Source: an uncultured SAR86 cluster bacterium
GTDB lineage: Bacteria; Pseudomonadota; Gammaproteobacteria; Magnimaribacterales; D2472
Length of the DNA: 64,000 nt
Assembly (NCBI GenBank): GCA_902605165.1
Contig: CACLBJ010000001.1
Span: forward strand, 62,001 to 126,000
Direction of reading: 5' to 3'
The translations under genes were made by a program, and so were the position numbers. Of this stretch, positions 1-64,000 are shown in pieces (the first letter of the stretch is position 1; every line of letters begins with the position of its first letter). Below the pieces are notes generated by a model. It did no database searches. It was not told where the DNA came from and saw nothing but the letters and a program-made list of their open reading frames with translations.

Positions 1-264
1 GTGAGCCATTACCTCACCAACAAGCTAATCTTACGCAGGCTCATCTAATAGCGAGAGCATCAAAGCTAAGCCCTCTTTCTCCCTAAGGAGGTATACGGTA
101 TTAATCCGAGTTTCCTCGGGCTATCCCCTTCTACTAGGTAGATTCCTACGCGTTACTCACCCGTCCGCCGCTCTACTCGCACCCGAAGGTACTTTCTCGC
201 ACGACTTGCATGTGTTAAGCCTACCGCCAGCGTTCAATCTGAGCCATGATCAAACTCTTCAATT
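1..264 (-). rRNA. rrs: 16S ribosomal RNA, 5' part (gene continues beyond window start)
   Basis: Reverse complement of ~238-264 reads AATTGAAGAGTTTGATCATGGCTCAG (conserved 16S 5' end); upstream text matches conserved 16S variable/conserved blocks on minus strand. Confidence 0.97.
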
Positions 265-314
265 ATGATCAATGTGTCACGTTTAAAAACTGTGACAAAG
301 TTTTTTATAATTTT

Positions 315-378
315 CTCGTATTTTGAACACCCACACGAGTAACCAAATATGTTTAAAGAACTACCGGCTCTTGGCCGG
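315..378 (-). promoter_or_regulatory. rRNA leader antitermination-like elements: boxB-like hairpin (364-378), boxA-like TTCTTTAAAC (351-360), boxC-like GTGTGGG segment
   Basis: Minus strand CCGGCCAAGAGCCGG perfect hairpin, then TTCTTTAAACA, then CTCGTGTGGGTGTTC, in the order known from gammaproteobacterial rrn leaders. Confidence 0.65.
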
Positions 379-427
379 AAGGTGAATTCTACACGTAATT
401 TATGATAAAAGGAAACACTTTCTTGAG

Positions 428-1780
<1,353 letters not shown>

Positions 1781-1784
<4 letters not shown>

Positions 1785-3517
1785 GTTTTTTCACCTTTAC
1801 CCAGCCACATATCTTTTAGACTTCCGTTAGGAGCAACAAGCATTGGATACACATGCTCATTTGGATCAACATATATATCAACAAAAACTAACTTATCTTT
1901 TATAGCTAGTGCTTTAGCAATTCCCTCTCTAAGTTCAGAATTTTTAGTAATTTTAATACCAACATGGCCATAAGATTCTGCTAGTCCAACAAAATCTGGT
2001 AATGAATCCTCATAGCTAATAGATGAGTGTCTACCTTCATAGTTCATGTCTTGCCATTGCTTTACCATGCCAAGGGCAAGATTATTAATGCTAAATATTT
2101 TTATAGGTAGTTTGTATTGAGAACATGTTGAGAGTTCTTGAATACACATTTGAATACTTCCTTCTCCAGTAATGCAGATTACTTCTTCTTCAGGATAAGC
2201 CAATTTAACTCCCATTGCTGATGGAAGACCAAACCCCATGGTCCCAAGACCACCAGAATTTATCCATTTTCTTGGTTCATCAAAATGATAATACTGAGCA
2301 GCAAACATCTGATGCTGACCTACATCTGATGTAACAAACGCCTTACCTTCAGATTCTTGATAAATGTGCTGCACAGCTGCTTGAGGTAAAATTGGATGCT
2401 CATCCGAATTATTCTTATAAAGCTGATGATCAAGACCATGCATTTCTCTCCATTCGCTTATTTGCTGATGCCAAGGGGAAAGCTTTTCCTTATTTATTTC
2501 GTCCTTTCTAGACCTTAGGTGGTTATTAATAGCTTGCAAAGAGTCTTTAACTTGTCCGAATACAGCAATATCTGCCTCAATTATTTTTGATACAGATGAA
2601 TGATCCACATCAAAATGAATAACCTTTGCCTTTGGAGCAAATTTCTCTGGTGTGTTAGTAATACGGTCATCAAACCTAGCTCCCACAGCAATGATTAAAT
2701 CAGCATTATGCATTGCCATATTTGCTTGATAAGTTCCATGCATACCGAGCATACCTAAGAATCTTTTACCTGTTCCTGGGTAAACTCCAAGACCCATCAA
2801 TGTATTTGTTACTGGAAAATCAATTAATTCATTAAGCTCTCTTAATTCATTAGAAGCATTACTTGAGATTGTTCCACCGCCAGCATAAATAACAGGACGC
2901 TCGGCAGTGAGTATTGCATCCACTGCTCGCGAAACTTGATGATTTTCTGGTTTGACAGGAGGATTATAAGATCTGATATTTGCTTTATCGGGATAGTTAA
3001 AATCAAATAATTCGTCAGGATTTGTTATATCTTTAGGTACATCAATAACTACTGGGCCTTGTCTTCCAGAAGTTGCTATATGAAAAGCTTCCTTAACAAT
3101 TTGTGCAATATTTTCTTGTTTATCTACTGTGAAGCTGTGTTTCACTATGGGCCTTGATACACCTATCATGTCTGTCTCTTGGAAAGCATCAGTTCCAATT
3201 AAATGACTTTGTACTTGACCAGATATGACAACCATAGGAATTGAATCCATGAAGGCTGTGGCAATCCCAGTTATTGCATTTGTAGCTCCAGGGCCAGAGG
3301 TCACCAAAACAACGCCCGGCTTGCCAGTTGCTCTTGCGTACCCATCAGCAGCATGTGTAGCTCCTTGCTCATGCCTTACTAAAATATGCTGCATCTCTTT
3401 TTGATTAAAGATTGCATCATATATGTGAAGAGCAGCACCTCCAGGATAACCAAAAATATATTCCACTCCCTCATTTATAAGAGACTGAATTAATATGTCA
3501 TTTCCTGCAATTTTCAT
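1781..3517 (-). CDS. ilvI: Acetolactate synthase large subunit
   Basis: ThDP enzyme motifs (YPGGAALHIYDAI, EQGATHAADGYARATGKPG, GTMGFGLPSAMG). Confidence 0.95.
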
Positions 3518-3555
3518 AATAAAAACTTTTAGCTTGAGGTTTATACATTAAAATC

Positions 3556-3571
3556 GCTTGTAAAAACAAGC
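3556..3571. terminator. Small inverted repeat between rluD and ilvI, possible weak terminator/attenuator
   Basis: GCTTGT-aaaa-ACAAGC; T-rich on plus side, GATTTTAA on minus side. Confidence 0.3.
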
Positions 3572-3583
3572 TTTTTAGGATTT

Positions 3584-4525
3584 TTAAGAAATATTAAATC
3601 TTTCTAGAGTTGTTATCAATTCTTTTAAATCTTTTGGGATTTTACTCTCAAATACAACGCAATCTTCACTGTCTTGCAATTTAAATCCTATTTTGTGTGC
3701 ATGGAGGGCCTGTCTTGGAAATGATCTTATGAAATCTTTAAGCTCATCTGGCGTATCTTTGGCAATAATTTTTCTTGTATTGTAAGTCTTGTCTCCTATT
3801 ATGGGGAGCTTCTTATGTGCTAAGTGAGTCCTTATTTGATGGGTTCTTCCAGTTTCTATTTCAACATCAAGGAGTGAGTAACCGCCATAACTATTAACAC
3901 TTTTTACGAAAGTGATAGCTTCTTTTCCATCCTCCCTGCATGTCATTTTAGTTCTATTATTTTTATCCCTACCAATTGGTATATCTATTTCAAGATTTCC
4001 TCTAAGTGTCCCAATAACCAAGGCCCTATAACTTTTTTTAACCTTCCTGGATTGGAGAAGGTCAATAAAGTAAAGTCTAAATTTTTCATTCTTAGCCACA
4101 ACCAATAAACCAGAAGTATCTTTATCCAAACGGTGCACTATTCCAGCTCTTGGAATTTCTTCAAGTTTAGGAAACTTGTAAAGTAACCCATTGGCTAAAG
4201 TTCCGCTAGAAATACCTGCTCCGGGATGAATTACTAGATTTACAGGTTTATCAACTATCAAGAAATCATCTGTCTCATGCAATACACTAAATTCAATATT
4301 CTCAGGGCTCCATTCTGTTGAAGCTTCATTTACAGGATTCACTTCAATTTCATCATCAAGATTTACTTTTTCTCTAGGAGATGCAATTTCTCCATTTAAA
4401 AGGATATTCCCACTCAAAATCCACTCTTTCAACTTGGTTCTTGAAAACTCTTTAAATAAAACTGATGATGCTTTATCAAGTCTCAAGTTGATTAAATCCT
4501 TAGAAACTTTTTTTGTTGTTAACAT
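3584..4525 (-). CDS. rluD: 23S rRNA pseudouridine synthase RluD
   Basis: RluA-family HRLDKDTSGLLVVAKN motif, S4-like N-terminus; divergent from bamD as in many gammaproteobacteria. Confidence 0.92.
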   Translation of the reverse strand: MLTTKKVSKDLINLRLDKASSVLFKEFSRTKLKEWILSGNILLNGEIASPREKVNLDDEIEVNPVNEASTEWSPENIEFSVLHETDDFLIVDKPVNLVIHPGAGISSGTLANGLLYKFPKLEEIPRAGIVHRLDKDTSGLLVVAKNEKFRLYFIDLLQSRKVKKSYRALVIGTLRGNLEIDIPIGRDKNNRTKMTCREDGKEAITFVKSVNSYGGYSLLDVEIETGRTHQIRTHLAHKKLPIIGDKTYNTRKIIAKDTPDELKDFIRSFPRQALHAHKIGFKLQDSEDCVVFESKIPKDLKELITTLERFNIS

Positions 4526-4576
4526 AATGAACTTTTTTTAAGATTTATAATCAAATATTAGAGTAAAATAACACCC

Positions 4577-5422
4577 ATGAATAGAAATCTAAAAAATATT
4601 TTGTTTCTCCCTTTAGCTTTTGCCTGTACTTTTTTTATCTCATCATGCAGTAAAGATGAAGTTGAAATCGAAAGACCAGAAAAGGTCTATTACGATAATG
4701 CACAAAGAAGAATGAAAGTTAATAATTATTTTGGTGCAATTGAGTCACTGCAGAGAATAGAAACACAATATCCTTTTGGTAAATACGCAGAGCAAGCTCA
4801 AGTTGAGCTAGTCTATTGTTATTTTATGAATGGAGAAACTGAGGCTGCGCATTCAGCTGCGGAGAGATTTATTAGACTTCATCCAAGACATCCTAATATT
4901 GACTATGCTTATTTTATGAAAGGTCTATCAAGCTATACTAGAGATGCTGGACTCCTAGTAAGAGTTACAAATACTGATCTATCTTCAAGAGATGTTTCAG
5001 GAGCCAAATTAGCATTTTCAGAATTAACTGAATTCCTTACAAGGTTTCCTGATAGTCAATATGCTGCATATGCAAAACAAAGGCTAATTTATTTAAGAAA
5101 TCTCGTTGCTAGTAATGAGCTTGCAGCTGCTGATTATTATGTAACTAGAAAGGCTTATGTCGCTGCCATTAGAAGGGCATCTTATGTTCTAGAAAATATT
5201 CCAAATTCAAATCAAAATCATAGAGCACTCCAAATCTTAAAGACGTCTTATGAAGAGCTTGGTTACACTGATCTGGTTGAGGATACTGAAAAATTGATAG
5301 CACTAAATCCACCGCCACCAGATTCAGGAAAAACAAATGGATCATTTCTGCAAAATGTTCCGCTACCAAACTCACTTCCTCTAATTATTGGGGGAACAAT
5401 TCTTTCAGGTGCAACTAATTAA
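4577..5422 (+). CDS. bamD: Outer membrane assembly lipoprotein BamD
   Basis: Lipobox (FISSCSK), TPR-like YNNAQRRMK...YPFGKYAEQAQ pattern. Confidence 0.92.
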   Translation: MNRNLKNILFLPLAFACTFFISSCSKDEVEIERPEKVYYDNAQRRMKVNNYFGAIESLQRIETQYPFGKYAEQAQVELVYCYFMNGETEAAHSAAERFIRLHPRHPNIDYAYFMKGLSSYTRDAGLLVRVTNTDLSSRDVSGAKLAFSELTEFLTRFPDSQYAAYAKQRLIYLRNLVASNELAAADYYVTRKAYVAAIRRASYVLENIPNSNQNHRALQILKTSYEELGYTDLVEDTEKLIALNPPPPDSGKTNGSFLQNVPLPNSLPLIIGGTILSGATN

Positions 5423-5611
5423 TTGAAGATAATTGTCCCTTTGTTGGTAATAATCTTTTTTCTAATAAGGTATTTAATTAAACCAAATAAAGTGAACCGT
5501 ATTTCAAGAAATGATATGGATTCTTGTATTAGCTGTGGGACTTTTGTTTCAGAAAATTTAGCTATAAAAAAAGGGGATAATATATATTGCTCTGAAAAGT
5601 GTATTAAGTAG
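5423..5611 (+). CDS. Small membrane-anchored putative zinc-ribbon-like protein (PP0621-like), TTG start
   Basis: N-terminal TM segment then CISCG...YCSEKC cysteine pairs. Confidence 0.65.
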   Translation: MKIIVPLLVIIFFLIRYLIKPNKVNRISRNDMDSCISCGTFVSENLAIKKGDNIYCSEKCIK

Positions 5612-8600
5612 TCCTAGGTATCTTTCCTAAAATCATGAACATAGCTGGAATATAGAACAATGCTATCAAAGATGCGCCAATAACCCCAACTGACATTGCC
5701 CATGCTAGTGGTTGGAAAAAGATGCTTGTTAGTATCAGAGGAAATAAACCTCCAATTGTTGTAGCTGTTGTTGTAATAATATGTCTTGTAGCCCTGGTCA
5801 CAGTTTGAATCACTCCATCTAAATCATAATTTCCTTTTTCTGAATCTTCTTTTAAAGCTGCTAAAACGACGATTGAGTCATTTATTGCAAGTCCTGCTAG
5901 CCCAATTGCACCTACCAGTCCGATGAATCCAAAATTTTGCATACCCACAACTAATCCCAATATAGCTAAACCCAAGCACAATCCTGCAACTGATGATATG
6001 AGAAGCGTTTGTCTAAATGAATTCAGTGCAAAAACTAATCCAACAAGAATCAAGATAAAGAAAACAATAGCTGAAGCAAATAGCTGCGCATTAGACTCAG
6101 CACTTTCAGCTGCTTCTCCAGCTTGTTCAAGCTTATACCCAGAAGGAAGATTATTTTTAAATTCTTGAATGTCTTCTTTAAGGAAAGCCTCAGAAACTGA
6201 TGGAAGTGATCTTGGCCATGTCCATGCTGAAACACCATTTTCTCGTTCACCTTTATACCTTGAAAATGCTCCTAATTTTCTTGATAGCTGTATATCAGAA
6301 AAATTTTCCACATATTCAATTCCGCTTGTTCCAGAAATTGAGAGAAGTGATGCTTGTGAAATATCTGCAGTAGCTTTTTGATCTCTTTTTAATCTTATTG
6401 ACAACTCTTTACTTCCATCTTGCATAGTCCCAATTACCATTCCATTACTTGCAAAATTGATCTCTTTTATCAATGAGTCCATATCGTTGGATGTATATGC
6501 AATGCTTGAATTATCAAAATCTATCTCAAGGTTTGTTTCATATTCATTGGACTGTGAGCGTGTAATATATACATCAGGTGCTTTACTTAGGATTAGTTCT
6601 AGCCTATTACCAAGCTCTGTTAAAATGTCTTGATCTTCTCCTAAAATTCTATATTCAATATCAGCAAATACTGGTGGACCCGAAGAAAATTGATCAACTA
6701 TTATTCTTACACCAGGGTTATTCTTTACTAGCTCTTTTGCTATCATGTCAATGTTATTTTTCATGGTCCAATAACTGGTAGTGAAATAAACTGCATTTGC
6801 TTCGTTATTACTTCCAAGTGAACTATTACCTCCAACTACATTTCCTAGAACTCTTGGCAATTTTCTTCCCACAAACCAAAAGTCGCCTTCAATAAAGTCA
6901 TATTCGGAAAGTTGCTCTCTAATATCTTTAACTTTCTCAATTGTTCCGTTTACTGAACTGTTTTTTGGCAATTCAACTCTTACTTGGAACATATTCCTGT
7001 CGTTGGCAGGAAAAAAATCCCTGTCTAAGCTACTAAATAGAAGAAAACCTAGCATTGGCAGTGAAAAGGACAATAGTATTGCTCTCTTTGGCTTTGATAA
7101 GGCCCAAAATAATGATGTTCTGTAGTATTTGTAAAGTTTGTTACTTGAATACCCTTTACTAAAGAAATCTGAAGAAAAAATTGGCATCTTCTCTAAATAG
7201 TGGAGAGCAGGCAAGACAACTGTAAGTGAGAGAAAAAGTGATGATGAGACTGCCATTATCAATGTTTTTGCCATTCCTCCAACATACTCATTACTTGGGC
7301 CCTCTCCAACAGCAATTGGCATAAATGCTAGCGCGGTTGTTGCAGTTGCTGCTAGCAATGGTAAAAATAAATGTTTTACAGATTTGTAAATTGCCTCTTT
7401 TGAACTCAATCCATCCAGTCTTCTATATCTATAATCTTCTACAACGATAATCGCATTATCAATTAAGAGACCTAAGGCAATTATCATTCCAGTTGTTGAT
7501 GTTTGATGAAGAGGCAGTCCGGTAATTTGGCAAATAAATAAAACCGAACAAAGGGTTAATGGCAGTATTAATGCAACCAGTAGCGCCGATCGAAGTCCTA
7601 ATAGAAATGCACTCAATACTAAAACTAAAAATAGTGCAAATCCAATACTTGATGTTAATTCATCAAATCTTTTTTCAACATAAAAAGATTCTTCATATAC
7701 AGGTAGAACAATAATTTCCTCAGGCAAATTCTCTTTAAAGTCTTCAACAACCTTATTTGCTCTGGAAACATATTCATCAATCCTTTGGTTAAACGTCCCT
7801 GTGACCTGAACTAATACAGCAGGAAAACCATTTACTATTGAATAACTCTCTATGGGTGTTACAGCCTGTTGAGAAATAGAAGCTATATCAGATAGTTTAA
7901 TTAATTGAGAGTCATCTTTCGCTATTGGTATATCCTCGAGTTGAGATATTGTTTTCAGGTTATCCTTAGACTTTATTAAAATTTCTTCATCTAAGCTTGA
8001 TATCAATCCAACAGATCTCTTATTATCAAATGACCCAACTAAGTTAGAAAGATTTTGAAAAGAAAGACCAAGATTTGATAACTTTCTTGAGTCAACTTCT
8101 ACTAAGATTTCTTCATTTGCAGCACCATGAATTTCAACCCCTTCAGTAGATCCTAAATAAGCTAGTTTTCTTTTTAATTGTTCAGCTAATCTAGACATTA
8201 ATATAAGGGGAGGCTCTCCCTCACCCTTCCATTGAATCGAATAAAGAGCTGAAATTGGAGGTCCTGAATTTCGACTAAGCTCAAGCCTTGCATTATTAGG
8301 TATTTTTTGCTCAGTTTGATCAAGCTTATCTTGGACCTCGCTCCAAACCTTCTCAACTAAGTCAAAAGAAACTTCGTCTTTAAGCTCTACAAGAGTCGTG
8401 GCAGATCCTTGTCTAATATTTGAATTAAGATTTCTTATTTCTGAAATTTCTCTTAATTTAATTTCCAAGATTTCTGTAACCTGACTTTCTATTCTATCTG
8501 CGGAAGCACCAGGATAAACTTGAATAACTAGTGCCCATCTTTCAGCAAGTTCAGGCATTTCTTGTCTAGGAATATTATTGAAACCAGAATAGCCGACTAA

Positions 8601-8666
8601 AAGAAAGAAGATTAACGTTAGAATAAGTATCCTAGGTCTCTCAAGAAAAACTCTAATTAAGCTCAT
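5604..8666 (-). CDS. RND family efflux transporter, inner membrane permease
   Basis: 1020 aa, repeated TM blocks, GLLIDNAIIVVEDYRYRR motif. Confidence 0.93.
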   Translation of the reverse strand: MSLIRVFLERPRILILTLIFFLLVGYSGFNNIPRQEMPELAERWALVIQVYPGASADRIESQVTEILEIKLREISEIRNLNSNIRQGSATTLVELKDEVSFDLVEKVWSEVQDKLDQTEQKIPNNARLELSRNSGPPISALYSIQWKGEGEPPLILMSRLAEQLKRKLAYLGSTEGVEIHGAANEEILVEVDSRKLSNLGLSFQNLSNLVGSFDNKRSVGLISSLDEEILIKSKDNLKTISQLEDIPIAKDDSQLIKLSDIASISQQAVTPIESYSIVNGFPAVLVQVTGTFNQRIDEYVSRANKVVEDFKENLPEEIIVLPVYEESFYVEKRFDELTSSIGFALFLVLVLSAFLLGLRSALLVALILPLTLCSVLFICQITGLPLHQTSTTGMIIALGLLIDNAIIVVEDYRYRRLDGLSSKEAIYKSVKHLFLPLLAATATTALAFMPIAVGEGPSNEYVGGMAKTLIMAVSSSLFLSLTVVLPALHYLEKMPIFSSDFFSKGYSSNKLYKYYRTSLFWALSKPKRAILLSFSLPMLGFLLFSSLDRDFFPANDRNMFQVRVELPKNSSVNGTIEKVKDIREQLSEYDFIEGDFWFVGRKLPRVLGNVVGGNSSLGSNNEANAVYFTTSYWTMKNNIDMIAKELVKNNPGVRIIVDQFSSGPPVFADIEYRILGEDQDILTELGNRLELILSKAPDVYITRSQSNEYETNLEIDFDNSSIAYTSNDMDSLIKEINFASNGMVIGTMQDGSKELSIRLKRDQKATADISQASLLSISGTSGIEYVENFSDIQLSRKLGAFSRYKGERENGVSAWTWPRSLPSVSEAFLKEDIQEFKNNLPSGYKLEQAGEAAESAESNAQLFASAIVFFILILVGLVFALNSFRQTLLISSVAGLCLGLAILGLVVGMQNFGFIGLVGAIGLAGLAINDSIVVLAALKEDSEKGNYDLDGVIQTVTRATRHIITTTATTIGGLFPLILTSIFFQPLAWAMSVGVIGASLIALFYIPAMFMILGKIPRTT

Positions 8667-8668
8667 TA

Positions 8669-9661
8669 TTAGAGTGTCTGTCCTTCTATGATCTTCGATA
8701 GGCCACCCAGAACAACTAAATCACCATCTTTGAGAGTGCCAGATACAAATGCATAATTATTTTCAAAATGTAGGATCTGAACTAAATCTTTTTCTACAGT
8801 ATTTGTTCCATCATTTGAAATAGTATACACGGACCAAAGGCCCTGCTCAGATTGTGAAAGAGAATTTATAGGAAGCCATAAACCTTTTTCATTCTTCTTA
8901 ATTTTTATAACTAAATCAATTACAGATCCTGGTAAAAAGAAATCATTGAATTCAAATATCGCTAATCTACTATTAGAGCCGCTTAGTGACATTGGAGCTA
9001 GCCTCTTCAATTTACCTTGAGCAATTTCAGAGCCAATTTTGAAAGTATACTCATATGAAATTATCAGATTTTTAATAAGATCTTCTGGAATAGAAACATG
9101 AGCCTCGACCTTATTTGCTTCAAGTATTTCTAATATTGGATTACTTCCACTGATCACTGTGCCCTCATCTACAAACCTATCTTGAATAAAGCCATCATAT
9201 GGTGCTCTTAAAACAGTTTGTGATTTTTTTACTTGAAAAAATTTAACCTGCGACTTTGCAATCAAATACTCTGATTTTGCTTTATCAAAATCTTGATTTG
9301 AGATAAATCCTTTTTCCTTGAGATCTTTGAATCTATTTAAAACCTGAGTTGCTAAGTCTAGTCTGGCTAATGCTTGTTCAAGATTTGCATTAATTTCATT
9401 GTCATCGAGCTGAGCAAGAATATTACCTTCTTCTACCTTATCCCCAATGTCGACAAAAATTGAATTTATTCGCCCCGGAATTTCAAAAGCTATTTTTGAT
9501 TGTTGGAAAGGTAAAAGTTTGCCAGGTAAACTTTTAGAAACTTCATAAGTATTGCTAGTTTTAACTTCAAGCACTTCAAGCTGCTGATCTGCATACAGTG
9601 AAAAAGATAGGTAAACCCCGCACACAAAAAGAGTTTTGCAAAAATGCTTATAAATTGTCAT
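8669..9661 (-). CDS. RND efflux periplasmic adaptor (HlyD/MFP family)
   Basis: Signal peptide, biotinyl/lipoyl-like GDKVEEGNILAQLDDNE, adjacent to RND pump. Confidence 0.9.
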   Translation of the reverse strand: MTIYKHFCKTLFVCGVYLSFSLYADQQLEVLEVKTSNTYEVSKSLPGKLLPFQQSKIAFEIPGRINSIFVDIGDKVEEGNILAQLDDNEINANLEQALARLDLATQVLNRFKDLKEKGFISNQDFDKAKSEYLIAKSQVKFFQVKKSQTVLRAPYDGFIQDRFVDEGTVISGSNPILEILEANKVEAHVSIPEDLIKNLIISYEYTFKIGSEIAQGKLKRLAPMSLSGSNSRLAIFEFNDFFLPGSVIDLVIKIKKNEKGLWLPINSLSQSEQGLWSVYTISNDGTNTVEKDLVQILHFENNYAFVSGTLKDGDLVVLGGLSKIIEGQTL

Positions 9662-9663
9662 AA

Positions 9664-9704
9664 TGTTAACGATGTAAACTTAAATTATATATTATAAGTT
9701 AACA
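9664..9704. promoter_or_regulatory. Candidate TetR operator: nested inverted repeats in divergent intergenic region
   Basis: TGTTAAC(9664-9670)...GTTAACA(9698-9704) and AACTTA(9677-9682)...TAAGTT(9695-9700) between divergent hlyD-like and tetR-like genes. Confidence 0.5.
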
Positions 9705-9715
9705 CTGTCAACATC

Positions 9716-10315
9716 ATGAATATTGAAAATCATAAGTATCATCATGGTAATTTAAGGGATGAAATCCTAACAGCTGCTTATAATTTTGTTTCAGAGAATG
9801 GATATGCTGCAATGAGCCTAAGAGGCATTGCTGAGAATTGTAATGTTTCTGCAACTGCAATCTATAGACACTACAAAACAAAGGAACATCTGTTGGCTGA
9901 TGTTGTTGTAAAGGGGTTTATTGAATTCAATATATTTGTTGAGGGAGATTCAGAAGCTAACATTTTTGATAAATGTGATAACTATCTAGAGTTTGCTTTC
10001 GATAATAAGAATATATACGACCTGCTTTTTAGTCAATCAGTGGTTGAATTTCTACAATTTCCTAACATACTGGAAGTTGCTGATAGTTCTTTTCAAACCC
10101 TTTTAGAGTCGGTAAAAGAGCATGATAGAAGCCTTAATGATCTTAGTGCATCCAATAAAGCAATTCATATTTGGTCCTTTTTGCATGGTATAAGCAGTAT
10201 CTCAAAAAAGATGGATGTCGCTCTATCGCTTCCTGATAGTGAAATGCCAATCCCAGTTAGGTCAGTTAAAAGAGCAAGGAGTAACCTAAGACAATTTATA
10301 GAAGACTTATTTTGA
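9716..10315 (+). CDS. TetR family transcriptional regulator
   Basis: N-terminal HTH: ILTAAYNFVSENGYAAMSLRGIAENCNVSATAIYRHYKTKEHLL. Confidence 0.92.
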   Translation: MNIENHKYHHGNLRDEILTAAYNFVSENGYAAMSLRGIAENCNVSATAIYRHYKTKEHLLADVVVKGFIEFNIFVEGDSEANIFDKCDNYLEFAFDNKNIYDLLFSQSVVEFLQFPNILEVADSSFQTLLESVKEHDRSLNDLSASNKAIHIWSFLHGISSISKKMDVALSLPDSEMPIPVRSVKRARSNLRQFIEDLF

Positions 10316-10863
10316 AGACCTCTAAAATAAGAATAATTGGTGGTTCTTTAAAAGGAAATCATATTTCTTTCCCCTCCTCGTCTAAGCTTAGGCCTACATC
10401 AAATAAGTTAAGAGAAATTCTTTTTAATTGGTTAAATTTTGAAATAGCTGGTTTTAAGTGTGTAGATTGTTTTTCTGGATCAGGGGCGCTTGGTATAGAG
10501 GCAATCTCTAGAGGAGCTCAATCAGCCACATTTATTGAAAAAACACCAAAGTTTGCTGCAAGTATCGAAGCAAATCTTGAAAGGTTAAATATTTCTGAAA
10601 AATGTGAAATAAAGATTAAAAATGCTTTTGATTGGTTAAAGGAAGATAGTCTGGAAGAATTGGATTTAATATTCTTTGACCCTCCATTTTTTGATGAAAG
10701 AATCCAGGGTCTTCTTTCTTCTCTAGAGTCTCTAAAAATAAAAAAAGGGACATTAATATATTTTGAAAAAAGTACTTTTGATAAAATAGATGTCCCTAAT
10801 TCATTGAAGTTACTTAAATCGAAAAGTGTTGGAGATGCTGAAGGGCTTTTATTAGAAAAATGA
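10312..10863 (+). CDS. rsmD: 16S rRNA (guanine966-N2)-methyltransferase
   Basis: RIIGGSLKG, DCFSGSGALGIEAISRGA, FFDPPF motifs; TTG start. Confidence 0.92.
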   Translation: MKTSKIRIIGGSLKGNHISFPSSSKLRPTSNKLREILFNWLNFEIAGFKCVDCFSGSGALGIEAISRGAQSATFIEKTPKFAASIEANLERLNISEKCEIKIKNAFDWLKEDSLEELDLIFFDPPFFDERIQGLLSSLESLKIKKGTLIYFEKSTFDKIDVPNSLKLLKSKSVGDAEGLLLEK

Positions 10864-11729
10864 AAATTAGAATTGGATCAAGAACCTCAAAGCTAGCTTT
10901 AAAACAGGTAGAAATAGCTATGAAAAGGATTGGGGCGCCTAGTTTTGAAATTATAGGTGTAGACACGGCTGGAGATAAGAGAAGTAGAGAAAATAAAGTT
11001 CAGTTTGATAAAAAAAACTTTGTTGAGGATATAGATAATCTTCTTGTGGATCAAAAAATAGATATCGCGATTCACTCTGCTAAAGATATGCCAGCTGTCT
11101 CGAATATTTCTGGTCTTGATGAAATATATATCTCGAATGACTTAGTCCAAAGTGATGAAAAATATAACTCCCGAAATGACATCCTGATATTCAGAAAAAA
11201 TGAGCATCCAGTATTTAAAAAAAATATGAAAATAGGTACTTCGAGCTTAAGGCGAAGGTTACAATCTAAATTCTTTTTAGAGGCTACAGAAATTGATAAT
11301 CTTAATGGGAATGTTGATACTCGAATAAAAAAATTAAATGATGGTGAATATGATTGCATTATTCTTGCAAAGGCTGGATGTGAAAGATTGGAGCTTGATC
11401 TTAACTACTCAGAGCTTGAGCACCTTACAAGTATTTCTCAAGGATCAATCTGTTTACGGTTTAATAAGAAAAGTGAGGAGATCTTTAAACTGTTGAAGCC
11501 CTTGAACGATAATGAAATGAAAAGAAAGATCAAAGAGTGTAATAATTTTCTTAATCTTATTAATGCAGACTGCAATTCAGCGGTTGCAGTAGATTACATG
11601 GATGAAGTATTGCAAGTAGAGGTATATGGTAAGAAAGAGTTTATAAGTTTTTCTGCGCTTAATGCGGAGGAGGCTTTTATGCGCTTTGAAGAGTTAGATG
11701 GTTTAAGGTTGCTAAATGAACATAGTTGA
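10860..11729 (+). CDS. hemC: Porphobilinogen deaminase
   Basis: RIGSRTSKLALKQ; GTSSLRRRLQ; followed by hemD. Confidence 0.93.
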   Translation: MKIRIGSRTSKLALKQVEIAMKRIGAPSFEIIGVDTAGDKRSRENKVQFDKKNFVEDIDNLLVDQKIDIAIHSAKDMPAVSNISGLDEIYISNDLVQSDEKYNSRNDILIFRKNEHPVFKKNMKIGTSSLRRRLQSKFFLEATEIDNLNGNVDTRIKKLNDGEYDCIILAKAGCERLELDLNYSELEHLTSISQGSICLRFNKKSEEIFKLLKPLNDNEMKRKIKECNNFLNLINADCNSAVAVDYMDEVLQVEVYGKKEFISFSALNAEEAFMRFEELDGLRLLNEHS

Positions 11730-12369
11730 TACAAGAGCAAACAATACTTTTAATTTTGTTAAAAGAAAAAATATAAGGAATATTCCTCTTTTTGAGATTT
11801 CTTTTTTAGACTACTCAATGGATATTTCTGGTTATACCGATGTTATATTCCAAAGCACTCCCTCTGTTGAATTTTTTAATCATCATAAGGATTTAAAAGA
11901 TAAAAATATTTTTGCAATGGGACCAGGCACACAATCCTCTTTAGGCGCAAAAGGGATTTCATCAAGAATACCTGAAGATCCTGGGTCTGAAGGTCTAAAA
12001 AGATTAATAAAGAGCAGTATTGGTCATGGGAAGTTCTTAATTGTTAAGGGTCAAGGTGGTTTAAACATTATTTCTGATTATCTTAAAACAGAAGGAGCTG
12101 AGGTTGATACTGTTCAAAATTATCAACGTGAAAGATTTTCATCTTATTCCAAGCTAAGTAAAGACTTTGATAACGCAGATTTTGTAATCTTTCCGAGTAG
12201 GCTAGCTGCTGAAATATATTTCCAAGAAATTTATAATCCAAATATAAATAGTAAATTTATTACCATCTCATCTAGGATTAAGAATTATGTTGAATCACTG
12301 GGCTTTGAGAACTTTCAGCTAAATTATTTTGCAGATAACTTTGAGTCTGAAATATTAAATATTACTTAG
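11716..12369 (+). CDS. hemD: Uroporphyrinogen-III synthase
   Basis: Position directly after hemC; weakly conserved HemD-like sequence ([16 protein letters not shown]). Confidence 0.8.
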
Positions 12370-13642
12370 CTTTCTTCTTTCCACTTCCATTTTTCATGGA
12401 ATCAAAGAACTCGGAATTAGTTTTAAATGATTTTAGTCGATCAATTAAAAATTCTATTCCTTGAGAATCTTCCATAGGATCTGTTACTTTTCTAACAGCC
12501 CACATGAGTCTTAGCTCTTCTTCAGAAGTTAGGAGATCTTCTCTTCTTGTTCCAGATCTTCTCACATTGATAGCGGGATAGATTCTCTTTTCAGCAATCT
12601 TTCTTTCAAGATGGATTTCCATATTTCCAGTACCTTTAAACTCTTCATAGATAACTTCATCCATTTTTGAGCCAGTATCTACCAAGGCTGTAGCTAAAAT
12701 TGTTAAACTTCCTCCTTCTTCAAGATTTCTCGCTGCACCAAAGAATCTTTTTGGTCTTTCAAGAGCGTTTGAATCAACACCACCACTTAAGATTTTTCCT
12801 GAAGCAGGTTGAACAGAGTTATAGGCTCTTCCAAGTCGAGTAATAGAATCAAGAAGAATTACAACATCTTGCTTGTGCTCAACTAGTCTTTTTGCTTTTT
12901 CAATAACCATATCAGCCACTTGCACATGTCTTGAAGGCGGTTCATCAAAAGTACTTGCAATTACTTGGCCTCTTACAGTTCTTGTCATCTCAGTAACTTC
13001 TTCAGGCCTTTCATCAATCAAGAGCACTATCAACTTGGTTTCAGGATTATTACTTGTAATTGAATGGGCAATGCTCTGTAGCATCAGTGTCTTACCAGCT
13101 TTAGGAGGAGAAACTATTAAACCTCTTTGTCCCTTACCAACAGGAGCAATTAAATCTATTATTCTTGCCGACAAATCTTCATTAGAACCGCTTCCTTGCT
13201 CAAGAACTAATCTTTCATTTGGAAATAATGGGGTAAGATTTTCAAATAGTATTTTCTTTTTAGCGTCCTCTGGAGTTTCATCATTGATTGTTTCTACCTG
13301 GACGAGAGCAGTATATTTTTCTTTATCTTTAGGAGGTCTTATTTTCCCCTGAATTTCGTCACCCTTTCGAAGACTGAACTTTCTTATTTGACTTGGTGAG
13401 ATATAAATATCATCCGGTCCAGCACAATATGAGCCTTCAGCTGATCTTAAAAAGCCAAAACCATCATTCAGGATTTCTAGGACTCCACCGCCGAATATGT
13501 CAATTCCATCGTCAGCTTGTTTTTTTAAAATTTGAAAAATTATGTCTTGCTTTTTGAGTCTGCCTACATTTTCAAGACCTAGCTTTTCAGCTATCTCAAC
13601 AAGCTCGGTAATCGTTTTAGTTTTTACTTCACTTAAGTTCAT
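12362..13642 (-). CDS. rho: Transcription termination factor Rho
   Basis: [41 protein letters not shown] motifs. Confidence 0.97.
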
Positions 13643-13742
13643 TAGTTATATTGGAAATTCCTCTGAAAAAATTGAATTGATATCAAAAAGATATCTAAGA
13701 AGGGTTGATAATATAAGTTTTTTTTGTATTTTGCAAAAAAAC

Positions 13743-14066
13743 CTAGATTTCTGTATCTATAAATTCTCCTAGTTGTTCTTGCGTCAGAGCACCTACTTGA
13801 GCACCAGAAACTTCGCCTGATTTAAAGATTAACAAAGAGGGAATAGACCTAATACCATATTGAACAGCAAGATCTCTATGCTCTTCAATATCAACTTTGC
13901 AAACCTTTATCTGCTCGCCATACTGTTGTGCTGCTTCTTCTACTCTTGGTGCAAGTTGCTTACATGGACCACACCATTCAGCCCAAAAATCAACCAGTAC
14001 TGGGACATCTGAACTCAGCACTTCTTTCTCAAATGTCTCTGTTGTTACTTCTTTTACATTACTCAT
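13743..14066 (-). CDS. trxA: Thioredoxin
   Basis: VDFWAEWCGPCKQLAP active site. Confidence 0.97.
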   Translation of the reverse strand: MSNVKEVTTETFEKEVLSSDVPVLVDFWAEWCGPCKQLAPRVEEAAQQYGEQIKVCKVDIEEHRDLAVQYGIRSIPSLLIFKSGEVSGAQVGALTQEQLGEFIDTEI

Positions 14067-15055
14067 AAATTAAATTCCTTTATCAAATCTTTAGCGAAAT
14101 ATGTAAGAACCGCATCTGCTCCAGCTCTTTTGAAGCTTGTTAAGGACTCTATTATAACACCTTTATCAAGCCATCCTTTATTAACTGATTCCATGATCAT
14201 TGCATACTCACCGCTTACTTGGTATGCAAAAGTTGGAACCTTAAATTCTTCTTTAATTTTAGAAATAATATCTAAATAAGGCATACCTGGTTTTACCATT
14301 ACGATATCAGCGCCCTCCTCAATGTCCATCGCAACCTCGTTAAGAGCTTCAAGTGAATTTGCAGGATTCATCTGATAAGAAGATTTATCAGAAGTACCTA
14401 GATTATTTTTTGAATTAACTGCATCTCTGAAGGGACCATAGAATTTTGAATTATATTTTGCTGCATATGACAAAATAATTTTATCTTGAAAATTATTTTC
14501 ATCTAATTTTCTTCTAATAAATCCTATTCGGCCGTCCATCATATCTGAGGGAGCAATAATATCTGCACCAGCTTCTGCAAGAACAAGAGATTGCTCTGCG
14601 AGAACCTCTAGTGTTTGATCGTTTAAAATCTTATCTTTCTCAAAGACTCCATCATGACCATGATCTGTATAGGGATCTAAGGCAACATCAGCAATGACTA
14701 ACATATCAGGAAACTTATTTTTTATAGAACTTAATACTCTTGAAATAAAATTATCTCTTTTTGTAGCTTCAGTACCTCTCGAGTCTTTTTTTGAAGGATC
14801 TATGACAGGAAATATAGCTATTGCCTTTATTCCCAGCTGATCAATTTCTTCAATCTCTTTTAAAATAGACTCTTCACCAAATCTAAAGATACCAGGCATT
14901 GATTCTATAGGCTCTTTATCACTCAAACCTTCTTTAACGAATAAAGGCTGTATTAGATCATTTTTTGTCACCATACATTCACTGGTTAGGTCAATAATAG
15001 ACTCTGACTGCCTTAGTCTTCGTAATCTAGTTGATGGATATTTCCTTGAAATCAT
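14063..15055 (-). CDS. hemB: Delta-aminolevulinic acid dehydratase
   Basis: RLRRLRQSESIIDLTSE, YQMNPANSLEAL, MVKPGMPYLDII. Confidence 0.95.
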   Translation of the reverse strand: MISRKYPSTRLRRLRQSESIIDLTSECMVTKNDLIQPLFVKEGLSDKEPIESMPGIFRFGEESILKEIEEIDQLGIKAIAIFPVIDPSKKDSRGTEATKRDNFISRVLSSIKNKFPDMLVIADVALDPYTDHGHDGVFEKDKILNDQTLEVLAEQSLVLAEAGADIIAPSDMMDGRIGFIRRKLDENNFQDKIILSYAAKYNSKFYGPFRDAVNSKNNLGTSDKSSYQMNPANSLEALNEVAMDIEEGADIVMVKPGMPYLDIISKIKEEFKVPTFAYQVSGEYAMIMESVNKGWLDKGVIIESLTSFKRAGADAVLTYFAKDLIKEFNL

Positions 15056-15058
15056 AAA

Positions 15059-16720
15059 TTAATCAGTTATTGCTCCTAGGGATGCAGATTGTACACTTTT
15101 TGAATATTTTGATAAGACACCTTTCTTAGGAAGTTCTTTATTTGGTTTGAAGTTATCTAATCTATTTTGAAGCTCCTCATCAGATATATCTATGGAAATT
15201 GAATTTGTTTCAGCATCAATTGTTATTTCATCGCCATCATTGATGACTCCGATGGGTCCACCAACAAATGCTTCTGGAGAAATATGTCCAACAACAAAGC
15301 CATGAGTGCCTCCAGAAAATCTTCCATCAGTAATAAATGCAACTTTGTCACCTAGGCCTTGTCCCATTATTGCAGAAGTAGGTTTCAACATTTCTCTCAT
15401 GCCTGGACCTCCCTTTGGTCCTTCATACCTTATAACAACTACATCTCCCTCATTGATTTGATTTTTTTGAATTGCTTCATTTCCGTCTTCTTCGGAATCA
15501 AACACTTTAGCTGTTCCAGTAAATTTAAGACCTTCATTTCCTGTAATCTTAGCAACTGCTCCCTCTGGAGCTAAATTGCCGTAAAGGATGCGTAAATGAC
15601 TGCTATTTTTGATAGGATTAGATATGTCTCTTATGATTGACTGATTTTCTGGATATGGTTCAACCTCAGAAAGATTTTCTGAAATGGTTTTTCCAGAAAC
15701 AGTTAAACAGTCGCCATGAAGCAAGTCTGCATCAAGTAACATTTTCATGAGTGGCTGTATTCCACCCACCTCGTTAAGAGAGGACATATAATTTTTACCA
15801 AATGGTTTAATGTCAGCTATTACAGGAACTCTTTTGCCTATTCTTGTAAAGTCATCTAAATTAATATCAACATTTATAGCATACGCCATTGCGATGAGAT
15901 GAAGAACTGCATTCGTTGATCCGCCAAGCGCAACAACTATGGTTATTGCATTCTCAAATGCCTGCTTTGTCATAATATCAGATGGTTTAATATCTTTTTC
16001 TAAGAGGTTCTCAATTGCATTCCCTGTATTTATGCAATCATTTTTTTTATCATCAGAAACTGCATCCTGACTACTACTTCCTGGAAGCGACATTCCTAGG
16101 GCTTCAATTGCTGAAGCCATTGTATTTGCTGTATACATTCCTCCGCATGAGCCCGGCCCCACCACTGAAACTTTTTCAACAGCGATTAATTCTTCTTCAG
16201 AGATTGAGCCTTTTGAAAACTCACCAGTCTTCTCACACACAGTAACATAATCAGTATTTTGATTACTTGGTCTTATAGAGCCGCCATAAATGAACAAAGA
16301 TGGTCTATTAAGCCTTGCTAATCCAATAATTATACCAGGCATATTTTTATCGCAGCCTCCAATACCCACTACTCCATCGTAAGCCAAACAACCTACAACA
16401 GTCTCTATAGAGTCAGCTATTACTTCTCTCGAAACAAGAGAATATTTCATACCCTCTGTGCCCATAGAAATCCCATCAGATACAGTAATTGTATTGAATG
16501 TTACAGCTTTACATCCTGCATTATTGACTGATTCTTCAACAATTTCTGCAAGGGAGTTTAGATGCATATTACAAGGTGTTACGCTCGCTCCAAGTGAAGC
16601 AATCCCAACAATAGATTTCTGAAAATCTGCATCTTTAAATCCTGCTCCTCGCAGCATTGATCTTGATGCTGCCTGTTGAGGACCATCATGCAATATTTTT
16701 GAATACTTCCTATTTGGCAT
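15059..16720 (-). CDS. ilvD: Dihydroxy-acid dehydratase
   Basis: [41 protein letters not shown]. Confidence 0.96.
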
Positions 16721-16721
16721 C

Positions 16722-18320
16722 TTAATTTGATGAGTATTTGAGTGCTGCTCTTAAAAGTTTTTGAGTATATTCCTGTTGAGGATCTTCAAACACCTCATCA
16801 GCTTTACCGAATTCAACTAGTTTTCCCTCATTCATAACAAAAATCTGATCACACATAGACCTAATTACTTTAAGATCATGGCTAATAAATAAATATGTCA
16901 ATTTGTATTTATCTTGCAATCTTTTTAAAACATCTATTACTTGAATCTGAATAGATCTATCAAGGGCTGAAGTTGGTTCATCAAGAATCATGAATTTTGG
17001 GTTTAAAATTATAGACCTAGCAATTGCTATTCTTTGCCTTTGACCGCCAGAAAATTCATGTGGATATTTAAAAATGAGGGTATCATCTAATCCAACGTCA
17101 TTCATCACATTTGATATTTTTTCTAACTTTTCTTCATTTGAGAAATCAAAATGTATATCCAATCCCTCACCTATGATTTCGCCAACTGTCATTCTTGGTG
17201 ATAGAGATCCATAAGGATCTTGAAAAACTATTTGAATGTCTTTCTTTAATAGTTTCTTTTCAGCTGAGCTAAGATCTTTAATTGATTTACCATTAAATCT
17301 AATTGATCCTTCAAAATCTAGAAGATTTATAATCGCTTTTCCCAGTGTTGATTTACCAGATCCTGACTCTCCAACCACACCAACTGTTGAATTTCTTGGA
17401 ATTTTTAAAGAAATATCAGAAACCGCACAAAACCTATCAGTTTTAAATAGTCTTTTTGATGGTATTTTGTAAAAAACACTAAGGTTTGAAATATCTAGAA
17501 TATTATCCTCAGATACAAGCAACTGATCCTTTTCTTTAGGCTCTGATTTTAAGAGCTTAATCGTATATTCATGTTTTGGATTAGAGAAGATTTCGGTTGT
17601 AACACCTTGTTCAACGATCTTCCCTTCTTTCATGACACAAACTCTGTCACTAAACTTCTCAACAAGTCCTAAATCATGAGTTATGAATAGGATTGACATT
17701 CCAAGCTTCTTTTTAAGTCTATTCATTAGATCAAGTATTTGAGCTTGAATAGTTACATCCAAGGCTGTTGTTGGCTCATCAGCAATTAGAAGCTCGGGTT
17801 CATTAATTAGTGACATTGCAATCATTATTCTTTGGCGCTGACCTCCAGAGAGTTCATGAGGGAATGATTTATATCTTCTTTCTAGATCTGGAATCTCAAC
17901 AAGCTCCATCAACTCTTTAGCTCTCTTTTCTGCATCTTTTTTTGAAATATTTTCATGGTTTAAAATTGATTCAGTTATCTGATTTCCTACTCTGTGATAA
18001 GGGTTAAGGGATGTCATTGGCTCCTGAAAGATCATAGATATCTTCTTTCCTCGAATTGATTGAAGTTGTTTATTAGACATCTCCAATATTTCAGAATGGT
18101 GAAATTTAATTGATGAATCATCACTAAAGATTGTTTTACCCTCTGGTAAAAGTTGTAATATTGACATTGCTGAGACTGACTTTCCAGATCCTGATTCACC
18201 AACCAGTGCCATAGTCTCATTTTTATTTATTTCAAAAGAAGCATCTTCTACAGCTGTGAAGATAGAATCTCTTACCTTAAAACCAACGGTAAGGTTTTTT
18301 ACTTCTAATAAATTACTCAT
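16722..18320 (-). CDS. ABC transporter, duplicated ATP-binding domains (oligopeptide/YejF type)
   Basis: Two Walker A (GESGSGKS) and two [16 protein letters not shown] signatures. Confidence 0.92.
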
Positions 18321-19351
18321 ATGTTTCTTTTTATTTCTTTTAAAATATCTATTGTTGCTAATTTAGCTGTTTTTAACCTAGTTATGTTAATGAAGCCATG
18401 AAACAAACTTGGATAATGAATCTGTTTCACATTATTGCCCATATCATTCAATTTTGCTGCATATGCTTCTGCTTCATCACATAGTGGATCAAAACCGGCG
18501 GTAATTATAACTGTTTTAGTATCAAATTTATTATTATTATCAATTTTCAGCAGATCAAACCTTGGATCTAAATTATTTGCTTCTTCTGCTCTAAAATAAT
18601 GCCAGAACCACTTCATCTGCTCCTTTGTCAGTAAGAAATTCTCACCAAGCCTTTCTAGAGAAGGAAAATCTAATGATGGAGATACCATTGGATAAATTAA
18701 GACCTGCAAAAAAGGTTGTTCTTTATCTCTAGCTTTTAGATCATGCAATAACGATGCAGCTAAGTGAGCCCCAGCACTATCTCCACAAATAATTATTTGC
18801 TCTTTGCTATATCCACAACTCATTAACCATTCGAAAGCAATGTTGGCTTCTTCTAAAGCTTTTGGGAATTTTTTTTCTGGAGAGAGACTGTACTCTAATG
18901 AAAAAATATTAGAACTCAGCCCTTCGCACATAAGAGATGCAACTGGGTTATAAACATCTATATTAGAAATTGCATAACCGCCCCCATGGAAAAATAAAAT
19001 AGCTTTATCAGACATTTGTGAGTCAAGCGAATATTGTCTGAGAACCAACTTATTCTTTTGATCAATAATGATATCTTCTTTGTGAACAATTTCTTTAGGG
19101 AGTTTACTATTTTTAATTTTCATTCGAAAATTAGACATCTTTTCACGCATATCATTTGAAAAGTCAGCCATATCTAAAGCTAGCCTAAACTTTGTAACAA
19201 TCCAGGATATTAGAGAGATATATGTCATAGATTGATAATCAAATACCTCATTCTTATGTGTGATCTCTTTCCTTAGAGTTAGTGCTTTTAAAATCCAGTT
19301 AGGTAAAATGAAGAAAATATCTAAGAGAAAATTTATAAAAAAATGTTTCAT
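18317..19351 (-). CDS. Alpha/beta hydrolase, HSL-family esterase-like
   Basis: HGGGYAISN oxyanion motif and GDSAGAHLA nucleophile elbow. Confidence 0.88.
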   Translation of the reverse strand: MKHFFINFLLDIFFILPNWILKALTLRKEITHKNEVFDYQSMTYISLISWIVTKFRLALDMADFSNDMREKMSNFRMKIKNSKLPKEIVHKEDIIIDQKNKLVLRQYSLDSQMSDKAILFFHGGGYAISNIDVYNPVASLMCEGLSSNIFSLEYSLSPEKKFPKALEEANIAFEWLMSCGYSKEQIIICGDSAGAHLAASLLHDLKARDKEQPFLQVLIYPMVSPSLDFPSLERLGENFLLTKEQMKWFWHYFRAEEANNLDPRFDLLKIDNNNKFDTKTVIITAGFDPLCDEAEAYAAKLNDMGNNVKQIHYPSLFHGFINITRLKTAKLATIDILKEIKRNI

Positions 19352-19801
19352 TTTGTTCTGTTGCGCAATAAAAAATCCTTAATCTCATTATACGCAATGT
19401 TGATATACATGTTTTCAAATAATATTTTAGCTTTAAATCAAATAGGTCTAAGTAATGAAATCCTTGATCCCGAAGATGCTTTTAAAATGAAAATCAGTGA
19501 TATTGATGATTCTCTTTTACTAAACTGGAAAATAGAAAAAACTTATTATATATATCAAAACTCTATAAAGGTTCTTAATAAAAACAAGTTGGTTAAATTT
19601 AAACTAATCGGCAATCCAGTTGTGCACGCAGACGAATTCCTAGGAGAAACTGTGATATACAGAGACAGCCTGGATTTAAAGATGTTAGATCAAAATGAAC
19701 AAAATCTTATGAGTTATGAAGTAATCTTTCAGGGATGCGCTGAAAAAAGGTTTTGTTATACACCAATAAAAGTCAAGTTATCGTCTTTACAAGTCCTGTA
19801 A
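19343..19801 (+). CDS. Stand-alone DsbD N-terminal (alpha) domain-like protein; real start may be downstream Met
   Basis: FQGCAEKRFCYTP resembles the DsbD-alpha Cys pair; no membrane or thioredoxin-like domain before aroQ. Confidence 0.75.
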   Translation: MFHFVLLRNKKSLISLYAMLIYMFSNNILALNQIGLSNEILDPEDAFKMKISDIDDSLLLNWKIEKTYYIYQNSIKVLNKNKLVKFKLIGNPVVHADEFLGETVIYRDSLDLKMLDQNEQNLMSYEVIFQGCAEKRFCYTPIKVKLSSLQVL

Positions 19802-19842
19802 TAATCTTTTAATTTCCCCGAAAAAGCATATAAAATCGACTG

Positions 19843-20274
19843 ATGGAAATCCTTTTAATAAATGGGCCTAACTTAAATCTTCTTGGTAATAGAGAAAACT
19901 CTATTTATGGAAATGAAACTTTGGAAGATATTGAGAAAAAACTCTTTGGAGTTTGCAAAGAGAATGATGTTTCTTTTGCTTCCTTTCAAAGCAATGCTGA
20001 ACATGAGATTGTTGAAAAAATTCATATGGCCAAAGAAAATAATGTTTCAAAGATTCTTATGAATCCAGGTGCATTTACACATACAAGTATTTCAATAAGA
20101 GATGCTCTAATTGGTGTAGGCATACCGTTTTATGAAATCCATATTTCAAATATATTTGCCAGGGAAGAGTTTAGACATAAATCATATTTTTCAGATATTG
20201 CAGAGGGTGTTGTATGCGGAATGGGAACAAAAGGTTATGAATTTGCACTAGAAAAAGCAATTAATTCAAATTAA
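19843..20274 (+). CDS. aroQ: 3-dehydroquinate dehydratase, type II
   Basis: LLINGPNLNLLGNRE...YG; NPGAFTHTSISIRDAL. Confidence 0.96.
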   Translation: MEILLINGPNLNLLGNRENSIYGNETLEDIEKKLFGVCKENDVSFASFQSNAEHEIVEKIHMAKENNVSKILMNPGAFTHTSISIRDALIGVGIPFYEIHISNIFAREEFRHKSYFSDIAEGVVCGMGTKGYEFALEKAINSN

Positions 20275-20279
20275 ATTTT

Positions 20280-20717
20280 ATGAGTATGGATATAAGAAAA
20301 ATTAAAAAGTTAATCGAAATGCTTCAAGAATCAGACTTAACAGAAATTGAAGTTACTGAGGGCGAGGAAGCTGTAAGGATTTCTAGAAAATCTTCAAATG
20401 ATATTGTTGTTGAAAAACCAGCTTCAGATAGAAAAGTGGAAACTCTTTTAGATACTGAAACCAAAGAAAATACCGTTTCTAGTTCAAAAACTATTACATC
20501 ACCAATTGTTGGCACTTTCTACAGAAGACCAGCACCAGATAAAGATCCCTATGTAAAAGTAGGAGATGTAATTGATGCTGGACAAATTGTTTGCATTGTA
20601 GAGGCTATGAAAATGATGAACGAAATTAAATCTGAGTTTAGCGGGAAAATAGTCTCAATTGCGGTTGAAGACGGTGAGCCAGTTCAATTTTCTCAAGATT
20701 TAATTACCTTAGAATAA
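20280..20717 (+). CDS. accB: Acetyl-CoA carboxylase biotin carboxyl carrier protein
   Basis: VEAMKMMNEI biotinylation motif. Confidence 0.97.
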   Translation: MSMDIRKIKKLIEMLQESDLTEIEVTEGEEAVRISRKSSNDIVVEKPASDRKVETLLDTETKENTVSSSKTITSPIVGTFYRRPAPDKDPYVKVGDVIDAGQIVCIVEAMKMMNEIKSEFSGKIVSIAVEDGEPVQFSQDLITLE

Positions 20718-22064
20718 ATGTCAAAAAAAGTCCTAATTGCCAATAGAGGAGAGATCTCTCTTCGTGCCATAAGAGCATGCAAAGAGCTGGGTGTAAAAAC
20801 CGTATCTATTTATTCTGAAGGTGATAAAGAACTTAAAAGTTTGCGGTTTTCAGATGAGTCAGTTTGTGTTGGTCCAGCCGATCCCACTAAAAGCTATCTA
20901 GACGCACCTACTATCCTATCTGCAGCAGATGTTACAGGATCAGATGCAATATATCCTGGTTATGGATTTCTAGCTGAAGATCACTCTTTTGCTGAGCAAT
21001 GTAATCTTAGTGGATTCAAATTTATAGGCCCAAACTCAGAAACTATAAGACAAATGGGAGACAAAATAACTGCAAAATCTATCGTTACCAAATATGGTAT
21101 TGATGGAGTTCCTGGTTTCAATAAAAAGCTTCCTGATAATGAAAAAGAAATTTTAGAAATAGCAGATGAAATAGGATATCCACTTATTGTTAAAGCAACA
21201 GCCGGTGGTGGTGGAAGAGGAATGAAAATTGTGAAGAGCTCAAAGGAACTAATTAATTCAGTACAAATTGCAAAGCGAGAAGCACTTAATGGATTTGGTA
21301 ATGATATCGTTTATTTTGAGAAATTTATTGAAAATCCAAGGCATATTGAAGTGCAAGTAATTGGAGATGGAAAAGGGAATGCTATACATTTAGGTACCAG
21401 AGATTGTTCAATCCAAAGAAGGCATCAGAAATTAATTGAGGAAGCCCCCGCAAGAGATGTAAATAAAGAAAAGCTTGATGAAGTTTTAGAAAACTGCGTA
21501 AACCTCTGTAAAGACTTAAATTATGAGGGTGTTGGTACCCTAGAATTTCTCTATGAAAATGAATGCTTTTACTTCCTAGAAATGAATACTCGGATTCAGG
21601 TCGAGCATCCTGTAACAGAAATGATTACTGGATTTGATTTAGTAAAGGCTCAACTTAGAATAGCATTGGATATGCCAATGACTTTAAATCAAAGTGATAT
21701 AAATTTCAGAGGGCATGCAATTGAGTGCAGAATTAATGCAGAAGACTCTGTTAATTTCATTCCAAATCCTGGAAGGATAACTAGGATGCACATTCCTGGA
21801 GGATTTGGTATCAGGTATGATTCACACATTTACAATGGTTATGAGGTTCCGCCCTACTATGACTCAATGTTGGCAAAAATAATTTCTCTTGCCGGCTCAA
21901 GAAAATCAGCTATTAATAGAATGTTAAGTGCTCTTGATGAGTTTTTTATTGAAGGGATTCAAACAACTCATCAATTCCATCAAAAAATGCTTAAAGATAA
22001 GAAATTCGTTAAAAACCAACATACAATCAACTATCTTGAAAATGAGTTTCTAAAAAATGCTTGA
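20718..22064 (+). CDS. accC: Acetyl-CoA carboxylase biotin carboxylase
   Basis: [25 protein letters not shown]-grasp [12 protein letters not shown]. Confidence 0.97.
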
Positions 22065-24456
22065 AGAACAATACAATCCAGAAAAAATTGAATCTAGCAT
22101 TCAGTCTGAATGGGAAAAAATAAGCAAATATAAGGCTACTCCAGATGATAGAGAGAAGTTTTATTGCTTATCTATGTTCCCATATCCATCTGGAAAACTT
22201 CATATGGGACATGTAAGGAACTATACGATTGGCGATGTTATTTCTAGATATAAAAGAATGAGAGGATTCAATGTCTTCCAGCCTATGGGTTGGGATGCCT
22301 TTGGTCTACCTGCTGAAAACGCAGCTATTCACAATAAAGTTGATCCACAAAGTTGGACTGAGCAAAACATTGAAAATATGAAATCGCAACTCAAAAGACT
22401 TGGGTTTAGCTATGACTGGTCAAAAGAGCTTAAAACATGTGATCCAAATTATTACAAATGGGAGCAAGAAATTTTTAGTCTTCTGCATAAGCAAGGTCTA
22501 GTTTATAGAAAGAAATCTCTAGTTAATTGGGATCCAGTTGATGAGACAGTGCTTGCGAATGAACAAGTAATAGATGGGAAAGGATGGAGATCAGGAGCAA
22601 CTGTAGAGTTAAAAGAAATTGATCAATGGTTTTTAAAAATTACAGACTATGCTGATGAGCTTCTTACTTCTATAGAACACCTTGATTGGCCTGAAAATGT
22701 AAAATCAATGCAAAAAAACTGGATTGGTAAATCTTTTGGATCAGAAATAAGTTTTCCTCTTTCAAATGGAGAGGAGCTGACTGCTTTTACAACAAGAATT
22801 GACACTATTTATGGAGTTACATACCTTGCTATATCACCAAATCATCCAATTTCACAGAATCTAGCAAATCAAGATATGCAAATAGATAACTTTATTAAAA
22901 AATGTAATGAAACAAAGATGGCTGAAGCAGATATGGCTAAGGCTGAAAAGTTAGGTTTAAAAACAAATTTAAAAGTTAAGCATCCTTTCACAGGAATGGG
23001 TCTTGATGTCTGGATTGCCAATTATGTTCTAATGGATTACGGAACAGGAGTAGTGATGGGAGTTCCAGCTCATGATGAAAGGGATCATGAGTTTGCCCAC
23101 AAATATAAAATTGATATCAAACAAGTCATAAAAGCTGATGAAGTACCTTCTTCTCAAAAAGGTGAACTTATCAACTCGGAGCAATTTGATGGTCTGACTT
23201 CAGAAGATGCAATCCTAAATATTAATAGCTTCCTTGAAAAAGAAGGAATCGGTAAAGGCATTGAAAATTTTAGATTACGTGACTGGGGCGTTAGCAGACA
23301 AAGGTTTTGGGGATGTCCTATACCAGTAGTCTATAAAAATGATGAGCCTATTTTTTTAGAGAATACAGAGCTACCTGTTGAGTTACCTAAAATAAAAGAT
23401 GGAGAGTCACCAAAACCACTAAGTCAAAATAAAGATTTTTTTGATATTGGTCCTAGGGAATCTAGGGAAGTTGATACATTTGATACTTTTGTTGACTCAT
23501 CCTGGTATTACGCAAGATTTACAGCAGCAGATAATAATGACAAAGCTTTAGACGAAAATTCAGCATACTGGCTTCCAGTTGATCTTTACATTGGCGGCAT
23601 TGAACATGCTATCTTGCATCTTCTTTACTCTAGGTTTTTCCATAAAGCTATGCGAGATATTGGTTTAGTAGAGGGTGACGAGCCTTTTAAAAAATTACTT
23701 ACCCAAGGAATGGTTCTTAAGGACGGATCAAAGATGTCAAAGTCCAAAGGCAATACGGTTGACCCGCAACAATATATTGATAAATATGGTGCTGATACAA
23801 TACGTCTTTATATGATGTTTACTGCTCCTCCTGAGCAAAGTTTAGAATGGTCAGAAACTGCAGTAGATGGAGCTTTTAGATTCTTGAAAAAACTTTGGGG
23901 CTTTTCTCATGATAAAAAGTTTAAAAAAGCAAAGATGCAAGGTGAGATAGATAAAAGTTTAAAAGATTTTAGAAGAAAAATTCATTTAACTATCAAAAAA
24001 GTTACCGATGATTATGAAAATAGATACGCTTTTAATACAGTAATTGCAGCTTGTATGGAGCTTTTAAATTCAACGCCTGATCAAATAAAAAGTGAAATAT
24101 CCACTGAAAATGATCAATTCTGTCTCAATGAATTTATTTCATCAATTCTGCAAATGCTTTATCCCATAGCACCACACATATGTGAAGCTTTGTGGAATAA
24201 CTTTTTTGAAAATAGCTCAGAAATTGAGGAAAGTTGGCCAACTTTTGATGAAAATCTAATGGTCACTGATTCATTTGAATTGGTAGTCCAAATTAATGGA
24301 AAAGTCAGAGGAAAAATAGAAGTATCATCAAGCTTAGCACAAGACGAAATCGAAAGTGTTGCTAAATCTATTAAAAATGTGGATGATTTACTAGGTGATA
24401 AGGAAATCAAAAAATGTATCTATGTAAAAGAAAAGCTAATAAATTTCGTAATCTAG
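22057..24456 (+). CDS. leuS: Leucyl-tRNA synthetase
   Basis: [21 protein letters not shown] and KMSKSKGN motifs. Confidence 0.97.
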
Positions 24457-24893
24457 CAACTATAATTTTTCTTAACATAACAATCCTTGGCTGTTCTTAT
24501 AGTCCAATAAATTCTGATTCTCAAATTATTGTAAGTAAAGTTAATTTTGATCTATCTATACCTGAAAAGATAAAAAATAATCTAAATATTTTTATTAAAG
24601 AAAATCAGGCATCGTCCAAAGAAGTAAACATTGCAGAGTTTGAATTTAAAGAAAATAATTTTTATGGTGGTGAAAATTTGGGTTCTCTAGAAAGTGAGGT
24701 TGTTGGAAGTATTAAGATAAATACTCGAAATGACGAAGAGCATACTAAAAAGATTAGTTCTACAAGAAGATTTAATACTCAAAGCCTCAATCCTTTGGCA
24801 CAAAAAGAATTAGTAAGATTAATGCGTATTGAAATTATTGAAGATTTAAATAAAAAGATAATTCTTTATTTAAAGGCCAATGAAGATAAGTAG
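24414..24893 (+). CDS. lptE: LPS-assembly lipoprotein LptE-like
   Basis: Lipoprotein signal ([10 protein letters not shown]), position between leuS and holA. Confidence 0.75.
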
Positions 24894-25860
24894 TCTCAAC
24901 TTTAAAAACAATTTAAGAGGAAACGCTGTGCTTAGTATCATTCATGGAAAAGAAATGATACTAAAGAATGAAGTAAAAGACTTTTTAACAAAAGAGTTTG
25001 CTGATCAAGGGTTTGATGAAACAATCATTTTTGAAGCAAATGAATCAGATGGTCTTTTATCAGCAATTCAAAACAATCTTGGAGGTGACTTATTTGGATC
25101 ACAGTTAATAATTAAGGTAGTTCATAGTGAAGGAAGGTTTCCAAAGGATCTCTCCGAAATATTAGAAAAGATTGACTTAGATAATATGAGCAATATTAAG
25201 ATTATTATTGATAGTATTTCTGAATCCATAAGCTCAAATACAAAATGGATCAAAAATAATAAAGAATTAGTACAAATCATTGAGTGCACCAAATTAAAGC
25301 CACTGGATGAAAAAAAATGGTTAAGAGATAAGCTAAACTTTCTTGATAAAACGAATGCAGATAAGGTTGCAAAGCATTTATTTGAATTGAACTCTAGCAA
25401 CTTAGTTGCACACAGAAATGATATTGAAACCCTTAAAATATTACATTCAGCTGAAATAGATTCAGTTTCACTTGAAAACTCTATAAGTAGCTCAATCCAT
25501 GCTCCTTATGAACTCGAAGATTGTTTATTGAATTTTAATGAAAAGAGATCAATAAAGGTTCTCAGGCAAATTAAACAAAACGATCCAAACTCTCTAGCGT
25601 TAGTGATATGGGTTTTAGATAAGTTAATAAGCACATCTCTAATGGCAAAGAAAAGCGCTTCGCCAAAAAAATATCTTGAGAATGCAAAAATGTGGAACTC
25701 AAAAATTAGTCTCTACTTATCTTTTATAAGAAAAATGGAGTCTAGTCTATCAAGTCTCAGCAAAGATATTTTTGAGATTGAGAAAACATTTAAGGGAATT
25801 AAAAGACTTGATGCATGGAAGGAAGTTGAGAGGCTGATAATAAAAATCTGCGCTAGCTAA
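24880..25860 (+). CDS. holA: DNA polymerase III delta subunit
   Basis: LSIIHGKEMILKNEV...; canonical leuS-lptE-holA order. Confidence 0.88.
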   Translation: MKISSLNFKNNLRGNAVLSIIHGKEMILKNEVKDFLTKEFADQGFDETIIFEANESDGLLSAIQNNLGGDLFGSQLIIKVVHSEGRFPKDLSEILEKIDLDNMSNIKIIIDSISESISSNTKWIKNNKELVQIIECTKLKPLDEKKWLRDKLNFLDKTNADKVAKHLFELNSSNLVAHRNDIETLKILHSAEIDSVSLENSISSSIHAPYELEDCLLNFNEKRSIKVLRQIKQNDPNSLALVIWVLDKLISTSLMAKKSASPKKYLENAKMWNSKISLYLSFIRKMESSLSSLSKDIFEIEKTFKGIKRLDAWKEVERLIIKICAS

Positions 25861-26677
25861 AATACTTTTTTATAAAAGCATCTTTACAAATCTCAAGTAG
25901 CTCACATTCAGGATTAATTTTAGTTTCAAGATTAACTATTTCCTCAACGTCAACTATTCCCTTTGTAGTGCTCGTAAACCAGATTGAAGAAGCCTCATTT
26001 AAATCATTGATGCTATAAGACCCTTCTTGGAAATCTAATTTCTTGTCTTTAATTATTTTAATGATCTGGTGTCTAGTTATGCCAGGTAAAATATTAGAAG
26101 ACAGTTCTGGTGTATGAATAGTCTTATCTTTAACAAAAAAAATATTGCTTGCACCACCTTCGGTAAGCTCACCATTTTTATGCATTAATATTTCATTGCA
26201 TCCCATACTTTTGGCATCATTCATTTGAAGGACATTACCAAGTAACGAAGTTGATTTAATATCACATCTCTGCCAACGGATATCATCAACTAACATAACC
26301 CTTAAAGGTGACTGATTGAAAAAGGAAAATTCTTCGACAAAACCAAACCTTTCACAATCACTTTCTTCAAAGAAGTGAGATCTTTTGGAATCAACTCCCC
26401 TTGAGACTTGAAAATAAATATATCCATTTTCAGATTTGGATTCACTTAAAAGTTTTTCTATTTCAGTCTTACAGTCCTCAATTGAGCATGATATTTTAGT
26501 TTCATTAAGGCTATGCTTCAGACGATCAAGATGTGTTTCAAAATCAATAAACTCATTCTTATAAAAAGAAATAACTTCATAAACACTGTCTGAAAAAAGG
26601 AATGCTCTCGACATTGGAGAGACTTTAATATTTTCTATTGAATCAACTTTACCGTTGTAAGATGCTAATTTAGGCAT
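25853..26677 (-). CDS. Aminotransferase class IV (D-amino-acid transaminase-like)
   Basis: SRAFLFSDSVYEVI; EGGASNIFFVKDKTIHTP. Confidence 0.88.
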   Translation of the reverse strand: MPKLASYNGKVDSIENIKVSPMSRAFLFSDSVYEVISFYKNEFIDFETHLDRLKHSLNETKISCSIEDCKTEIEKLLSESKSENGYIYFQVSRGVDSKRSHFFEESDCERFGFVEEFSFFNQSPLRVMLVDDIRWQRCDIKSTSLLGNVLQMNDAKSMGCNEILMHKNGELTEGGASNIFFVKDKTIHTPELSSNILPGITRHQIIKIIKDKKLDFQEGSYSINDLNEASSIWFTSTTKGIVDVEEIVNLETKINPECELLEICKDAFIKKYFS

Positions 26678-27821
26678 CGCCTAGGCCGAATAAACCTCTA
26701 AACCATAATACGAAACTTGCCCATAGCCTGCCAAAAAATCCTTTCGCTTCTACATCACCTAAAGCAACCAAATTTTCGGTATGTAAGGTTTTTTCACCGT
26801 CTTTAATTACCAAAGTACCAAGGGCCTGACCTTCTTTGATGGGAGCTCTTAAATTATTTTGAAAGTCATAACTAATCGTAATATTCCTAAAAGAAGTTCT
26901 TGGTAGAGTAAGCTTAATACTGTTTTCTGCACCTAATGAAACCAGATTCTTTTTACCGCCCCATACATCAACATCTTTAAGAGCATTATCTTTTTTAATT
27001 ACTTCCTGGGTTGAATAAAATCTAAAGCCATATTCAAGCAACCTTTGAGTATCATTAAAACGCTCTTTATCAGACTTTGCACCTGCCACAACAGCTATTA
27101 GCCTCATATCATTTCTCTTCGCAGAGCTGATTAGACAATATCCAGCAGATTCTGTATGCCCAGTCTTTACTCCATCAGAAGAATTATCTTTCCAAAGAAG
27201 TCGGTTTCTATTTGGCTGCCTTATATTATTGAAGGTGTAATATTTTTCTTTGTACAAACTGTATGTTTCTGGAAAGTTATTTATTAATAAACTTGTCATT
27301 GTTGCTAAATCTTTAGCGCTTGAAAAATGATTTCCATCCGGAAGCCCTGTGGAGTTTTGGAATAAAGTATTTGATAAGCCCATTGATGCAGCATATGAAT
27401 TCATCAAATCTACAAATCCGTCCTCTGTTCCTCCAACATATTCAGCTAGTGCCACTGTTGCATCATTGCCCGACTGAATAATAACTCCTTTGAGTAAATC
27501 AAGAACACTTACTCTTTTCCCCTGCTCAATAAACATTTTCGAGCCTTCCATTCTCCATGCTTTTTCACTAATGAGAACACTGTCATCTAAGCCTAAAAAA
27601 TCATTTGCAATTTGGTCAGCTATCACATAGCTGGACATTACTTTAGTCATGCTTGCAGGCTCAATTGGTGCATCTTCGTTAAAGCTCGCGATAACAGTAT
27701 TTGTATTAGGCTCTATTAAAATATAACTTTTTAGGTCAAGAGTTGGAGTATTTGGAATAAATGACTGAGCGAAAGATTCAAGAGAAACTAACCCAAATAG
27801 TAATAACAATAATTTTTTCAT
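26670..27821 (-). CDS. dacA: D-alanyl-D-alanine carboxypeptidase (PBP5/6 family)
   Basis: PASMTKVMSSYV (SxxK), SGNDA, KTGHTESAG motifs, C-terminal amphipathic tail. Confidence 0.93.
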   Translation of the reverse strand: MKKLLLLLFGLVSLESFAQSFIPNTPTLDLKSYILIEPNTNTVIASFNEDAPIEPASMTKVMSSYVIADQIANDFLGLDDSVLISEKAWRMEGSKMFIEQGKRVSVLDLLKGVIIQSGNDATVALAEYVGGTEDGFVDLMNSYAASMGLSNTLFQNSTGLPDGNHFSSAKDLATMTSLLINNFPETYSLYKEKYYTFNNIRQPNRNRLLWKDNSSDGVKTGHTESAGYCLISSAKRNDMRLIAVVAGAKSDKERFNDTQRLLEYGFRFYSTQEVIKKDNALKDVDVWGGKKNLVSLGAENSIKLTLPRTSFRNITISYDFQNNLRAPIKEGQALGTLVIKDGEKTLHTENLVALGDVEAKGFFGRLWASFVLWFRGLFGLGDA

Positions 27822-28846
27822 AATCCTAACTCCCTTGCTAGATTGTAAACCACCATTGCATAAAAGTGACTGTAATTATATTTTGTAATTGCAACAAAAT
27901 TTTCTGTACCGATGAAATATGTATTGCTTTTTTTATTAATTCTAATCTTTTTTCCCGTTATTAATACATCTTTATCTTTCATATCATTTAATGTCATCAA
28001 GTCTGAAAGCCTTACATCATTATTTAAAGCTATTTGAGATAACGTATCTCCATTTTGAATCTCATAAAAAATATCCTCTCCTTGCTCTAGTTTTACCGGA
28101 ATAAACTTACCATCAAGATTATAGGGCTTTCTAACATTGTTATGATCTATTTTTATGACTATGTCAGCATCTGGATTCCATCCATGAATGCTTAAGTAAT
28201 TTGCAATACTTCCAATAGCGTCTTCTTTAGAACCAAAAAGGTCTGCATAACTGTCTCCATCATAATCAATAGCATATGCCAAGTATGAGGATGAAATAAA
28301 CTGTCCATATCCCATAGCCCCAGCATAAGAACCTTTCACACTATAAATATCAAGATTATTGTCTCTAGTAAGTATGAAAAATTTTATCAACTCATTTCTA
28401 AAAAACTCTGCTCTTCTGGGATAATCAAAACCTAATGTTGTAAGTGAATCTAATACTCTATCCTTTCCTTGAATATTTCCATATCTTGTTTCAACTCCCA
28501 AGATCGCAGTAATAATTTCTTTTGGAACGCCAAACTCTTCTTCGGCTTTTTTAAGAATTAGTAGGTTGTCCTCAATAAATTGTTTACCATTTCTTATTCT
28601 TTTTTCTTCAATAAATATATTCCTATATGCATCCCATGTAATAGTAAACTCAGCTGGAGTTGAAATCCTATCAATAATGGTTTGTTGTTTCTTAGCATTT
28701 TTTAAAACATCCAAGACTTGCTCCTCTTCAAAACCATGAGAGCTGACTAATTCATTAACAACAAAATCTGCTCTTGGGTGAAGTGAATAATCCGATTGAA
28801 TAAAATTAAATTGAATTAACAATGTAACAAGAAAAAGTTTTTTCAC
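27818..28846 (-). CDS. mltB: Lytic murein transglycosylase B-like with embedded LysM-like segment
   Basis: AILGVETRYG, GAMGYGQFISSSY; internal YEIQNGDTLSQIALNNDVRLSDLMTLNDMKDKDVLITGKKIRI. Confidence 0.88.
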   Translation of the reverse strand: MKKLFLVTLLIQFNFIQSDYSLHPRADFVVNELVSSHGFEEEQVLDVLKNAKKQQTIIDRISTPAEFTITWDAYRNIFIEEKRIRNGKQFIEDNLLILKKAEEEFGVPKEIITAILGVETRYGNIQGKDRVLDSLTTLGFDYPRRAEFFRNELIKFFILTRDNNLDIYSVKGSYAGAMGYGQFISSSYLAYAIDYDGDSYADLFGSKEDAIGSIANYLSIHGWNPDADIVIKIDHNNVRKPYNLDGKFIPVKLEQGEDIFYEIQNGDTLSQIALNNDVRLSDLMTLNDMKDKDVLITGKKIRINKKSNTYFIGTENFVAITKYNYSHFYAMVVYNLARELGL

Positions 28847-29940
28847 CTTGGTACCAATTTTTTATGAGATGCCATAGATATTATTATGCCAAATGCAATA
28901 TAAAAAGAAATTAAAGAAGAACCTCCTTGGCTAATTAATGGCAATGGCATTCCTACAACAGGTAAAAGACCAATCACCATTCCAATATTTATGAATAAAG
29001 TTGATATAAAAACTAAAGATAATCCTCCAATAACAAGTCTGCAAAATCTATCTCTAGCGTTAATTGACAGATAAAAGCACCTAATAAAAATAAAAAAATA
29101 TAAACTCATTAAAATTGTTAAGCCAACTAGGCCAAATTCTTCGGCAATAACTGCAAATATAAAATCTGTCTCGGTTTCGGGAAGAAAATATAGATGAGAT
29201 TGAGTGCCTTCTCCGAAGCCTTTCCCAAGAATACCTCCTGATCCAATAGCAATCTTTGATTGTGTTATATTCCATGCAGATCCAAAAGGATCAAGATCTG
29301 GATTAAATAGTGTCGCAATTCTTTGTCTTTGAAAGGGCTCTAAAAAGTTATTCCATAAAAAAGGAAGTGAAATTATAAAAATCGCAAGTGCGGAACCAAT
29401 GAATGTCCAACTCAGGCCAGCTAAAAACAATACATATAATCCAGATAGCAGTATTACGATTGCAGTTCCTAAATCAGGCTGGGATGAGACGATAAAAAAA
29501 ACTACAAAAATTAAAAAAATTGTTAAAAATGTATTCTTCAAGTTGATGGGTAAATTAACTCCGTAAAGATAGGATGCAATAAATATTGGTAGAAAAACCT
29601 TACATAATTCTGAAGGTTGAAGCGTTACAAAACCAAAGCTTATCCATCTGTTTGCACCATTAATCTCTGGTCCAAAAAAGATTGCAATAAATACTAATAT
29701 AATGCTTATAAGTAAAAAAAATCCTGAATATGAGTAATAAATTTGAGGATCTGGTTGGCTAAGCACGATCATTAAGATTAAGCCAAAAAAAACAAAGATT
29801 GATTGTTTAATCAAAACAGATGCATTCCCATCAGATGCGCTATAAAGAAAGAAAAGTCCTAGTATAGATAGCAAAGTTATAGATATTATTAGATAAGGAT
29901 CGTAATAAATAGAAAATCTTTTAAAGTCTAAATATCTCAT
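28843..29940 (-). CDS. mrdB: Rod shape-determining SEDS protein RodA
   Basis: Multi-TM SEDS protein; GLLPVVGMPLPLISQGGSSL. Confidence 0.95.
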   Translation of the reverse strand: MRYLDFKRFSIYYDPYLIISITLLSILGLFFLYSASDGNASVLIKQSIFVFFGLILMIVLSQPDPQIYYSYSGFFLLISIILVFIAIFFGPEINGANRWISFGFVTLQPSELCKVFLPIFIASYLYGVNLPINLKNTFLTIFLIFVVFFIVSSQPDLGTAIVILLSGLYVLFLAGLSWTFIGSALAIFIISLPFLWNNFLEPFQRQRIATLFNPDLDPFGSAWNITQSKIAIGSGGILGKGFGEGTQSHLYFLPETETDFIFAVIAEEFGLVGLTILMSLYFFIFIRCFYLSINARDRFCRLVIGGLSLVFISTLFINIGMVIGLLPVVGMPLPLISQGGSSLISFYIAFGIIISMASHKKLVPR

Positions 29941-31769
29941 TCTTGAATTAAAGAATTTAATACTGAGATTGCAACTGGTCCAGCAACAGATCCTCCACTT
30001 TCACCATTTTCAACCACAACGCTAACAGCATATCTAGGATTTGGCATTGGCCCAAAAGCAATTATAAGGGCATGATCTCTCAAATTATCATCTAGTCTTG
30101 TCTCAGAATATTGCTCTCTATTATCTCCTGATACTAGTTCTGCAGTTCCTGTTTTAGCTGCGACAATATAGTTCTTTTTTTCTCTTAGTCTTCTTGCTGT
30201 TCCCGTATTTCCCTCTATTACATTAATCATAGACTCATGTAGTTTAAACCAGTCATCATTTGAAAATTTATTGAATTCAATGCTTTTTTCACTCTTAACT
30301 AAATCTTTTTTAAGAGACAAATCAGAAAATTTACCCTTATTGGCCATTATGTATGCGTATTTAGCTAATTGAACTGGAGTTGAGACTAAATAACCTTGCC
30401 CCACTCCCATATTCACAGTGTCGCCTTTAAACCAACCAAAGTTGTGTTTGTTCATTTTCCAAGATGGCTCAGGGACAAAAGCTTTATCTTCTTCAAAACA
30501 ATCAATGCATGCTTTATCACCAAAACCTAAAGACAATAGATGCTTATTGAGTTGATTAATATCAGATCTATATGCCAAATCAAAAAAATAAGTATTTGAA
30601 CTTTGGGTTATGGCTTTGAATAAATTTGTGTTGCCATGTCCTCCTTCTTTCCAATCTCTATAAATCCTTCCATCCTCTGGTAATGTAAAAAAACCTTCAT
30701 CAAAAATAGAAAAATTCCAATCAATTAATCCCTCTTCAATACCATACATTGCAATAGCGGGTTTTATTGCTGAGGCAGGTGGATATCTCCCTTTTAGCGC
30801 TCTATTAAAAAATGGTTTTTCCTCACTTAATAAGAGCTCATCAAAATCTTTTTGTAAGATGCCATTTGCTAATTGATTTGTTGGAAAGGTTGGTGAACTA
30901 AATAGGGTAACTATAGAACCATCTTTAATATCTATTGCTACTACTGCTCCTTTTCTATTATTGAGGGCTTTATGTGCTGCTTGGTGAGACTTTAAATCAA
31001 GGCTAGTATATAAATTATTACCTATTATTGGCGCTGAAGAAATTTTCTCGCCTAATGTTCTTCCTCTGGCATCGACCTCTCGAAGATTATTACCAAATTC
31101 TCCCGTTAAAATATCCTCATAAGTATATTCCAAGCCTGTTTTACCAATAATTAATTGATTTGTATAAGTGAAGTTAATCTTCTTATTTAAACTTTTTAAT
31201 TCATAAATCTCATCCAACTCATCTTCATTTGGTTTTCCAACATAACCAATAGAATGTGAGAAGATCTTAGGATATAAATAATTACGTAAATACCTTTTTC
31301 CAACATAAGCATTTTCAAACATATGGCTTCTAACGAGAAATTTTGCCTTGTCTTCATCTGAAATAGATTGCTTCAAGGTTAATTCTTTATTTAAGGCTTT
31401 TGCTTTCTCAAATTGTGATAAAAATACTCTCTTATCCTCTTCATCGATTTCTAAAAAAGAAGAGAGTCTTAAAAGAAAATCATCTGGATCATCAATAAAA
31501 AAAGGTTTAGTAATCAGGTCAAAAGTTGGTATGTTATTTACTAGTATTTCCCCATTTCTATCAAAAATAATTCCTCTTAGGGGCTGAACTGATATCTCCT
31601 CATTTTTATTGTTTTTAGCCGCAATTTCGTATTCTGAATAATTTGAGATTTGTAAATTGAATATCTGATAATAAAAAACTGCACCAAGAATGCCAAAAGT
31701 TACAAATAGAAAAACAAGTCTTTTATTAAAGCTTGTTTTTTCCTTGTAGGTTTCATTTATTTCTGTCAT
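29937..31769 (-). CDS. mrdA: Penicillin-binding protein 2
   Basis: PPASAIKPAIAMYGIEEG, STQ(S)SNTYF, AAKTGTAEL motifs; next to rodA. Confidence 0.95.
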   Translation of the reverse strand: MTEINETYKEKTSFNKRLVFLFVTFGILGAVFYYQIFNLQISNYSEYEIAAKNNKNEEISVQPLRGIIFDRNGEILVNNIPTFDLITKPFFIDDPDDFLLRLSSFLEIDEEDKRVFLSQFEKAKALNKELTLKQSISDEDKAKFLVRSHMFENAYVGKRYLRNYLYPKIFSHSIGYVGKPNEDELDEIYELKSLNKKINFTYTNQLIIGKTGLEYTYEDILTGEFGNNLREVDARGRTLGEKISSAPIIGNNLYTSLDLKSHQAAHKALNNRKGAVVAIDIKDGSIVTLFSSPTFPTNQLANGILQKDFDELLLSEEKPFFNRALKGRYPPASAIKPAIAMYGIEEGLIDWNFSIFDEGFFTLPEDGRIYRDWKEGGHGNTNLFKAITQSSNTYFFDLAYRSDINQLNKHLLSLGFGDKACIDCFEEDKAFVPEPSWKMNKHNFGWFKGDTVNMGVGQGYLVSTPVQLAKYAYIMANKGKFSDLSLKKDLVKSEKSIEFNKFSNDDWFKLHESMINVIEGNTGTARRLREKKNYIVAAKTGTAELVSGDNREQYSETRLDDNLRDHALIIAFGPMPNPRYAVSVVVENGESGGSVAGPVAISVLNSLIQE

Positions 31770-32230
31770 TTGTGGTAAGACTTATTTTTTATAATTGTTA
31801 TAGATCTATAGAGCTGCTCAATAAGTAAAATCTTAAATAATTTATGAGGAAAAGTTAATGCAGAAAATGAAATTACATGATCTGATTTTTCTAGAAACGA
31901 TTCACTCAACCCATAAGATCCTCCAATAATAAAGCTACAGCTCTTTCCAGAGGTTAAGAATCTTTGAATAAGATCTGCAAATTGTAAACTATCGAGCTGT
32001 TTGCCTTTTCTATCAAAGGAAATTATTAATGAGTCTGGCTTAATTTTTTTAAAGATATTTTTTTCTTCATTATTTTGAACTTCTCTTATGTTTAAGTTTC
32101 TTCCTTGAGCAGGTTTAATATTTTTTATAGTTATGTTGGCAAATGACGAAATCTGTTTTAAATAAAAGTTTAAAGTCTCGTCCTCCCATTTAGTTAGCTT
32201 ATTAGATATTGATATAACTTCTAATCTCAT
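31766..32230 (-). CDS. rlmH: 23S rRNA (pseudouridine1915-N3)-methyltransferase
   Basis: SFIIGGSYGLSES; FPHKLFKILLIEQLYRS. Confidence 0.94.
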   Translation of the reverse strand: MRLEVISISNKLTKWEDETLNFYLKQISSFANITIKNIKPAQGRNLNIREVQNNEEKNIFKKIKPDSLIISFDRKGKQLDSLQFADLIQRFLTSGKSCSFIIGGSYGLSESFLEKSDHVISFSALTFPHKLFKILLIEQLYRSITIIKNKSYHK

Positions 32231-32574
32231 AAATTAGAATTTAAAGTGGCATCCTCATACCCCCATAGTGTTTCTAAATCATAGTAAACGCGAGTTTCAT
32301 TATTCATTATATTTATCACTAGATCTTCGCAATCGATTAAGATCCAGTCTGAAGTATCCTGTCCCTCAACTCCTAAAACTAAAATATTATTACTTTTAAG
32401 ATCTTCAACAACTCTATCTGATAGTGCTTTTGCATGCCTTGATGAGGTAGCTGATGCAATAATCATTTCATCTGCAAACGAAGAAATCTTCCTCAAATCG
32501 ATGCATATAATATCTTTAGCTTTTAATTCCTCAAGGGAGTTTATGCAGAGTTTTTTTAACGAAGTTTTTGCCAA
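32227..32574 (-). CDS. rsfS: Ribosomal silencing factor
   Basis: KAKDIICIDLRKISSFADEMIIASATSSRHAKAL; GVEGQDTSDWILIDCEDLVINIM. Confidence 0.93.
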   Translation of the reverse strand: MAKTSLKKLCINSLEELKAKDIICIDLRKISSFADEMIIASATSSRHAKALSDRVVEDLKSNNILVLGVEGQDTSDWILIDCEDLVINIMNNETRVYYDLETLWGYEDATLNSNL

Positions 32575-32635
32575 GTTGTTTTTGCTTTTAATACATTAAG
32601 TATATGATAAAAAAAGAAATTATTATTAATTAATT

Positions 32636-33049
32636 ATGCAAAAATATTTGTCAGAAAATCTTGTTGATATATTCTTTATTCTTGGGATCAGCTCCATTGC
32701 AATATTAGTAATAAGTGCTCTTTCAATAGGATACTTTATAAAAAAAATACCGTATGACTATTTTTTAAATGACAAAAGAGGCATACCTGATTACAAGAAT
32801 AAAAATCCTGTTTTTTGGATAATTACATTGACAGTAAAGAATATCATTGGTTATTGCTTGATTATGGGTGGTATTTTAATGCTTGTTCTTCCTGGTCAGG
32901 GGTTACTTACGATTTTGGTTGGACTTATGTTAAGTGACTATCCAGGAAAATTTAGGTTGGAAAAAAGAATTATTAAAACAAATCTGATTTTAAAAACAAT
33001 AAATTGGTACAGAATCAAATCAAATATACCGCCAATAATCTTCAAATAA
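32636..33049 (+). CDS. Small membrane protein, PGPGW-like family
   Basis: TM helices with GGILMLVLPGQGLLTILVGLMLSDYPGK. Confidence 0.6.
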   Translation: MQKYLSENLVDIFFILGISSIAILVISALSIGYFIKKIPYDYFLNDKRGIPDYKNKNPVFWIITLTVKNIIGYCLIMGGILMLVLPGQGLLTILVGLMLSDYPGKFRLEKRIIKTNLILKTINWYRIKSNIPPIIFK

Positions 33050-33125
33050 TTCTTTTGTTAGAGCTATCTCAAGGTGTATTATTCGATTTATTAATTTATA
33101 AAGCTTTATTAGTGGAGGACTAAAG

Positions 33126-34130
33126 ATGTCAGTAACAAATACAAAATGGGTTTTAAAAGAAAGGCCTCGAGGTCTTGTTAAAAATGAAGATTTTGAGCTT
33201 ATAAAAGAAGAACTAAGAGATATTCAGGACGGGGAAGTTCTAATAGAAAATCAATATTTATCTTTTGATCCAACTCAGAGAATGTGGTTAACGGATTTGC
33301 CTGGGTATTTGCCTCCAGTTCAAATTGATGAAGTTGTTAGATCGGGTGGGATTGGAAAGATTGTTGAATCAAAAAATGAGAGTTTTTCTGAAGGCGATTT
33401 AGTCAGCGGCATGATTGGATGGCAAACTCATAACATTCCTTCAGTAAATGACTTAAAGACAATGCGCAAAGTGCCTGACGTTCTACCCATACCTACTATG
33501 TTAAATATCTTTGGGTCAACAGGAATTACTGCCTACTTTGGCTTACTAGATGTCGGCAATCCTCAACCTGGTGAAACTGTTGTTGTCTCTGGAGCAGCTG
33601 GAGCCACGGGAGCTATGGTTTGTCAGATTGCAAAAATCAAGGGATGTCATGTAATTGGAATTGCTGGTGGAGATGAAAAATGTTCATGGTTAAAAGAATG
33701 TGGAGTAGATGATGTAATTGACTATAAAAATTCTAACGTTGCTGAAGAGTTAACTAAGCTAGCTAAGGATGGAATAGATATTTATTTTGATAATGTAGGC
33801 GGACCTATTTTAGAGTCAGTACTTTTTTTAATTAATATAAATGCAAGAATTATCTGTTGTGGAAGTATCTCAAATTACACAGGAGAGCAAATGCCTGTAG
33901 GACCAAGAAATCTGACTATGTTAATAGTAAAAAGAGCTAAAATGCAGGGGTTTTTAGTTCTGGATTACTATGGGCGATCAAGTGAAGCAATTGACGATAT
34001 CTCTAAATGGGCGATGGAAGGAAAAATTAAACATCGAGAGGATATCCAAGAGGGAATTGAAAACTGTCCTGAAACTCTAAATAGATTATTTACAGGGCAA
34101 AATCAAGGAAAACAAATGCTAAAGATCTAA
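33126..34130 (+). CDS. NADP-dependent oxidoreductase (MDR/zinc-independent, prostaglandin-reductase-like)
   Basis: SGAAGATGAMVCQIAKIKGCHVIGIAGGDEKC; upstream GGAGG. Confidence 0.92.
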   Translation: MSVTNTKWVLKERPRGLVKNEDFELIKEELRDIQDGEVLIENQYLSFDPTQRMWLTDLPGYLPPVQIDEVVRSGGIGKIVESKNESFSEGDLVSGMIGWQTHNIPSVNDLKTMRKVPDVLPIPTMLNIFGSTGITAYFGLLDVGNPQPGETVVVSGAAGATGAMVCQIAKIKGCHVIGIAGGDEKCSWLKECGVDDVIDYKNSNVAEELTKLAKDGIDIYFDNVGGPILESVLFLININARIICCGSISNYTGEQMPVGPRNLTMLIVKRAKMQGFLVLDYYGRSSEAIDDISKWAMEGKIKHREDIQEGIENCPETLNRLFTGQNQGKQMLKI

Positions 34131-34721
34131 TCAGGTCTTCCTGATTGATTCAAGAATCTTTGATAGTATTTTAAATCTTTGATCAGCGTCAAATGCTGTC
34201 AGTAGTGTTTGTTTTTCATCCGCTGTTAGTGGAATTAGGTTCCCTAAGTGATAAGACACTGAGTCGGCAGAGTCTAAATCAATATTAAGTTGCAGTGTTT
34301 TAATTTCTGGATGCTCCTTAAGCTTGACTAAAACTTCTATGAGATCTGGATACTTTGCCAAGAGAGATTGATCGTCAACTTCGGGTTCAGTTAATGGTAG
34401 AACCTCACCGAGATAGGATTTATCTTCAAGTTGGATTATATTATTTAAAGAAACTTTTGATTCAGCTTTAACTGTTATTCCTAATAATCCATTAGGTAAA
34501 TTATTGAAATCTACAATCTGTACTGATGTTCCGACCTTCTCTATACCAAAATCAAAATCATCAAATTTATCTGATTTGTAAGAAATAACAAAATTTGAAG
34601 CATTAGACATACATTGCTTGACCATATTTAGATATCGAGGTTCAAAGATTTGCAAACCTTGAATTGTTCCTGGGAGAACAACTAATTTTAAGGGAAAGAT
34701 TGGTAGATTAATTGGCTTCAA
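34131..34721 (-). CDS. LON peptidase N-terminal substrate-binding-domain protein
   Basis: LPIFPLKLVVLPGTIQGLQIFEPRYLNMVKQCM. Confidence 0.88.
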   Translation of the reverse strand: MKPINLPIFPLKLVVLPGTIQGLQIFEPRYLNMVKQCMSNASNFVISYKSDKFDDFDFGIEKVGTSVQIVDFNNLPNGLLGITVKAESKVSLNNIIQLEDKSYLGEVLPLTEPEVDDQSLLAKYPDLIEVLVKLKEHPEIKTLQLNIDLDSADSVSYHLGNLIPLTADEKQTLLTAFDADQRFKILSKILESIRKT

Positions 34722-36018
34722 TGATTTCTCTTAATGGTTCAAAGATATTTTTACTATTTTTATTGGTCATTATTAAAATGATATCAAAATATGAGTAAAT
34801 TTTTGAGGCCGATTTAATCAAGTCATCATGGGAATTATAAATATTCCCCTTACAATTTTTAAGTATAGATTTATGATCCAGCCATAAAATCTCACTATCT
34901 AGATTATCAATAGAAAACAGTTCTTCTCCATGAAAACCTTCTGACATTGTATTAGACCCAAGCTCTATGATGTTTAGTATTTTTTTTCCGCTATATTTTT
35001 CTTCAACTGCTTCAATAGTAGATTTTATGGCTGTTGGATGATGCGCAAAGTCATCCAGTATTGTTATTCCTTTGAAAGTTCCCTTCTCTTCAAGCCTGCG
35101 AAGCACGCCACTAAAATCTTTCAGCCCGTCATAAGCAGCATCAAGATTAATTCCATAAGAAGAAGCAGAAATGATTGCTGCAGCTGCATTTAGTTTGTTA
35201 TGAGAACCATAAAAAGGTAAATCATTTATACATACTGATTTCCCATCAAATTTAATCATTGAAGAAGACGGATCAAAGCTAGCTAAGCTGGAATCACCAT
35301 TAATTTCAATAATATTTGCCCAACACCCCTCATTGATAACATCTAATGCATTTTTATCATGATTAAATAAAATGATTTTCCCACTGCTCGGTATAATTTT
35401 TAATAAATGATGAAATTGTTTTTTTATCTCATCTAAATCGTTAAATATATCTGCGTGATCAAACTCAATATTATTTATCATAAGAATATTTGGAGAGTAA
35501 TGTATAAATTTTGATCTCTTGTCAAAAAATGCAGAATCATATTCATCAGCCTCAATTATGAATATTTCATCACTGCCTATTTTTGCTGAGAATGAGAAAT
35601 CAGGTGATATGCCTCCAATGAGATAACCTACATCCTTACCGATAGACTTAAAAATTTTTGCAATCATGAAGGATGTTGTTGTTTTTCCGTGAGTCCCAGA
35701 AACAGCTATTACAAATCTATCCTTGATGATTTCACCAAGGATCTCGGGCCCAGATTTATAAGGAAGGTTTTTGTTTAAGATTTCTTCAACACATTCATTT
35801 CCACGAGAAAGTGCATTCCCAATTACATATAAATCAGCTTCAGGCAGCGAGGATGGTTCAAATCCTTTTGTTAATTCAATATCTAATTCTCTTAGTTGAT
35901 CTGACATTGGAGGATAAAAATTGTTATCTGATCCACTAACCTTATGACCGGACTCAATTAAAATTCGAGCCAATCCTCCCATAAATGTTCCGCAGATTCC
36001 TAAGATATGAATTTTCAT
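34708..36018 (-). CDS. mpl: UDP-N-acetylmuramate:L-alanyl-gamma-D-glutamyl-meso-diaminopimelate ligase
   Basis: MKIHILGICGTFMGGLARI; SGTHGKTTTSFMI; LDDFAHHPTAI. Confidence 0.95.
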   Translation of the reverse strand: MKIHILGICGTFMGGLARILIESGHKVSGSDNNFYPPMSDQLRELDIELTKGFEPSSLPEADLYVIGNALSRGNECVEEILNKNLPYKSGPEILGEIIKDRFVIAVSGTHGKTTTSFMIAKIFKSIGKDVGYLIGGISPDFSFSAKIGSDEIFIIEADEYDSAFFDKRSKFIHYSPNILMINNIEFDHADIFNDLDEIKKQFHHLLKIIPSSGKIILFNHDKNALDVINEGCWANIIEINGDSSLASFDPSSSMIKFDGKSVCINDLPFYGSHNKLNAAAAIISASSYGINLDAAYDGLKDFSGVLRRLEEKGTFKGITILDDFAHHPTAIKSTIEAVEEKYSGKKILNIIELGSNTMSEGFHGEELFSIDNLDSEILWLDHKSILKNCKGNIYNSHDDLIKSASKIYSYFDIILIMTNKNSKNIFEPLREIIEAN

Positions 36019-36075
36019 AAATACTTTTAATAATTAGAACATTTTTGCTAGCATAGTTAAATCTTTACTTAAGCT

Positions 36076-37329
36076 ATGAAAAAAAATGCTTTTTATGCTC
36101 AATCCGGTGGTGTAACTTCTGTTATTAATGCAACTGCTGCTGCAGTAATTCAGGAAGCAAGGAAATTCCCAAATCAAATAAATAAAGTTTATGCAGGAAA
36201 AAATGGAATACTTGGAGCACTGCGCGAGAACCTTATTGACACCTCTAAAGAATCAAAAAAACTAATTAATTCATTATATTGTAGGCCAGGTGGTGTATTT
36301 GGATCATGCAGATACAAACTTAGAAGCTTTGATGAAAATGCAAAAGAATATAAAAGACTTATAGAGGTTTTTAAAGCTCATGATATTGGTTACTTTTTTT
36401 ATAATGGAGGAAATGATTCTGCAGATACTGCATACAAAGTATCTCAAATAAGTAAAACTCTTGACTATGATTTGACCTGTATTGCAATACCCAAAACAGT
36501 TGATAATGATTTAGCAGTTACAGATACGTGTCCAGGATTTGGGTCAGTTGCAAAATATGTTTCGATATCGACTCAAGAAGCAAGTCTTGATGTTCAATCA
36601 ATGATGGAGAGTTCTACAAAAGTCTTCATCCTCGAAGTAATGGGAAGACATGCTGGGTGGATTGCTGGATCTTCAGCTCTTGCAAAACAAGATAAGTCTG
36701 ATGCACCTCACATAATTCTTCTTCCGGAGATTACTTTTAATCAAACTGTTTTCTTAAAAAAAGTAAAAGATACTGTGGATAAATTAGGTTACTGCGTTGT
36801 TGTAGCTTCAGAGGGAGTAAAAAATAATAAAAATAAGTTTCTTGCTGAAACTGATATAAAAGATGCTTTTGGACATGCTCAACTTGGTGGAGTTGCACCT
36901 TATTTAGCAAATCTTATTTCACAAAAACTAAAACTTAAAAATCATTGGGCAGTAGCTGATTATCTTCAAAGAAGTGCGAGACATATTTCTTCAAAAGTTG
37001 ATTTAGAACATGCTGTGGCGGTTGGAAGATATGCAGTTAAATATGCAGTTAAAGGAATGAATGGTGTCATGCCAGTAATAAAAAGAAAGAAGGCTTCGAA
37101 ATATTCTTGGAAAATAGTTCCCGCAAAACTTTCTAAAATAGCAAATGTAGAAAAGAAACTACCGAAAAGCTTTATTACAAAAGATGGCTTTGGTATAACT
37201 AAGAAAGGTTTAGATTATTTTAGTCCTTTGATTCAAGGAGAAGGACCTGTAGATTATAAAAATGGTCTTCCAAAGCTAGAAAGGCCAAAATTAATCCTTG
37301 CTAAGAAAAAACTTCCTAATTGGAAGTAG
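36076..37329 (+). CDS. pfp: Pyrophosphate-dependent 6-phosphofructokinase
   Basis: [29 protein letters not shown] motifs of PPi-type PFK. Confidence 0.9.
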
Positions 37330-39568
37330 ATCCAGGCCTTTCAACTGTTATTGATAAAACCCTTTTATAACCCTGAGGTAAAGATCTTCCTCTTTTTGCT
37401 CGCTCAAGTTTAAATCCTTCAAGTTCTTTAGATGAAAACGCTCTAATATTTCCATTGTCTCTTTGAATATTTAATTTAGATCCTTCACTAAATGGTTTAA
37501 CAATAGTTAATCTTTCCTTCTTTTCAACAAACTGTTTTTTAGGAATATTTATTATTTTAGTGCCTTTACCTTTTGCTAGAATGGTCAGCTCATCCAAATT
37601 AAAAATTAATAACTTCCCAAAGTTTGTAACAGCGGCTATATATTTATCATCTTGCATAATTTTTTCACAAGGAAGAATCTCAGCACCCTCAGGAACCTTC
37701 ATAAAGGCTTTACCTGTTTTCTTATTGGAGATCATATCCTCAAAGTTTGCGAGGAATCCGTATCCAGAGGTGTTAGAAATTAGAAACTTATCCTCACCTT
37801 TCCCAATGGCAACACTCATAAATTCAACTCCTGAACTAGAGGTAACTCTTCCCGTTAAAGGTTCGCCCAGACCTCTAGCAGAAGGTAGTGTATGCGCAGG
37901 CAATGTATATGTTTTTCCAAGAGCATCAATAAATACACAGGATTGATTATTTCTTCCTCGGCTAAAGTCTTTTAATTTGTCCTCACCTCTGTAGGAAAGA
38001 GTTGATGGATCTATTTCATGACCTTTGGCACTTCTAATCCAGCCTGCATTTGAAAGGACAATTGTTACAGGATCAGATGTAATGGTATCCTCCTCAGAGA
38101 ACATCTTTGCACTTGAAGACTCAATGATAGGAGAGTTCCTTCCATCTCCAAAATTTTCTTTTATTTCTTTTAACTCATTTTTAATAAAAGTTTTCAACCT
38201 TGCCTTTGAATTAAGAATCTTTTCAAGTTCTTTTTTCTCTTTTTTAAGAGCATCTCTTTCTTCTTCTAGTTTAATTTGTTCAAGTTTTGCAAGCTGTCTA
38301 AGCTTTATATCTAATATTGCATTAGCTTGTATATCAGATATTTTAAATTTTTTAGTGAGTTCTTTTTTAGGTTCATCTGACTGTCTAATGATCTTAATAA
38401 CTTTATCTAGGTCAAGATAAACAATTAATAAACCCTCTAATATATGTAATCTATCATCTACTTGATCAAGTCTATGTTCGAGTTTCCTAATTACTGTTGT
38501 TTTTCTAAATGCTACCCAGTCGCTTAGAAGATCTTTTATTGAATAAACCTTAGGTGACCCCTTTAAAGAAATTAAATTAAAGTTACCCCTATAATTTTTC
38601 TGCAAGTCTGTTGATGCATATAAATGATTCATAAGATCCTCTGCATTAACTCGATTTGATTTTAAGCTTATTACTAATCTTGTTGGTTCCTCATGATCGC
38701 CCTCATCCCTTAGGTCAACAATCATTGGGAGTTTTTTATTTATCATTTGATTGGAGATTTGCTCTAAAACTTTTGAACCAGACGCTTGATGTGGAAGGTC
38801 AGTTACAATTATGTCGTTACCTTCTTTTTTCCAAGCACACTTCATTTTGAAAGCACCTCTTCCAGTGCTATACATTTCATTTAACTCTTCTGGAGATGCA
38901 ACAATTGGAGCTTTGTTAGAAAAATCTGGTCCCTTTATATATTTAAGAATCTGATCAACGGAAGTCTTTGGGTTTTCTAAAACATGAATAGTTGCATCAA
39001 TTACCTCTGTCATATTATGTGAAGGGATATCTGTAGCCATTCCAACAGCTATACCTGTAGTTCCATTGAGTAAAATGGATGGTATTTTTGCTGGAAAGAT
39101 AATTGGTTCAAGAAGTGATCCATCAAAATTTGGCTGCCAATCTACTGTTCCTTGTTTTAACTCATTTATTAGAAGATCTGAAAATTTTGTTAGTTTTGAT
39201 TCCGTGTATCTCATTGCTGCGAAAGATTTAGGATCATCTTGCGATCCCCAATTTCCTTGGCCATCTACAAATGGATATCTGAATGAAAAATCTTGCGCCA
39301 TTAAAACCATGGCTTCATAAGCAGCACTATCGCCATGAGGATGAAATTTACCTATTACATCTCCAACAGTTCTTGCAGATTTCTTATACCTTGATGATGC
39401 ATTCAGTCCAAGTTCTGACATTGCATATAAGATCCTTCTTTGAACTGGCTTCAGTCCATCTCCAATATTAGGTAAAGCTCGGTCTAAAATGACATACATC
39501 GAATAATTGAGATATGCATTTTCTGCATATTTTTTAATGCTTTGTTTATCTAAATTTTCTTTAGTCAT
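37316..39568 (-). CDS. parC: DNA topoisomerase IV subunit A
   Basis: [39 protein letters not shown]; paired with parE. Confidence 0.95.
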
Positions 39569-41460
39569 TAAATCTCCGCTAAGTTGCCTTTCTTTTCAAG
39601 CCATTCTTTTCTATCTGGAGCTCTCTTTTTAGAAAGCAGCAAATCAAATACAGAATTTGCATTATCAGAACTACTTAAAGTTAGTTGAACCAGTCTTCTT
39701 GAATCAGGTTTCATAACTGTCTCTCTTAATTGAGAAGGATTCATTTCCCCAAGTCCTTTGAATCTTTGGATATCTATCTTAATTTTGGAGTTTTGTTTTT
39801 TAATTTTTTTAACGATAGATTCTTTTTCATTTTCATCGAGGGCATAAAAAACTTCTTTTGCAGCATCAATCCTATATAGCGGAGGCATTGAAACAAAGAT
39901 TTTTCCAGAGGTTACTAAATTCTTATAGTGTCTTAGAAATAATGCACATAATAAAGTCGCTATGTGCAGCCCATCTGAATCGGCATCAGCAAGAATACAA
40001 ATCTTCCCATATCTTAGGTTAGAAACATCTTCATCTCCGGGTAAAGATCCAATTGCAGTAGCAAGATCTTTAATTTCTTGAGATTTAATTATATCTGCAC
40101 TTTCTAAATCCCAGGTATTAAGAATTTTTCCTCTCAAAGGCATGATTGCCTGAAATCTTCTATCTCGGGCTTGTTTTGCTGAGCCTCCCGCTGAATCTCC
40201 CTCAACTAAAAACAACTCGCTCTCTTCAATGTTATTACAGTTACAGTCAGAAAGCTTTCCAGGAAGAGCTGGGCCTTTGAATGTTTTCTTTCTATCAACT
40301 TTTGTTGCGCTTTTAATCCTCTTTTGAGCGGCAGCAATAGCAAGATCTGCAATTTTTTCACCCTCTTCTGTATGTTGATTAAGCCAGATACTTAGAGAAT
40401 CTTTCGTTGAGGAAGAAACAAAGCTCATATGATCTTTAGAATCAAGCCTCTCTTTAGTTTGACCTGCGAACTGAGGATTCTTCAACTTCGAAGAAATGAC
40501 AAAAATACAATTAGCAAGAATATCATCGGAGTTAATTTTTATACCTTTTGGAATTAAATTCCTGTAATCACAGAATTCTTTTATTGCTTCGAGAAGACCA
40601 GATTTAAAACCATTTAAATGAGAGCCACCTAATGCAGTTGGAATTAAATTTACAAAGGTTTCTTTAAGTAAATTATTTGATACCTCTTCAGTCCAATTAA
40701 TTGCAACATCCAACGCTTGATCATCAGAAGTTTTAGAAAGAATAATAGTTTCATCAAGAAGTGTTTCATTGCAGCCTGAAAACTCATCGAGGTAGTCGCT
40801 TAGTCCCTCATCAAAAATCCATTTAATTCTCTCATTCTTTTTTTCATCAAAGTAGTCTATTTGAAGTCCTGGGCAAAGAACTGCCTTAGCCTTTAATAGA
40901 TGTTTTAAGCTCTTTTTGTTTATATTTAATGTTTCGAAGTATTGTTTATCTGGATAAAATCTAATCGAGGTTCCTGAGTTCGTAGCTCCAACATCGCCGA
41001 TTGGTTTTAAATCATTGTCTTTTTCTCCGGCAGAAAAATTTATTTCATACTCTTGTGAGTCGCGTTTAATTTTTACATTGAGTTTGGTAGATAAAGCATT
41101 TACTACAGAGACTCCAACACCATGAAGTCCTCCGGAAAAACCATAATCTTCTCCAGAGAACTTTGCCCCAGCATGTAACTTACACATAATTAATTCAACG
41201 CCTGTAAGCTTGTGCTCAGGGTGAACATCAACAGGCATACCTCTACCATTGTCTGAAACTTCAACGCTATTATCCTTGTAAAGATTTACTTTAATGCGTT
41301 TACAGTAACCTGATAAAGCTTCATCTACAGAGTTATCTAGCACTTCTTGAATAAGGTGATTTGGGCAAGAGGTATCTGTATACATACCTGGTCTTTTTTT
41401 GACGGGATCGAGCCCCGACAAAACCTCAATTGCTTTTGAATCGTAAGCCTTTTTTGACAA
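39568..41460 (-). CDS. parE: DNA topoisomerase IV subunit B
   Basis: GHKL ATPase ([14 protein letters not shown]), [15 protein letters not shown]. Confidence 0.95.
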
Positions 41461-41545
41461 TGTTAGATACCTTTATAAGCGTTGCAACTATTTTACTCTA
41501 AGCTTAAGCAATATAAAGAAAATAATTCCTTAATGTAAAGTTTAC

Positions 41546-41574
41546 TTGACACTTTATATTGACACAGATAGCAT
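41546..41574 (+). promoter_or_regulatory. Candidate sigma70 promoter for tolC
   Basis: TTGACA (41546-41551), 17-nt spacer, TAGCAT (41569-41574), upstream of tolC start at 41609. Confidence 0.5.
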
Positions 41575-41608
41575 AAAGGTTGTTTAATGCAACCCAATTA
41601 TTATTGTT

Positions 41609-42925
41609 ATGTTTAAAAATCTGGTTTTAATATCACTTATTTCTTTGCCTTTGGCATCAGAAAACCTCTTGGATATTTATAACGAAGCTCTTGATAATGA
41701 TCCTCAATATAAATCTTCAGAATATTCTCTTTTAGCTGGTAAAGAGTTTGTTGTTCAAGGAAGAGCAGGACTTCTTCCAAATGTTACTTTGAGCGGGTCA
41801 ACAAACTGGAATGAATATTATCAATTTGATGAGTTGCAAAGTTCTTACAATAACAACTCAGTGACCGCTAGATTAACTCAACCTCTTTTTAGACTTGATT
41901 CTTGGTTTAACTTTAAAAGATCAAAGAAACTTACAGATGCTTCTGAAGCTGACTTTGCTTATGCGCAACAAAATTTAATTATTAGAACGGTAGAAAAATA
42001 TTTTGGTGTTTTGAGAGCTATTGATAATCTTAATGCTGCGATTTCAGAAGAAAAAGCAATCAAAAAGCAGCTTGACCAGATTCGACAAAGGTTTGAAGTT
42101 GGGCTTTCTGCTATTACGGAAGTTCAAGAAGCTCAATTAGCATATGATTTAAGCTTAGCAGCAAAGATTCGTTCCGAGGGTGCGCTTTTTAATGCAAGGG
42201 AAGAGCTTAATTCTTTAATAGGGAGAGAAATATTCTCTGTAGATTCCCTCAAAGCAGATATTGTTCCAGAAAATCCTAACCCTACAACTAAACAAGAATG
42301 GGTTGATATTGCTCTCAAAAATAACTATAGACTTCAAGCATCAGTACTCCGAAGGGATGCATCGCAAGATTCAGCTAGAAGCTCAGCCTCTGAGCACTTA
42401 CCAAAAATTAATATAGTTGGAACAGAGTCGGAATCAAATACTAACCAATATACATATGAAGGTTTTGAAGATTTAGGATTTCAGGCTCCTAGTGAAACAC
42501 AACGAAAGAACTATAGCCTTAGCCTTTCAATTCCGATCTCTCAAGGTGGAGCTGTCAGTTCAAGAAGAAGGCAAGCCTATGCAGAGTACAATAGATCTGT
42601 TGAAGAAACACTCTTTGCGCAGAGAACGGTGATTCAAGAAGTTAGATCTGGATTCTCAAATGTAATTACGCTTGGTGCCAATCTAAAAGCTCAAAAACAA
42701 GCTGTTGTGTCAGCTAATAGTGCACTTGAAGCAACAAGAGTCGGGTATGAAGTTGGAACAAGAAATATTGTTGATCTTCTTCAAGCCGAGAAGAATCTTT
42801 ATACCGCAGAAAAGAATCTTGCAAATGCAAAATATGACTATCTGCTCTCTGAATTAAATCTTGAATTAGCAGCTGGAACATTAAGTCCTCAAAGTATTAA
42901 TGAGATCAACGGTTATCTCAATTAA
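41609..42925 (+). CDS. tolC: TolC family outer membrane efflux protein
   Basis: Signal peptide; TolC-type repeats (IRQRFEVGLSAITEVQEAQLAYD, VGYEVGTRNIVDLLQAEKNLY). Confidence 0.95.
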   Translation: MFKNLVLISLISLPLASENLLDIYNEALDNDPQYKSSEYSLLAGKEFVVQGRAGLLPNVTLSGSTNWNEYYQFDELQSSYNNNSVTARLTQPLFRLDSWFNFKRSKKLTDASEADFAYAQQNLIIRTVEKYFGVLRAIDNLNAAISEEKAIKKQLDQIRQRFEVGLSAITEVQEAQLAYDLSLAAKIRSEGALFNAREELNSLIGREIFSVDSLKADIVPENPNPTTKQEWVDIALKNNYRLQASVLRRDASQDSARSSASEHLPKINIVGTESESNTNQYTYEGFEDLGFQAPSETQRKNYSLSLSIPISQGGAVSSRRRQAYAEYNRSVEETLFAQRTVIQEVRSGFSNVITLGANLKAQKQAVVSANSALEATRVGYEVGTRNIVDLLQAEKNLYTAEKNLANAKYDYLLSELNLELAAGTLSPQSINEINGYLN

Positions 42926-43734
42926 TGCCTGAACTTCCTGAAGTAGAAACCACCAAGAATGCTATCCTCCCTTTCAAGGGTAAAACTCTTCAACGAGTAA
43001 TTGTTAATAATCCATCTTTGCGATGGCCAGTAGATGAAAAAGCAATTAATAAAATAAAAGAAGTAAAAATATTATCCATTTCAAGGAGAGCAAAATATAT
43101 TTTTTTACATCTGGATGAAATGACAATAATAATTCATCTAGGTATGACGGGAACTTTTCGAATACAGAAGCTCGGAAGCAATGAGACAAGAAAGCATGAT
43201 CATGTTATCTTTGAGTTCAGCAAAGAAATATTAATCTTCAATGATCCTAGAAGATTTGGATCTCTTCATGTATCAAAAGATCCCCAAGATCATTTCTTAA
43301 TAAAGCATCTTGGTCCAGAACCACTTGAAGATAGCTTTAATGCAGAATATCTCTATAAAAAGATAAAGAAAGCGGGAGTGTCCACAAAAGCCTTTTTAAT
43401 GAATCAAAAGAATGTAGTTGGTATAGGAAATATCTATGCTTGCGAGATATTATTTAGCTCAGGTATTTCTCCTAAGAGAAAAATTAAATACTTGAATAAA
43501 AGTCAATGCGAAGATGTGGTCAAAAACACAAAAAGAATAATTAAAGAAGCGATAACTAGGGGGGGAACTACCCTAAAAGATTTTTACTCTGCTGATGGTA
43601 ATAAAGGTTATTTCAAGATTGAGTTAAATGTTTATGATCGAGAGAACGAAAAATGCAGAGTGTGCAATGAAAAAATCCTTAGATTTATTCAAAATCAAAG
43701 ATCAACTTTTTATTGTAAAAGCTGCCAGAACTAA
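42925..43734 (+). CDS. mutM: Formamidopyrimidine-DNA glycosylase
   Basis: MPELPEVETTKNAI N-terminus; C-terminal zinc finger CRVCNEKI...FYCKSCQN. Confidence 0.97.
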   Translation: MPELPEVETTKNAILPFKGKTLQRVIVNNPSLRWPVDEKAINKIKEVKILSISRRAKYIFLHLDEMTIIIHLGMTGTFRIQKLGSNETRKHDHVIFEFSKEILIFNDPRRFGSLHVSKDPQDHFLIKHLGPEPLEDSFNAEYLYKKIKKAGVSTKAFLMNQKNVVGIGNIYACEILFSSGISPKRKIKYLNKSQCEDVVKNTKRIIKEAITRGGTTLKDFYSADGNKGYFKIELNVYDRENEKCRVCNEKILRFIQNQRSTFYCKSCQN

Positions 43735-44213
43735 TGATTAAGTTTCGCTTTTAAAGCCATTTCAACATTTTCATGAACAAATTTTGAAATATCTCCACCT
43801 AGGCTAGCAATCTCTTTAACAAGACTCGATGATACATAAATTAGTGTGTCCTTAGGAGTTAAGAAAATACTTTCTATATCTGGAGCAAGCGATCTATTCA
43901 TTGTAGCCAGCTGAAACTCATGCTCAAAATCAGATACTGCTCTCAAACCTCTGATGATGGCACATGCATTATTTTCTCTTGCTAGATCAACTGTAAGTTT
44001 CTTTTTAAATGCCACAACCTCTATCTTTTCATTATCAGCATAAATCGAACTCACAAGGTCTAATCTTTCTTCAGAAGAAAAAAGTGGATTTTTCATATCT
44101 GTATCAGCAACACTGATAATAACTTTATCAAAAAGCACAGTTGCTCTTTCAACTATGTCCATGTGCCCAACCGTAATTGGATCAAATGAACCAGGGTAGA
44201 TTGCTACTTTCAT
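43731..44213 (-). CDS. coaD: Phosphopantetheine adenylyltransferase
   Basis: AIYPGSFDPITVGHMDIVERA; IIRGLRAVSDFEHEFQLA. Confidence 0.97.
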   Translation of the reverse strand: MKVAIYPGSFDPITVGHMDIVERATVLFDKVIISVADTDMKNPLFSSEERLDLVSSIYADNEKIEVVAFKKKLTVDLARENNACAIIRGLRAVSDFEHEFQLATMNRSLAPDIESIFLTPKDTLIYVSSSLVKEIASLGGDISKFVHENVEMALKAKLNH

Positions 44214-44261
44214 ATCAAAATAATACCTAAATTGCAGTATATTTGGAAATTACAAACAAAA

Positions 44262-45110
44262 TCAAATGCTCTCCATAATATGATCAAAAATAAATCTTGA
44301 GTTATCTTCAATAGGCTTTTCTACATCTCTGTAATATATGAAACAATCTGCTTGTTCTGAAATCTTTGTTAATTTTTTTAAACTAACTGCGTCTGCATCA
44401 CTCTTTCGATACGCATAAGTGAATAAATATTTAAATGCATCTGATGGTGAAACTTTTATAATATTTCTTTTCTTATTTGAATCAAGAAAATATATCGCTT
44501 TTAATTTAGTTTTTTTATTACTTATATACCTATTTTCCAATTTGTATAGTGACCTTTGTCTGGAATCTTTTTTCAGATAAATCCTTTCAATTGGTTTTAA
44601 AGTCTCAACTAGATTAGTTTCATCAGATTTAACCCAATCTGAAAAATTATGAATATGCATATCTTTAACAACGCAAAGATCCTCTGTTAATAACTTAAAG
44701 CCCTTGTTTACAAGGGATAAGGCAATTGAAGATTTTCCTATTCCCGACTTTCCAATAAAAGAGAAGCCGAGGTCATTTTCTGTCACCGCGCTTCCATGCA
44801 GTACTTGAAAATCATTATTCTGCAACAAGTATCCCAAAGGAACGCCTAAAACACTGTTGGCTGCCTCACTATATCTGTTATCTTTTATTGAGATATAAAT
44901 CTTTTGGTAAGTTATTTTAAACATGTTATGGTGCAAATCTTTGAATAAAATATTGTCCCCTTCGATAATCTCAATAGTTTTATCAGAGATTTGAATATTA
45001 TTTTTTAATATTATTTCAAAATCAGGTTTTTCAAAATCTATCTCCTTCAGGATCGGAAGTCTAACTTGTGATAAAAGATTAAATCCGCAGATTTGATATT
45101 TGTAGGACAT
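44262..45110 (-). CDS. HPr kinase-like protein of lasso peptide cluster (putative precursor serine kinase)
   Basis: FIGKSGIGKSSIALSLVNKGFKLLTEDLCVV P-loop and HprK-like region; next to lasso biosynthetic genes. Confidence 0.85.
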   Translation of the reverse strand: MSYKYQICGFNLLSQVRLPILKEIDFEKPDFEIILKNNIQISDKTIEIIEGDNILFKDLHHNMFKITYQKIYISIKDNRYSEAANSVLGVPLGYLLQNNDFQVLHGSAVTENDLGFSFIGKSGIGKSSIALSLVNKGFKLLTEDLCVVKDMHIHNFSDWVKSDETNLVETLKPIERIYLKKDSRQRSLYKLENRYISNKKTKLKAIYFLDSNKKRNIIKVSPSDAFKYLFTYAYRKSDADAVSLKKLTKISEQADCFIYYRDVEKPIEDNSRFIFDHIMESI

Positions 45111-45199
45111 TTTAATTTATGGGTATCATTTCATATAGCTTTCAGCAATATAAAATTAAATACTATTAGAAAGGTATTATAGGGCTAATAAAGCTAGAT

Positions 45200-45331
45200 T
45201 TATGAAGAAGATAGGATTTCTTCAGTTCCAGGAAAACTGTCGCCAGTTCCGCCCACTAAAACATCTTTAATAATGTCTTTGGCCAGGCCAAGCTCTTTGA
45301 TTTCTGGCGATGTGTAAGTTTTTCTGTCCAT
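45200..45331 (-). CDS. Putative lasso peptide precursor, 43 aa: MDRKTYTSPEIKELGLAKDIIKDVLVGGTGDSFPGTEEILSSS
   Basis: Translated by hand; not in the ORF track. Leader-like YxxPxIxxxG motif; acceptor Asp/Glu downstream; C-terminal SSS; lies between cyclase and kinase genes. Confidence 0.8.
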   Translation of the reverse strand: MDRKTYTSPEIKELGLAKDIIKDVLVGGTGDSFPGTEEILSSS

Positions 45332-45350
45332 AAGGTGAAAGATACACAGT

Positions 45351-47126
45351 TTATGTGTTTTTTTCAAGCTTTTTAATTTTTTGTTTATTGATGCTTAGCC
45401 ATTTGTTTAAAACCACAAACGAAAAAATCTTAGATGGTACAGATGATCTAGTTGCATACTTTCTTGGATTTTCTTTAAGACTATTCCATGAATTCTTTAA
45501 GTCATTGATAGAAACATAACCTTTTAAAATCTTATTTGGATTAGATAGCTCCTCATCAATAATTTTTGAGTCTTTTTCCACAAAATTTTTACATAAAGCA
45601 TGAGCTAAGTTTGATTTTGTATGCCTTCTTCTAATTTTTCCTGGCACAACTCCTTTTATAGCCTCTTTTAAAATATATCTTGAATGTCCATCTTTATTTT
45701 TTAGGTTTGGAGAAATATTTAGACAATATTCTATTAATTCTCTGTTATAGAATGGATATCTCTCTTCAATACCGTAATAGTTTGCTACTAAGCTTTGTAT
45801 TTCAATTGCTTTTGAATGATTGCTTGTTGAAATATTCTTAAGGTGTTTTTTCTTTGCATATCTTAATTGAAGGTTACTAAAAGAAAATTGATCTAGAACA
45901 CTGCGTTTAAAAATGAATGTTTTACTTTGAGAGCGCACTTTTGCAGTCCTATTTATTTCTTTATATAACCGTATCCATTTAAAAGAAAGGAACAGCTCTT
46001 GAAAATATTCATATCCATGAGAAATTACAGTATCACCATCATTTCCATTCATTACTAGATTTACTCCGCTATCCGATGCAAGAGCAAATGACTTTTTTGA
46101 TAAGTAAAGATTTGGGAAAAAAAAGGGCTGGCCTATGACTTCAATATAAAAGTCTATTTCTGAGAGCGTTGATTCATTACAGCCATCAAACCGAATACTT
46201 TTGATATCATTCAATTTATTAATCTCATCTTGATAACTTGATTCATCAATTAAGTGAGAGACATCCTCGCCTATATTCTGATAATGAGAGGAAAATGAAA
46301 AAATTTCATGATTTATCTTTTTGATGTTTCTAAAAAAAGAAATTATTGTTGACGAATCGAGGCCGCCGCTAAAGAGGAATCCTATTTTTGAATGCTTGCA
46401 TGATCTGTCTATAGATACAGATTTCTCTAAAAGATTTTTTAAACCATTTATCTGGTCATTGGCTGAAGCTAGATTATCTTTCAATTTGTATTTAGAGTAC
46501 TGAATAATCTTAATTTGATCTTTGTGGTATTTAATAAAATGTAGTGGTGGCACTTTATTAATTTCATTTATAAAGGTGTTTGTGTTTGAAGAATCATTAG
46601 AATTTAAAAAATTATCTACCTTTTCAAGATTAAGGCTAAAATTTTTATTATCCAAATTAAATAAATTCTTAAATGATGATGATAAATAAATTGAACTATC
46701 ACTTTTAAAATAACATACATTTTTAATACCTATATGATCTCTAAAAACCAAAACATTTTCTTTTATTAGATCTATTAAAATAAAGATAAAGCCATTTGAG
46801 AGACACTGCATTCCAGTTGCACCAAATTTTAAGTAAAGCTTCATCATAAGTTCAGAATCTTTGATCCTTAAATCATCATTAGCCCCAAGTTTATCAATTA
46901 AGACCTGTCTATCCTCTTCAAATATTGTTGTAAAAACTAAAAATTTTTCATGCTTTTTGTTGCATAAGTTAAAGTTTTCATTACTTCCATTATGTTTAAA
47001 TAAAACAAAATCATTTTTATAGCTTTGAGTAAAACCCTGTTGTACTTTCTCATAATAGTTTGATTCCAAAGAAAAGTTCTTTCCTCTAAGGCCTTTAAAG
47101 TCTATGCAAGCAATAAAATCAATCAT
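45351..47126 (-). CDS. Asparagine synthetase-like protein (putative lasso macrolactam cyclase)
   Basis: LFSGGLDSSTIISFF PPi loop, MNGNDGDTVISHGYEY; N-terminus MIDF lacks the Cys2 of glutamine-dependent enzymes. Confidence 0.9.
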   Translation of the reverse strand: MIDFIACIDFKGLRGKNFSLESNYYEKVQQGFTQSYKNDFVLFKHNGSNENFNLCNKKHEKFLVFTTIFEEDRQVLIDKLGANDDLRIKDSELMMKLYLKFGATGMQCLSNGFIFILIDLIKENVLVFRDHIGIKNVCYFKSDSSIYLSSSFKNLFNLDNKNFSLNLEKVDNFLNSNDSSNTNTFINEINKVPPLHFIKYHKDQIKIIQYSKYKLKDNLASANDQINGLKNLLEKSVSIDRSCKHSKIGFLFSGGLDSSTIISFFRNIKKINHEIFSFSSHYQNIGEDVSHLIDESSYQDEINKLNDIKSIRFDGCNESTLSEIDFYIEVIGQPFFFPNLYLSKKSFALASDSGVNLVMNGNDGDTVISHGYEYFQELFLSFKWIRLYKEINRTAKVRSQSKTFIFKRSVLDQFSFSNLQLRYAKKKHLKNISTSNHSKAIEIQSLVANYYGIEERYPFYNRELIEYCLNISPNLKNKDGHSRYILKEAIKGVVPGKIRRRHTKSNLAHALCKNFVEKDSKIIDEELSNPNKILKGYVSINDLKNSWNSLKENPRKYATRSSVPSKIFSFVVLNKWLSINKQKIKKLEKNT

Positions 47127-47128
47127 TT

Positions 47129-47542
47129 TCAGACTCTAAAAGATTCAGTATATTTTTTTATATCTTCATTCTTTTCAAAGATTATCTCATCTTTATAAGA
47201 AAGCCATGCATGTCCCTTAAGATTTGCATCTTTATCAAATCTGACTCCGCATATAACTAAAAAATTAAAACCAAAATTTGAAAAAACAATTTTCTGTGAA
47301 AGGGATTTTGTTAAACAGGATTTTATTTTCAAGGCGCTACTCAATTTAAGATACCATTTATGCATTCTTTCTATAGGTATTTCAGATTCACTTGATATTA
47401 GAAGAATATTTGATATTTTTCTTACCTTCATTATTGCTGATTCTAGTGACATGATTTTAAGAAAGATCTTAATTATGCATATTGCAAAGACGGAAATAAT
47501 AACAAATTTCATTTTTATTAAGAGGTAATTGGGGAATTGCAT
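47129..47542 (-). CDS. Transglutaminase-like lasso peptide B2 protein (putative leader protease)
   Basis: SCLTKSL (Cys), GHAWLSYKDEIIFE (His/Asp) pattern; 137 aa; between PqqD-like and cyclase genes. Confidence 0.85.
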   Translation of the reverse strand: MQFPNYLLIKMKFVIISVFAICIIKIFLKIMSLESAIMKVRKISNILLISSESEIPIERMHKWYLKLSSALKIKSCLTKSLSQKIVFSNFGFNFLVICGVRFDKDANLKGHAWLSYKDEIIFEKNEDIKKYTESFRV

Positions 47543-47543
47543 A

Positions 47544-47819
47544 TTATTTATAATGCAATAAATTTTTACTTTCTAAGTCCTTAATGAATGATAGAAGATC
47601 TTTTTCAGATTTATTTGGAGTCACATCAAAATCTTTAATGATCTTATTATTTAAACTTTCAAATGTTGAAAATTGATTTAGCTTAGAAACAATATAGCTT
47701 CCTAATTCATTTACTTGAAAATAAATCCCAGTTTTTAGATTGAGTATTATAGATTCATCATTTATTTCTGATATTACAATATCGTCAATTATCTTAAAGA
47801 TTTTATCTTTGAATTCCAT
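47544..47819 (-). CDS. PqqD-like RiPP recognition element (B1 protein)
   Basis: 91 aa, ILNLKTGIYFQVNELGSYIVSKL...VTPNKSEKDLLSFIKDLESKNLL. Confidence 0.85.
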   Translation of the reverse strand: MEFKDKIFKIIDDIVISEINDESIILNLKTGIYFQVNELGSYIVSKLNQFSTFESLNNKIIKDFDVTPNKSEKDLLSFIKDLESKNLLHYK

Positions 47820-47822
47820 AAA

Positions 47823-48620
47823 TTAGTAGTAATTAAGATTCCCATTCTTTTTTGCTTCTTTGAGTGAATAATAAACCAAAAGAATTCCAGTTGGAACGAA
47901 AAGTAACGACATGTATAAAATCTTTAAAAGATCAGGAAATGCTTCACCTAGATCAAAATTACTTAATAATGCCTGCTCTGCAATATCTAGGCCAATCGAA
48001 AGAGGTAAGTTGTTACTAATATCTACCAAATACTCTGGCATTGCATCTAGCGAGAAAAATATACCTGAGAAAAAAATAGATGAAATGGCTACAAAAAAAC
48101 TTATAACATTACCTACCTTAAATAAAATAATAAATGCTGCTGCAAATAGTCCAACTCCTATAAAAGGTATGCAGTTATAAACCACCAAAGCAAAAAAAAT
48201 AGGAATATTAGATAAGGTAATATCTACTCCAAAGATAAACTTACTTATGAATACGTATATAAGTATTCGAAAAAAAGATCTTGAAAAAGTTAATGCATAA
48301 GACGAAAGAAGAATAGTTAAGATTGAAGTCTTAGTTAATATTAAAGCTTCAAAAGTACCATACACTTGGGCAAGACGTACTTCTCTTGAAAATACTGACA
48401 TTGATGAAAACATAAAGTCTATTAAAGCTATTCCAACTAATATTTTAAAAAATTCTGAGTTTCCATTGTCTGCGTCATTAGAAGAGATAGCTGAGAAAAA
48501 TATTAATGAAATGATGAATATGATAAATATGATCTGCAAAAGAAGATTAAATTTATAAGAAAGTGTAATTTGTATATCTTTTCTTAAGAAAGCAAAAAAT
48601 TTAGATAAAAAATCTCTCAC
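47823..48620 (-). CDS. ABC-2 type transporter permease
   Basis: Six TM-like segments, ABC-2 architecture; overlaps ATPase gene by 4 bp. Confidence 0.85.
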   Translation of the reverse strand: MRDFLSKFFAFLRKDIQITLSYKFNLLLQIIFIIFIISLIFFSAISSNDADNGNSEFFKILVGIALIDFMFSSMSVFSREVRLAQVYGTFEALILTKTSILTILLSSYALTFSRSFFRILIYVFISKFIFGVDITLSNIPIFFALVVYNCIPFIGVGLFAAAFIILFKVGNVISFFVAISSIFFSGIFFSLDAMPEYLVDISNNLPLSIGLDIAEQALLSNFDLGEAFPDLLKILYMSLLFVPTGILLVYYSLKEAKKNGNLNYY

Positions 48621-49513
48621 AATATGAAATCCTCAAAATGGTTAAAGTTTTTTTCTAATGAAACTATTTTTATATCAAACTTTGTTAGAAGTTTAAGAAT
48701 CTCATCTAGGTCTAAATCCTTATCTGACACAGTAAAAAAGTGGTTTGAGTTATATGATTTTGTAATTACAACATCTAATTTTAACTTTATCTTTTCAAGA
48801 TCAGTATTTAAAATCTCAAATTCATAATTTATAGCTTTTTGATGAAATTTAAATATTTCCGAATCGTTAAAAATAAATTTTTTATCTTTTAAAAGTCCAA
48901 ACTTATTACTAACTTTATTTAACTCTAAATAGTCATGTGAGCACCAAATGGCAGGTATTTTATTCTCCATAAGATATTCTCTTGTGGTATCAATTATCTT
49001 CTTTGAACTCTCATAATCTAAACTCGTGGTAGGCTCATCAAGGAGGAGAAGATCAGGTTTTTTCAATAAAGATCTGGCTATATTTATACATTGCATTTGA
49101 CCAGAAGAAAGAAGCATAAAAGACTTATCAAGAATATCTGATATTCCTAAAATATCACTAATTTTATTAATGCCCTCATCTATTTCTTTATTAGATAAGC
49201 CTAACATTTTCCCAAAAAAGGTAAGATTCTCTCTACACGAAATTCTCCAATAAAATGATCTTGGGTTAGCGCTAGCAAACCCAAATTGAGGATCTTTTTT
49301 ATCTGTAAATACAACACTTCCTTGGCTAGGATGGATTAAGCCAAGAATAATTTTTAGCAGCGTTGTTTTTCCTGCACCGTTTCTGCCGAGTAAGCCTAAG
49401 ATGTCACCATCATCTAAAGTAAGGTTTATATCTTCTAAAACAGATTTGTTTTCTATTTGGAAGAAATTTCGTACTTTAAACTCTTTGTATAGGTTTTTTA
49501 ATTCTAATTTCAT
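48617..49513 (-). CDS. ABC transporter ATP-binding protein
   Basis: GLLGRNGAGKTTLLKIILGLIHP, LSSGQMQCINIARSLLKKPDLLLLDEPT. Confidence 0.93.
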   Translation of the reverse strand: MKLELKNLYKEFKVRNFFQIENKSVLEDINLTLDDGDILGLLGRNGAGKTTLLKIILGLIHPSQGSVVFTDKKDPQFGFASANPRSFYWRISCRENLTFFGKMLGLSNKEIDEGINKISDILGISDILDKSFMLLSSGQMQCINIARSLLKKPDLLLLDEPTTSLDYESSKKIIDTTREYLMENKIPAIWCSHDYLELNKVSNKFGLLKDKKFIFNDSEIFKFHQKAINYEFEILNTDLEKIKLKLDVVITKSYNSNHFFTVSDKDLDLDEILKLLTKFDIKIVSLEKNFNHFEDFIL

Positions 49514-50763
49514 TAATTCCTATTAAACCAAAGATCAATGTTATTTGTATATTTTAAATACTCACGATTAGTTATTTTTGCATGAATAAAAGATGGTAAG
49601 CCTTGTAACTTTAAAATTTGTAAAAAAATATAATTAATATATTTTTTTAAAATAGAAAGTCTTGTTGGATTCGAAATCTTATATTCATAAATTAATGAAT
49701 TTGTTCCTGGGAATATTCTTTTTACCAAAATAGAAACAACCTTTCCTGGTTTATTTATATTCTTATAAAGGTTACCTCCTTTAATTATTATTTTCTTTGA
49801 TGTATTAAAAAGCCTCTTTTGAGCCTCTAAAATTATTTCATTGTTTGGACAATCATTGGCAAAGTCAGATCTAATCTTATTTAGGTTTTCAATAGTAATA
49901 TTGTTGAAATTAATTACTTCTAGTGACAAAAGCATACTTTTTCTGATCTTTCTATTTTCTGTTTTTGACAGGATCTCATGGAAATTTATATTATGATTTT
50001 TTGTGATTAGCCTCAAATCATTTAAGGTCCTTATCAACCTGTTGAAGTCTGATAAAAAGAAATGGCATAGCTGATGAAGTGCAAGATTGTTAATTGAGGG
50101 AATATTTATTTTCTCACCATAAAAATCTACTTCTCTTGTGTCTTCTAGCATGCTTTTCTTTATCGGGCAGCATGAGAAAAATTTAGTGTGTGTAATCCTA
50201 TGATGTAATTCAATTGAAATACCATTTCTCGTTACCAAATGAATGTGGTGAAACTTCCTGCAGAAGTCTTCTATATTTTGATTATTAAGATATTGGGCCT
50301 CCCGTGGGTCTAAAAAATTTTTTTGATGGAGCACTTGATAAGCTTTTAATATTTCAGATCTATCAAAAAGAATATCAATATCTACAAAAGGTCTAAGAGC
50401 GACATCTTTATACTCTGTTTGCAAAGCAATCCCTTTGAGATACAGGGGTTTTAATCCTTCTGAAATAAATATTTTATTTAATAAATGAACCTCCCTTATT
50501 GAGTGAAGGGAGTTAATCTGGAATCTTCTCTTTTGATTCTCGCAATTCTCTAGAAAAGAACTATCAAATAGATTGTAAAGATTATTTTTCCCAATAAATT
50601 CTATAAAGTTTGGTGAAAGCTTATTTTGGATAACTATTTCATTAAATTTCTTTTTATCTTCACTATTAAGATTTTTAAAAATAAATTTGAAATGATCACC
50701 GCTTGATTCAGAAATTATTTCATTTATAAGATCTCGAGAAGAATTGTTACCAGATTTTTTCAA
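49513..50763 (-). CDS. Nucleotidyltransferase family protein of RiPP cluster
   Basis: LKPLYLKGIALQTEYKDVALRPFVDIDILF resembles the NTP_transf_5-type motif found in lasso clusters. Confidence 0.8.
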   Translation of the reverse strand: MKKSGNNSSRDLINEIISESSGDHFKFIFKNLNSEDKKKFNEIVIQNKLSPNFIEFIGKNNLYNLFDSSFLENCENQKRRFQINSLHSIREVHLLNKIFISEGLKPLYLKGIALQTEYKDVALRPFVDIDILFDRSEILKAYQVLHQKNFLDPREAQYLNNQNIEDFCRKFHHIHLVTRNGISIELHHRITHTKFFSCCPIKKSMLEDTREVDFYGEKINIPSINNLALHQLCHFFLSDFNRLIRTLNDLRLITKNHNINFHEILSKTENRKIRKSMLLSLEVINFNNITIENLNKIRSDFANDCPNNEIILEAQKRLFNTSKKIIIKGGNLYKNINKPGKVVSILVKRIFPGTNSLIYEYKISNPTRLSILKKYINYIFLQILKLQGLPSFIHAKITNREYLKYTNNIDLWFNRN

Positions 50764-51934
50764 AACCTATACCCGAATTTCTCAATCTAAAAATTAATGA
50801 TTCTCCCATTCCAGAGGCAGTTGTTAAAACACCGCCATATTCCAAACCTCCTGGAAGCTTATCTTTTTCATTTAATAAACAAAGGGCACTTTCTGAAGCA
50901 AATTGGGCAGTTAATTTGTATCCTGGATCACCTTTACCACTCATTTTATAAAGAGACTTTTGACCATCTTCGCTTTCAACTAAATACTTGCATTCAAACC
51001 AACCATTTTCTTGGACCTCTTTAGATGGACCCTCGCCAGGTTTTCTCAAGAAAGATCTAACAATTTTTCTTAAAGGAGTTACTAGAGTTAAACCGAGTAA
51101 ACCGAGTCCTAGTGTTGATAATAGGGCTTTACCCCAACTTTTATGAAAAGCATATTCTTGGTAAGTGAAGTTATTTCCATAAGATTCCTGGCGCTCGGTA
51201 AAAAGAGCCTCGCTTCTCCTTACTACTCTCGTATTAGCACCCGCCATTACAAACGGGCCTGACCATGCATTTAAATCTTTCTGTTTAGAAATCTTAAACT
51301 CATCCGAGCTTAGTTTTTTTTGTTCATTTGTATATGATCCTTCTGGGTTGAGAAGAAAAGGATCACGTATATCTTTTCCAAGATCTAGATCTCCCATTGA
51401 AAACATTGTCTCTATAGTTCCACCAGAAGCTTCACCCTTCCATGAATGGAATGAGTCAATTCTTTTTATAGGCTTATTTGTGGATTTTACTGCAAAGAAA
51501 GTTCCAATATCTGAGGGTATAGAATCAAACCCACAAGATGGAATTATTCTTATCCCTCTTCTAGCAGCTTCTTTATGATGCTTCTCAATTAATCCTTTAA
51601 CCCAGAAATTCTCACCCGTAATATCAACATAGTGTGTATCATTTTCTATACATGCTGCAACGAGTTTTGATCCGTATCTATGGAATGGGCCGGCAGTCGA
51701 TAAAACCACTTTTGATCTTGAGCAAATATCCTTCAATCCTTTTTCGTCATCAGCATCAGCAACTAAAATTTCAAAATTAGTAGAGAATTTGCTGGCAATA
51801 TCTTCCAATTTTCCGAGGTTTCGTCCTGCGATTGCCCACTTGATATCAAGATCGAGCGATTGAAAGTATTTAACACAAAGCTGGCCAGTAAAACCAGTTG
51901 CTCCATATATAACAATATCAATATCTTTAATCAT
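50747..51934 (-). CDS. Saccharopine dehydrogenase-like / trans-acting enoyl reductase family protein
   Basis: IVIYGATGFTGQLCVKYF; AGPFHRYGSKLVAACIENDTHYVDITGE. Confidence 0.88.
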   Translation of the reverse strand: MIKDIDIVIYGATGFTGQLCVKYFQSLDLDIKWAIAGRNLGKLEDIASKFSTNFEILVADADDEKGLKDICSRSKVVLSTAGPFHRYGSKLVAACIENDTHYVDITGENFWVKGLIEKHHKEAARRGIRIIPSCGFDSIPSDIGTFFAVKSTNKPIKRIDSFHSWKGEASGGTIETMFSMGDLDLGKDIRDPFLLNPEGSYTNEQKKLSSDEFKISKQKDLNAWSGPFVMAGANTRVVRRSEALFTERQESYGNNFTYQEYAFHKSWGKALLSTLGLGLLGLTLVTPLRKIVRSFLRKPGEGPSKEVQENGWFECKYLVESEDGQKSLYKMSGKGDPGYKLTAQFASESALCLLNEKDKLPGGLEYGGVLTTASGMGESLIFRLRNSGIGFEKIW

Positions 51935-52007
51935 TTGTTCATTCTATCAATTGAAACTCTTGACAGATATGTTAGATTGATAAAAAAGTAATTAAAGGAA
52001 GAAAAAA

Positions 52008-53213
52008 ATGGAGATTTCTACAGAAAATAGGTTGCCTGTAACTGTTTTATCAGGCTTTCTAGGCGCTGGTAAGACTACAGTTTTAAGTCATATTCTGAAT
52101 AATCGTGAAGGAAAGAGAGTTGCAGTTATTGTTAATGATATGAGTGAAATTAATATTGATGCTGGTATTGTAAAAAATGAAGTTTCGCTGAACCACAGCG
52201 AAGAAAAGTTAGTTGAAATGAGTAACGGTTGTATATGTTGTACCTTAAGAGAAGACTTGTTGCTAGAAGTTAATAAGCTTGCTAAAGACAAAAAATTTGA
52301 TTATTTGGTAATTGAGTCAACTGGCATATCTGAACCTCTTCCAGTTGCTGAAACATTTACTTTCGCTGATGAAGAAGGTGTATCTTTATCTGATGTAGCT
52401 AAGTTAGATACCATGGTTACAGTAGTAGATGCAGTTAATTTCTTGAAGGATTATGAAGAGGCAAAATATTTAAAAGATTCTGGAGAGTCGCTTGGTGAAG
52501 ATGATGATAGAAGTGTTGCAGACCTTTTAGTTGATCAAATTGAATTTGCTGATGTGCTTCTTGTTAGTAAGACTGACTTAGTTGAGCCTAAAGATATAGA
52601 AAAACTTGAAGCAATTCTAAAAAGCCTTAATACTCATGCACAAATCCTTCCAATATCCCAAGGCCAAGTAGATATTGAAGAAGTTTTAAATACAGGTCTT
52701 TTTGATTTTGAGCGTGCACAACAGGCACCCGGATGGTTAAAGGAAATGAGAGGAGAGCATGTACCTGAAACCGAAGAGTATGGCATTGGCAGTTTCAGTT
52801 TTATTGCAAGGCTACCCTTTCATCCTGAAAGATTTCATCGCTTTCTTCATAGCACAAAGCAATATGGAAAATTGATTCGATCTAAAGGAATCTTTTGGCT
52901 TGCATCACGGCACAAATATGCTGGACAGTGGAGCCAAGCAGGTGGAATTGCCCGATATGGATTTGCAGGAATGTTCTGGAGCTCAGTTCCTGTTAATAGT
53001 TGGCCTACAGATGAAGAATCTATTGATAACATAAGAGATCAATGGGAAGAGCCGTTTGGTGACAAGCGTCAAGAACTAGTTTTTATTGGACAAAGTTTAG
53101 ATAAAGAGGCTATGTTAGAAGATCTTAATAAATGCCTTTTATCTGAAGATGAACTCTTAAAAGGAGAATCATATTGGGAAACACTAGATGACCCTTTTCC
53201 AGTATGGAAGTAA
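52008..53213 (+). CDS. CobW/ZigA-family GTPase (metallochaperone)
   Basis: [27 protein letters not shown], CobW C-terminal domain. Confidence 0.92.
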
Positions 53214-53222
53214 ATTAGTAAA

Positions 53223-54431
53223 CTACTTCCGAAATGATGAATCTACATTCCCCTTAAAACAGTTGATTATAAAGGGATAACTATCGGTTACATAATATCC
53301 ATATTGGTTCTCATAAGTCATGCCATTACACTCATCTAGATCTCCGGCATCGGTCCATTCCCAATCTTCTTCATAGATACCAGAATATTCTCCACCAGGA
53401 TTACTATCAGTCTGTGTACCCCTAATCCCCTCTTTTAAAGTGTATCCAGATAATGCTTTTCGATATGTTCCTGTTGTTGAATCTAAAATATAAGAACCAT
53501 AGATAGGAAATCCATCAGCAGCAAATCCTATAACAGGTGAGCCAGCACCACTTGGATTATCATCAAACATTGCATTAGGATTCCCATGGTAGTGATAAGT
53601 ACCATCAGGTTGAACATGAGCGTTGTGAATATCTGCTCCAAATTTAGTGGAATACTCCAAAGGTACTAATCGCCATTGAGCACTTTGTGGACACCCAGCT
53701 TCAGTATTCCCATCAGCATCAGCCCTTGGCTCAGAGGGATAGTAACAACCGCCACTTTTTACATCTGCCACCACTCCATTAAGCATTACAGCATCCCAAG
53801 TTTGTCCACTAATGGGAGTATTTTGTGAAGCTTGTTGCGGAGATCTGCTGATTACAAATACCCTATCCTTTTCTGCAGCATCAGTTCTAAAATTTGCAGA
53901 TGAATCATTAAAATCATGATTAGGTATATTGTCACTCAAAAGATTGCAATAACTATCAAAAGCTTCGATATCGACATAGCCTTCAAAATCAATAACTCTT
54001 GTTAAGTCTCTAACATTTGAAGCATAATTTTCAACATAATCAGCGCAATCTGAGCTTCTGTTTGAAAAAATATTATTTGTTATATCTATTCGTGTAGTTA
54101 CACCAACCACATCAACTGTTGCAGATCCCGAAATTGCAGATGCTCCAGAGCATGTCAAAATAAAAGAATTTATTCCTGAATTAATAATTGTAACTTGCTC
54201 ATTCCCTGAAATTGATTTTTCTCCAGACCAACTTCCAGAAGCAATGCATGAATCAGCATTAGACGATGTCCAATTAAGAGTAATGGATTGTCCAACTTCT
54301 ACTTCAGGATTGTTTACTGAAAGTGAAACAGATATAGATGAAATAGGATCTGGATCAGAGTTTCCACCTCCACCTCCGCAGCTTACGAGAAGAAAAAGTG
54401 AAGATGAGAATATTAGTATTCTATTTTTCAT
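53223..54431 (-). CDS. Secreted lipoprotein with Ig-like segment and YHYH domain
   Basis: Lipobox LVSCGGGGG; NAHVQPDGTYHYHGNPN. Confidence 0.85.
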   Translation of the reverse strand: MKNRILIFSSSLFLLVSCGGGGGNSDPDPISSISVSLSVNNPEVEVGQSITLNWTSSNADSCIASGSWSGEKSISGNEQVTIINSGINSFILTCSGASAISGSATVDVVGVTTRIDITNNIFSNRSSDCADYVENYASNVRDLTRVIDFEGYVDIEAFDSYCNLLSDNIPNHDFNDSSANFRTDAAEKDRVFVISRSPQQASQNTPISGQTWDAVMLNGVVADVKSGGCYYPSEPRADADGNTEAGCPQSAQWRLVPLEYSTKFGADIHNAHVQPDGTYHYHGNPNAMFDDNPSGAGSPVIGFAADGFPIYGSYILDSTTGTYRKALSGYTLKEGIRGTQTDSNPGGEYSGIYEEDWEWTDAGDLDECNGMTYENQYGYYVTDSYPFIINCFKGNVDSSFRK

Positions 54432-54486
54432 GAATAATAAAATTTTAACATGATGAAAACTTGTTACTTCTTGGTATGATAATTAG

Positions 54487-54957
54487 ATGAAAATAAATTT
54501 CCAGCATCGAATACTCTTTTTATTTACAATTTGCTTATTGTCGTTGGGAATACAAAGTGAATCTTTTGAGAGTGAAGTATCTCTTTTAGTTCATAAAACT
54601 CCAACTTGTGGATGTTGCAAGATGTGGATTAAGCATTTGGAAGGAAATGGATTCACTGCTTCAGTAGAAGATCACAGCAACCTTCAAGAAATTAAAGAGA
54701 AATATGATATCAAGCCAGAATATAGATCTTGCCATACAGGTGTTTCAAAAGACGGTTATATTTTCGAAGGTCACATTCCTAGCAAATATATAACTCAATT
54801 TCTCTCAGAAGAGCATCCAAATGCAATCGGTTTATCTGTTCCTGGAATGCCACTCGGCTCACCGGGAATGGAGGTTGAAGGAATGTTCACGCCTTATGAT
54901 GTTCTTATCCTTTTTAAAGATGGAACAAGCAAAGTTTATGCCGAGGTCAGAAAATAA
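54487..54957 (+). CDS. DUF411 family putative metal-binding protein
   Basis: HKTPTCGCCKMWIKHLEGNGF; SCHTGV; IPSKYI. Confidence 0.92.
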   Translation: MKINFQHRILFLFTICLLSLGIQSESFESEVSLLVHKTPTCGCCKMWIKHLEGNGFTASVEDHSNLQEIKEKYDIKPEYRSCHTGVSKDGYIFEGHIPSKYITQFLSEEHPNAIGLSVPGMPLGSPGMEVEGMFTPYDVLILFKDGTSKVYAEVRK

Positions 54958-54979
54958 ACTAAATTAAATTGGAGAAATT

Positions 54980-55609
54980 ATGAAAGGTTATTGGGTCGTT
55001 GCTGTTCAGGATGTAATTAAACCAGATACATGGGAGCAAGTATTATCGTCATGGGGAAATTATGTAGAACAATCTAATGGTGTTGTAAATCCTATTTCGT
55101 TTGGTCCGCCTAAGGCGGTTTATGAATCAGGGATTGAAAAAACAACTGCTGTAATAGAGTTCCCATCACTTGATCAGGCAGTTCATGCAAGAACTGAGGA
55201 TCCAGATTATTATCAAGGAGTAATTGAAGCTGACGGTACTCCTGTTGAGAATAAAGTAATTAGGGACTTCAGAATTATTGAAGTAGAGGATGGTTGGATG
55301 AAGCCGGGTCATGGATATTGGCTTGTTTGGGTAAGAGAGTTTAAAGATAAAGACAGCTGGCTAGAAAAAGTAATGCCAGCTTGGCAGGAATATGTTGCTT
55401 CAGGTGCTTGTAAAGTTCATCATCTTAAGCCACCTCATATGGCTGTAGAGGATGGAAGAATGCTTCCTTTTGCTTTGTGTGAATTTCCTTCTTTACAAGA
55501 TGCTATTAATGCGAGGAACAGCGATGAATATAACAAAGATGTTCTTGGTGCAGCCGGAAAACCTGTTGAAGAAATGGCAATTAGAGATTTCAGGATTATT
55601 GAAGGGTAA
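54980..55609 (+). CDS. Tandem DUF1330-domain protein
   Basis: Two homologous halves: GYWVVAVQDV...RDFRIIE and GYWLVWVREF...RDFRIIE. Confidence 0.88.
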   Translation: MKGYWVVAVQDVIKPDTWEQVLSSWGNYVEQSNGVVNPISFGPPKAVYESGIEKTTAVIEFPSLDQAVHARTEDPDYYQGVIEADGTPVENKVIRDFRIIEVEDGWMKPGHGYWLVWVREFKDKDSWLEKVMPAWQEYVASGACKVHHLKPPHMAVEDGRMLPFALCEFPSLQDAINARNSDEYNKDVLGAAGKPVEEMAIRDFRIIEG

Positions 55610-55610
55610 A

Positions 55611-55687
55611 TGGTGGGCCCGGGAGGACTCGAACCTCCGACCAATGGATTATGAGTCCACTGCTCTAACCAACTGAGCTACAGGCCC
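55611..55687 (-). tRNA. tRNA with CAU anticodon (tRNA-Met elongator or tRNA-Ile2)
   Basis: Minus strand GGGCCTGTAGCTCAGTTGGTTAGAGCAGTGGACTCATAATCCATTGGTCGGAGGTTCGAGTCCTCCCGGGCCCACCA; acceptor stem pairs, CCA encoded; anticodon at 55651-55653. Confidence 0.95.
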
Positions 55688-55741
55688 TATAGAATTAGGC
55701 TGATAATTATAAAGGTAAAATTAATGAAATACCTTAATTAA

Positions 55742-56107
55742 TTATTTTTTGCAGTATGCCTCATAATTCTTAGCGAAATTCGCAGCAAGCTCTGCTAAAG
55801 CAAGTGCTTCGATAGCTTTTTCATCTGATGCTTCTTGCTTTCCCTCTTTCTCAAGTTTTTCTGAAGCATCTATAGCTAAACCAGAATAATAAAGGAATGC
55901 TCCTGAAGAATCGCTTACCTTTTTGCAATCCTCAGGTTTCCACCTTCCCCATTTTTCCATCTCTTTCTTCATATGTGCTTCTTTCTTTTTCATCATTTCC
56001 ATTCTTTTCATCTCTTGAGGAGACTTGCCCTCTTTTTTGCCATGGCCATCCGCAAGAATTATCAATGGAACTGATAAGAAAACTAATAGTGATATTTTTT
56101 TAAACAT
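55742..56107 (-). CDS. Small secreted Lys/Glu/Met-rich protein of unknown function
   Basis: Signal peptide MFKKISLLVFLSVPLIILADG, highly charged region, complete ORF. Confidence 0.6.
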   Translation of the reverse strand: MFKKISLLVFLSVPLIILADGHGKKEGKSPQEMKRMEMMKKKEAHMKKEMEKWGRWKPEDCKKVSDSSGAFLYYSGLAIDASEKLEKEGKQEASDEKAIEALALAELAANFAKNYEAYCKK

Positions 56108-56174
56108 ATACCTCTCCGAAAAATATTAGATATAGTTTAGACTAAAAATAATAAAGGTAGTTCAAAAAACTTTT

Positions 56175-57986
56175 TTAATCGTCTAAAAAGCTTCTTAAAT
56201 GACTAGATCTTGCTGGATGTCTGAGCTTTCTTAGTGCTTTTGCTTCAATCTGTCTTATTCTTTCTCTAGTAACATCAAACTGCTTACCAACTTCTTCGAG
56301 AGTGTGATCAGTATTCATTCCTATACCAAATCTCATTCTAAGAACTTTAGCTTCCCTTGCAGTTAAAGATGATAAAACATCATCAGTAGCAAAATGAAGA
56401 CTCTCATCAGTTGCGTTTTCAAGAGGAGATTCGATAACAGTATCCTCTATAAAATCTCCTAGGTTTGAGTCCTCATCATCTCCAATTGGCGTTTCCATTG
56501 AAATAGGTTCTTTTGCGATCTTAAGTACTTTTCTTACTTTATCCTCTGGCATATCAAGCTCTTTACTTAGCTCATCGGGTGTTGGCTCTCTTCCCATATC
56601 TTGCATCATCTGTCTTGAAACCCTGTTTAATTTATTGATAGTTTCTATCATATGAACAGGTATTCTTATAGTTCTTGCTTGGTCAGCAATAGATCTTGTT
56701 ATTGCTTGTCTTATCCACCAAGTTGCATAAGTACTAAACTTGTAGCCTCTTCTGTATTCAAATTTATCAACGGCTTTCATTAAACCAATATTTCCTTCTT
56801 GGATAAGATCTAAAAACTGTAATCCTCTATTGGTATATTTTTTAGCAATAGAAATTACAAGTCTTAAGTTAGCTTCAACCATGTCTTTTTTTGCACGCCT
56901 CATCTTTGTTTCACCCATGGACATACTTCTATTGATCTCTTTGACTTCTTTTGAAGAAAGCCCTACTTTCTCTTCAAGAGCTTTGATTTCTTTTTGAGAA
57001 ATCATCACATCTTGTTTGACTTTTTCTAGCAAGTCTTTTTTATATTTCTTGTTTTTAATAAATGACGGCATTATTGTCATTTTTATAAAGTTATCTTTAA
57101 AAGCTTCTATGAAGTCTTTTCTTGGAACTCTTGCATTCTTCACACACAATGTTTGAATAATTCTTTCATGGCTTCTTATTGTTTCAAGATCATGTCTTGC
57201 AATAATACAAATTTCTTCGAACATTCTTGGACTAAATTTTAAGAACTTGAAAATATTTCCAAGTTTTTCAAATTCGTCCTGAGTCTTTTTATTACTTCGA
57301 CCATTTTTATCCAAAACTTTCATTGTTTTGTTGTATTGTCTTTTTAAAGAAGTCATTCTTCTTTGAACTTCTTTGAAATCTAAACCGCCTTCTTTCTCAT
57401 CATCATCTTTTTTATCTGCAAGCTGTTTTGCTTTTTCAGTTCCAGGTCCAGCTGAAGGAACTTCTTCCATCTCCTCTAAGAATCCAGTTAAAAGATCAGT
57501 GAGTTTTTTTTCTTCATCTTTAACAAGCTGAAAGTAAGATAGGACGTATTCAACAGTTCTTGGATATTGAGCACTTGCAAGAAGAAGATCTCTCATCCCC
57601 TCTTCAATTCTTTTAGCGATCTCTATTTCACCTTCACGAGTAAGCAAATCTACAGTACCCATTTCTCTCATGTACATTCTTACTGGGTCAGTTGTTCTTC
57701 CTGTCTCATTTTCAACAGCTGCTAGAGCCTCAGCAGCTTGTTCAAGTGCTATATCATCGGTATTTTCTGACTCTCGGAGCATGAGAGTATCTAAATCAGG
57801 AGCTTTTTCATGAACTTGCAGGCCAAGATCATTAATCATCCCAATAATTTCTTCTACTTGATCAGGATCCGAAATATCATCAGGGAGATGATCGTTTACA
57901 TCATCATAAGTAAGGAATCCTTGCTCTCTTCCTTTCTCGATAAGTTCGGCTATTTTTGAGCCTTCTTTTTTTGAAAATTTATCCAC
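56175..57986 (-). CDS. rpoD: RNA polymerase sigma-70 factor RpoD
   Basis: [53 protein letters not shown]. Confidence 0.97.
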
Positions 57987-58042
57987 TTATCCTCTAATAA
58001 TCCTAAAAAACTTCTCTTTATTTAGTGACTAATTACTTATTT

Positions 58043-59803
58043 TCAATCTTTTTTTAACGACAGATTTTTTAATAGTATTTTGTCCTCATTGTCGATTTCT
58101 GACTTCTTAAGAATGAGTTGTTGAAGCTCCCTTCTTTCAGTTTCAGAAATTGACCCGGTATTATACTTGGTTTTTAAGGATTCCTCTCTATCTTCTTCAT
58201 CTTTAAGTAATGAGTTCATGCAATCAAAGAACATTTTTCTTGCATCTTCTTGATCAATCTTAATTTCAGAAACCATTGCCTGACTAAAAAGTTCTTTTAG
58301 TGTTTTTGATTTAATGCGCTCAATTAGCTTTGAGACAAGAGTATCTGATTCAGCGTCTACAACCTCTCTTAACTCTTTCAAAAAGTTGATTGATGAGTCT
58401 TCCTTAATCTCATCAAAAATTGGATCTTGAACAAGAGATCTGTCAGTGAGAACAGAATGAATAATTAAATAAATTGAGGCAATCTGTTTTGTATTTCTGC
58501 TTTGGTCAACCTTTATTTCTTCTGATGATAGTCTAGGTTTTGGCTGATTAGGTTTTGAAATAAGTTTTTCAATTGGTATCTCACATATTTTGCTTGTTTC
58601 AGAAATAAATGCTTCTCTTAGAGGAATATTATTAATGGTTCTTATTAATTTAGATGCATAGCTAGCTATTCTTGATCTTCCCTCAAGAGAGTTTACGTCA
58701 TCTACCTTTTTAACCTTTGAAAAGAAAAATTCTGAAAGTGTTTGACCATTATTTATAAGCTCAATAAAACCTTTTTCTCCATGCTTATTAACATAACTAT
58801 CTGGATCATCACCTGCTTCAAAGAAAACAAATTTAATTCTTGTATCTTCACGGATAATTGGAAGTACATTCTGCAGTGCTTTCCATGCAGCTTTTTCTCC
58901 AGCAAGATCTCCATCAAAGGCAAAGAAAATATTATTTGAATAACGCATTAACTTTGAAAGATGGTTTGATGTAACTGCAGTTCCCAAAGTTGCAACTGCA
59001 TTCTTAATTCCTTTTTCATGAAGTGCAATAACGTCCATATATCCCTCAACGACTATTATTGAATCAATTTTTTTTGTTTCTTTACGAGCTTCATAAAGTC
59101 CATAAAGCTCGTTTGATTTATTGAAGAGCTTCGTTTCTGGAGAGTTTAAATATTTTGGTTCGTCATCGGAATCTATCACCCTTCCACCAAATGCAATGTT
59201 CTGTCCTTTTATATTTCTTATAGGAAAAATAACTCTTTTTCTAAACCTGTCATAATTCTTTTTATTTTTCTCAAGAAAAAGTCCGGATGAAGTCATGACC
59301 TTTTGTTCAAATCTTTTTTCAAATAATGAGTGAAGGCTATCCCATGAATCATCAGAAAAACCAAGTTGGAACTTCTTGGCTGTTATGCCAGATATATTTC
59401 GAGACTTTAAATAATTAATTGCTTTTTTGCTTTCTTTTAACTTTGCTTCAAATACTTTTACTGCTTCATCCAATATTGCGAAGTCATTCTCATCTTGAAT
59501 CTCGGTTTTTTCATATGGAATCTCTAAGCCCAAAGAAGATGCTAATGTTTCAACTGCATCAGTGAAATCAAGATTCTCATATTCTCTTAGGAAGTTAATT
59601 GAATTTCCTGAAGCCTGACAAACGAAACAATAGTAAAACTGCTTATCCTGGTTTACAGCCATTGATGGGTCATGATCATCATGAAATGGGCAAATACCCC
59701 AATAGTTAGAGCCTTTTTTATTCAATGGAAGCCTTCTTCCAATCACATCTACGATATCTGTTTGGTCTAAGACTTGGTCTATAAAGGTTTTAGGAATACT
59801 CAT
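58043..59803 (-). CDS. dnaG: DNA primase
   Basis: CPFHDDHDPSMAVN...YYCFVCQASG zinc motif; VVEGYMDVIAL Toprim. Confidence 0.96.
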   Translation of the reverse strand: MSIPKTFIDQVLDQTDIVDVIGRRLPLNKKGSNYWGICPFHDDHDPSMAVNQDKQFYYCFVCQASGNSINFLREYENLDFTDAVETLASSLGLEIPYEKTEIQDENDFAILDEAVKVFEAKLKESKKAINYLKSRNISGITAKKFQLGFSDDSWDSLHSLFEKRFEQKVMTSSGLFLEKNKKNYDRFRKRVIFPIRNIKGQNIAFGGRVIDSDDEPKYLNSPETKLFNKSNELYGLYEARKETKKIDSIIVVEGYMDVIALHEKGIKNAVATLGTAVTSNHLSKLMRYSNNIFFAFDGDLAGEKAAWKALQNVLPIIREDTRIKFVFFEAGDDPDSYVNKHGEKGFIELINNGQTLSEFFFSKVKKVDDVNSLEGRSRIASYASKLIRTINNIPLREAFISETSKICEIPIEKLISKPNQPKPRLSSEEIKVDQSRNTKQIASIYLIIHSVLTDRSLVQDPIFDEIKEDSSINFLKELREVVDAESDTLVSKLIERIKSKTLKELFSQAMVSEIKIDQEDARKMFFDCMNSLLKDEEDREESLKTKYNTGSISETERRELQQLILKKSEIDNEDKILLKNLSLKKD

Positions 59804-60179
59804 TGTTTAACCAACTATCTAAAATTATCTTTGCAGCAACATCATCAATCATTTCAGAATCTTCATCTAATTGACGGGCTTCAAAGGATGTTAATCTTTC
59901 ATCAAAGAATTCAATCTCAATATCTATTTTTGATCTAAGTTTTTGCGCAAATCTCTCCACTTTTTTCATAAAATCGCTTCTAGTTCCATCCATATTTAGT
60001 GGTTTACCAATAATGATCCTACTAGGCTCCCACTCCATAATCTTTTCTTTTAACTCATCCAAATTAAATCCAGTCTTTGTTTTTTTTACTATAGAAATTG
60101 GTGATGAAGTCATTGTTTCGGTGTTGCCTACCGCAAGACCAATTTTCTTTTCTCCATAATCAATAGCAATAACTACCAT
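59790..60179 (-). CDS. ruvX: Holliday junction resolvase RuvX/YqgF
   Basis: IDYGEKKIGLAVGN; IIGKPLNMDGTRSD; FDERLTSFEA. Confidence 0.93.
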   Translation of the reverse strand: MVVIAIDYGEKKIGLAVGNTETMTSSPISIVKKTKTGFNLDELKEKIMEWEPSRIIIGKPLNMDGTRSDFMKKVERFAQKLRSKIDIEIEFFDERLTSFEARQLDEDSEMIDDVAAKIILDSWLNNEYS

Positions 60180-60182
60180 TAC

Positions 60183-60800
60183 TTATGAGCCAAATTTCCA
60201 AATTCTATCTACTTGTAAGACTTCATACTCACTAATCATTTCATCTGAGAAAGGCTCAAATGGTGATGCCAGTTTTACAATTTCTTGAGCTATTTTATCA
60301 ATTTCTAAGCTCCCTGATGAATCAATTATTTTAGTTTCAATTAAATTGCCAAGTGAATCAATACTAACAACCAATCTAAGCTGGGTTAAGTCTAATTGAG
60401 GATACTCCTTTTTAAGAACACTATGGCCCACTCTCTCAATTTTTCTTTGCCATGCATTTAAATACTTTGACTCTATTGTATTTTGATCTGAGTTTGCATC
60501 CAACATTTTTACTTTAAGAGTATTTTGTGTAATCTGATCATTGATTAATTCAGATGACTCTAAACTGTTCCCATTTATTAGATTTCTTTCTTGTGGCAGA
60601 AAATTTGGGTCTTGATCTATGTCTGCATTTGCAAGCTTTATATTAACTACTGGCGATGAATCAAAAAGTGGCTGCTTATAAATAAAAACGAAAGAGACGC
60701 CAAATATAAGAAAAATATGGATTAATGTCGATAAAAGAAATGATTTCTTAAGATTAACTCTGTTCTTAATGTTTTTGTTATAAAGAATGGGATGGCTCAT
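60183..60800 (-). CDS. TonB-like energy transducer
   Basis: N-terminal TM anchor and TonB C-terminal-like domain; position between gshB and ruvX as in pseudomonads. Confidence 0.75.
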   Translation of the reverse strand: MSHPILYNKNIKNRVNLKKSFLLSTLIHIFLIFGVSFVFIYKQPLFDSSPVVNIKLANADIDQDPNFLPQERNLINGNSLESSELINDQITQNTLKVKMLDANSDQNTIESKYLNAWQRKIERVGHSVLKKEYPQLDLTQLRLVVSIDSLGNLIETKIIDSSGSLEIDKIAQEIVKLASPFEPFSDEMISEYEVLQVDRIWKFGS

Positions 60801-61735
60801 AGGGAATCAAAGATTTTTGTTATAGGATTTTCTCCGGTTTGATTGAAGATTTCTACTGCGCAGGTAGGGCTGGTTATGTTTATTTCAGTTAGTTTGTTAT
60901 CAATTAGATCGATACCAGCAAAAAGTATATTCTCACTTTTTAATCTGGCTCCAACTTTTTTCGCAATTTCTCTTTGGGTAGAAGTAATTTTCTTTGCAAC
61001 GCCCTTCCCTCCTTTAGCTAAATTTCCTAGGAATGATCCATCCTTTGGTATTCTGGCTAAACAATAGTCAAATGGTTTTCCATCTATTATAAGAATCCTA
61101 AAGTCTCCTTCATTGATCTTTGGAAGAAACTTTTGACCAATAATTTGTGTTTTAGAATCTTCTGTAAGGTCTATTATTTTTTCAAGACTCTTTGAGTCAT
61201 TAATAGAAGCCTTGTGAATATTATCACCGCCCATTCCATTAAGAGGTTTTATAACAATCTCTTCATGAATTTTTAAGAATTCTTCTATTTTTATTGAATC
61301 TGCTGAAATAATCGTAGGGGGCATAAGATCGCTAAATTCCATAGCAAAAACTTTTTCGTTAAAGATTTTTATAGCGTTTGGATTGTTAATTATATTGGCT
61401 CCATCCAGCGATGCTATATTTAGTAGATGCAAACAATTCATGTAGTCTTGATCAACAGGTGGATCCTTTCTCATAAAGCAAAATGAAAAATTTGCTAAAT
61501 CAATTACATTTTTCTTTGCTATCTCCAGAATGTCATTATTTTTATTAATTTGTGAGCATTGTGATGATAATCTCTCCTTTAGCGTAAGATCACTCATCTC
61601 ACACTGAAAAACCTCAAAATCTCTCTTTAATGCCTCTTTCATAATAAATATAGAAGTATCTTTTTCTTGCTTTAGAGAATCAAAGGGGTCTGTTATGAAT
61701 AAAATTGAATTTCTCATCAGTCTATAATAAACCAA
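60797..61735 (-). CDS. gshB: Glutathione synthetase
   Basis: MRKDPPVDQDYM; VIKPLNGMGGDNIHK; EINITSPTCAVEI. Confidence 0.95.
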   Translation of the reverse strand: MVYYRLMRNSILFITDPFDSLKQEKDTSIFIMKEALKRDFEVFQCEMSDLTLKERLSSQCSQINKNNDILEIAKKNVIDLANFSFCFMRKDPPVDQDYMNCLHLLNIASLDGANIINNPNAIKIFNEKVFAMEFSDLMPPTIISADSIKIEEFLKIHEEIVIKPLNGMGGDNIHKASINDSKSLEKIIDLTEDSKTQIIGQKFLPKINEGDFRILIIDGKPFDYCLARIPKDGSFLGNLAKGGKGVAKKITSTQREIAKKVGARLKSENILFAGIDLIDNKLTEINITSPTCAVEIFNQTGENPITKIFDSL

Positions 61736-62468
61736 GATTACTTTTAATCACTGATAGCGCCGTTATAGGAGCGGTTTCTGCTCTTAAAATATTTTTACCA
61801 AGAGAAATATTGTGGGTAGCTCTGGCATTGAGTAATTCTTTCTCTCTTTTGCTAAATCCAGATTCAGGCCCTGTGATTAAGGAAATGTTGTCTTTAATGA
61901 TCTTGATAGACTGGAAGTCATTAGTAGCATCCAAATCAAAAAAAATACTGAAGCTATCATGCTCAATTGCTGATGATAGATCTTCATATATTTGAAAATC
62001 AGGAACTATATTTGATCCATTTTGTTCACACGCATGAATAATGATTGATAAAGCTTTTTCATTAATTTTTGATAAGTCTTTCTTTTTGATGCTTTGATCA
62101 ATGTTGTCTGGTCTAAATAAAGAGATATTGCTTACGCCGATTTCTGTTACTTTTTGGACTGCAAAAAAAAGGTTTTCTTTTTTTATATAAGGTAATAAAA
62201 CTTTTAAATTGATCCTTTCTGGTTGCTGAAATTCAGTGTCGCCGATTGGCTCCAATACTATCTCTTTTTTCTCAAGCGATACTATTTTACAAATAGATGA
62301 ATTTCCCTTTCCATCAAATACATCCACCTGAGATCCTTCAGAAAGCCTAAGGACCTTTTTTAGATGATTAATTTTAGATTTATTATCAATAGAAATTTTA
62401 TCTGTTTGATTAAATTCTTTGTAATATACTCTATGGAACTTCATTAAATAATTATAAATTGTTCTCAA
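61722..62468 (-). CDS. rsmE: 16S rRNA (uracil1498-N3)-methyltransferase
   Basis: SLITGPESGFSKREKELL; SLGKNILRAETAPITALSVI. Confidence 0.93.
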   Translation of the reverse strand: MRTIYNYLMKFHRVYYKEFNQTDKISIDNKSKINHLKKVLRLSEGSQVDVFDGKGNSSICKIVSLEKKEIVLEPIGDTEFQQPERINLKVLLPYIKKENLFFAVQKVTEIGVSNISLFRPDNIDQSIKKKDLSKINEKALSIIIHACEQNGSNIVPDFQIYEDLSSAIEHDSFSIFFDLDATNDFQSIKIIKDNISLITGPESGFSKREKELLNARATHNISLGKNILRAETAPITALSVIKSNLGLL

Positions 62469-62474
62469 ACATTA

Positions 62475-63041
62475 ATGCATAAGAAAAAAGTAATCCTTAT
62501 CCGTCATGGGGAAGCTGCTTCAACATGGGATGGAGATGACAGAGATCCTGGCTTGAGCAAAAAAGGCGTTGAACAAGCTAAATCAATTAATGATTTTACA
62601 AAAAGCATTTTTTCAAAAAGGTATGATTTCATCTCAAGTCCAAAAAAAAGAGCCATAGAAACTCTTAATTATGCCTCTGAGGATATTGATGTTAATTTTG
62701 ACATAAATGAAGGCTTTGTTGAGATACCTGCAGAGGATATTGATTCAAATATCAGATTTGAGTGGCTTAAGGATATTAGTACAAGGAAAATAGAAACACT
62801 TCCCGATGATATTAAAAACTGGAGGGAAAGAATTATTACAGAGACTCTTAGTCTTAAAAATAATTCCATAATCTTTTGTCACTTCATGGTCATAAATGTT
62901 CTAGTTGGTTATGCAATTAAAAAAGATAGGTTGTTACATTTTTATCCGGACAACGCATCAATAACTGAAATTGAAGTAGAAAATGAGAAAATCTCAGTGA
63001 TCTCAATGAAGGATGTTGAAAAAACTATCATAAATGTATGA
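62475..63041 (+). CDS. Histidine phosphatase family protein (phosphoglycerate mutase/SixA-like)
   Basis: VILIRHGEAASTWDGDDRDPGLSKKG; SSPKKRAIET. Confidence 0.85.
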   Translation: MHKKKVILIRHGEAASTWDGDDRDPGLSKKGVEQAKSINDFTKSIFSKRYDFISSPKKRAIETLNYASEDIDVNFDINEGFVEIPAEDIDSNIRFEWLKDISTRKIETLPDDIKNWRERIITETLSLKNNSIIFCHFMVINVLVGYAIKKDRLLHFYPDNASITEIEVENEKISVISMKDVEKTIINV

Positions 63042-63104
63042 AGTGGTATTGATCATTTTTTAATCAATTGTAAACTACAAGATCAATCAATAATTTTTTT
63101 ACAT

Positions 63105-63368
63105 TTGAAAGAAAATAAGAAAGTTTTAGTAAGCAAAAACAAAAGTCTTAATGAGGATGTAAAAAAAGCCCTAAAACTATATTTTAAAAGTTTAGACTCG
63201 CAGGAGCCTAGAGATGTTTATGACTTAGTTATGCGCGAAGTTGAAACTCCATTATTTAATTTTATTCTGCAGCATACAAACAATAATCAATCCAAAGCAG
63301 CAAAGATTCTTGGTATTAATAGGGGTACTTTTAGAACAAAACTAAAAAAATATGGGATTATAAAGTGA
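63105..63368 (+). CDS. fis: DNA-binding protein Fis (TTG start)
   Basis: VYDLVMREVETPLFNFILQHTNNNQSKAAKILGINRGTFRTKLKKYGII; followed by purH. Confidence 0.93.
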   Translation: MKENKKVLVSKNKSLNEDVKKALKLYFKSLDSQEPRDVYDLVMREVETPLFNFILQHTNNNQSKAAKILGINRGTFRTKLKKYGIIK

Positions 63369-64000
63369 AAAATATTTTGCCAAAGTCGGCATTGATAAGC
63401 CTTTCTGATAAAACTAATTTAGATCTTTTGGTTTCATTTCTTTTAGAAAGAAACGTAGATATTATTTCTACTGGGGGAACATATAAAGCAATCAAAAAAA
63501 TTACCAATAATGTAATGGAGGTTTCAGAATACACAGGACATAAAGAAATGATGGGTGGAAGAGTTAAAACACTCCATCCAAAAATACATGCTGGTATATT
63601 GGCTCGTCGTGGAGAAGATACAGACATATTAAAATCAATGGATTATAAAGAAATTGATATCGTGGTCGTTAACTTATATCCCTTCGAGGAAACAATAAAT
63701 TCAGGATGTTCATTTGAAGAAGCAATTGAGCAAATTGATATCGGTGGTCCAACAATGATCAGGGCGGCTGCAAAAAACTTCAAAGATGTTTTAGTTTTAT
63801 CTGATCCTAGCGACTATGAAGAAATGATAAGTGAGTGGGACTCAAAGAATGGTATTAGTTACGAATTCAGAAAAAAACAGGCAACAAAAGTTTTTAAAAA
63901 AATGAGCCGATACAACAGAGCAATTTATCAATATATGGACTCAGAAAATGATGAAAATGTAGTTATAGATTTATCCAATCCAAGAGTTTTAAGATATGGA
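63365..64000 (+). CDS. purH: Bifunctional AICAR transformylase/IMP cyclohydrolase, N-terminal 212 codons (runs off window; GTG start)
   Basis: Translation MKNILPKSALISLSDKTNLDLLVSFLLERNVDIISTGGTYKAI...; MMGGRVKTLHPKIHAG; not in ORF track as plus-strand ORF. Confidence 0.93.
   Translation, partial: MKNILPKSALISLSDKTNLDLLVSFLLERNVDIISTGGTYKAIKKITNNVMEVSEYTGHKEMMGGRVKTLHPKIHAGILARRGEDTDILKSMDYKEIDIVVVNLYPFEETINSGCSFEEAIEQIDIGGPTMIRAAAKNFKDVLVLSDPSDYEEMISEWDSKNGISYEFRKKQATKVFKKMSRYNRAIYQYMDSENDENVVIDLSNPRVLRYG

Follow-up and report, generated by a model that had tools for sequence, protein, structure and literature searches.

A probable class II lasso peptide precursor with predicted isoleucine at position −2 in a kinase-associated operon of a SAR86 cluster bacterium

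The window, the whole 64,000-nucleotide stretch of DNA analyzed here from an uncultured SAR86 cluster bacterium, carries on its minus strand an operon encoding, in order, a nucleotidyltransferase (N), an ABC ATPase, an ABC-2 permease, B1, B2, a cyclase (C), a short precursor open reading frame (A) and an HPr-like kinase (K) (Table 1). The genes A, B1, B2 and C that make up a class II lasso peptide gene set are all present, and the operon neighbors overlap or nearly touch, as in a single transcription unit. The 43-residue precursor ORF, MDRKTYTSPEIKELGLAKDIIKDVLVGGTGDSFPGTEEILSSS, runs from an ATG at 45331 to a final sense codon at 45203, with the stop codon extending to 45200, and starts 19 bp past the cyclase stop (45351). 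The sequence, strand, coordinates and 19-bp gap given in the original prediction, which was made from the DNA letters alone, were all correct on re-reading.

Table 1 Features of the lasso peptide operon and its predicted precursor (positions within the window).
Feature	Position	Strand	Basis
Nucleotidyltransferase N (NTP_transf_5)	49513..50763	(-)	PF14907 6e-29; like the N genes of the bsf and pseudomycoidin clusters
ABC transporter ATPase	48617..49513	(-)	PF00005 5.4e-27
ABC-2 type transporter permease	47823..48620	(-)	PF01061 1.6e-13
Leader-binding protein B1 (PqqD/RRE), 91 aa	47544..47819	(-)	PF05402 2.5e-11; similar to BsfB1
Leader peptidase B2, 137 aa, Cys and His conserved	47129..47542	(-)	PF13471 1.8e-07, above cut-off; similar to BsfB2
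Lasso cyclase C, asparagine-synthetase-like, 591 aa, SGGLDSS ATP motif	45351..47126	(-)	PF00733 2.2e-28
Precursor peptide gene (A), 43 aa	45200..45331	(-)	ORF, homologs and alignment, purifying selection
Leader peptide, residues 1-22 (predicted)	45266..45331	(-)	BsfA motif spacing; layout common to 12 precursors
Predicted core DVLVGGTGDSFPGTEEILSSS, residues 23-43	45203..45265	(-)	Alignment with five group I orthologs
Codons of ring residues D23 and D31 (predicted; tail = residues 32-43)	45263-45265 and 45239-45241	(-)	
HPr-kinase-like precursor kinase K, 282 aa; His, P-loop GKS, Glu-Asp pair	44262..45110	(-)	PF07475 8e-09, above cut-off; similar to BsfK

Several of the operon proteins scored under the NCBI curated lasso cut-offs, though over those of Pfam. 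B2 reached 1.1e-06 against NF033537, slightly under the cut-off, and the cyclase had the lasso cyclase model NF033535 as its best-scoring family (1.4e-79; 268 bits, under the curated cut-off of 525 bits), while the best solved relative of B1 was TbiB1 (5v1u, 2.7e-09). The family profiles of the window's B1, B2 and K matched BsfB1, BsfB2 and BsfK from Bradymonas sediminis with E-values of 2.6e-20, 1.8e-07 and 1.9e-16, respectively, in a search set of four proteins only. The window kinase retains the His and GKS motifs, and the first Asp of the Asp-Asp pair carried by BsfK and known lasso kinases is Glu here, as in all ten aligned kinases of the order. B2 has a Glu about 12 residues past its catalytic His, a position which we take to be that of the third triad residue, expected to be Asp; BsfB2, which is experimentally active, likewise carries Glu in this part of the alignment. 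Every complete related locus examined in the order contained B1, B2, C, K, the ABC pair and N, with a different gene order in L026-L029 and with the L032 locus cut by a contig end; N was present in all related clusters of the order examined.

The window peptide had no match in Pfam or NCBIfam, precursor models included, and did not reach the curated cut-offs of the paeninodin family model NF033524 or the leader model NF033521. Homologous ORFs were nevertheless found in syntenic positions between cyclase and kinase in L008, L003 and L004, with 86, 81 and 53% identity to the window precursor, 3' of cyclases sharing 93, 58 and 43% identity with that of the window. The proportions of changed synonymous and non-synonymous sites (pS/pN) between the window precursor and these three homologs were 0.40/0.09, 0.69/0.14 and 0.77/0.30, and the core region taken alone showed the same trend of more synonymous than non-synonymous change. 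The 43-residue ORF is thus a real gene, with syntenic homologs and purifying selection on leader and core. A profile built from these four precursors retrieved further members in the same order, each adjoining a cyclase and a kinase; in all, the profiles and the loci brought in by them supplied eight precursors beyond these four, giving a set of 12 with the window included; profile matches weaker than E ~0.03 mostly lay inside long frames and were left out. Within this set, group I comprises six precursors (window, L008, L003, L004, L015 and L016) and group II five (L017, L018, L019, L021 and L029). Two cyclase-profile matches, L033 and L034, were rejected as they had no precursor-like ORF adjoining; L033, situated among sugar-pathway genes, looks like an ordinary asparagine synthase. 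A search of a plasmid collection gave distant synthases only (21-27% identity).

The leader contains Y6(-17), P9(-14), I11(-12), G15(-8), I21(-2) and K22(-1), confirming the Y6-P9-I11-G15 motif noted originally, and all 12 precursors have Y or W at −17 and P at −14, as in YxxPxL-type leaders. The cleavage site had been described as not obvious since Ile21 aligns with the −2 position, where class II lasso peptides have Thr. While Thr(−2) is indeed missing, the site can be assigned by comparison to BsfA from B. sediminis, for which BsfB1 and BsfB2 were shown by mass spectrometry to remove a leader ending in YKKPQLTYHSTLAAIIR after Arg(−1), with Ile at −2; replacing this Ile by Thr or Ala stopped cleavage (PMC10368454). 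In our translation of the published bsf genes, the spacing from the BsfA Tyr to the cut is 17 residues, and the corresponding window segment, YTSPEIKELGLAKDIIK, equals that of BsfA in both length and Ile-Ile-basic ending. As the B1, B2 and K profiles also match their Bsf counterparts, the cut is predicted to fall between K22 and D23, with Ile21 at −2. Ile(−2) has also been described from in silico analysis of Acidobacteriaceae and Sphingomonadales (PMC10368454), and its experimental acceptance in BsfA means that Thr(−2) is no longer strictly defining. The absence of Thr(−2), originally taken to make the peptide atypical, therefore has a validated parallel.

With the cut placed by this spacing (the −17 rule), the six group I cores start with DVLVGGTGD, DVLASGTGD, DVLSSGTGD, NVFISGSGD, NVDVDGSGD and NVNVTGGGD. 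Position +1 is thus D or N (Asn in L004, L015 and L016) and position +9 is D in all six, which lies within the range of 7-9 where a lasso acceptor acid is sought. No further acid follows D9 in L015 or L016, and in L016 D9 is the sole acid of the core, so that E37/E38 cannot be the general acceptor. Furthermore, three Thr(−2) comparators with neighboring K and C genes (L105, L124 and L133) pass NF033521, the lasso leader model of NCBI; in all three, D9 leads into xxFPxxTPxxxLTFS, which can be compared to D9-SFPGTEEILSSS in the window. On these grounds a nine-residue ring from D23 to D31 with a tail of 12 residues is predicted; this was the first candidate core of the original prediction, and the group I comparison backs it. 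The core contains no Cys, in line with the lack of disulfides in class II lasso peptides.

Among characterized systems, the bsf cluster is similar in its genes A, B1, B2, C, D, K and N, and BsfA shares with the window peptide the leader pattern Y(-17)xxP(-14)xL(-12) (I at −12 in the window), the Ile-Ile-basic residues at −3 to −1 and a 21-residue core (PMC10368454). BsfA differs in having Gly1 with a predicted eight-residue ring to D8, compared to Asp1 and D9 in the window, and in its phosphorylated Ser3 and C-terminal Asp, where the window core ends in Ser. Metanodin, produced in E. coli from a Steroidobacterales-like soil-metagenome cluster, was reported as the first lasso peptide with Asn1, and its precursor was missed by antiSMASH annotation (PMC12670498). 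It thus resembles the window peptide in its polar non-canonical first residue and in having a precursor missed by automated tools, as well as in a nine-residue ring, as read here from its fragmentation, against the nine predicted for the window; it differs in combining Thr(−2) with Asn1 instead of Ile(−2) with Asp1. The first residues listed in a review are Gly, Cys, Ser, Ala and Trp (PMC6784204), and no experimental precedent for Asp as residue 1 was found in the literature searched. The paeninodin and pseudomycoidin systems of Firmicutes, from another phylum, likewise encode an HPr-like kinase, acting there on the C-terminal Ser, and pseudomycoidin has an N gene as does the window (PMC8498205, PMC9266682); the peptide, as stated, does not match the paeninodin model. 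L105, L124 (which also matches NF033528) and L133 share with the window D9, a FP soon after, the T and L/S positions of the tail and the K, C, B2 and B1 neighbors, but have Thr(−2), Gly1 or Ala1, a longer tail and a transporter ATPase match in a longer ORF. The suggestion of a possibly new family can accordingly be kept for the precursor, an unlisted subfamily matched by no NCBIfam precursor model, but not for the machinery and core layout, which are those of kinase-associated lasso peptides.

Group II presents a different picture. By the leader rule these precursors have Gly at +1, a canonical lasso start, and an Asp apparently homologous to D9 (in a GxGD-like motif) at core position 12-17, while acids at positions 7-9 occur in L019 and L021 only and in none of the other three. 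Group II would thus have either other acceptors and ring sizes or a cut elsewhere. The shifted Asp shows that the ring region was rebuilt within the lineage and that position 9 is not universal in the order, with the assignment for the window's clade unaffected. Starting the group II cores at the D of DPK, which would give the nine-residue rings DPKIPGGGD and DPKIIGTGD, fits L017-L019 but not L021 or L029, requires Pro or Gly at −2, and was rejected. That the Asp after G-x-[GS] is always the acceptor throughout the order, with the cut always following the −17 rule and rings of 7 to 17 residues, appears very unlikely to us; if true, Asp1-Asp9 of the window would be one point in a range far beyond known lasso ring sizes. 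Other unusual precursors were also observed. In the same order, L044 (1501-1641) has a classical Thr(−2) with Met at +1 (MPSGEGDTKDFGFND...), and its cyclase groups with those of group II in the tree. The Thr(−2) precursor L129 (9521-9712) has D9-VWPG, resembling D9-SFPG in the window, and is a possible further non-glycine start. L116 (10279-10959) contains a run of three short ORFs that resemble one another, next to kinase and cyclase genes, with WxKPxL leaders and SGKKxxRxKExNKxVGS-like ends; they are basic and have no clear ring acceptor by the −17 rule.

Other readings of the window precursor were weighed against a K22/D23 cut with a threaded D23-D31 ring. If B2 instead cut after Asp23, Val24 would become residue 1 of an eight-residue ring to D31. 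V24 is invariant in the six group I precursors, D31 would still be the acceptor, and the leader rule gives Val at +1 in L129; such a cut would, however, place Lys or Gln at −2 and lengthen the leader spacing to −18, which is not seen in BsfA or the Thr(−2) comparators, and we consider it unlikely. An unthreaded branched-cyclic macrolactam with the ring D23-D31 would suit a tail in which small residues abound and few besides F33, I39 and L40 could serve as bulky plugs, and no sequence feature shows threading, but with the lasso cyclase model scoring best and a gene set like that of lasso clusters with K and N, we judge this outcome quite unlikely.

The core starting at G30 (GDSFPGTEEILSSS) with an eight- or nine-residue ring to E37 or E38, another candidate of the original prediction, would begin with the commonest first residue, and G30 and E37 are invariant in the four closest sequences. 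It was rejected because the orthologs L015 and L016 have no acid at those sites, and it would further require a leader seven residues over the BsfA spacing; we give it next to no weight. The chance that the ORF is spurious and the true precursor lies elsewhere is practically negligible: it has no match among the family models, and visual inspection showed no obvious ribosome-binding site, but its conservation and purifying selection at a syntenic place, between C and K at related loci, led us to reject this reading.

We therefore regard it as likely that the ORF is the A gene of a class II lasso peptide in an N-D-D-B1-B2-C-A-K operon, cut at K22/D23 and closed between D23 and D31. In the proposed pathway, B1 would bind the leader via Y(-17), P(-14), I(-12) and G(-8), and the kinase, aided by B1, would act on the linear precursor and phosphorylate one Ser or Thr, most likely at the Ser-rich C-terminus (S41-S43). 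In other clusters, phosphorylation by HPr-like kinases falls on a C-terminal Ser (paeninodin type) or, with BsfK, on Ser3, and a link between PsmN and the transfer of hexose to the phosphate has been described (PMC8498205, PMC9266682); the nucleotidyltransferase may similarly decorate the precursor phosphate. The C-terminal SSS is suggestive only as a phosphorylation site, and the kinase target residue is uncertain, since the C-terminal Ser is replaced by Gly in L004 and L015. B2 would then cut after Ile(−2)-Lys(−1) to free the alpha-amine of Asp23, the cyclase would activate the Asp31 side chain and join it to this amine, forming the ring DVLVGGTGD with the tail threaded through it, and the ABC transporter would export the product.

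The operon (window 44262-50763) lies between coaD and an oxidoreductase gene and has a G+C content of 28.1%, compared to 33.9% in the rest of the window. In seven same-genus genomes that contain the flank, coaD directly adjoins the oxidoreductase gene and the operon is absent, and it is thus an island of patchy distribution. Searching 204 genomes of the order with the cyclase gave matches in six only, and the precursor profile found a convincing member in 11 genomes of the order. The clusters of more distant relatives are flanked by other genes. The L008 contig is labeled Flavobacteriales bacterium MED779 but shares with the window both the operon and its flanks (coaD, mutM and the end of tolC), and is therefore probably a mis-binned contig from an organism closely related to that of the window. 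A maximum-likelihood analysis of 29 cyclases placed those of the window's order together on one side of a branch (100/100), and within them the six group I cyclases were a supported group (99/90); the end branches are long, making deeper placement unsure. No paper reporting SAR86 lasso peptide clusters was found in the literature searched.

An unannotated gene of a small marine bacterium thus very probably encodes a lasso peptide precursor, as originally proposed and as supported by the syntenic homologs, the purifying selection and the complete gene set; the alignment with short ORFs beside related cyclases, suggested at the time as a check, showed a conserved leader layout and, in group I, a conserved predicted acceptor. 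The precursor appears to present a new combination of Ile(−2), predicted Asp1, a kinase and a nucleotidyltransferase, two of these features being rare: Ile(−2) was proven elsewhere only recently, and Asp1 is known only in the near form of Asn1. Lasso peptides provide stable scaffolds that can be engineered, and the search for new ones often leans on Thr(−2) and Gly1, both absent from the window family, which is missed by curated models. With the present set, orthologous precursors from small marine genomes become testable. If confirmed, Asp1 would extend the known ring-closure chemistry, and the alternation of D and N at +1 among the orthologs would constitute a natural test of cyclase acceptance.
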